Shown here one piece after another: positions 1 to 30,265 of a stretch of 30,265 nucleotides of DNA. Within the stretch, counting starts at the first letter, position 1. Every line of letters starts with the position of its first letter. Under the pieces are notes generated by a model that saw nothing but the letters and a program-made list of their open reading frames with translations, was not told where the DNA came from and did not search any database. The DNA is taken from positions 1 to 30,265 of IMG/VR virus record IMGVR_UViG_3300034021_000868; one strand, written 5' to 3'. Source of the DNA: a virus. The position numbers were made by a program, and so were the translations under genes.

Positions 1-168
1 GTGATTGCTCTTTCAGAAAGTCATGTTTCTTGTCATACTTGGCCAGAAAATGGGTGTTTAGCAGTCGATGTCTACACTTGCGGTGAAGGAAATCCCCGTT
101 TAATCGCCTTAGAAGTCTTAAAATACCTTAATTCCGACTCATACTCATTAAGAGAAGTAGAACGTTAA
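1..168 (+). CDS. speD: S-adenosylmethionine decarboxylase proenzyme, C-terminal part (5' truncated)
   Basis: The reading frame is open from base 1 and ends in TAA at 166-168, giving 55 visible residues; the N-terminus lies outside the window. SpeD decarboxylates S-adenosylmethionine to supply aminopropyl groups for spermidine synthesis. The visible part carries the family's catalytic signature: SESH with the serine (visible residue 7) that would be cleaved to form the pyruvoyl cofactor, a His five residues later within HTWPE (residue 12), and a Cys fifteen residues after that within YTCG (residue 27). This spacing matches the Ser/His/Cys triad of class II bacterial enzymes. The active site therefore looks intact. 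speD is a known auxiliary metabolic gene of marine cyanomyoviruses, which supports the host assignment. A hairpin-containing gap separates it from the structural genes, so it may be a separate transcription unit. Confidence 0.9.
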   Translation: MIALSESHVSCHTWPENGCLAVDVYTCGEGNPRLIALEVLKYLNSDSYSLREVER

Positions 169-176
169 ATAGACAT

Positions 177-196
177 AAGGAGATAGCAACCTCCTT
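177..196 (+). terminator. small hairpin after speD, possible weak terminator
   Basis: AAGGAG (177-182) can pair with CTCCTT (191-196) around an 8-base loop, followed by T and then an A/T stretch. The stem is only 6 bp and the T-run is short, so it may be a weak terminator or processing site. The AAGGAG has no start codon at a usable distance, so it is not an obvious ribosome binding site. Confidence 0.35.
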
Positions 197-206
197 TATA
201 AAAGTT

Positions 207-227
207 CTGTTTTATTCGTTAAAACAG
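207..227 (+). promoter_or_regulatory. 8-bp hairpin touching the ribosome binding site of the next gene
   Basis: CTGTTTTA (207-214) pairs perfectly with TAAAACAG (220-227) around the 5-base loop TTCGT. The 3' arm ends inside AGGAG (226-230), the Shine-Dalgarno sequence for the ATG at 236. The fold could end upstream transcripts or dampen initiation of the 80-residue gene. No T-run follows, so a regulatory or mRNA-stability role is at least as likely as termination. Confidence 0.45.
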
Positions 228-235
228 GAGCTAAA

Positions 236-478
236 ATGTCAAATCTACCCGTCGATAGAGACAAAAATTATATGTATGATATGTGGGGAACTGATCGCTT
301 AATCACAGATTATGTCGATGTTCCTCAAAAAAGAGTCATTCAAGAGGTTATGCACGATACAGCACCCAAACATGACTTTAAAAAACAAGTGGAGTTGCAT
401 GAAAAGATTCGAAATGATGAAGATTATGATGATTGGGACTATGGAACTGAACCAGTCTATGGATCTTCTTGGAAATAG
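236..478 (+). CDS. hypothetical protein upstream of gp25 (80 aa)
   Basis: The protein has 80 residues and starts at an ATG preceded by AGGAG at a 5-base spacing. I do not recognise a domain. It is rich in Asp, Glu and aromatic residues, with an acidic DYDDWDY stretch at about residues 63-69 and a C-terminal VYGSSWK tail. There is no signal peptide or membrane segment. It lies between speD and the gp25 baseplate gene on the same strand, which suggests a small late or virion-associated protein. That is inference from position only. It is a real gene rather than a chance ORF because it has a good ribosome binding site, fills the space between two clear genes, and ends two bases before a late-promoter-like sequence. 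Confidence 0.75.
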   Translation: MSNLPVDRDKNYMYDMWGTDRLITDYVDVPQKRVIQEVMHDTAPKHDFKKQVELHEKIRNDEDYDDWDYGTEPVYGSSWK

Positions 479-479
479 G

Positions 480-487
480 AATAAATA
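480..487 (+). promoter_or_regulatory. T4-type late promoter (AATAAATA) for gp25
   Basis: AATAAATA matches the T4 late -10 consensus TATAAATA at 7 of 8 bases. It lies 21 bases upstream of the gp25 ATG, close to the spacing of the perfect late boxes elsewhere in the window (19-22 bases before two other genes). It is less certain than those because of the first-base mismatch and the AT-rich background. Confidence 0.55.
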
Positions 488-508
488 AAGAAGAAATTCT
501 ATGTCCTA

Positions 509-910
509 ATGACAGTAAATAGGGTATCTAGATCATTTAAAGATATTAGTTTATCTTTTGAACCTCATCCAATTACTAAAGACTTACCCATTTTGAAGAA
601 TGAGAATGCGATTATTCGTTCCATTCGCAATTTAGTTGAAACGATTCCAACAGAAAGATTTTTTAATCTGACTCTTGGTTCAAATGTTCGTTCAAGTCTT
701 TTTGAATTTGTTGATTTTGGAACTGCATCGGTCATTCAAGACCAAATTCGTCTGACTATTCAGAATTTTGAACCAAGAGTTCAAAATGTTTTAGTACAGG
801 TAAACCCAAGTCCAGATACAAATGAGTTTGAAATTACAATTACCTTTGATATTATAGGGCAAGAAATTCCTACACAACAATTTTCATTCATATTAGAGGC
901 AGCAAGATAA
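509..910 (+). CDS. 25: baseplate wedge protein gp25
   Basis: The protein has 133 residues, against 132 for T4 gp25. gp25 is a baseplate wedge subunit that binds gp6 and nucleates sheath polymerisation; it belongs to the gp25/TssE family. Family hallmarks seen here are the early IIRSIRNLVETIPTER stretch (about residues 35-50), the F-x-x-x-LGSNVRSSLFE segment (52-66) and the conserved EPR motif at 88-90 within QNFEPRVQNV. The C-terminal half is a beta-rich I-T-I-T-F-D strand as in T4. The start at 509 overlaps the stop of a three-codon mini-ORF (ATG TCC TAA, 501-509) in a TAATG arrangement. gp6 begins one base after its stop. Confidence 0.93.
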   Translation: MTVNRVSRSFKDISLSFEPHPITKDLPILKNENAIIRSIRNLVETIPTERFFNLTLGSNVRSSLFEFVDFGTASVIQDQIRLTIQNFEPRVQNVLVQVNPSPDTNEFEITITFDIIGQEIPTQQFSFILEAAR

Positions 911-911
911 A

Positions 912-2858
912 ATGCCTTTTACTAAGTTTTCTAATTTAGATTTTGATCAGATAAAGACATCTATCAAAGACTATCTCCGTGCAAATTCCAATTTTACGGA
1001 TTTCGACTTTGAAGGGTCTAATTTTTCTGTTTTAATTGATACCTTAGCATATAACACTTATATTACAGCATTTAACTCAAATATGGTCGTAAACGAGTCC
1101 TTTTTGGACTCAGCGACCGTAAGAGAAAATGTTGTTTCTTTAGCTAGAAACATTGGGTACGTACCTAAGTCTAGAACAGCATCAAGTGCGGTTGTTTCGT
1201 TCACAGCGCAACCAACGACCTCGACATCGACATTAACATTACAATCTGGATTAGTTTGTACTGGTTCCGCTGGTGGCACATCATACGTGTTTTCAGTTCC
1301 AGAAAACATTACAGCAAGTGTTATCAACGGTACAGCGACGTTTAGCAATATTACTCTTAAGGAAGGAACTTTTCTCAGAAAACAGTTTACAGTAGATGGA
1401 TCACTAGATCAGAGATTTATATTAGATAATTCGTTCATAGACACGACTACAATTCGTGTATACGTAAAATCTCCAAGTAACACAGGATTAGGAAACTTAT
1501 ATACTCTTGTAGATAATATTTTTGAAATTGGTTCAACATCTGAAACCTATCTGATTCAAGAAGTTAAGGATGAAAAATATGAGATTCTTTTTGGAGATGG
1601 TAGATTTGGTAAGAAACTTGAAAACAATTCAATTATTACCGTAACGTATATTATTACTGATGGTAAGAATGGAAATGGCGCGAATGCTTTTAGTTTTGCC
1701 GGAACATTCAAAAACGAAAATGATGCTACCGAGATTATAAACAATACGATCACTGTTACAACAATACAATCATCCCAAAACGGATCTGATATTGAAAGTA
1801 TACAATCAGTTAAATCGTATGCGCCTAGATTGTACGCATCACAATATCGTGCAGTTACATCTAGAGATTATGAATCTCTTATTAAATCCAAAATTTATGA
1901 AAATGCAGAATCAATATCTGTAGTTGGTGGTGAAGAACTCAGTCCACCACAGTTTGGAAAAGTTTTGATTAGTATTAAACCTAAGAATGGAACCTATGTT
2001 TCAGACTTTGATAAGCAAGAAATCAAAAACAAATTAAAGCAATATACAGTTGCAGGAATTAATCCTGAAATTATAGATCTTAAAGTTCTTTATGTTGAAA
2101 TTGATTCATCAGTTTATTACAATTATTCTCAAGTTGGAAGTGTTGAAGATCTCAAGACAAAAGTAATTTCTTCTCTAAATTCATATGCACAGTCACCAAA
2201 TTTAAATGCTTTTGGTGGAAGATTTAAGTACAGTAAGGTTCTGCAAGTTATTGATAACACCGATGCTGCAATTACTTCTAACATTACAAAAGTAAGACTC
2301 AGAAGAGATTTAAAAGCATTAATCGATGCTCCAACTCAATATGAGATTTGTTTTGGTAATAAATTCCATATAAACCCTGAAGGAAAAAATATTAAATCAA
2401 CTGGATTTAAGATATTTGGAGAACCAGAAACAGTTTATCTAACAGATACTCCAAATAAAGATTCCAAAGGAAATTTAGATGGTAGTGGAAAGGGAACGAT
2501 ATCGATTGTTAAAGAAACTCCTGTTGTTACAGGCATAGGTACAACAACAACGTTTAGTACCTTGGTCATTGTTAAGTCTGCAGGAACAGTAGACTATTCT
2601 TCTGGTGAAATTTTATTAAATGGAGTAACCATTACAGAAACTTCTTTAGGGCAAGATATTATTGAAATACAAGCGTTCCCAGAGTCTAATGATATCATCG
2701 GACTCAAGGATCTTTATCTATCTTTTAGCATATCAAAAAGCAAAATAAATATGATTAAAGATGTTATTGCTTCTGGCGATGATGTCTCTGGAACTATGTT
2801 TTCCACTAATAGTTACTATAGATCAAGTTATTCGAACGGGGAATTAAAGAGGTCATAA
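912..2858 (+). CDS. 6: baseplate wedge protein gp6
   Basis: The protein has 648 residues, close to T4 gp6 (660). gp6 forms the iris-like ring linking wedges in the baseplate and belongs to the baseplate J-like family. The N-terminus (FSNLDFDQIKTSIKDYLRAN, then DTLAYNTYITAFNSNMVVNESFLDSATVRENVVSLARNIGY split over about residues 45-90) is the typical gp6/J opening. Central residues carry ILFGDGRFGKKLENN (about 225-239) and, in the 310-350 region, the YAPRLYASQYRAVTSRDYE segment seen in J-like proteins. It starts one base after gp25, with GAGG inside the end of gp25 as ribosome binding site. Codon use around 1180-1350 is richer in GCG, TCG and ACG than in the following genes (52 G/C in bases 1181-1300, 43%). 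Confidence 0.92.
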   Translation: MPFTKFSNLDFDQIKTSIKDYLRANSNFTDFDFEGSNFSVLIDTLAYNTYITAFNSNMVVNESFLDSATVRENVVSLARNIGYVPKSRTASSAVVSFTAQPTTSTSTLTLQSGLVCTGSAGGTSYVFSVPENITASVINGTATFSNITLKEGTFLRKQFTVDGSLDQRFILDNSFIDTTTIRVYVKSPSNTGLGNLYTLVDNIFEIGSTSETYLIQEVKDEKYEILFGDGRFGKKLENNSIITVTYIITDGKNGNGANAFSFAGTFKNENDATEIINNTITVTTIQSSQNGSDIESIQSVKSYAPRLYASQYRAVTSRDYESLIKSKIYENAESISVVGGEELSPPQFGKVLISIKPKNGTYVSDFDKQEIKNKLKQYTVAGINPEIIDLKVLYVEIDSSVYYNYSQVGSVEDLKTKVISSLNSYAQSPNLNAFGGRFKYSKVLQVIDNTDAAITSNITKVRLRRDLKALIDAPTQYEICFGNKFHINPEGKNIKSTGFKIFGEPETVYLTDTPNKDSKGNLDGSGKGTISIVKETPVVTGIGTTTTFSTLVIVKSAGTVDYSSGEILLNGVTITETSLGQDIIEIQAFPESNDIIGLKDLYLSFSISKSKINMIKDVIASGDDVSGTMFSTNSYYRSSYSNGELKRS

Positions 2859-2859
2859 G

Positions 2860-5800
2860 ATGATAAAAACGGGTTTTGAATCCAGAGTAAAAGTACAGCA
2901 GGTACTTGAAAATCAACTTCCAGAATTTATTTTGGAAGAAAGCCCCAAAACTTTAGATTTTTTAAAGCAGTATTATATTTCGCAAGAATATCAGGGCGGT
3001 CCTACAGATATTTCTGAAAATCTTGATCAGTACTTAAAACTTGATAATCTAACTCCAGAAGTAGTTAATGGATTTACTGGATTAACTACAGATATTACTG
3101 CTTCTTCTGGAATCATTACAGTTACATCGACGAAAGGGTTTCCTTCTTCATATGGTTTATTGAAGATTGATGATGAAATAATTACATATACTGGAACTTC
3201 CGCAACTACATTTACTGGTTGTATTCGTGGATTTTCTGGTATTACCAGTTATCATAAAGATTTGAATTATGGAGAATTAGTATTCTCAACATCAAATCAG
3301 GCATCACACGTTGGACTCTCTACAGTTCAAAATCTAAGTTCACTCTTTTTAAAGGAATTATATAAAAAATTAAAATATACATTAACACCAGGATTAGAAG
3401 ATATAAATTTTGTTTCTGATTTGAATGTTGGCAACTTTATTAAAGAAGCAAGAACTTTATATGAATCAAAAGGAACTGATGAGTCTTTTAGAATTCTCTT
3501 CAATATCCTATTTGGAGAAACTCCAAAAGTAATTGATTTGGAGCAGTTTCTATTAAAACCATCATCTGCAACATATGTTAGAAGAGAAGTTGTAGTTGCA
3601 GAGGCAATTTCTGGAGATCCTCTAAATCTTGCTGGACAAACAATTTTCAAAAATAATGATCCTAGCAGTACAGCATCAGTATCTGAGGTTGAAATTATCA
3701 GAAGAAGTGGAAAAACTTATTATAAACTTTTTCTTTTTATTGGATATGATGATGCGTTTCCAACAGTTACGGGAACCTTCAACATTACTGGCAATACAAA
3801 AAATATAGAGACAGTTAGTGTTGGTAGTTCTGTCATTACAGTAGATTCTACAATCGGATTTTCTACATCTGGAAAAATCTACTCCGGTAACAATATCATT
3901 ACATATACGAATAAAAGTATAAATCAATTTTTTGGTTGCTCTGGAGTTACAACACAAATTACAACTGGATCGGTAATAAGGTCCGATGAGATATACTATG
4001 GATATGAAAATGGTGATTTAGAGAATAAAGTAGAATTAAGACTCACTGGAGTTTTATCAAAATTTAATCCCATAGAGCAAAATTCTCCAATTAATCCAGA
4101 CGAAGTTATATCTGTTAAGAGTGTTGGTGAAATTATTAAAAATCCACAAACTAATCCTTCTTATAAAGAAATTTTTGCAAATAGTTGGATCTACAATACA
4201 AGTTCAAGATATGAAATCGATACATTCTCCTCTGGAACAATCTCTCAAGTTGTATTAAAGAGCGACATTGATAAATCTAGCCTTAAAATAGGAGATTACA
4301 TTGAAATTTTAAATAGAGATTCTCAAACTGTTGTAGCATCTAATCTTTTAGTAACTCAAATTACAGGAAAACAAGTTACAACTAGTAGTTCTTTTACTTT
4401 GAACCAAAGTTTTAATTATGATATTAGAAGAAAACTTAAAAATGCTAGTTCTTCAAGCGTTCCTCTGGAGTTTAGTCCAGTAACGGCAGAGATTCAGAAT
4501 GTTTATAATCAAGATAATGAATACATGTATGTTGCATCTAATTCATTACCATCATATCAAATAACAAAGTCAATTTTTTCATATAATGCTTCTGGAGTAG
4601 CAGGACTCGACGAAGATAGTGGTCTATATTCAACTATAACATTTAGCACTCCAGTCTCATTTTTAACTGGAAGTGAGATATACTATACACCATCCCAATC
4701 ACCAATTTCTGGATTATCTGAAGGTGTATATTTTGTTGAACTTGTAAGTGGATCTGGAAATCTTCAAATTAGATTGTATAATTCACTATCTGTGATTGGA
4801 ACAGTTAATTACGTTAGTTTTGGATCACTGACCACAGGAACTCATAACTTTGTTCTTAGAACTCAGAAAGAAAAAGTTCTTTCTCCACAGAAAATATTAA
4901 GAAAGTTTCCACTTTCATTTAATATGGGAGACGGTCAATCCGTTCTAACTGAACCAGGTTCGATTGGAATGTTAATAAATGGTGTAGAAATTATAAGTTA
5001 TAAGACAAATGATAAAGTTTATTATGGACCTCTAGAGTCGGTAAGTGTATTAAATGGTGGAAGTGGATATGATGTAATTAATCCGCCTTTACTAGAATTT
5101 TCTTCTGGAAGTGCTTTAATTCAACCAGTTATAAGTGGTTCTCTAGAGACAATCTATGTCGATCCTCAAGATTTTGATGTAGATGTGATTGTTTCTGTTA
5201 CCTTAACTGGCGGTAACGGATCTGGAGTATCATTTCAACCTATTGTAGATAAGAGAAGTAGAGAAATTGAATTTGATGCAAGACAGATATCAGATGGAGG
5301 TGGAGTAGACACCACATTTGAAACAATTACATTTACGTCAAATCATAATCTTATAAATGGTCAACCTGTCATTTATAGTCCAGGAAATAATCCATCAATT
5401 GGAATCGCAACTTTCCAAGGGTTGGATTTTGATAGTGGCGAAACTTTAAGGAATGGGTCAACTTATTATGCAAAATATGTTAATGACAGAACAATTCAGT
5501 TGTATCAGTCATTAACGGATTACAATTCTGGAATTAATACCGTAGGATTTACTACAATTGGAACTGCTGGAATTCAAAAGTTTTTAACGGAACCAAAAAA
5601 TACTCTAACACAAATTAAAATTATTAATGGTGGAAGTGGATATACCAATAGAAAACTTAGAGTTACTTCTTCAGGAATTTCTACAATAAATGATTCCGTT
5701 TCTTTTATCAATCATGGATTTAAGGATGGTGAAATAATTGTATATTCAAACACAGGAATTTCAACGACTGTTTCCACCCCGATTTCTGGATTATCAACAT

Positions 5801-8800
5801 CAAATCAATATTACGTTCTTAAAATTGATGATGATACATTTAGACTTGCAGATGCTGGAGTTGGAGCAACTATAACTTCAAACTATACAAGGAAAAATTA
5901 TGTAAGTCTTGGATCAACGGGAACTGGATATCATATTTTTAATTATCCACCTATATCTTTAAATGTAGAATATAGTGCTGTTGGTTTAGGTAGTACTCAG
6001 TCTAGAGGATCTATAGTTGCAACTCCTATTATAAGAGGAAAAATTATTGATACTTATGTTTATAATAATGGATCGGATTATGGATCGAGTATTTTAAATT
6101 ATCAAAATAAACCAACCATTAGTATCAAAAATGGAAAATATGCACAACTTGTACCTGTTATAGTTAATGGTCAAATAAGAGATGTATCTATTCAATATGG
6201 TGGTGTTGAATACTACTCAACACCAGATTTAAGAGTTGCTGGGATTGGTACTGGGGCGGTTCTTAAACCAGTAATTACCAATAATAGAATCACTGATGTC
6301 GTCATAGTTAACTCTGGTTCTGGATATTCTCAAGATACTACAAGCATCTCCGTAGTACCTTCAGGAAAGGGTGTAATATTTGATCCACAAATAAGATCAA
6401 TTACATTAAATAATAATTTCTTATATGACGATGTTAATGATAGTGCTACCATTTCTAATGAAATTATTAGATCTTCATATAATAATTTGCAATATGCAAT
6501 TTCAGGATATTCTGGACTCGCACAAAATGCTTTTGGTGATACTGGAGCATCTCACTCACCAATTATTGGATGGGCATATGATGGAAATCCAATTTATGGA
6601 TCATATGGATATTCGGATCCAAAAAATAAGAACTCTGCAATTAGAAGACTTACTTCTGGATATTCTTTAGACACTAATTATATTTCTAACCGTCCTTCTG
6701 GATTTGCTCCAGGATTTTTTATAGAAGATTATAAATTTACAAATTCTGGTGATTTGGATGAATATAATGGAAGATTCTGCATAACTCCAGAGTTTCCAAA
6801 TGGAGTTTATGCCTATTTTGCGACTTCAATAGTTGATGGAAATGGAAATACTGTTGGAATCTTCCCCTATTTTATTGGAAATAGATATCGTTCTAAGTTC
6901 ATTAAAGAAAATGAAACATTAAATCAATCCTTTGATTTCAATAATTCAAGTTTAATTAGGAATACTTTCCCATATAAAGTTAAAGATACTTATGCAAACA
7001 ATGATTTTCTTTTAGAATCTAATGAATTTATTAATCAATTATCAGTAGTTGAATCCGTCACTAAAGGCAAAATAGATTCTTATGAAATTGTTGATTCTGG
7101 TGATAATTATAAGGTGGGAGATTCATTAATTTTCGATGAAAGCACCAGCGGCGGTGGTGGATTAGTTGCTCAAGTTTCAAGAGTTAATGGAAAAGAAATT
7201 GAAAACTTACAAACAAGTATATTATCTTATGATGATGCATTATTCACTTGGCAAGATGGTGGAAAAATTAAGATAAAAGTTTCTCCAAAACACGAATTAG
7301 AAAACTTAGATTATGTAAGTATTTCTGGATTTTCAACGACACTGAGTGATGTTAATGGTTTTTATCAAATTGGAGTCACATCTTATACATCCACATTATC
7401 TAGAGACATTCCTGCTTATTCGACAACTGGAATTGTAACTGATATCTATGTTGCTAATATTCCAAATAATATTTCTGTTGGAAGTAGTATTGGTATTGGA
7501 TCCGAAACATTTTCTTTATTAAACATTTTCGAATATGAAAATGTTCTTAGAGTTTCTAGAAATACATCTGGCGGTATTCATACATCAACATCTGTAGTTT
7601 ATTTTACTCCAGATTCTTTTACTGTTAATAAAAAAACAGATTACTTTGAATCTAAGGATAATGATATTGTTTATTTTAATCCCAAAAAAGCAGTTGGTGT
7701 TGGAACCACCAGCGGACTTGGCATTTCTGTAAACTATAATATAGGAAATCGTATTAGTTCAGTTTATATACCAACACAATCTTTATATCTTCCAAATCAT
7801 CCATTCAAAAATAATCAAGAAGTAATTTTAACTAAACCAGGAACCGCCTCTGCTATATCTGTAGCAAATACATCTAGTTCTACTGCATTTGATCTGCCAT
7901 TTAGTGGAAACGAACAAACTGTTTATGTTATCAAAAAATCTGTAGATTTTATCGGAATTACAACTCAAATCGGATTAACTACAACTACTAATGGTTTGTA
8001 TTTCATCTCCAACGGTTCCGATGACTATCAATATTCAATAAGATCTAATTTCTCCCAAATAAAAGGTGACATTCAAAGAGTTACATCAGTTGTATCTGTA
8101 TCGACAAGTCATCAATTAAACAATGGAGATGAAATTCAATTAACAGTTAAACCAAATCTTTCTGTTGGTATTGGAACATCTACATCAATAAAAGTTTTAT
8201 ATGACTCTAATGAAGATAAGTTAATAATTAATCCTGTTCAATTTACTTCATCAGGTATTAACACTGTTGCTAATCAGATAACAATTTCAAATCACGGATT
8301 TAAAACTGGTGATAAGGTTATTTACAAATCAACATCAGTTGCATCTGGTCTATCAACTGGAATTTATTACGTTTATAAAGTTGATGATAATTTAATTAAA
8401 CTATGTCAGACTTATACTGATTCTATTTCTAATCCACCTTTATTTGTTGATATCAATTCAGCACCTGCAGTTACACATAGATTATTACCAATTAATCCAA
8501 GTTTAGATATAATTAAAAATAATAATGCGATATTTGATCTTTCAGATACTTCACTTTCTGGATTTAGATTTAAAATATTTTATGATAGGGAATTAAAAGA
8601 TGACTTTATTTCTGTAGGAACTACAAGTATTTTTTCAATATCAGGTGTTGGAACTGCTGGTGTATCGACAAATGCTTCTTTAACAATTAATTATGATGAT
8701 AAATTACCATCTTCTTTATTCTATGGGTTAGAAAAATCTGGAGTAGTAAGTATTCCAGATTTAGAGGTTCAGAATTACTCTCAAATTAATTTTATTGATA

Positions 8801-11800
8801 GTCATTATCATAACAAGTATAAAATCTTTGGAGTTAGTGACACTACATTTAAAATTTCTTTACCAATTTCTCCAGAAAATTACAATTATTCTAAAACAGA
8901 ATGTGATGAATTAAAATATGATACTTCATCTTTAACCGCTTTTGGTGGAGTATCTAAAATCAGAACTATTTCTCCCGGTTCCAACTTTAGTAAACTACCA
9001 ATTTTTGATGGAATAGGATCAACCTCAGGAAGCGGTGCTTATATTATACCACAATCTAATAGCATTGGTAAAATTAATAATGTTAGAATTTTAAATGAGG
9101 GATTCGAATATTCTTCAGATAAAACTTTAAGACCAGAAGCATCTATTGCTAAATTTTTAATCATTAAAGATTCGAATGAAATTGTTGATATTGATGTTTC
9201 TTTTGGTGGTAGAAATTATACGTTCCCACCTAATTTAATCGTTGTAAATTCTGTTACTGATACTAGGGTAGATTCTGGATTTTTAACTCCAACAATTGAT
9301 GGGACAGCTATTACTTCAGTTACTATAAATCAAAAACCAAAAGGATTGCCTCAATTAAATTCTAAAATTATTGCAATTAATAATGATAATGGAGTTGGAA
9401 TTCAAACAGTACAAACATCAGCAACAGGAATTGTTACTTGTTTCTTAGTAACTCCGTTTACAGGATTTGTTACAGAACCTTTTTCAGTTGGAGATAAAAT
9501 TTTTGTAGAGGGAATTTTAAAGTATGGAACTGAAGGGGATGGATTTAATTCTGCAGATTATGGATATAATTTCTTCACAGTTTCTACCTACGCAAATTCT
9601 GGTACTGAACTTCCAAGAGTATTAGAATTTGATTTAAATGAATTAAAAGAATCTGCAAATCCAGGTATTGCCCAAACAATAACCACTGGAATTTATGGAA
9701 CAATAGTAAATTATAGCAATTATCCAAGATTTTCAGTAAGTCAAGAATTTTCAAATTTTATTCTTGGTGAGTCGTTGCAAGTTAGCACAACACTTGGATA
9801 TGTTAATAGTGATCTTAAAATTACAGAAAGTAATAAGAATTATATTAAAATTTCTGGTTCATATGAATTAGTAACAAATCAAACTGTCCGTGGAACGCAA
9901 TCTGGAACAATTGCTACAATTAGTGAGATAAAAGAGTCTGTAGGTCAATTTGAAGTAAATTATTCCACACCACAGAATATTGGTTGGTCAGATGATACTG
10001 GAAAACTTGATGAGGATATTCAAGTAATTCCAGATAATGATTACTACCAAAACCTTTCATATTCGGTAAAGAGTAACCAAGAATGGGTAGACATTGTAAG
10101 TCCAGTTAATAGTCTTTTGCATACAAGTGGACTTAAAAACTTTTCAGACACTCAGATAGTAAAAAATGCTGGAATTGGAATTACTGCAAATCAATATGCA
10201 GATTTTGTATATAATTTTATAGATGAAAATAGAGTTGATACTATTAACAACTTTGATTTAGTAATAGATGTTGATACTGATGGTAATAGTTCAAGATTTT
10301 TAAAGTTAAAAAATAGAAGATTAGCAGATTATATTGAATGTAGAACAAATAGAGTTCTTAATATTGATGATATTAGTTCTCAGTTTACAGAGACTAAAAC
10401 TGATTTTGATTTAAATTATCAAGGTACACCTATTTTTAGAAAAGTATTTGATCCTACAGATTCCACTGCAGTTAATTTATCAACAGGACAATTTAGTATT
10501 TTAAATCATTTCTTTAGTACTGGAGAGGAATTGATCTATACTTCAGGATCAACAACTCCAGGATTTGCTTCAACATCTGTTGGTATAGGATCAACTTTGA
10601 ATAATGTGGGAGTTGTAACAAATATTTTACCATCCACAGTTTATGCAATTAAAATTGATAATAATAACTTTAAGATTGCAACAAGAAAAGAATATGCTTT
10701 AGCAAATCCAGCGATTGCTGTAACATTCACCACAGTTGGTGCAGGAAATTCTCACCAATTTGAAATGAGTAAAAAGAATGATAAATCGATTATTTCTATC
10801 AATAATATTGTACAATCACCAATAGCATATTCATTACTCAATTATACAGTCAATAGTGGCGGGCAGATAGGTACTGCATCGACAACTTTTGCACTTAGTG
10901 GAATATCATCAATCACTATCGGTGATATTTTAAAGATTGATAATGAATATATGAAAGTGATTAGTGTTGGATTTGGAACATCATATTCCGGTCCAGTTTC
11001 ATTTGCAGGTACATTTCCTTTGGTTACAGTTCAGAGGGGATTTGTAGGATCATCTTCAACGACACATTCAGACTATAGTTCAGTTTCTCTTTATAGAGGT
11101 ACGTTCAATATTGTAAATAGCAAAATTTATTTCACTGACGCACCAAGAGGAATAACAACATCACAGTACTATACCAATACCTTTGGACTACCAGAACCAA
11201 CTTCAGTATTTAATGGTAGAGTATTTTTGAGAAAGGATTATACAACTAACCAAGTCTACGACAATGTTTCCGAAAGATTTACTGGAATTGGTCAAACTTA
11301 CACCTTAACTGTAAATGGTATTAACACAGTTGGTTTAGGAAGCACTGGTGGAAATGGTATTGTATTCATTAATGGAATATTCCAAACTCCAACAACTGAA
11401 AACAACTCACAAAATAATTTTACAATAGTAGAAAACAATACACTAGGCATCAGTAGTATTGTATTTTCTGGGATTACGTCATCAAATGGATCAACATACG
11501 TATCTGTCGATGATGTTAATGTTAATCAACTTCCAAGAGGTGGTTTAATTGTTTCCCTCGGATCAACACCAGGGCTTGGGTATGCACCTTTAGTTGGTGC
11601 TTCAGTCACTGCAATTATTGGTGTTGGTGGAACGATTGTTTCCATTGGAATTGGAACAACTGGAAATTGGGGGTCTGGATATAGAACTCCTGTTACAATC
11701 TCAATATCGGAATCTGGTCATGCTGGCACATCGGCAACAATTACATCCAATGTTGGCGCTGGTGGAACATTATCATTTAATATTATTAACGCAGGAACTG

Positions 11801-13611
11801 GATATACAAATCCAACGATAAGCATATCTCCACCAAGTTATAATAACTTGCCAGTAATTGGTATGTCTAGACTAAGTATTGGTGCAACTACAGATACTGG
11901 AGTAGGATTGTTATTAAATGTTGATGTTGGAGCAAGTTCAACAACAGGAATTGGATCCACATTATTTGAAGTTACTGGATTTAAAGTTGTAAGAAATGGT
12001 TATGGATTTAAACCTGGTGATGTGGTTAAAGCAGTTGGTCTTGTTACCGCATATGGTCTCTCTCAACCAGTTTCAGAGTTTCAATTAACCATTCTTAGTA
12101 CATTTACAGATTCTTTCTCCGCTTGGCAATTTGGTCAGATGGATTATATTGATAGTGTAAAAACTTATCAAAATGGATCTAGAACTAGATTCCCATTATA
12201 TTATAATTCTCAATTGTTAAGTTTTGAAAAAAATGCTTCTGACCCAGATTCACAACTTATTGATTTTAATACTTTATTAATTATCTTTATAAATGGAATT
12301 CTTCAGCAACCAGGTGTTGCATATGAATTTAATGGAGGAACATCGTTTACATTTACCCAACCACCAAAACCAGAAGATAATGTTGCAATCTTCTTTTACA
12401 GAGGGAGTGCTGATGATAGTACTCAGGTAGATGTTTTTGAAACTCTTAAGATTGGAGATTCCGTCCAGGCGTTTAGTAATAATAATTATCTTGGGATAAC
12501 AACTACACAAGAAATTAGAAACATTTTTGATATTCCATCTGCCGACAGAATTCAAACTAATAATTATTTCTTCCAAGGAATTAATTCACAATCTGATAAA
12601 CAACTTAATTTAAGTTGGATAAAACAGAAAGTTGATAAAGTTATCGATGGAAATACTGTTTCAAAAGCAAGAGATTCTGCTGAATCTCAAGTATATCCAA
12701 CCGCAAGATTAATTTCAAATTTATCTACAACAGATAATCAAATTTTCGTAGATAATGTTAAATTCTTTAGTTATGATAGTCCAACAGAATTTGATGGATT
12801 AATAGTATCTGGATCTGTTGATCCAGTATCTGCTGCTGTTACTGCCACTGTTTCTGCTGCCGGAACTATCCAAACTCTAACAATTAATCAGTCTGGTAGT
12901 GGTTATAGTGGTGCATCAGTAGAAGTTAAAATTTCTGCACCACCTTCAGTTGGCGTTGGTTTAGGTACAACAGCAACAGCAACCATTGCTGTTGTTAATG
13001 GATCTCTTTCTTCTCCAGTTACAATATTAAATCCTGGATTTGGATATACAACTTCTAATTTACCAGAGGTTATTGTACCTCTCCCCGACCCAGTTTATGA
13101 AAATATTAAAAATATCACTGGAGTTGCTGGATCTTTTGGAAACATTATTGGTATTACAACTGCTACTGGAATTGGTACAAATCTTGCAATTAAATTTACC
13201 TTAGACCCAGCATTAGCACCATTTACAGATTGGACAATTGGATATCCAATTTATATTTTTAACACTACCGTTGGAAACGGTGTAACATCTATTGTTAATC
13301 ATGATGGCAGTGTTATTGGTGTTGGAACTGAATTTTTAGATAACATATATCATATCAGTGCATTTAACTCTTCTCTTGGAATTATGACTTGTAATATTAA
13401 GTCTGACTCTTCAGTTGTTGGTATTGCTACAACAGGATCCACTGTAGGTAAGTTCTCTTGGGGTAAGATGTATGGATTTACTCGCTCATCTTCTCCAGTA
13501 GCGATAGCAGTTTCTGGATATAATGTTGATTCTGGATTATCAACATTCCCAACAATTCAAAGAAGAGGATATGGACTAAGAAGTATTGGTCCAATTAAAA
13601 AGATTCTTTAA
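2860..13611 (+). CDS. 7: giant gp7-like baseplate wedge protein with YHYH domain and repeats (3583 aa)
   Basis: This single 3583-residue frame sits between gp6 and gp8, the place of T4 gp7 (1032 aa), the peripheral initiator of the wedge. Residues about 193-222 (KEARTLYESKGTDESF, then LFNILFGE) resemble a segment of the C-terminal part of T4 gp7 (FYSTKGIEASYKFLFKVLYNE), and LAGQTIF at about 255 parallels a following T4 segment. The similarity to T4 is therefore N-terminal here. The rest is extension: modules of the type IDDEIITY...RG...H (about 87-132, 1515-1585, 2671-2745); modules with NHGF..GD/E..Y...YYV..ID (about 593, 821, 946, 1806, 2544); GxGY repeats (about 733, 924, 1151, 2977, 3344, 3391); and a YHYH-type domain at about 1231-1347 (HSPIIGWAYDGNPIYGSYGY). 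FINGILQQPG at about 3145 is another common fibre motif. An AGAGG site precedes the ATG. The gp7 assignment rests on position plus that one segment. Confidence 0.75.
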   Translation: MIKTGFESRVKVQQVLENQLPEFILEESPKTLDFLKQYYISQEYQGGPTDISENLDQYLKLDNLTPEVVNGFTGLTTDITASSGIITVTSTKGFPSSYGLLKIDDEIITYTGTSATTFTGCIRGFSGITSYHKDLNYGELVFSTSNQASHVGLSTVQNLSSLFLKELYKKLKYTLTPGLEDINFVSDLNVGNFIKEARTLYESKGTDESFRILFNILFGETPKVIDLEQFLLKPSSATYVRREVVVAEAISGDPLNLAGQTIFKNNDPSSTASVSEVEIIRRSGKTYYKLFLFIGYDDAFPTVTGTFNITGNTKNIETVSVGSSVITVDSTIGFSTSGKIYSGNNIITYTNKSINQFFGCSGVTTQITTGSVIRSDEIYYGYENGDLENKVELRLTGVLSKFNPIEQNSPINPDEVISVKSVGEIIKNPQTNPSYKEIFANSWIYNTSSRYEIDTFSSGTISQVVLKSDIDKSSLKIGDYIEILNRDSQTVVASNLLVTQITGKQVTTSSSFTLNQSFNYDIRRKLKNASSSSVPLEFSPVTAEIQNVYNQDNEYMYVASNSLPSYQITKSIFSYNASGVAGLDEDSGLYSTITFSTPVSFLTGSEIYYTPSQSPISGLSEGVYFVELVSGSGNLQIRLYNSLSVIGTVNYVSFGSLTTGTHNFVLRTQKEKVLSPQKILRKFPLSFNMGDGQSVLTEPGSIGMLINGVEIISYKTNDKVYYGPLESVSVLNGGSGYDVINPPLLEFSSGSALIQPVISGSLETIYVDPQDFDVDVIVSVTLTGGNGSGVSFQPIVDKRSREIEFDARQISDGGGVDTTFETITFTSNHNLINGQPVIYSPGNNPSIGIATFQGLDFDSGETLRNGSTYYAKYVNDRTIQLYQSLTDYNSGINTVGFTTIGTAGIQKFLTEPKNTLTQIKIINGGSGYTNRKLRVTSSGISTINDSVSFINHGFKDGEIIVYSNTGISTTVSTPISGLSTSNQYYVLKIDDDTFRLADAGVGATITSNYTRKNYVSLGSTGTGYHIFNYPPISLNVEYSAVGLGSTQSRGSIVATPIIRGKIIDTYVYNNGSDYGSSILNYQNKPTISIKNGKYAQLVPVIVNGQIRDVSIQYGGVEYYSTPDLRVAGIGTGAVLKPVITNNRITDVVIVNSGSGYSQDTTSISVVPSGKGVIFDPQIRSITLNNNFLYDDVNDSATISNEIIRSSYNNLQYAISGYSGLAQNAFGDTGASHSPIIGWAYDGNPIYGSYGYSDPKNKNSAIRRLTSGYSLDTNYISNRPSGFAPGFFIEDYKFTNSGDLDEYNGRFCITPEFPNGVYAYFATSIVDGNGNTVGIFPYFIGNRYRSKFIKENETLNQSFDFNNSSLIRNTFPYKVKDTYANNDFLLESNEFINQLSVVESVTKGKIDSYEIVDSGDNYKVGDSLIFDESTSGGGGLVAQVSRVNGKEIENLQTSILSYDDALFTWQDGGKIKIKVSPKHELENLDYVSISGFSTTLSDVNGFYQIGVTSYTSTLSRDIPAYSTTGIVTDIYVANIPNNISVGSSIGIGSETFSLLNIFEYENVLRVSRNTSGGIHTSTSVVYFTPDSFTVNKKTDYFESKDNDIVYFNPKKAVGVGTTSGLGISVNYNIGNRISSVYIPTQSLYLPNHPFKNNQEVILTKPGTASAISVANTSSSTAFDLPFSGNEQTVYVIKKSVDFIGITTQIGLTTTTNGLYFISNGSDDYQYSIRSNFSQIKGDIQRVTSVVSVSTSHQLNNGDEIQLTVKPNLSVGIGTSTSIKVLYDSNEDKLIINPVQFTSSGINTVANQITISNHGFKTGDKVIYKSTSVASGLSTGIYYVYKVDDNLIKLCQTYTDSISNPPLFVDINSAPAVTHRLLPINPSLDIIKNNNAIFDLSDTSLSGFRFKIFYDRELKDDFISVGTTSIFSISGVGTAGVSTNASLTINYDDKLPSSLFYGLEKSGVVSIPDLEVQNYSQINFIDSHYHNKYKIFGVSDTTFKISLPISPENYNYSKTECDELKYDTSSLTAFGGVSKIRTISPGSNFSKLPIFDGIGSTSGSGAYIIPQSNSIGKINNVRILNEGFEYSSDKTLRPEASIAKFLIIKDSNEIVDIDVSFGGRNYTFPPNLIVVNSVTDTRVDSGFLTPTIDGTAITSVTINQKPKGLPQLNSKIIAINNDNGVGIQTVQTSATGIVTCFLVTPFTGFVTEPFSVGDKIFVEGILKYGTEGDGFNSADYGYNFFTVSTYANSGTELPRVLEFDLNELKESANPGIAQTITTGIYGTIVNYSNYPRFSVSQEFSNFILGESLQVSTTLGYVNSDLKITESNKNYIKISGSYELVTNQTVRGTQSGTIATISEIKESVGQFEVNYSTPQNIGWSDDTGKLDEDIQVIPDNDYYQNLSYSVKSNQEWVDIVSPVNSLLHTSGLKNFSDTQIVKNAGIGITANQYADFVYNFIDENRVDTINNFDLVIDVDTDGNSSRFLKLKNRRLADYIECRTNRVLNIDDISSQFTETKTDFDLNYQGTPIFRKVFDPTDSTAVNLSTGQFSILNHFFSTGEELIYTSGSTTPGFASTSVGIGSTLNNVGVVTNILPSTVYAIKIDNNNFKIATRKEYALANPAIAVTFTTVGAGNSHQFEMSKKNDKSIISINNIVQSPIAYSLLNYTVNSGGQIGTASTTFALSGISSITIGDILKIDNEYMKVISVGFGTSYSGPVSFAGTFPLVTVQRGFVGSSSTTHSDYSSVSLYRGTFNIVNSKIYFTDAPRGITTSQYYTNTFGLPEPTSVFNGRVFLRKDYTTNQVYDNVSERFTGIGQTYTLTVNGINTVGLGSTGGNGIVFINGIFQTPTTENNSQNNFTIVENNTLGISSIVFSGITSSNGSTYVSVDDVNVNQLPRGGLIVSLGSTPGLGYAPLVGASVTAIIGVGGTIVSIGIGTTGNWGSGYRTPVTISISESGHAGTSATITSNVGAGGTLSFNIINAGTGYTNPTISISPPSYNNLPVIGMSRLSIGATTDTGVGLLLNVDVGASSTTGIGSTLFEVTGFKVVRNGYGFKPGDVVKAVGLVTAYGLSQPVSEFQLTILSTFTDSFSAWQFGQMDYIDSVKTYQNGSRTRFPLYYNSQLLSFEKNASDPDSQLIDFNTLLIIFINGILQQPGVAYEFNGGTSFTFTQPPKPEDNVAIFFYRGSADDSTQVDVFETLKIGDSVQAFSNNNYLGITTTQEIRNIFDIPSADRIQTNNYFFQGINSQSDKQLNLSWIKQKVDKVIDGNTVSKARDSAESQVYPTARLISNLSTTDNQIFVDNVKFFSYDSPTEFDGLIVSGSVDPVSAAVTATVSAAGTIQTLTINQSGSGYSGASVEVKISAPPSVGVGLGTTATATIAVVNGSLSSPVTILNPGFGYTTSNLPEVIVPLPDPVYENIKNITGVAGSFGNIIGITTATGIGTNLAIKFTLDPALAPFTDWTIGYPIYIFNTTVGNGVTSIVNHDGSVIGVGTEFLDNIYHISAFNSSLGIMTCNIKSDSSVVGIATTGSTVGKFSWGKMYGFTRSSSPVAIAVSGYNVDSGLSTFPTIQRRGYGLRSIGPIKKIL
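5053..5643 (+). repeat. pair of identical 18-base repeats encoding NGGSGY
   Basis: AATGGTGGAAGTGGATAT occurs identically at 5053-5070 and 5626-5643 in the same frame, encoding the core of the GxGY protein repeat. The two copies are 573 bases apart and flank one module of about 191 residues. They are the clearest DNA-level trace of internal duplication in the giant gene. Confidence 0.75.
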
Positions 13612-13616
13612 CGTGA

Positions 13617-13624
13617 TATAAATA
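13617..13624 (+). promoter_or_regulatory. late promoter TATAAATA for gp8
   Basis: This is a perfect match to the T4 late promoter box in the short gap after the giant gene's stop, 19 bases before the gp8 ATG. T4 late transcription starts a few bases downstream of the box, giving a leader of only about a dozen bases. It would be recognised by the phage late sigma (gp55) with gp33 and gp45 if those exist in this phage. Confidence 0.8.
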
Positions 13625-13643
13625 TAGAAAAAACAATATTCAG

Positions 13644-15242
13644 ATGTCTGCATTTGTAACAGATCAATTTAGAATACTGAATGCATCTACTTTTATAGAT
13701 AAAGTTCAGGAATCTGCAAATTCATATTATGTTTTTGTTGGACTATCAAATCCAACAACATCTGGGTTTGGAAGAGATACCAATTGGAACTCTACTCCAC
13801 CAAATCCAATTGATAATATTGATTATTTAAATCATTATGAATCTACTATTTTATTTGGTAGAAAGATTACTAGTGCTAATATTAGAAGGGTAGTTAGAAA
13901 AATTAATTGGGTTTCTGGTCAACAGTACGAAATGTATCGACCAGACTATAGTATTCTATCACCATCTCCAATTACTGGTGCAATGAGGTTATATGATGCA
14001 AACTATTATGTAATTAATTCAGATTATAAAGTTTATATTTGCATTGATAATGGATCATCTGGAATCAGAACAACTGGAAATGCATCTCAAGTAGAACCAA
14101 CATTTACTGATTTGGAACCATCCAAATTAAGTGATGGATATACTTGGAAGTATTTGTACACTACATCTCCAAGTGATATTGTTAAGTTTGATACTACTGA
14201 ATATATTACAATACCAAATAATTGGCAAACAAATACAGACCCCCAAATTGTTGCAGTGAGAGAAAATGGGGATTCGACTCTAAATGAAAATCAGATTAAA
14301 AAGGTTTATATTAAAAATGGCGGTGTCGGATATAACTTACAATCGGGGCAATCTTGCAACCTAGTTGGTGATGGATCTGGTGGGAAAGTTTCTATACAAA
14401 TTGACTCTACACAAGGAAAAATTACTGATGCTGTAGTAACATCTGGTGGAAAAAATTACACATATGCTCTAGTTGATCTAGGAACAACTGGATCCAATAC
14501 ACCATCAACCTATGCAGAATTAATTCCTATTATTCCACCATCAAAGGGTCACGGATTTGATATTTACAAAGAACTGGGAGCAGATAGAATTTTAGTTTAT
14601 GCCCGTTTTGATGACTCTACAAAAAATTTCCCAATTGACTCTAAATTTGCCCAAATTGGAATTTTAAAAAATCCTACAGTTTATGATTCTACAGGAATTA
14701 ATACTACTGTGTATAATGAAAATGATTTTTCTGCATTATATGCTATAAAATTATCTTCTGTTACACCATCAAATGCTGCTGTAACTGTGGGCACAAGAAT
14801 ACAGCAAATTGATACGAATACTGGCAAAAAAGCAGTTGGATATGTAGCATCATATGATGATGAAACAAAAGTTTTAAAATATTATAAAGATCGCTCTTTA
14901 TATTTTAATGGTGGAAATGGATCAACATATCAAGATTTTGTAGGTGTTTCATCATTCTTTAATACTTCGGGAACAAGTGCTGGTAGTTCAATAGATTTTG
15001 TATCTGATAGTAATCTCCAAATTACTGGAGATGGTTTCAATGCAAGTATTGATACTTCATTTTCCGATAATAAGGTAACTATTTCTAATAGAATAATCAA
15101 CTTGGGGGTTCAATTTACAAATGGTCTTGCATCACCCCAAATAAATAATAAGTCTGGAGAAATAATTTACATTGATAACAGACCTACAGTTTCTAGAAGT
15201 CTAAGACAAAAAGAAGACGTTAAAATTATCCTGGAATTCTAA
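13644..15242 (+). CDS. 8: baseplate wedge protein gp8, enlarged
   Basis: The protein has 532 residues against 334 for T4 gp8, a dimeric wedge protein. The N-terminal third is T4-like: VTDQFRILNASTFIDKV, then YYVFVGLSNPT, a W-containing stretch with PP.P.D (about 45-60), and DGYTWKYLYTTSPSDIVKF (about 163-181), matching T4's DGYVWEYLFEIPPD. The C-terminus GEIIYIDNRPTVSRSLRQ (about 505-522), ending IILEF, matches T4 GEMIYMENRPPIIMAMDQ ending ILFTF. The extra length lies in the middle: a GxGY repeat pair at about 224-275 (NGGVGYN; SGGKNYTY) and a further Gly/Ser-rich region at about 400-480. A dedicated late promoter precedes it and only three bases separate its stop from the next start. The ribosome binding site is weak. 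Confidence 0.88.
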   Translation: MSAFVTDQFRILNASTFIDKVQESANSYYVFVGLSNPTTSGFGRDTNWNSTPPNPIDNIDYLNHYESTILFGRKITSANIRRVVRKINWVSGQQYEMYRPDYSILSPSPITGAMRLYDANYYVINSDYKVYICIDNGSSGIRTTGNASQVEPTFTDLEPSKLSDGYTWKYLYTTSPSDIVKFDTTEYITIPNNWQTNTDPQIVAVRENGDSTLNENQIKKVYIKNGGVGYNLQSGQSCNLVGDGSGGKVSIQIDSTQGKITDAVVTSGGKNYTYALVDLGTTGSNTPSTYAELIPIIPPSKGHGFDIYKELGADRILVYARFDDSTKNFPIDSKFAQIGILKNPTVYDSTGINTTVYNENDFSALYAIKLSSVTPSNAAVTVGTRIQQIDTNTGKKAVGYVASYDDETKVLKYYKDRSLYFNGGNGSTYQDFVGVSSFFNTSGTSAGSSIDFVSDSNLQITGDGFNASIDTSFSDNKVTISNRIINLGVQFTNGLASPQINNKSGEIIYIDNRPTVSRSLRQKEDVKIILEF

Positions 15243-15245
15243 AAG

Positions 15246-18200
15246 ATGGCTCAAAAAACTAATCTTAATATAAATCCATATTTTGATGATTTTTCAGAAA
15301 AAAGTGTGGGTGCAAGGGATAAAAACTATTATAAAGTTTTATTCAATCCAGGAAGAGCAATTCAAGCTCGTGAACTTAACACACTCCAATCAATATTACA
15401 AGATCAAGTAGAATTATTTGGAAGTCATATTTTCAAAGATGGATCGATGGTGATCCCCGGAAATATTGCTTACGATGGACAGTTTTATGCTGTTAAGTTA
15501 AATCAACTTCAGTATGGAATCGATATATCAAATTATGTTGAAAAATATGCTGGAAAGAAAATCATAGGAACAGATTCGGGGGTTTCTGCTAATGTTCAGT
15601 TAGTACAACTTCCAGATTCTGAAGTAGAATATGTAACACTTTATGTAAAATATGTAACTTCGGATTCTAATTTTGAGGTAGCAACTTTTAAAGATAATGA
15701 GTCTTTATACATTGAAGAAGATATTACATATCAATCCACTACAATAACTGCAGGAACTCCCTTTGCTACTACAATTGCTTCAAATTCAACTTCAACTGGA
15801 TCTGCGGCTTTAATTGGTGAAGGAGTATACTTTATTAGAGGTACCTTTGTAAGAGTACCGAAACAGACTATAATTTTAGATTATTATACTAATACTCCCT
15901 CATATAGAGTTGGATTAAGAATTAATGAAGAAATTATCACTGCTAGAGACGATTCTAGTTTATATGATAATGCAAAAGGATTTACAAACTATGCAGCTCC
16001 AGGAGCAGATAGATTCAAAATTTCTTTAACATTAACAAAAAGACTTCTAACTGATAATAATGATATTGATTTTGTAGAATTACTTAGAGTACAGAATGGT
16101 GCTATTAAAAAGATAGAAACTAAGACTGAATATTCTAATATAAGAGATTATCTAGCACAAAGGACTTATGATGAATCTGGTGATTATGTTGTAACACCAT
16201 TTCAATTTTCATTAAACAATTCGTTAAACAATAGAATTGGTAATGATGGTTTATTTTTTGATACGGAAAAAACAGAGCAAGGTAATACACCATCAGATGA
16301 CCTGATGTGTTTTAAAATGTCTCCTGGTAAGGCTTATATTAAAGGATATGACGTTGAAAAAACAGGAGTTGAGATTATAGATGTTTCCAAACCAAGAACA
16401 ACTCAAACAGTTTCTTCGGCAAATATTCCTTTTGAAATGGGTAACTTGGTTAGAGTAAATAATGTCTCTGGAGCTCCAAGTCAAAAAGGAATAGTATATC
16501 TTCAGGGGAGAAGAAAAGATAGTACAACTGTCGCTGCAGGATCAACTGTAGGATCTGCAAGGGTCTATACATTTAATGTAACTGATGCTGCATATTCAAA
16601 TCAAACTACAAATTGGGATTTATATCTATATGATGTACAAACATATACTGAGTTAACACTAAATCAATCATTAACGACTACAGAACTACCAATAACTTCA
16701 TTTATAAAAGGAAAGAGTAGTGGTGCAAGTGGATATGTCGCATCGATTAGTGGGGCAACAATTGCTTTAAGTCAAACTTCTGGGGCATTTTCAGTTAATG
16801 AGCAAATCTTAATCAATGGTTCTGAAAATTATTCTAGAACCATATCTTCTATTAAGGTCTATAGTATAGAAGATGTTAGATCTGTGCATCAACCAACATC
16901 TGTATCTGGATTTAGCACTGCGTTTATATCAGATACTCAATTAAGTAAAACTATAAGACCAGAAACAATTACAATTACTGCTTCTAGTGGTGGAATTAGC
17001 ACCGCAACAGTTTCTTCACCATTTAGCTTTAGTGGAATCAGAACAGATAATATAATCAGATATCAAAGAGCAGGAGTATCTACAGAAACATACAATAGAG
17101 TTGCTTCAGTATCTTCAACTGGACTATCACTCACTCTTGCAAGTGTTACCAGCGTAAATGGTGTGTGTGATGGATCGTTGCCAACTTCACAATATAGTGG
17201 AGCATATACTCTTGGAGAAACAAAGATTTTAAATGATGATAAGGGATTTTTATATGCTCAACTTCCAGATGCAAATATTGCCTCTACTGATTTAAGCACA
17301 TCAACAATTACATTCACCGCTCAGTCCACTGGCACTCTAACTCCATCTGGTGGATCCTTAACCGTCAATACCAGTAATTTTAATCTTGGTATCAATACAA
17401 CTTCTGCAAGATTTGAAGCATTTGATGAAGAGAGATATTCAATTTTTTATGCCGATGGAACTATTGAAAGTCTGTCATCTGATAAAGTTACTTTAAGTTT
17501 GAATTCATCTCAAGTAACATTTACAAATATATCTAATAAGGCAATTTCTGCAATTACTGCAACATTTGTTAAGAACTCTATTCAAAGTAAAGTCAAGCAG
17601 TTTAATAGAAGTAAGACAATTAATGTAACTCTTTCCAAAAATCCACAATCTGGAGTAGGTGTTAACACATCTATTAATGATGGTCTTACATATAATCAAT
17701 ACTATGGTTTACGAGTTCAAGATGAAGAGATTAGTTTAAATTATCCAGATGTTGTTAAAGTAATCGCTGTTTATGAGTCTCTTGATACAAATGCTCCTAT
17801 TTTAACTAAACTATCATTTAGTTCTGTTGTAAATGTTGATAATAATGCAATTATTGGTGAAAATATTATCGGAAGAGTAAGTAATGCAGTTGCTAGAATT
17901 GTATCAAAACCTTCTTCCAATACTTTAGGTATTGTTTATTTGAATGGAAATACCCTTTCTGAGGGAGAATCCGTAACTTTTGAAGAATCTAAAATTCAAA
18001 CTACGATTTCTTCAATTACTCTTGGTAGTTATAGAAACATAACTACCAAATACACCTTAGATAAAGGGCAAAAAGAACAATATTATGATTATTCTAAACT
18101 TGTTAGAAATTCAGGAGAAAGTGCTCCATCAAAACAACTCTTAGTAATTTTTGATTATTATTCAGTGCCTACAAGTGATACTGGAGATGTATTCACCGTT

Positions 18201-21200
18201 AATAGTTATGATGGTGAAAGATTCACTTCAGATATTCCATTGGTTGGTAAAAATAATATCAGAGTTTCTGATACTTTAGACTTTAGACCAAGAGTATCTC
18301 CATTCACAAGTACATCATCCTCACCATTTGATTTTGCATCAAGATCTTTTGGTACAGAACCAAAAATTTTAATGTCACCTAATGAAAGTGCTTTAATTGG
18401 GTATCAATTTTATCTTGGAAGAATCGATAAACTTTTCATTGATAAAAATGGAAAGTTCACAGTTACTCAAGGAACTCCTGCACTGGATCCAAAAGAACCA
18501 GCAAAACCAAGTGATTCTATTGAAATTGCTACCATCACATTACCACCGTATCTTTATAATCCAAAAGATGCATCAATTACTCTTGTAGATAACAAGAGAT
18601 ATACTATGCGTGATATTGGTAAGATTGAAAATAGAGTAGTTAATTTAGAAAGAGTCACTTCATTATCATTACTCGAACTTAACACACAAACACTCCAGAT
18701 TCGTGATGCACAAGGATTAAGTCGCTTTAAAACTGGATTTTTTGTAGATGATTTTAAAAATAGTGACTTGATTAATTTAGAATTATCTAAAATTGAAGTA
18801 GACACTGACAACAGTGAATTAATTACACAAACTAGCAGAAATACAATAAATCTTAAACCTGTTTCTGCAGAAAATGCAACAGATGAAACACTAGATCTAT
18901 CTCAAAATTTTGCTTTATTTGATTCAAATGTACAAAAAACTGATGAAATCTTAACATTAAAGTATAATTCTGTTGGTTGGATTGAACAGTTATTTGCAAC
19001 TAAAGTTGAAAATGTAAATCCATTTAATATTGTTTCTTATAGTGGTACTATTAAATTAAGTCCAGCAAGTGATAGTTGGGTTAGAACTATCCGCCTTCCA
19101 GATATAAATGTCAATCAAACAAATTGGGTTTGGTTGTATGCAACCGGAAGATATCAAGTTGTTGGGCAAGAAACAACTACCACAACTGTAGATAAAGTTG
19201 TTGCATCAGGCAATGAACTTTATATGAGATCCAGAAATACTGGATTTAAAGCTGTAAATCTAAGACCATTAACAAGATACTATCAATTCTTAGATGGAAA
19301 CGGATCTGTAGATTTCATTCCAAAACTTGTAGAAATTGCAACAGATTCAACCCTTCAAAATTATGGCGCTTCTTCTGCATTCCAAGTGGGTGAAAAAGTC
19401 TTTGGATATGTTAATACAACCTCTGGAGTATTAAGTCAGGCAATTAGTTTTAGAGTTGCAAAAGCAAATCATAAAGAGGGTCCATATAGTAATCCATCAG
19501 TTACATATACAACAAATCCATATCTAACTACAGAAAGTATTCCAGCATCCTATAGTGCTTCCTCTAAAGTTTTAAACATTGATGTAGAATCTTTATGTTC
19601 AGAAGCTCAAGGATTATATTCTGGATATTTGACTATTGGTATGAAACTTGTTGGACAAACAAGTGGTTCTGTTGCATATGTAAAAGATCTTAGACTAATT
19701 AGTGATCTTAATGGATTCTTAGCAGGATCGTTCTTCTTGAAAGATCCAAATGCAAGTCCAGTTCCAGCAGTTAGAATTGCAACAGGATCGAAAGTTTATA
19801 AACTAACGTCAAGTCAAACTAATGAAGCTCCTCTACCTGGAAGCAATTTAATTTCAAGTGGAGAAACAATTTATAAATCTGAAGGAACCTGGGAGCAGAA
19901 GCAGAGAACAATTACAGCAACTACAACAATTTATTATGTTGATCCATTAGCACAATCATTCACGGTCAGTGGATCTACTGATAATTCAAATGGAAATACT
20001 CCAAGTGAGGATGTTAATGGTGCATTCTTAACAGCAGTAGATTTGTATTTTTCTAATAAGGATCCTGGAAATGCACCACTTACTGTTGAAGTTAGAACTG
20101 TTGAACTGGGGACACCAACAACTAAGATCCTTGGGAATCCAGTCACATTAAAACCAAGTGACATTCAGACTTCAACAAATGCATCAGTTGCAACTAAAGT
20201 CACGTTTGATTATCCAATTTATCTTGCACCAGGTTTAGAGTATGCAATCGTTCTTCTTGCACCTCAAAGTGATCAATACGAAGTTTGGATCGCTGAAATG
20301 GGTCAAAAGACCATTGAAACTTCAACTCTCCCAGATTCCCAAAGCATCAGATACTCAAGACAGTTTGCTTTAGGAAGTTTGTTTAAGTCTCAGAATGGAT
20401 CTATTTGGACGGCAAATCAATATCAAGATTTAAAGTTCAAACTTTATAAGGCAAAATTTGCTTCCTCTACTGGAAGTGCATTCTTCCACAATCCATCTCT
20501 AAATGAAAGTAATGGATATATTCCAAAACTAGATCCAAGCCCAATTGCATTATTACCAAGACAACTTAAGATTGGAATTACATCTACAACTTCAACCACA
20601 AATATTGGTATTTTAACGACTGGTAGAAAAGTTTCTTCAGTTGGTACTCCATATACTTATGGATACATTGTTGGTACTGGAAGTTCTGTTGCAACTGTAG
20701 GAGTAACTACTGGAGGAACAAACTATTCGAACGGTGTAGTTTCCACTTATGCAATTACAGGTAATGGAACAGGACTAACTCTGAACATTACTGCTACAAG
20801 TGGTGTTGTTGGTGTTGCAACAATTGTAAATCCGGGAAATGGATATGCTGTTGGTGATGTAGTTGGAATTGTTACATCTTCTGTTTCTTCAGTATCAGGA
20901 AGAAACGCAAGGATTACCATTAATTCTATTACTGGACTCGATACTCTTTATCTTTCCAACGTTCAAGGTAATTCATTTGTAACTGCTGGAATTTCAACAT
21001 TAGTCTACTATGATACTTCTGGAAATGCCACATCTATTGCTGGCACCAGTGTTCTTTCATCGACTGCGATTGGTGGAATTGATGCTGGCAACTTCTTTAA
21101 AGTGAATCACTTTAATCATGGAATGTATTCGAATAACAATAAAGTTACAATTTCTAATGCAATTAGTGATATTATTCCTACCACTCTTACACAACCAGTA

Positions 21201-22439
21201 ACTTCAACAAATACAACAATTAGTATTGCTTCCACATCCAACTTCAATACTTTTGAAGGTCTTACCGTAAGTGCAACAAATCCAGGATTTGTTAAAATTG
21301 AAAATGAAATTATTAAGTATACCTCTGTTGGTAGTGGGACATTAAATGGAATTACTAGAGGTATTGATTCTACCCTAGCTCTAACTTATACAACCAATAC
21401 TCAGGTTTATAAGTATGAACTTGGTGGTGTTTCATTAAGAAGAATTAATAAAACACACGATATTAGTGATACTGGAATTGATATTGATAATTACTATATT
21501 GAAATTGATAGGTCAGCATTCGATGCAAATGCAACCAATAGATCTACCGACGGTTCTATTACAGGTGCTCCACAACTATCATTTAACTCATATGCCGTGT
21601 GTGGTGGAAGTGAAGTTAGAGCATCTGAAAATATTCAATTTAATACTATTGTTCCACAAATATCAGTTATCAATCCTTCAGCAGTAACTTCCAGTGTTGC
21701 TCAAATAAGAACTGTAAGCGGCACTAGCGTCAACGGAAGTGAAACTTCTTTTGTAGATCAAGGATATGAACCTGTAGAAATTGGTGTTGAAAATGATCTC
21801 AGTTCAACTAGAATTGTTTGTTCAAATATTAATGAGCAGACATACTTAGGATCTCTATTAAGAAATAAGTCTTTCACTATTAAGGTAGATTTATCAACCA
21901 CTGATACAAATTTATCCCCAGTGATTTTCTGGAAGGAATCTTCTGCACAACTTATAAGCAATAGATTAAACTCCCCAATCTCAAATTATACCTTAGATAA
22001 TCGAGTTAATAGTATTTTAGATGATCCTCACGCTGCGGTATACATTTCAAACACTGTAAGACTTAATCAACCAGCAACATCTCTGAAGGTTATATTAAGT
22101 GCTTACAGAGATTCGACAGCAGATTTTAGAGTTCTTTATAGTTTAATCAGACCAGATTCCAGTGAAGTAAATCAAGCATTTGAATTATTCCCAGGATATG
22201 ATAATCTAACTATTGATAACAATCAAGATGGATATTTAGATGTTGTTGATCCATCCAAGAACAGTGGACTTCCAGACGTATTTGTTCCAGCAAGTCTCAA
22301 AGATCAATTCTTAGAATATGAGTTTAGTGCTAATAATCTTGGTAGTTTTACCGGATATACAATCAAAATTGTAATGTCTGGTAGATCTCAAGCATACGCT
22401 CCAAGATTTAAAGATCTTAGAAGTATTGCGTTAGCATGA
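15246..22439 (+). CDS. large baseplate/fibre structural protein, DUF4815-type (2397 aa)
   Basis: The N-terminus (NPYFDDFSEKSVGARDKNYY, then FNPGRAIQARELNTLQSILQ and GSHIFKDGSMVIPG, residues about 8-80) and SPGKAYIKGYDVEKTG (about 358-373) are typical of the DUF4815 family of phage tail and fibre proteins. Further recognisable parts are YYDYSKLVRNSGE at about 945, SDTLDFRPRVSPF at about 1010, and a long DPLAQSFTV...GAFLTAVDLYF...YEVWIAEMGQ region at about 1565-1687 found in large adhesin-like phage proteins. A GNGY repeat lies at about 1862 and an IENEIIKYT...RG module at about 1984-2059, both shared with the giant gp7-like protein. It occupies the slot where T4 has gp9/gp10, but I see no convincing gp9 or gp10 similarity. 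Its role in the outer baseplate or host contact is inferred. It has no late promoter of its own and follows gp8 by three bases. Confidence 0.82.
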   Translation: MAQKTNLNINPYFDDFSEKSVGARDKNYYKVLFNPGRAIQARELNTLQSILQDQVELFGSHIFKDGSMVIPGNIAYDGQFYAVKLNQLQYGIDISNYVEKYAGKKIIGTDSGVSANVQLVQLPDSEVEYVTLYVKYVTSDSNFEVATFKDNESLYIEEDITYQSTTITAGTPFATTIASNSTSTGSAALIGEGVYFIRGTFVRVPKQTIILDYYTNTPSYRVGLRINEEIITARDDSSLYDNAKGFTNYAAPGADRFKISLTLTKRLLTDNNDIDFVELLRVQNGAIKKIETKTEYSNIRDYLAQRTYDESGDYVVTPFQFSLNNSLNNRIGNDGLFFDTEKTEQGNTPSDDLMCFKMSPGKAYIKGYDVEKTGVEIIDVSKPRTTQTVSSANIPFEMGNLVRVNNVSGAPSQKGIVYLQGRRKDSTTVAAGSTVGSARVYTFNVTDAAYSNQTTNWDLYLYDVQTYTELTLNQSLTTTELPITSFIKGKSSGASGYVASISGATIALSQTSGAFSVNEQILINGSENYSRTISSIKVYSIEDVRSVHQPTSVSGFSTAFISDTQLSKTIRPETITITASSGGISTATVSSPFSFSGIRTDNIIRYQRAGVSTETYNRVASVSSTGLSLTLASVTSVNGVCDGSLPTSQYSGAYTLGETKILNDDKGFLYAQLPDANIASTDLSTSTITFTAQSTGTLTPSGGSLTVNTSNFNLGINTTSARFEAFDEERYSIFYADGTIESLSSDKVTLSLNSSQVTFTNISNKAISAITATFVKNSIQSKVKQFNRSKTINVTLSKNPQSGVGVNTSINDGLTYNQYYGLRVQDEEISLNYPDVVKVIAVYESLDTNAPILTKLSFSSVVNVDNNAIIGENIIGRVSNAVARIVSKPSSNTLGIVYLNGNTLSEGESVTFEESKIQTTISSITLGSYRNITTKYTLDKGQKEQYYDYSKLVRNSGESAPSKQLLVIFDYYSVPTSDTGDVFTVNSYDGERFTSDIPLVGKNNIRVSDTLDFRPRVSPFTSTSSSPFDFASRSFGTEPKILMSPNESALIGYQFYLGRIDKLFIDKNGKFTVTQGTPALDPKEPAKPSDSIEIATITLPPYLYNPKDASITLVDNKRYTMRDIGKIENRVVNLERVTSLSLLELNTQTLQIRDAQGLSRFKTGFFVDDFKNSDLINLELSKIEVDTDNSELITQTSRNTINLKPVSAENATDETLDLSQNFALFDSNVQKTDEILTLKYNSVGWIEQLFATKVENVNPFNIVSYSGTIKLSPASDSWVRTIRLPDINVNQTNWVWLYATGRYQVVGQETTTTTVDKVVASGNELYMRSRNTGFKAVNLRPLTRYYQFLDGNGSVDFIPKLVEIATDSTLQNYGASSAFQVGEKVFGYVNTTSGVLSQAISFRVAKANHKEGPYSNPSVTYTTNPYLTTESIPASYSASSKVLNIDVESLCSEAQGLYSGYLTIGMKLVGQTSGSVAYVKDLRLISDLNGFLAGSFFLKDPNASPVPAVRIATGSKVYKLTSSQTNEAPLPGSNLISSGETIYKSEGTWEQKQRTITATTTIYYVDPLAQSFTVSGSTDNSNGNTPSEDVNGAFLTAVDLYFSNKDPGNAPLTVEVRTVELGTPTTKILGNPVTLKPSDIQTSTNASVATKVTFDYPIYLAPGLEYAIVLLAPQSDQYEVWIAEMGQKTIETSTLPDSQSIRYSRQFALGSLFKSQNGSIWTANQYQDLKFKLYKAKFASSTGSAFFHNPSLNESNGYIPKLDPSPIALLPRQLKIGITSTTSTTNIGILTTGRKVSSVGTPYTYGYIVGTGSSVATVGVTTGGTNYSNGVVSTYAITGNGTGLTLNITATSGVVGVATIVNPGNGYAVGDVVGIVTSSVSSVSGRNARITINSITGLDTLYLSNVQGNSFVTAGISTLVYYDTSGNATSIAGTSVLSSTAIGGIDAGNFFKVNHFNHGMYSNNNKVTISNAISDIIPTTLTQPVTSTNTTISIASTSNFNTFEGLTVSATNPGFVKIENEIIKYTSVGSGTLNGITRGIDSTLALTYTTNTQVYKYELGGVSLRRINKTHDISDTGIDIDNYYIEIDRSAFDANATNRSTDGSITGAPQLSFNSYAVCGGSEVRASENIQFNTIVPQISVINPSAVTSSVAQIRTVSGTSVNGSETSFVDQGYEPVEIGVENDLSSTRIVCSNINEQTYLGSLLRNKSFTIKVDLSTTDTNLSPVIFWKESSAQLISNRLNSPISNYTLDNRVNSILDDPHAAVYISNTVRLNQPATSLKVILSAYRDSTADFRVLYSLIRPDSSEVNQAFELFPGYDNLTIDNNQDGYLDVVDPSKNSGLPDVFVPASLKDQFLEYEFSANNLGSFTGYTIKIVMSGRSQAYAPRFKDLRSIALA

Positions 22440-22639
22440 TGATACCAGTACAAGGACATCCAAATTTGTATCGAGATGAACAGACTGGAGCTATAATTAA
22501 CTGCGATAATGTTTCTTATACTCAATATATTAATGCTATGAACAATAGAGCATTACAAAAAAGTGAAATTGATAATATGAAAAAAGATATTGAAGAAATT
22601 AAGTCTTTATTAAAGGAGATTATTAATGGATCCAGATGA
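22436..22639 (+). CDS. small structural-region protein with coiled coil (67 aa)
   Basis: The ATG overlaps the upstream stop (ATGATGA), so translation is probably coupled; the start could be 22436 or 22439. Residues 1-35 (IPVQGHPNLYRDEQTGAIIN, about 3-22) look like a compact N-terminal domain that resembles many small T4-like phage proteins. Residues about 40-64 (KSEIDNMKKDIEEIKSLLKE) form a clear amphipathic heptad helix, suggesting oligomerisation. I do not recognise a named family. Its place directly behind a giant baseplate gene suggests a small accessory or assembly component, which is inference. Confidence 0.78.
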   Translation: MMIPVQGHPNLYRDEQTGAIINCDNVSYTQYINAMNNRALQKSEIDNMKKDIEEIKSLLKEIINGSR

Positions 22640-22814
22640 AATTAAACTTGAATCAATCAATAAAATGTTTGAATATGAGAAACATTCCAGAGTTATTGAT
22701 GAACTTAGTTTTGATGAACTAAAAAAATTCTCAAAATTATACTGCAAACTCTATCTTAGGCAGCAAGAAGTTCTAGCAACACTCGGACCAACACCAGATA
22801 TAAATAAAAAGTAG
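22626..22814 (+). CDS. hypothetical protein (62 aa)
   Basis: The protein has 62 residues and its ATG lies inside the end of the upstream gene in another frame. It has the strongest Shine-Dalgarno in the area, AAAGGAG at 22612-22618, seven bases before the ATG. It is charged and helical (DPDEIKLESINKMFEYEKH, ELSFDELKKFSKLYCKLYLR), with no signal peptide or recognised domain. The good ribosome binding site and tight packing argue that it is real. The final codons contain the late promoter for the next gene, so its 3' end is constrained for two functions. Confidence 0.72.
   Translation: MDPDEIKLESINKMFEYEKHSRVIDELSFDELKKFSKLYCKLYLRQQEVLATLGPTPDINKK
22799..22806 (+). promoter_or_regulatory. late promoter TATAAATA inside the end of the 62-aa gene
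   Basis: This is a perfect T4-type late box overlapping the last codons (Asp-Ile-Asn-Lys) of the upstream gene, 22 bases before the ATG at 22829. It would start the coupled block that runs through gp13 and gp14. Confidence 0.75.
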
Positions 22815-22828
22815 GTCTCTAAAAATAG

Positions 22829-23170
22829 ATGGCAGCGGTATATGTTAATAACCTGGTTATAAATACGGGAGCTAATTTTAGCCAACTTTTCACTTTAGAA
22901 GGATCTGCTACAAATTCTTCCTTTGATTTAACAAATTATACAGTTGCTTCCCAAATGAGAAAGTGGTCGGGAAGCACTACTGCTATTAACTTTAATGCTA
23001 CGATTGAATCAGAATCTGGTGGACAAATTCTAATTAGACTAACAGCGGCACAAACAGCGGAAATTAAACCAGGAAGATACATTTATGATGTTGTTATTAC
23101 TGATGAATTTGGAGTGAAAAATAGAGTCATTGAAGGTATGGTTCTTGTAAGAGAAGGAGCTACTCGCTAA
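22829..23170 (+). CDS. small beta-rich virion/tail protein (113 aa)
   Basis: The protein has 113 residues. The pattern is that of a small immunoglobulin-like or BppU-N-like phage structural domain: GANFSQLFTL, then FDLTNYTVASQMRKWSGST (about 33-51), GGQILIRLTAAQTAEIKPGR (about 64-83), YIYDVVITDEFG and a closing EGMVLV. In related phage proteins this fold serves in baseplate or decoration parts; the present role is inferred. It follows a perfect late promoter and its stop shares one base with the next ATG (TAATG), the first of three such couplings in this block. There is no strong Shine-Dalgarno. Confidence 0.75.
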   Translation: MAAVYVNNLVINTGANFSQLFTLEGSATNSSFDLTNYTVASQMRKWSGSTTAINFNATIESESGGQILIRLTAAQTAEIKPGRYIYDVVITDEFGVKNRVIEGMVLVREGATR

Positions 23171-23715
23171 TGGCAGATATTAAAGTCCGCGTTGGACAAC
23201 AAAATGCCGTTAAAGTTATTTCTAGTCTTTCAGGTTCTGCTGGAGGAAGAGCAGTTAGTGCTGAAAATGTAATTGGTGGAATTGCTTCAGTCAGAGAACT
23301 TTATGTAAGTGGCATTTCAACAATTGTTGGATTTGCTACATTTAGAGATGGTGCAACATTTGCAGGCATTTTAACTGCAAATACAGGAATTAATGTTCTA
23401 GGAGTCTCTACTTTTGTAGGTGTATCAACATTCAGAAGTGATGTCTATATTGGTGGAGATTTATATGTTAATGATGATATTTTCTTTGATGAATTCACTG
23501 CAAGAAATGCCAGAATAACTGGTATTGCAACTATTACTGGTGGTTTATATTATGGTCCATACTATACAAATGGTATGCCATATTTCAATTCTTCAGGATT
23601 AATGGTTTCTACCCAAAGTCCTCAAAATGGAATTGATGATAGTAACTATATAATGACAACTGATGGTTCTGGTATTCCAACCTGGTCTGGTGCAATAGAT
23701 GGAGGATTCTATTAA
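23170..23715 (+). CDS. repetitive fibre-like structural protein in the wac (fibritin) position (181 aa)
   Basis: The protein has 181 residues. Its middle is built of short beta-type repeats: SVRELYVSGISTIVGFATF, GATFAGILTANTGINVLG, VSTFVGVSTFRSDVYIGGDL, then ARITGIATITGG (about residues 37-125). These resemble the repetitive shafts of phage fibres or beta-helical spikes. A unique C-terminal part (YYTNGMPYFNSSG...TTDGSGIPTWSG) may be a cap or trimerisation element. In T4 the whisker gene wac lies directly upstream of gene 13, as this gene does. That positional parallel suggests a neck or tail fibre, but I see no fibritin foldon or coiled coil, so orthology is not claimed. It is coupled by TAATG on both sides. 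Confidence 0.75.
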   Translation: MADIKVRVGQQNAVKVISSLSGSAGGRAVSAENVIGGIASVRELYVSGISTIVGFATFRDGATFAGILTANTGINVLGVSTFVGVSTFRSDVYIGGDLYVNDDIFFDEFTARNARITGIATITGGLYYGPYYTNGMPYFNSSGLMVSTQSPQNGIDDSNYIMTTDGSGIPTWSGAIDGGFY

Positions 23716-24557
23716 TGTCAAAACCTACAAGTAGACAAGAATTAATTGATTACTGTCTCAGAAGACTGGGAGCACCAGTATTGGAAATTAATATCTCAGA
23801 TGAACAAATTGATGACTTAGTTGATGATGCTCTTCAATACTTTCAAGAAAGACATTTTGATGGTGTTGAAAGAATGTATCTTAAGTACAAGATTACGCAG
23901 GCAGACATAGACAGAGCAACGGCAAAAAATACAAATGGTGTTGGAATTGTAACTACAACTGGAAGTGCTACAATTTCTGGAATAGGAACTACATCATTTA
24001 ATTTTTATGAGAATTCAAATTTTATACAAGTTCCAGACAGTATTATTGGAATTGAAAAAGTATTTAAGTTTGATACTAGTTCAATTTCTGCAGGTATGTT
24101 TAGTATCAAATATCAACTCTTTTTGAATGATTTATACTATTTTAACTCCGTTGAACTCCTACAGTATGCGATGGTAAAAACTTATCTTGAAGACATTGAT
24201 TTTCTTTTATCAACAGATAAACAAATACGTTTTAATAAAAGACAAAATAGATTGTATCTTGATATCGATTGGGCATCAAAAGCAAAGGATACTTTTATTG
24301 TAATTGATTGCTATAGAATTTTAGATCCAAATGATTTCACTAAAGTTTATAATGATAGTTTCTTGAAAAAATATTTAACTGCTTTAATGAAGCGTCAGTG
24401 GGGTCAGAACCTAATTAAATTTAGAGGAGTTAAACTTCCTGGCGGAATTGAACTAAATGGCAGAGAAATCTATGAAGATGCAGAAAGAGAACTAGAAAGC
24501 ATCAGACAGAGAATGTCAATGGATTATGAACTTCCTCCTTACGACTTTATTGGATAA
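23715..24557 (+). CDS. 13: neck protein gp13 (head completion)
   Basis: The protein has 280 residues; T4 gp13 has 309. gp13 joins gp14 at the portal after packaging to form the neck where the tail attaches. Family features are the N-terminal helix SRQELIDYCLRRLGAPVLEI (about residues 6-25), then ISDEQIDDLVDDALQYFQER, DGVERMYLKYKIT, a short Gly/Thr-rich insert (about 75-95) and the segment FKFDTSSISAGMFSIKYQLF with following DLYYFNSVELLQYAMVKTYL. The C-terminus has YLTALMKRQWGQNLIKF, typical of this family. It is placed between the wac-position gene and gp14 with one-base overlaps (TAATG) at both ends, so stoichiometric coupled expression with gp14 is likely. Confidence 0.93.
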   Translation: MSKPTSRQELIDYCLRRLGAPVLEINISDEQIDDLVDDALQYFQERHFDGVERMYLKYKITQADIDRATAKNTNGVGIVTTTGSATISGIGTTSFNFYENSNFIQVPDSIIGIEKVFKFDTSSISAGMFSIKYQLFLNDLYYFNSVELLQYAMVKTYLEDIDFLLSTDKQIRFNKRQNRLYLDIDWASKAKDTFIVIDCYRILDPNDFTKVYNDSFLKKYLTALMKRQWGQNLIKFRGVKLPGGIELNGREIYEDAERELESIRQRMSMDYELPPYDFIG

Positions 24558-25948
24558 TGGCACTTAATCCCTTCTTTCTTCAAGGATCACCAAATGAACA
24601 AAGACTCGTTCAAGAATTAATTAACGAGCAACTGAGGATTTATGGTGTTGAAGTCATTTATATCCCAAGAAAATTTGTTAGAAGAGAAACTATTTTAAGA
24701 GAAATTTCATCATCCAAATTTGATGATAATTATGCTATTGAAGCATATATCAATAATTATGAGGGATATAGTGGTCAGGGAGATCTTCTAACAAAATTTG
24801 GAATGAGTCTAAAAGATGAAGTAAGTTTAGTCATATCAAGAGAAAGATATGAAGATTTTATTGCACCATTTCTTGATGAAAATGATCCTGAAATTGAATT
24901 GGCATCTAGACCCAGAGAGGGTGACTTAGTTTATTTTCCTCTAGGGCAGAGATTGTTTGAAGTTAAATTTGTAGAACACGAACAACCATTTTACCAATTA
25001 GGTAAGTTATATGTTTATGAATTGAAATGTGAACTCTTTGAATATGAGGATGAAGTCATTGATACTTCGATTGATGAAATTGATAAGACAATTCAAAACG
25101 AAGGATATATTACAACGTTAAACCTAATTGGTATTGGTACAACTGCTGCCGCAACCGCAACAATTGGCACTGGATATATCAGACAGATTTATTTAAATAA
25201 TGATGGTTATGGATACACATCAAATCCAACCGTTTCGATATCCACTGCCCCCTCCGGAGGCACAAACGCATCGGCTGTAGCGATTACCTCATCAATCGGG
25301 GGAATCAGGTCTGTGAGTCAGATATTACTCACTAATGCTGGTTCTGGATATACCGTGGCACCAACGATTCAAATTATTGGTGGTGGAGGGACTGGAGCAA
25401 TTGCAACTTGCTCGATAGAAACAGTTGCAAGTGGAATTATAAACTTTAGCATAACAAATCCAGGGTACGGTTATAAAGAAGTTCCTAGTGTTACAATTGT
25501 AGGTTCCGTAGGATCTGGGCAAACTGCGGTTGGAATTGCTTCAATCAATTCTAGTGAGCAAGTATCTACTATTAGGATTTCGAATCCTGGAGTTGGATAT
25601 ACACAATCTCCAACTATTACTATTCAATCTCCATCGATTATTTCTGGATTTGGAACTTTTATATTTAATGAAATCGTTACTGGAACAAGATCTTATACAA
25701 CTGCAAGAGTCAAGTCTTGGGATAAAGATACTAATATGCTCAAGGTATCGATTGTAAGCATTGGAGCAACAATTAAAGGATTCTATCCAGGAGAACTCAT
25801 TGTTGGAGCAGCATCTTCAGCAAGATATGCAGTATCTTCATTTGAAGAATGGGATGAATATGATAAATATAGTGAAAATAAAACAATTGAACTGGAAGCA
25901 GATCAAATTATTGATTTTTCAGAGTCAAATCCATTTGGTACATATTAA
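24557..25948 (+). CDS. 14: neck protein gp14 with a four-fold GxGY repeat insertion
   Basis: The protein has 463 residues against 256 in T4. Residues 1-185 match gp14: YGVEVIYIPRKFVRRE (compare T4 RGVECYYVPREYV), AYINNYEGYSGQGDLLTKFG (T4 [20 protein letters not shown]), EGDLVYFPLGQRLFEVKFVE and PFYQLGK. Residues about 195-365 are an insertion with GxGY at 217, 262, 303 and 345 (spacings 45, 41, 42), each followed by a P-[TS]-[VI]-x-I strand, suggesting a small beta-structured appendage. After the insertion the family tail resumes, ending FSESNPFGTY, parallel to T4 ESSPFDNDF. The neck therefore probably carries an external decoration absent from T4. Bases 25221-25320 in the first repeat are 54% G+C, against 31% at 25561-25680. 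Confidence 0.92.
   Translation: MALNPFFLQGSPNEQRLVQELINEQLRIYGVEVIYIPRKFVRRETILREISSSKFDDNYAIEAYINNYEGYSGQGDLLTKFGMSLKDEVSLVISRERYEDFIAPFLDENDPEIELASRPREGDLVYFPLGQRLFEVKFVEHEQPFYQLGKLYVYELKCELFEYEDEVIDTSIDEIDKTIQNEGYITTLNLIGIGTTAAATATIGTGYIRQIYLNNDGYGYTSNPTVSISTAPSGGTNASAVAITSSIGGIRSVSQILLTNAGSGYTVAPTIQIIGGGGTGAIATCSIETVASGIINFSITNPGYGYKEVPSVTIVGSVGSGQTAVGIASINSSEQVSTIRISNPGVGYTQSPTITIQSPSIISGFGTFIFNEIVTGTRSYTTARVKSWDKDTNMLKVSIVSIGATIKGFYPGELIVGAASSARYAVSSFEEWDEYDKYSENKTIELEADQIIDFSESNPFGTY
25204..25620 (+). repeat. four tandem GxGY protein repeats in gp14
   Basis: Four degenerate units of 41-45 codons share the pattern I-x-x-G-x-GY-x-x-x-P-[TS]-[VI]-x-I followed by a Gly/Ala/Ser-rich turn. 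The DNA copies are diverged and only the protein pattern is conserved, except that the first unit has a distinctly higher GC content. Confidence 0.8.
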
Positions 25949-25957
25949 CTATAAATA
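25949..25957 (+). promoter_or_regulatory. late promoter CTATAAATA after gp14
   Basis: This is a perfect late box starting one base after the gp14 stop. It is 29 bases upstream of the HNH start, longer than the 19-22 bases before the other late genes. It probably originally served gp15, which is now 572 bases away because of the endonuclease insertion. Confidence 0.8.
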
Positions 25958-25986
25958 AATACAATAGTTGATAAAAATAGTATCCA

Positions 25987-26515
25987 ATGCAAACATATTA
26001 TCATAACCACCATATAATACCAAAACATATGGGAGGTGGTGATGAACCAGATAATATTATTAAATTAACAGTGCAAGAACACGCAGAGGCACACAAAATC
26101 CTTTGGGAAAAGTATGGAAAAAAAAGAGGATGAAATTGCTTGGAGAATGTTAAGTGGGCAAATAACTCCATATGAAGCAACCATAGAAGCAATTAAGAAT
26201 TCTTCAAGAAAAACTTGTATAAAAAGAAACAAAGAAAATAATCCAATGTGGGATCCTAAAAATGTAGATAAAGCGAAGAAAAATATTAAAAAATTTTGGG
26301 ATAATAATCCAGATTTAAAAAAAGAAGTATCAAAGAGATCAAAACTAATAAATACAGGTAAGCAAAGAACTGAAAAACAAAAAGAAAATTATAGAAATGC
26401 TAGATTGGGTAAATATTATCCAACCTCAAAAAGAAAATGCTCTTGTTTGGGATGCAAAAAAGAAACTACAACTCAAGCATTTCATAGAGTTCACTTAAAA
26501 AAATGTTTTGAATAA
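25987..26515 (+). pseudogene. HNH homing endonuclease, frameshifted at an A8 run
   Basis: Translation from ATG 25987 gives MQTYYHNHHIIPKHMGGGDE, with PDNIIKLTVQEHAEAH following. This is a classic HNH beta-beta-alpha-metal site with candidate residues H8/H9, N23 and H32. The frame hits TGA at 26131-26133 after 48 residues. The neighbouring +1 frame continues the family sequence without a break (EDEIAWRMLSGQITPYEATI, residues about 46 on) to TAA at 26513-26515. The switch point is an eight-A run at 26118-26125; with seven A the gene would encode 175 residues. The C-terminus carries a possible zinc-binding CLGCKKE...HRVHLKKC motif (CxxC, HxxH, C). It may be a real inactivating indel, a sequencing error or slippage. 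Free-standing HNH genes that home between phage genes are common in T4-like phages. It was inserted between gp14 and gp15. Confidence 0.82.
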
Positions 26516-26529
26516 TCGGGTATAGAAAA

Positions 26530-27327
26530 ACGTTAGGAACTTACTATTATCACGAAATTATTAGAAGAACTGTTATCTCCTTTGGTACGTTATTTAATGA
26601 TATCAATATTCGCCATAAAGATTCTTCTGGAGATAGTATCAGTCAGATAAAAGTTCCTTTAGCATATGGTCCTATGCAAAAATTCCTTGCTAGGATTGAA
26701 CAGCAATCAGAATTGAATAAACCAATTGCAATGACTCTACCTCGAATGTCGTTTGAAATGACATCAATTCAATATGATGCAACAAGGAAATCTGGAGTAG
26801 CACAAACTTTTAAAGCACAAGAAGGAAATAATTTAAAAAAAGTTTATCTTCCAGTCCCATATAATATTGGGTTTCAATTAAATTTGATGAGTAAGATTCA
26901 AGATGACGCATTGCAAGTAGTAGAGCAAATATTACCTTATTTTCAACCAGCATTCACATTAACTGTTGATTTAATTGATTCTATAGGAGAAAAAAGAGAT
27001 ATCCCAGTTGTTCTTGATAATGTCTCATTCACTGATGACTATGAAGGAGATTTTTCAACAAGAAGAATATTAATCTATACTTTTAATTTCACCGCTAAAA
27101 CTTATCTCTTCGGTCCAATTGCAGAGAACAGCGATGGTCTCATTCGCAAGGTTCAAGTTGATTATTATACTGGTACAGATACTCAGACTGCTAAGAGAGA
27201 AATGAGATATACTGTAACTCCAGATCCAATTGATGCTGCTCCCGATGATGATTTTGGATTTAATGAATCTATTGAAATGTTCTTTGATGGAAAAGAATTT
27301 AGTCCTACAAGACAAACTGATATTTGA
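26530..27327 (+). CDS. 15: tail sheath stabiliser and completion protein gp15 (start codon abnormal)
   Basis: The frame reads TLGTYYYHEIIRRTVISFGT from 26530, then LFNDINIRH, closely parallel to T4 gp15 (MFGYFYNSSFRRYATLMGDL, FSNIQIKR). Further matches are KVPLAYGPMQKFLARIEQ, LPRMSFEMTSIQYD, VVEQILPYFQP (T4 IVEQILPYFQP) and the GLIRK region near residue 200. gp15 forms a ring that ends the tail tube and sheath and binds the neck. The codon where family members are expected to have ATG is ACG (26530-26532). No ATG, GTG or TTG lies between it and the in-frame TGA at 26509. The next ATG (26674) would delete 48 conserved residues. From ACG the protein is 265 residues, near T4's 272. Identity is secure; the start is not. 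Initiation at ACG, at upstream ATA/ATC, or a loss of function are the options. Confidence 0.85.
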   Translation, partial: TLGTYYYHEIIRRTVISFGTLFNDINIRHKDSSGDSISQIKVPLAYGPMQKFLARIEQQSELNKPIAMTLPRMSFEMTSIQYDATRKSGVAQTFKAQEGNNLKKVYLPVPYNIGFQLNLMSKIQDDALQVVEQILPYFQPAFTLTVDLIDSIGEKRDIPVVLDNVSFTDDYEGDFSTRRILIYTFNFTAKTYLFGPIAENSDGLIRKVQVDYYTGTDTQTAKREMRYTVTPDPIDAAPDDDFGFNESIEMFFDGKEFSPTRQTDI

Positions 27328-27333
27328 TAAATT

Positions 27334-27756
27334 ATGAAAAATAATTATGATGGTTTAGATGCCTCTTTAAATATAGAGAGCAGCATTGTAGAAGTAGAAA
27401 AAGACAAGGGTGATTTAAATATCACTCCTTTAAAGACTGATGATATTAAAAAAGATTATGAGTACACACGTGCAAATTTATATTCATTGATTGAAAAGGG
27501 GCAAGAGGCAATCAATGGAATTATGGAACTTGCCGGAGAAGGTGGCAGTCCAAGAGCATATGAAGTTGCTGGGCAACTTATTAAGAGTGTTGGAGATGTA
27601 ACAGATAAACTTATTGATTTGCAGAAGAAATTAAAAGATGTGGAAGAAGATACTGTAAAAACAACTAATAATGTTACTAATAATGCGGTGTTTGTTGGTT
27701 CTACATCTGAACTTTCAAAATTACTCAAACAAGGTTTTCTAAATAATAAAGAGTAA
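27334..27756 (+). CDS. 16: terminase small subunit gp16
   Basis: The protein has 140 residues; T4 gp16 has 164. The small terminase forms a ring that recognises concatemeric DNA and stimulates the gp17 ATPase/nuclease. Seen here: DDIKKDYEYTRANLYSLIEK (about residues 36-55), parallel to T4 EDDYGVVRRNMHFQQ; the GGSPRAYEVAGQLIKSVGDV helix (about 70-89), parallel to ADSPRHMEVFATLMGQM; a coiled-coil-like segment DKLIDLQKKLKDVEED; and the C-terminal NNAVFVGSTSELSKLLKQ, matching T4 QNATVFMGSPTELMDEI. It starts six bases after gp15. The large subunit gp17 would be expected close by but is not in the window; three other genes follow instead. Confidence 0.9.
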   Translation: MKNNYDGLDASLNIESSIVEVEKDKGDLNITPLKTDDIKKDYEYTRANLYSLIEKGQEAINGIMELAGEGGSPRAYEVAGQLIKSVGDVTDKLIDLQKKLKDVEEDTVKTTNNVTNNAVFVGSTSELSKLLKQGFLNNKE

Positions 27757-27768
27757 ACATATAGTTTA

Positions 27769-29526
27769 ATGAGTTGGTCTGACAAATATAAAAGATCAAT
27801 AAACTGTGATTCCCCAAAAGGGTTTTCTCAACGTGCTCACTGTGCTGCTCGTAATAAAAGAGCAAAGGGTGAACCAACAAAATCAAAATCACCTTTTAAT
27901 GAAATGCATGAAGTAAAATCTCATAAGTCGGTTGAACAAATTGCAAAGAAACATCGTCTTGAAGTTTCTTTCATAAAGAATCAACTTAAAATGGGAATTC
28001 CTATCGAGCACGAACATACAAAAGATAAAGATCTTGCTACTGATATTGCTCTTCAACATCTTGATGAAATTCCAGATTATTATACTCGGTTGAAAAAAAT
28101 GGAAGCAGATGCTAAAAAGCATCATAAAAAGTTTAAAGATGTAAAGGAAGAAACTACATCAGGTGATGAAGGTCTTCATGATTGGTTTAATAAATCAAAA
28201 TCTTCTGATGGTAAAAAAGGTTGGGTTCAACTTGGTGGTAAGTGGGCAGGTAAACCCTGTGCTCGTCAACCAGGGCAAACTTCTACACCAAAATGTGGTA
28301 GTTCTAAAATGAAAAGATCACTTTCAAAAGATGAAGAAGAAACAGCAAGAAGAAGAAAAAATCGTTTAGATCCAAATCAACCAGAAAAAACTGGCGGTGC
28401 CAAACCAACAAACGTAAGAACAGAAGAAATGGATTTGCAGGAAGTTAAAGACAAACCAGGAAAAAGTAGCGGTAAAAAAGATGCTTGCTACAATAAGGTT
28501 AAGTCTAGATATGATGTTTGGCCAAGTGCATATGCATCGGGAGCACTAGTCAAGTGTCGTAAAGTTGGTGCTGCAAATTGGGGAACAAAATCTGAGGAAA
28601 TGCAAATGATTAGATACTGTCCAAAATGCCAAAAAGACGAAACCCGTGATGAATGCAAATATGGACCAAAATATTGGGACATGTTTTCAATTCCATCAAC
28701 ATTAACACCAAATCAATTAAAATATAATATTGCTACTGTTCACCCAGCAAATGAAGAAAAGGATCACGAGTATTCAATGGCTCGTTCTGAACTTTCCACA
28801 ATCATTGCTGCGGCAAAGAGATTAAAGAAGAAAATGAAAGGTGAAGGTAATATTGAAGCGTGGGTTCAATCAAAAATTACTAAGGCAGCAGATTATATTG
28901 ATGCTGCAGCAGATTATATTGATAGTGGTCAGGGTAAAGTTGATGAAGAATGTTGGGATGGATATGAACAACAAGGAATGAAGAAGAAAGGTAATAAAGT
29001 AGTTCCCAACTGTGTTAAAAAAGAAGGATATTCGAATTGGAGAGATGAATTAGAACAACTTGATGAAAATCCAATAGCTGCTGGTGCTGCTTTGGGAATC
29101 GCTGCTGGGGGTGCTTATATTGCTAAGAAAGCATATGACGCAGCACAACAAATTAAGAAAAATAGAGAAGAAAAGTTAAAACAAGCAGGTCTTCAAATGA
29201 ATTCTTATGAAACAGAGTATGAATTAGTTGAATATTCAAACTGGAGAGAAGAAATTAATTTATCTGAAGACTGGCAATCAGTGAATCGTAAAGATAAGAC
29301 TGATGGTTTAAGTCAAAAAGCAGTAGATGCTTATCGTCGTGAGAATCCTGGTTCAAAACTTCAGACTGCGGTAACTGAAAAGAATCCAACAGGTAAAAGA
29401 GCAGGTCGTCGTAAAAATTTTTGCAGCAGAATGAAAGGAATGAAATCCAAACTCACTTCAGCAAAAACTGCAAGAGATCCAGATTCAAGAATTAACAAAG
29501 CACTTCGTCGTTGGAACTGTAATTAA
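27769..29526 (+). CDS. mosaic protein of small basic/Cys-rich modules (585 aa), function unknown
   Basis: No single function is recognised. Modules in order: residues 1-34, Cys/His basic opening (MSWSDKYKRSINCDSPKGFS); 46-112, HEVKSHKSVEQIAKKH through EHEHT to PDYYTRLKKME (resembles DUF5661-type); 134-182, GLHDWFNKS, GWVQLGGKWAGKPCARQPGQ and a CGSSKMKR end; 234-272, KKDACYNKVKSRYDVWPSAY with CRKVGAANWG (resembles DUF5872-type); 284-296, CPKC and a third Cys; 336-388, ARSELSTIIAAAKRL and an ADYID repeat; 395-415, CWDGYEQQGMKKKG with VVPNC; 434-452, an Ala/Gly-rich hydrophobic helix; 513-585, GLSQKAVDAYRRENPG and RAGRRKNFCSRMKGMKSK ending RINKALRRWNC (resembles DUF6321-type). YSNWRxE occurs twice (421, 489). 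The DUF names are from memory. Such modules recur in marine phage proteins. Its position after gp16 suggests a late, possibly capsid-internal or DNA-binding protein; this is inference. Confidence 0.72.
   Translation: MSWSDKYKRSINCDSPKGFSQRAHCAARNKRAKGEPTKSKSPFNEMHEVKSHKSVEQIAKKHRLEVSFIKNQLKMGIPIEHEHTKDKDLATDIALQHLDEIPDYYTRLKKMEADAKKHHKKFKDVKEETTSGDEGLHDWFNKSKSSDGKKGWVQLGGKWAGKPCARQPGQTSTPKCGSSKMKRSLSKDEEETARRRKNRLDPNQPEKTGGAKPTNVRTEEMDLQEVKDKPGKSSGKKDACYNKVKSRYDVWPSAYASGALVKCRKVGAANWGTKSEEMQMIRYCPKCQKDETRDECKYGPKYWDMFSIPSTLTPNQLKYNIATVHPANEEKDHEYSMARSELSTIIAAAKRLKKKMKGEGNIEAWVQSKITKAADYIDAAADYIDSGQGKVDEECWDGYEQQGMKKKGNKVVPNCVKKEGYSNWRDELEQLDENPIAAGAALGIAAGGAYIAKKAYDAAQQIKKNREEKLKQAGLQMNSYETEYELVEYSNWREEINLSEDWQSVNRKDKTDGLSQKAVDAYRRENPGSKLQTAVTEKNPTGKRAGRRKNFCSRMKGMKSKLTSAKTARDPDSRINKALRRWNCN
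28885..28923 (+). repeat. 18-base direct repeat (AADYID coding)
   Basis: GCAGCAGATTATATTGAT occurs perfectly at 28885-28902 and 28906-28923, separated by one GCT codon, giving AADYID-A-AADYID. Identity at synonymous sites suggests recent duplication or gene conversion within the module. Confidence 0.85.
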
Positions 29527-29527
29527 A

Positions 29528-29836
29528 ATGAAATCATTTCAACAGTTTATTTCAGAGAGCATCAATATTGCCGGAGATTTCAATGGAAATCTTTATATGA
29601 ATGCATCTCAACCAGAGACGGCAAATGAATCTTTTCTTGCTGATGTAGTTTGGCAAGGAAGACTATATCGTATGGAAGTTGAAGGTAGGATGATGGATAA
29701 AAATGAATTAGCAGAGCAACTACAAAGAGAATATCCTGGTGCAATTGTTCATAATATTTACCCAGCAACATCAAATTCTTTAAAAATTAAAGACGCACAA
29801 CGATATAGACCAGAAAGATTATCTTGGAGTGATTGA
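29528..29836 (+). CDS. conserved-looking small protein (102 aa), unknown function
   Basis: The protein has 102 residues and starts one base after the upstream stop (TAAAATG). The opening MKSFQQFISESINIAGDFNG is a pattern shared by many small late proteins of marine T4-like phages (an MKSFxQFIxE head), but I know no assigned function. A central VWQGRLYRMEVEG (about residues 41-53) is followed by a charged helix with MMDKNELAEQLQREYPGA (about 55-72). There is no signal peptide or membrane helix. The N-terminal FQQFISES echoes segments used as cleavable propeptides in some T4-like head proteins, but I see no clear prohead protease site. It lies between the mosaic protein and another structural-looking gene. 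Confidence 0.72.
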   Translation: MKSFQQFISESINIAGDFNGNLYMNASQPETANESFLADVVWQGRLYRMEVEGRMMDKNELAEQLQREYPGAIVHNIYPATSNSLKIKDAQRYRPERLSWSD

Positions 29837-29839
29837 TTT

Positions 29840-30265
29840 ATGGCACAATTTAATAAAAATGAACAGGACTTTCTGAATCAAGAAAGGACCCTTTTTGAAG
29901 TCAATATGATTGCCAATAAGAATGGCGAAGTAGTTACTATTGATAATCCATTTCCAGTCACAGGAACAGTATCAATTTCTACAACATCATCAGCATCTGT
30001 TACATTTCCACCAATAGCAACCGATGCATTTGGTCGTTTAAGAACTTCAAGTCCATTAACACTTTTTGATAGCTCCCACAGATACAAGGACAATAATCTT
30101 TGGAGTGGTTTAGTTGTAGGAACTGGTTCAACAGTTGGATTTGTAACTGCACAAGGTTTAGTCAATATTAGTATAGGAACTACTGCTGGATGTTCTGTGA
30201 TTAGGGAAACCACAAAAGTATTCTCTTATCAACCAGGAAAATCATTACAGGTATTGAATACATTT
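29840..30265 (+). CDS. structural/fibre-like protein, 3' truncated by the window edge
   Basis: The frame opens at ATG 29840, three bases after the upstream stop, and runs open to the last base (142 codons). The N-terminus FNKNEQDFLNQERTLFEVNM, followed by NKNGEVVT and NPFPVTG, and the segment TDAFGRLRTSSPLTLFDSSH (about residues 54-73), then IRETTKVFSYQPGKSLQVLN (about 120-139), form a pattern I recognise from structural proteins of cyanophages and pelagiphages. These often have a beta-rich jelly-roll-like domain after FGRLR. Its function is not established. Attachment to the tail or capsid surface is plausible from the Ser/Thr/Gly-rich composition. A minus-strand ORF in the same place is a shadow. 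Confidence 0.8.
   Translation, partial: MAQFNKNEQDFLNQERTLFEVNMIANKNGEVVTIDNPFPVTGTVSISTTSSASVTFPPIATDAFGRLRTSSPLTLFDSSHRYKDNNLWSGLVVGTGSTVGFVTAQGLVNISIGTTAGCSVIRETTKVFSYQPGKSLQVLNTF

Follow-up and report, generated by a model that had tools for sequence, protein, structure and literature searches.

We propose that in a T4-like cyanophage and in relatives that share its leader sequence, translation of gp15 probably starts at an ACG codon, and that this codon, together with the 22 nt directly in front of it, forms a module, most likely the 3′ end of an HNH homing element, that is passed from one cyanophage to another. The ribosome would initiate gp15 at the ACG, presumably with formyl-methionine, where relatives have ATG, and initiation would be supported by a weak Shine-Dalgarno (SD)-like RGGU 8 nt upstream within the leader, where no conserved fold is present. 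Leader and ACG would travel as one unit. Most likely they would be the 3′-terminal part of a free-standing HNH homing element whose insertion site is the gp14/gp15 junction, and they would remain after the HNH gene decays. We infer both the initiation event and the transfer by homing from the sequence facts, the linkage, the distribution and the selection described below.

The gp15 start site and its conserved leader

The window, that is, the whole stretch of DNA analysed, is a 30,265-base record of a T4-like cyanophage with the gene order gp14, HNH gene, gp15, gp16. The product of gp15, which is essential in T4, is the tail sheath stabiliser or tail completion protein. In the window the gene (26530..27327, plus strand, as are all features below) matches Pfam PF16724 with an E value of 2e-87 (292.9 bits against a cut-off of 25; profile positions 1–240 of 245) and the T4 gp15 chains with E values of 8e-29 and 9e-29, and the homology to T4 extends from the N-terminus, with residue 5 of the window protein aligned to residue 4 of T4 gp15. 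Upstream is gp14 (24557..25948), the neck protein or head closure Hc2 (PF11649, E 1.7e-32; PHROG 460, E 9.3e-136), and the 3′ neighbour is gp16 (27334..27756), the small terminase subunit (PF11053, E 1.5e-7). Thus, in its near full-length match and in its gp14 and gp16 neighbours the gene resembles the T4 gp15 family (PF16724; PHROG 227, tail sheath stabilizer), from which it differs in having ACG behind a special leader instead of ATG. Just 3′ of the gp14 stop a scripted scan located TATAAATA (25950..25957, −580 from the ACG), which we take to be a T4-type late promoter motif. Similar motifs lie between gp14 and gp15 in many, not all, alleles in which the two genes are separated, and gp15 may therefore have its own late transcript there. 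In L030 and its kin, TATAAATA is found 46 nt 5′ of the ACG.

As the preliminary description had claimed, the codon at 26530..26532 is ACG, followed by TTA GGA ACT TAC, and the codons that separate it from the in-frame TGA at 26509-26511 (ATA ATC GGG TAT AGA AAA) include no ATG, GTG or TTG. The first such triplet in frame is at 26674 (codon 49), and a start there would indeed cost 48 codons. Sequence and allele comparison both point to the ACG as the proposed start codon. Within the window leader (TTGAATAATCGGGTATAGAAAA, 26508..26529) the sole canonical start triplet is a TTG at 26508, which is out of the gp15 frame. The same ACG, behind the same HNH insert, is present in the cultured Synechococcus phage S-SRM01, which is 83% identical to the window in nucleotide sequence, and the same ACG is found in two further IMG/VR contigs, L090 and L094. 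These two contigs match the window without mismatch over 3,758 bases from the leader onward, and 5′ of the leader they show one mismatch in 962 bases (L090) and none in 500 bases (L094).

Among 225 distinct gp15 alleles the start site is occupied by ATG in 191 and by ACG in 34, with no other codon; because the sources were searches returning at most the best 80 loci each and leader scans, the ratio of 34 to 191 is not a frequency. The loci came from similarity searches with the window gp15 and four other gp15 queries, two leader scans, the records of three phages and the window itself. In reducing 379 loci to 225, two short ones were dropped and duplicates sharing the same 30 bases upstream and the first 300 of the gene were merged. 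In the comparison of N-termini that the preliminary description had proposed, 191 of 191 non-ACG alleles have ATG at the ACG site. In 177 of these, ATG and gp14 stop share bases (TAATG or TGATG).

The 22-nt leader, with consensus TTGAATAAWCRGGTAYRGRAMR, lies directly 5′ of the start codon in all 34 ACG alleles and in none of the 191 ATG alleles. For alleles fetched through the first leader scan, whose pattern named ACG, this linkage holds by construction, and a scan with the start codon left open is therefore the fairer test; it returned ACG in 30 of 30 distinct gp15 contexts, together with 11 further contexts that are not gp15. An earlier tally of 127 alleles (106 ATG and 21 ACG) included 18 ACG alleles found by similarity to gp15 or the window, all of which have the leader; L084, L092 and L093 came from the ACG-naming scan. 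All 34 alleles share ACG as codon 1, whereas each of codons 2–10 varies, codons 3–8 at the third position. In 45 pairs among 10 alleles, hand-chosen for their different contexts, mean identity is 92% for the leader plus ACG, 43% for the preceding 25 nt and 58% for third positions of codons 2–26. Neither in S-SRM01 nor in the window does the leader occur anywhere but at gp15 when up to three mismatches are allowed, and the exact leader-plus-ACG pattern has no match in prokaryote genome contigs.

An intact leader followed by ATG is absent from the 34 leader alleles and the 30 contexts, which suggests either selection for ACG, through immunity or lower expression, or recent spread. Related leaders do precede ATG in L069, L073, L079, L103, L196 and L215, and also in L110 and L111. 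The ATG in these alleles stands exactly at the ACG site, and a stop closes the frame 2 to 5 codons before it (established by script for L069, L079 and L110; read by eye for the remainder), so that an upstream in-frame start would be unusable. The first six carry an altered leader that is one base shorter (TTGGATAAT...AAAATG) and fall among ACG alleles on the gp15 tree; judged by their sequences, they look like natural revertants in which the leader is starting to change.

Translation of the gp15 N-terminus

The preliminary description had offered a sequencing error or a damaged gene as explanations of the ACG, and we regard either as extremely improbable. The window does contain a homopolymer frameshift, in the HNH gene, as such an explanation might lead one to expect. 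An error is refuted by the same ACG in S-SRM01, L090, L094 and 34 distinct alleles. Damage is refuted by purifying selection: over codons 2–48, pN/pS is 0.215 in 29 ACG alleles and 0.271 in 40 ATG alleles (L084, L232 and L236 were dropped, and the first 40 eligible ATG alleles were taken). This selection indicates that the N-terminus is translated. Furthermore, S-SRM01 is cultured, and gp15 matches at a single place in it at an E value of 1e-5; a second gp15 copy was thereby rejected.

A start at the 26674 methionine, which would have spoken against an ACG start, is not shared by the alleles. In 32 ACG alleles the first in-frame ATG, GTG or TTG falls between codons 21 and 73 and no start is common to all; L033, L241, L255 and L260 have no such codon before codon 73. 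An internal start at 26674 was rejected on these grounds. A start-like codon at codon 40 is present in 18 of the 32, including S-SRM01, and is absent from the window and 13 others. The non-canonical ACG start, also among the options of the preliminary description, is thus the best-supported reading of these sequences, short of proof.

The leader offers modest help to initiation. The window has GGGU, a weak SD-like sequence, at 26518..26521, 8 nt 5′ of the ACG, with an anti-SD duplex energy of about −3.8 to −3.9 kcal/mol. Across alleles the mean duplex energy is −3.99 kcal/mol for ACG and −3.88 kcal/mol for ATG, which is weak and hardly stronger, and a strong SD was rejected on these energies. 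A conserved hairpin that masks or presents the start was also rejected (−0.84 kcal/mol over 11 sequences, with compensatory pairs absent). In one E. coli reporter, ACG was among codons active at 0.1–1.5% of ATG, according to the part of that report available to us (PMC6925171), and such poor performance counts against ACG initiation. A regulator gene with an ACG variant still works at an initiation rate lower than that of ATG, according to the accessible portion of a second report (PMC10449621). In the available part of the S-SRM01 paper (PMC8557907), the string "mass spectrom" does not occur and the passages with "proteom" concern a proteomic tree.

The invariance of ACG is not by itself decisive, as the ATA at −18 is also invariant. 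This ATA (26512..26514) directly follows the in-frame TGA, and gp15 could start there as AUA, overlapping the stop of the upstream frame, or at the AUC at 26515-26517, with a six-residue extension such as M-I/N-G-Y-R-K before T-L-G-T. We consider such a start unlikely. In all 32 ACG alleles compared the ATA follows the TGA and the frame is open to the ACG, in HNH alleles the AUA overlaps the HNH stop (AUAA), and three of seven variable leader sites are synonymous in the extension frame, which by a hand estimate is suggestive but not significant. However, the codon after ATA is AAC rather than ATC in 22 of 32 alleles, so only ATA fits; no SD-like sequence was seen by eye 5′ of the ATA in alleles such as L045 and L161; and a one-base gain from ATA to ATG occurs in none of 34 alleles. 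Four of the six extension codons differ between alleles in the amino acid encoded, whereas the ACG never changes, and the ATG alleles with related leaders have their ATG in the position of the ACG and do not keep the extension frame open. Initiation at the ACG itself does not alone explain why TTGAATAA, the part of the leader 5′ of the SD-like site, is conserved. Conservation beyond the needs of an SD and a start codon may reflect a more extended initiation signal, a reading frame or transfers that were recent and recurrent.

Translation might alternatively begin at the out-of-frame TTG at 26508, in the HNH gene or in a short upstream frame, and reach gp15 by a ribosomal frameshift or hop. The TTG is invariant in leader haplotypes and the end of the HNH gene is close to an A AAA AAA run, which is in favour of such recoding. 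However, the next stop position in the TTG frame is not conserved (TAG, CAG or CGG), a ribosome shifting by −1 on the A run would terminate at the TGA at 26509, an upstream frame common to alleles such as L045, L092 and L161 was looked for by eye and not seen, and the 11 sequences share no conserved RNA structure. Taken together, these points make recoding very improbable.

Finally, the ACG could be changed or bypassed at the level of RNA, by C-to-U editing to AUG, by a spliced leader or intron, or by a special phage initiator tRNA, each of which we hold to be highly improbable. ACG-to-AUG editing does occur in chloroplasts, according to the available part of a report on their starts (PMC9845219). 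At the gathering score the window has no Rfam match, which gives no intron core and led us to reject a known RNA element or intron. ARAGORN finds 12 tRNA genes in S-SRM01, none with anticodon CGT, and the window has no tRNA; a phage initiator tRNA that reads ACG was rejected accordingly. The tRNA-Met (CAT) of S-SRM01, read by eye, has a G-C first acceptor pair and is elongator-like. We know of no ACG-to-AUG editing in phages or cyanobacteria. A phage initiation factor was rejected as well, since the S-SRM01 gene that bears the annotation "translation initiation factor 2" has its matches to NUMOD3 repeats.

The HNH gene and the spread of the leader

The gene between gp14 and gp15 in the window encodes a putative HNH homing endonuclease in two parts. 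The N-terminal part (25987..26133) has 48 codons in its own frame and was recovered by tblastn with residues 1–46 of the S-SRM01 HNH protein (91% identity). The C-terminal part, an open reading frame of 133 amino acids (26114..26515), is 93.9% identical to residues 45–175 of the same protein, and its stop, TAA at 26513-26515, lies 14 nt 5′ of the ACG. A run of eight A (26118..26125) shifts the frame where L167, L230 and L271 have seven, and from the sequence the HNH protein of the window virus is probably inactive or dependent on slippage. The run of eight recurs in L004/L090/L166 (one contig) and in L094, all near-identical to the window. The HNH family PF01844 scores 18.5 bits against a cut-off of 21.4, and PHROG 655, homing endonuclease, gives an E value of 7.9e-18.

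Close relatives differ in the presence of the gene: the window has it and L005 has no insert, although their gp15 proteins are 98% identical. Among ACG alleles, an uninterrupted HNH gene lies 5′ of the leader in L001, L084, L096 and L167, L232 has a nearly complete one, the gene is frameshifted in the window, and the contig of L027 ends inside it. HNH debris only is found in L012/L093, and by eye a short stretch like the HNH 3′ end is left in L242/L255 and L261. L030, L045, L092, L161 and their kin have no HNH match in the bases upstream (900 bases for the L030 type). The preliminary description had also suggested reinitiation after the HNH stop. In 27 of 34 ACG alleles, though, only 49 to 116 nt separate the end of gp14 from the ACG, too few for an HNH gene, and reinitiation is therefore not the general mechanism.

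The distribution of ACG is patchy. On a tree of 174 gp15 rows made with FastTree only, with the first residue left out, the ATG/ACG character needs 17 changes, at least 10 of them forced by the starred branches. The gp15 sequences that have ACG are highly divergent, and upstream of some of them lies an HNH gene or what remains of one. For example, L236 and L232, which are 43% and 51% identical to the window in gp15, are placed among ATG relatives despite having the same leader and ACG; when they were used as queries, only their own contigs matched from the first residue among the 48 and the best 80 loci listed. This patchiness, with HNH genes or remnants upstream, suggests that leader and ACG travel with the homing element and outlast it. 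The L030-type alleles lack an HNH match, and transfer by an HNH element is accordingly something that we infer. In light of the HNH-like tails an HNH origin of the leader would be the simpler reading. The preliminary description had suggested that the endonuclease insertion altered the start; this is partly right, in that leader and ACG appear to move with the homing element and to persist once it has decayed, and the change does not look like a one-off lesion in this phage.

Two natural pairs bring the alleles close together. The window and L005 contrast ACG with an HNH gene and ATG without one. L258 (ACG) and L103 (ATG) encode gp15 proteins that are identical in aligned columns after residue 1, and 11 of 13 60-base blocks of their DNA are identical. 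A uniform co-conversion gradient at the junction was found neither between the window and L005 nor between L236 and L278: in the first pair identity near the start (87–92%) is lower than downstream (95–100%), and in the second the reverse holds.

The reason for ACG may lie in the junction itself. GGTAY in the leader and GGTAC at the gp14 end in ATG alleles such as L005 are at an equal distance from the start, so the right flank of the element may be a changed copy of the junction. To evade its own nuclease, the element would have had to change the junction, and the ACG would be part of that change. We tentatively extend this to a possibility that we consider doubtful, namely that the homing element brings its own start module and resets an essential gene to ACG, and that ACG and its flank remove the endonuclease target as a heritable immunity scar, which persists after the endonuclease is lost and which selection maintains in many cyanophages. 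The near-isogenic natural ATG and ACG alleles make it feasible to ask whether mobile elements rewrite start codons.

Comparison with known systems and annotation of gp15

The AUU of infC is a rare natural non-AUG start in bacteria. Among viruses, the VP2 protein of AAV has an ACG start, and ACG initiation reportedly occurs on the P/C mRNA of Sendai virus. These viral cases resemble gp15 in having an ACG start in a viral gene; they differ in that theirs involve eukaryotic ribosomes and no leader module linked to a homing element. Like the infC start, the non-AUG starts of chloroplasts, as far as the available part of their description goes (PMC9845219), are near-cognate codons at a conserved place. 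The gp15 ACG differs from AUG at the middle base, is patchy and is polymorphic with ATG.

The free-standing HNH homing endonucleases of phages (PHROG 655; the T4 genes, in the accessible portion of PMC2988022) similarly have a late structural gene on either side, occur in some close relatives but not in others, and follow a late-promoter-like motif. What sets the window element apart is that it brings a non-AUG downstream start that also exists without an HNH gene; its cleavage is putative. By title and abstract opening in the open literature, outside which most subscription papers fall, we found no natural conserved ACG start in a phage or bacterium, which is weak evidence of novelty. The ACG start, which belongs to a tail gene essential to T4 and is present in a cultured phage, appears to be a real and testable exception to the rules for start codons, and with the ATG/ACG allele pairs one can ask how the ribosome uses ACG well enough for virion assembly.

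A conserved ACG start also bears on the annotation of gp15. The public records of S-SRM01 (L001 3297-3977) and S-T4 (L276 1714-2295) annotate gp15 from an internal codon. That of S-SRM01 begins at codon 40, where the window lacks a start codon. In S-T4 an ordinary ATG is found at the gp14 stop, so that the S-T4 annotation looks simply truncated. In S-SKS1 (L275 1498-2290) gp15 is unannotated and starts with ATG, and its match falls into three pieces, which suggests frameshifts or errors in the sequence. Two other S-SRM01 entries deserve mention: the NUMOD3 matches of the supposed initiation factor gene (L220 12515-13273) mean that its name is probably wrong, and psbA (L223 7378-9040) is split in the annotation into two pieces with a putative endonuclease between them, as expected of an intron.

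What the first reader, a model, noticed from the sequence alone, without database searches (positions are those of the whole stretch)
27769..29526. Protein assembled from many small marine-phage modules, placed after the small terminase
At least seven short modules, each with its own conserved Cys, Trp or basic core, are strung together, including a CPKC/C zinc-like site, an 18-base duplicated ADYID unit, twin YSNWRxE boxes, and an Ala/Gly-rich hydrophobic helix (434-452) followed by a basic amphipathic segment. Its location interrupts the usual 16-17 adjacency. High charge and Cys content suggest nucleic-acid binding or a capsid-packaged effector processed into pieces.
Basis: partly seen in the sequence, partly recalled or inferred. 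Interest (0 to 1): 0.65.

Follow-up and report, generated by a model that had tools for sequence, protein, structure and literature searches.

The report
Cleavable mosaic internal head protein, cyanophage
This phage gene encodes a string of small, shuffled protein modules that look built to be packed inside the virus head and cut apart there by the phage's own protease, a multi-part version of the internal head proteins known from phage T4.

Summary
Window 27769-29526 is an intact 585-aa ORF after gp16 in a T4-like cyanophage (Kyanoviridae), made of about nine modules. It is not new as a gene: it belongs to the T4-GC119 / phrog_727 family, with DUF5661 and DUF6321 inside, and S-SRM01 has a full-length homologue (57%). 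The gp16-gp17 gap is a known hotspot. No function was known.

Best reading: an internal head polyprotein, packed into the prohead and cut by gp21. Support: (1) [LI]xE, the T4 gp21 motif, sits at module borders far above chance; (2) its modules also occur behind T4-type capsid-targeting sequences (CTS; T4 MKTYQEFIAE, here MKSFQQFISE); (3) a domain fused inside some orthologues replaces the downstream stand-alone CTS ORF (14 fused, 53 separate, 0 both); (4) module-sharing proteins were found in S-CREM2 and S-SCSM1 virions by mass spectrometry.

By-product: the S-CREM2 virion kinase, SAM hydrolase and cytidylyltransferase carry N-terminal T4-like CTSs, as does the S-SCSM1 NMNAT.

Against: this protein has no N-terminal CTS, some proteomes miss module proteins, and DNA binding is unproven. 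Cleavage and packaging of this protein are inferred, not shown.

The parts
27769..29526 (+). Mosaic ORF, 585 aa (T4-GC119 / phrog_727 family): proposed internal head polyprotein
27769..27912 (+). Module M1, residues 1-48 (WSDKYKRSINC..PKGFSQRAHC); occurs behind a CTS-like N-terminus and gp23-arm mimic in S-SM2 SSM2_108
27913..28149 (+). Module M2 = Pfam DUF5661 (residues 56-112), ends at VKE|ETTSG
28150..28443 (+). Module M3 (LHDWF..GWVQLGG..CARQPGQTSTPKC), ends at LQE|V (residue 225)
28444..28602 (+). Module M4 (DACYNKVKSRYDVWPSAYASGALVKCRKVGAANWG); in 365 phage records and in virion-detected S-CREM2 ORF160
28603..28947 (+). Modules M5 (RYCPKC..C) + M6 (helical, double AADYID), ends at VDE|E (residue 393); both occur in a separate ORF in contig L207
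28948..29067 (+). CW module (CWDGYEQQGMKKKGNKVVPNC) plus first YSNWRDE box, ends at LDE|N (residue 433)
29068..29232 (+). Ala/Gly-rich helical segment, residues 434-488, ends at LVE|Y
29233..29268 (+). Second box YSNWREEINLSE|D, residues 489-500; five orthologues have KTFxxFME here instead
29269..29523 (+). DUF6321 module, residues 501-585, pI 10.8; stand-alone next to head genes in several phages; follows a CTS in S-SZBM1_192
29528..29836 (+). 102-aa ORF (phrog_1742) with T4-type CTS MKSFQQFISE|S; its domain is fused inside other orthologues of the 585-aa protein
29528..29557 (+). Capsid-targeting-like sequence MKSFQQFISE (compare T4 ipII/ipIII MKTYQEFIAE)
27334..27756 (+). gp16 terminase small subunit (context)
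29840..30265 (+). phrog_1645 virion structural protein, cut by window end (context)

Best explanation
The ORF encodes an internal head polyprotein. As in T4, it would join the prohead core, here probably through internal CTS-like boxes (YSNWRxE / KTFxxFxE) or core contacts. The gp21-type prohead protease would then cut after [LI]xE motifs in the disordered linkers, leaving small, mostly basic, Cys/Trp-containing modules in the head with the DNA, some of which may be ejected into the host. Shown here: the modular architecture, border motifs, shared modules on CTS-bearing proteins, the fused/separate swap, and virion detection of module-sharing relatives (published proteomes). Inferred: packaging, cleavage and ejection of this particular protein, and what each module does in the head or host.
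For: Border motif: before M4, 24 of 24 distinct contexts hold [LI]xE (2.2 expected) although residues vary (LQE, LTE, LNE, INE, ITE, IQE); before DUF6321, 23 of 35 (8.0 expected); with [LIVMF]xE: M3 20/20 (6.2), CW 25/28 (9.2). [LI]xE is depleted inside modules, 36 vs 48 expected, and mildly enriched in linkers, 119 vs 101. The capsid protein of S-SRM01 has the same kind of site, FLSE|ASPTN. CTS link: T4 ipII/ipIII MKTYQEFIAE; next window ORF MKSFQQFISE; S-SZBM1_192 MKTFKQYITE + DUF6321; SSM2_108 MKTLKQFLKE + M1. N-terminal CTS pattern: 1-5 per cyanophage genome vs 0.004-0.02 expected. In 5 of 36 representatives KTFxxFME takes the place of the YSNWR box before DUF6321; Glu500 is invariant. Fused domain vs separate CTS ORF: 14 / 53 / 0 both, HMM E down to 1e-5. 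Virions: S-CREM2 ORF160 (M3+CW+M4, 7 peptides) and ORF137 (DUF6321, 4 peptides) (PMC10665884); S-SCSM1 gp029 with most of the modules is annotated 'virion protein'. AF2: cores separated by low-confidence linkers that hold most of the sites.
Against: The protein has no N-terminal CTS. Internal CTS-like boxes are not enriched genome-wide. S-SZBM1 proteomics did not list ORFs 191, 192 or 194, and S-SCSM1 gp030, the 102-aa homologue, is not labelled virion. PMC3037559 calls T4-GC119 hypothetical although S-SM1 virions were analysed. Several border sites fit only a relaxed [VM]xE motif, and there is no site between M5 and M6. Orthologues are related, so shuffle p-values are optimistic.
Confidence: 0.6

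Rival explanations
1. It is a prohead core (scaffold) component in the manner of T4 gp67/gp68: needed for head assembly, shredded by gp21 and mostly lost, with no role after packaging.
For: Border cleavage motifs; absence of module proteins from the S-SZBM1 virion list; S-SRM01 has no annotated gp67/gp68, only 56-aa and 176-aa ORFs between gp20 and gp21.
Against: Module-sharing proteins are found in S-CREM2 and S-SCSM1 virions; lineage-specific module swapping is unlike a scaffold.
Confidence: 0.2
2. It is a tail or neck structural accessory: the neighbourhood is tail, neck and terminase genes, and modules serve as surface or fibre-attachment pieces.
For: Lies among gp13-gp15, tail-fibre-like and YadA-like virion genes.
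Against: DUF6321 stands alone next to capsid, portal or scaffold genes in unrelated phages; CTS and gp21 sites belong to heads; highly basic pieces.
Confidence: 0.08
3. It is a non-virion host-takeover or DNA-packaging protein, and the [LI]xE motifs are ordinary linker composition.
For: LxE count in this one protein is near chance (5 seen, 3.9 expected); internal boxes not enriched.
Against: Position-specific enrichment at borders in orthologues; virion detection of relatives; fused/separate swap with a CTS ORF.
Confidence: 0.12

Closest known systems
T4-GC119 / phrog_727 cyanophage gene family (S-SRM01 QPX48171, S-SCSM1 gp029)
   Same: Full-length homology (57% to S-SRM01), same place between gp16 and gp17, shared modules.
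   Different: Module set and order vary between phages; published records give no mechanism (hypothetical, structural or virion protein).
T4 internal head proteins IPI, IPII, IPIII with capsid-targeting sequence
   Same: Module partners carry T4-like CTS at the same residue positions (4, 7, 10); basic; gp21-type sites.
   Different: Multi-module polyprotein, no N-terminal CTS on this ORF; no sequence relation to the T4 IPs was seen.
phiKZ / SPN3US processed inner-head proteins
   Same: Head proteins cut by a gp21-like protease after a short motif ending in Glu (PMC9026906).
   Different: No sequence relation was seen or tested directly; much smaller modules here; membership not tested.
Stand-alone DUF6321 proteins of cyanopodoviruses and pelagiphages
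   Same: Same module, about 82 aa; lies 3' of the capsid gene in P-SCSP1q and HTVC104P.
   Different: There a separate gene; here the C-terminal bead of a larger protein.

Membership tests
T4-GC119 / phrog_727 family | Sequence match over the protein and gp16-gp17 location | tested here: met
   phrog_727 E 3.7e-112; S-SRM01 full length 57%; synteny
Pfam DUF5661 | Score over gathering cut-off | tested here: met
   56.9 vs 27 bits
Pfam DUF6321 | Score over gathering cut-off | tested here: met
   52.3 vs 28.5 bits
T4 internal head proteins (IP) | N-terminal 10-residue CTS | tested here: not met
   P0001 starts MSWSDKYKRS; the next ORF does have MKSFQQFISE
T4 internal head proteins (IP) | Cleavage by gp21 at L/I-x-E | tested here: inconclusive
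   Sites present and enriched at borders; cleavage itself cannot be tested
T4 internal head proteins (IP) | Present inside the mature head | not testable with these tools
   Relatives sharing modules detected in virions; this protein has no proteomics
Zinc-binding domain | Four metal ligands | tested here: inconclusive
   Only three invariant Cys in the CPKC site; low-confidence model
DNA-binding protein | Known DNA-binding fold | tested here: inconclusive
   Weak HTH-like matches for DUF5661, Z about 2; no PDB match for DUF6321

The most novel reading that the evidence does not exclude
Kyanoviridae use a general head-loading code (an N-terminal CTS, internal CTS-like boxes, or a mimic of the mature capsid-protein N-arm) to load enzymes and cleavable strings of mini-proteins into the head, and the gp16-gp17 hotspot is where this cargo string is reshuffled.
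Probability: 0.3. Interest if true: 0.8.

Novelty: new variant of a known kind. Interest (0 to 1): 0.6.

Why it matters
Cyanophage virions contain enzymes (kinase, NMNAT/cytidylyltransferase, SAM hydrolase) whose packaging the published proteome papers could not explain. T4-like targeting sequences on them, and on the partners of this mosaic protein, give a simple testable rule for what goes into the head. It would turn a family of 'hypothetical' genes found in about 500 phage records into predicted head cargo with mapped cut sites.

Tried and rejected
NCBIfam gave no match above cut-off and PDB sequence search only chance hits. A scan of bacterial genomes with P0001 found no relatives, so no host origin is visible. 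Internal CTS-like motifs genome-wide are not above shuffled expectation, so the YSNWR box was kept as an inference only. The whole-protein AF2 model is poor (pLDDT 53), so its fold search is not evidence. The DUF6321 model is fair (pLDDT 82) but has no PDB match; viral matches are other DUF6321 proteins. The P-SCSP1u cryo-EM paper does not mention a protein that could be placed as DUF6321. No paper found in the library links cyanophages with capsid targeting; subscription journals were not searchable.

Full report
What is there. Window 27769-29526 is an intact 585-aa ORF between gp16 (27334-27756) and a 102-aa ORF (29528-29836) in a T4-like cyanophage structural cluster. It matches phrog_727 (E 3.7e-112) and contains Pfam DUF5661 (56-112) and DUF6321 (508-582). 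Five hundred and four phage records hold a match, but only two cover 80% or more of the protein in one place, both records of S-SRM01, at 57% identity. In S-SRM01 the gene also follows gp16. The family is T4-GC119, called hypothetical in PMC3037559, which also lists gp16-gp17 as an insertion hotspot. So the gene and its odd location are known; the mechanism was not.

Modules. Eighty orthologues from viral contigs and S-SRM01 reduce to 36 representatives. Nine units recur: M1, DUF5661, M3, M4, M5-M6, CW, an Ala/Gly helix or other filler, a YSNWR box, and DUF6321. They change order and are swapped: CW can precede M5 or follow M6, and several unrelated fillers occupy the Ala/Gly position. Units occur elsewhere alone or in other company: DUF6321 as a protein of about 82 aa in most of the viral contigs examined, in some beside capsid, portal, virion-structural or scaffold genes; DUF5661-like + KTFKEFRDFSES + DUF6321 in L207, whose next ORF holds M6 and M5; M3 + CW + M4 in S-CREM2 ORF160.

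Cleavage motif. T4 gp21 cuts after L/I-x-E (PMC9026906). At the M3/M4 border all 24 distinct contexts keep [LI]xE against 2.2 expected, with changing letters; before DUF6321 it is 23 of 35 against 8.0; relaxed motifs are enriched before M3, M5, CW and the fused phrog_1742-like domain, but not before M6 or the TIEDADG unit. The motif is depleted inside modules. In the AF2 model, poor overall, the sites at 225, 393, 433, 488 and 500 lie in or at the edge of low-confidence linkers. In this one protein alone the LxE count is near chance (5 vs 3.9); it is position and conservation that carry the argument. Orthologues share ancestry, so the shuffle p-values are optimistic.

Targeting sequences. T4 ipII and ipIII start MKTYQEFIAE; by PMC9026906 residues 4 and 7 matter for targeting and 8 and 10 for processing. 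The next window ORF starts MKSFQQFISE. A strict pattern with these positions is found at 1-5 N-termini per cyanophage genome against 0.004-0.02 expected. S-SZBM1_192 joins it to DUF6321, and S-SM2 SSM2_108 has a similar start before M1. In S-CREM2 the five strict carriers (SAM hydrolase, ORF13, APH-like kinase, ORF136, cytidylyltransferase) are all in the published virion proteome (chance 0.00065); across three proteomes it is 6 of 9, expected 1.8, p 0.0025. The pattern was sharpened after seeing S-CREM2, so these figures are not fully independent. The S-SCSM1 NMNAT, a virion protein, starts MKSFLQFLKE.

Link to this protein. The 585-aa ORF has no N-terminal CTS. Its YSNWR boxes fit the Y-x-x-[FW]-x-x-E spacing, and in 5 of 36 representatives KTFxxFME stands where the second box is. 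The phrog_1742 domain of the CTS ORF is fused inside other orthologues, and then the separate ORF is absent: 14 fused, 53 separate, 0 both, 6 neither by an automatic rule that misses some longer starts. S-SCSM1, more distant, is an exception with both.

Virion evidence. S-CREM2 ORF160 and ORF137 (DUF6321) are in the virion table with 7 and 4 peptides; their sequences are. S-SCSM1 gp029, with M3, M4, CW, M5, the fused domain and DUF6321, is annotated 'virion protein'; the paper reports 45 virion proteins by mass spectrometry (PMC9602691), and that this label stems from it is my reading of the record. S-SZBM1 proteomics lacks ORFs 191, 192 and 194.

Verdict. An internal head polyprotein, cut by gp21, is the best reading (0.6). 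That it works like a T4 internal protein is inferred from motifs and company; membership in the T4 IP family is not claimed, since the N-terminal CTS is absent. DNA binding remains open.

Noticed in passing
S-CREM2 OR473000 ORFs 6, 13, 14, 136, 154 (loci L093, L088): Five virion-detected proteins, including SAM hydrolase, APH-like kinase and cytidylyltransferase, start with a T4-type capsid-targeting sequence; ORF12 (Cas9-like) has a similar RFASFMAE stretch near its start.
   Followed up: yes
S-CREM2 ORF160, S-SCSM1 93082-93304 (gp275), S-B64 gp085 (L090), S-SM2 SSM2_108 (L003): N-terminal segment mimics the mature N-arm of the phage's own major capsid protein (GFTGAAAPxGPxAGYDPLM; scores 95 and 83 vs shuffled maxima 44 and 39), which would explain 'major head protein' labels.
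   Followed up: partly
window 26114-26515: 133-aa ORF between gp14 and gp15 with no clear family; S-SRM01 has an HNHc-annotated ORF at the same place, so a homing endonuclease is possible.
   Followed up: no
window 24557-25948: gp14-like head closure protein carries a repetitive insertion (about residues 190-400) that also matches large virion and baseplate families.
   Followed up: no
T4 NC_000866 near 19130 (minus), 54 aa: A further short T4 ORF starts MKTFKEFIKEDMVAG, a CTS-like N-terminus besides ipII and ipIII.
   Followed up: no
S-SRM01 L002 9879-10289: An endonuclease VII-like ORF is inserted between the polyprotein gene and the CTS ORF, where the window has none.
   Followed up: no
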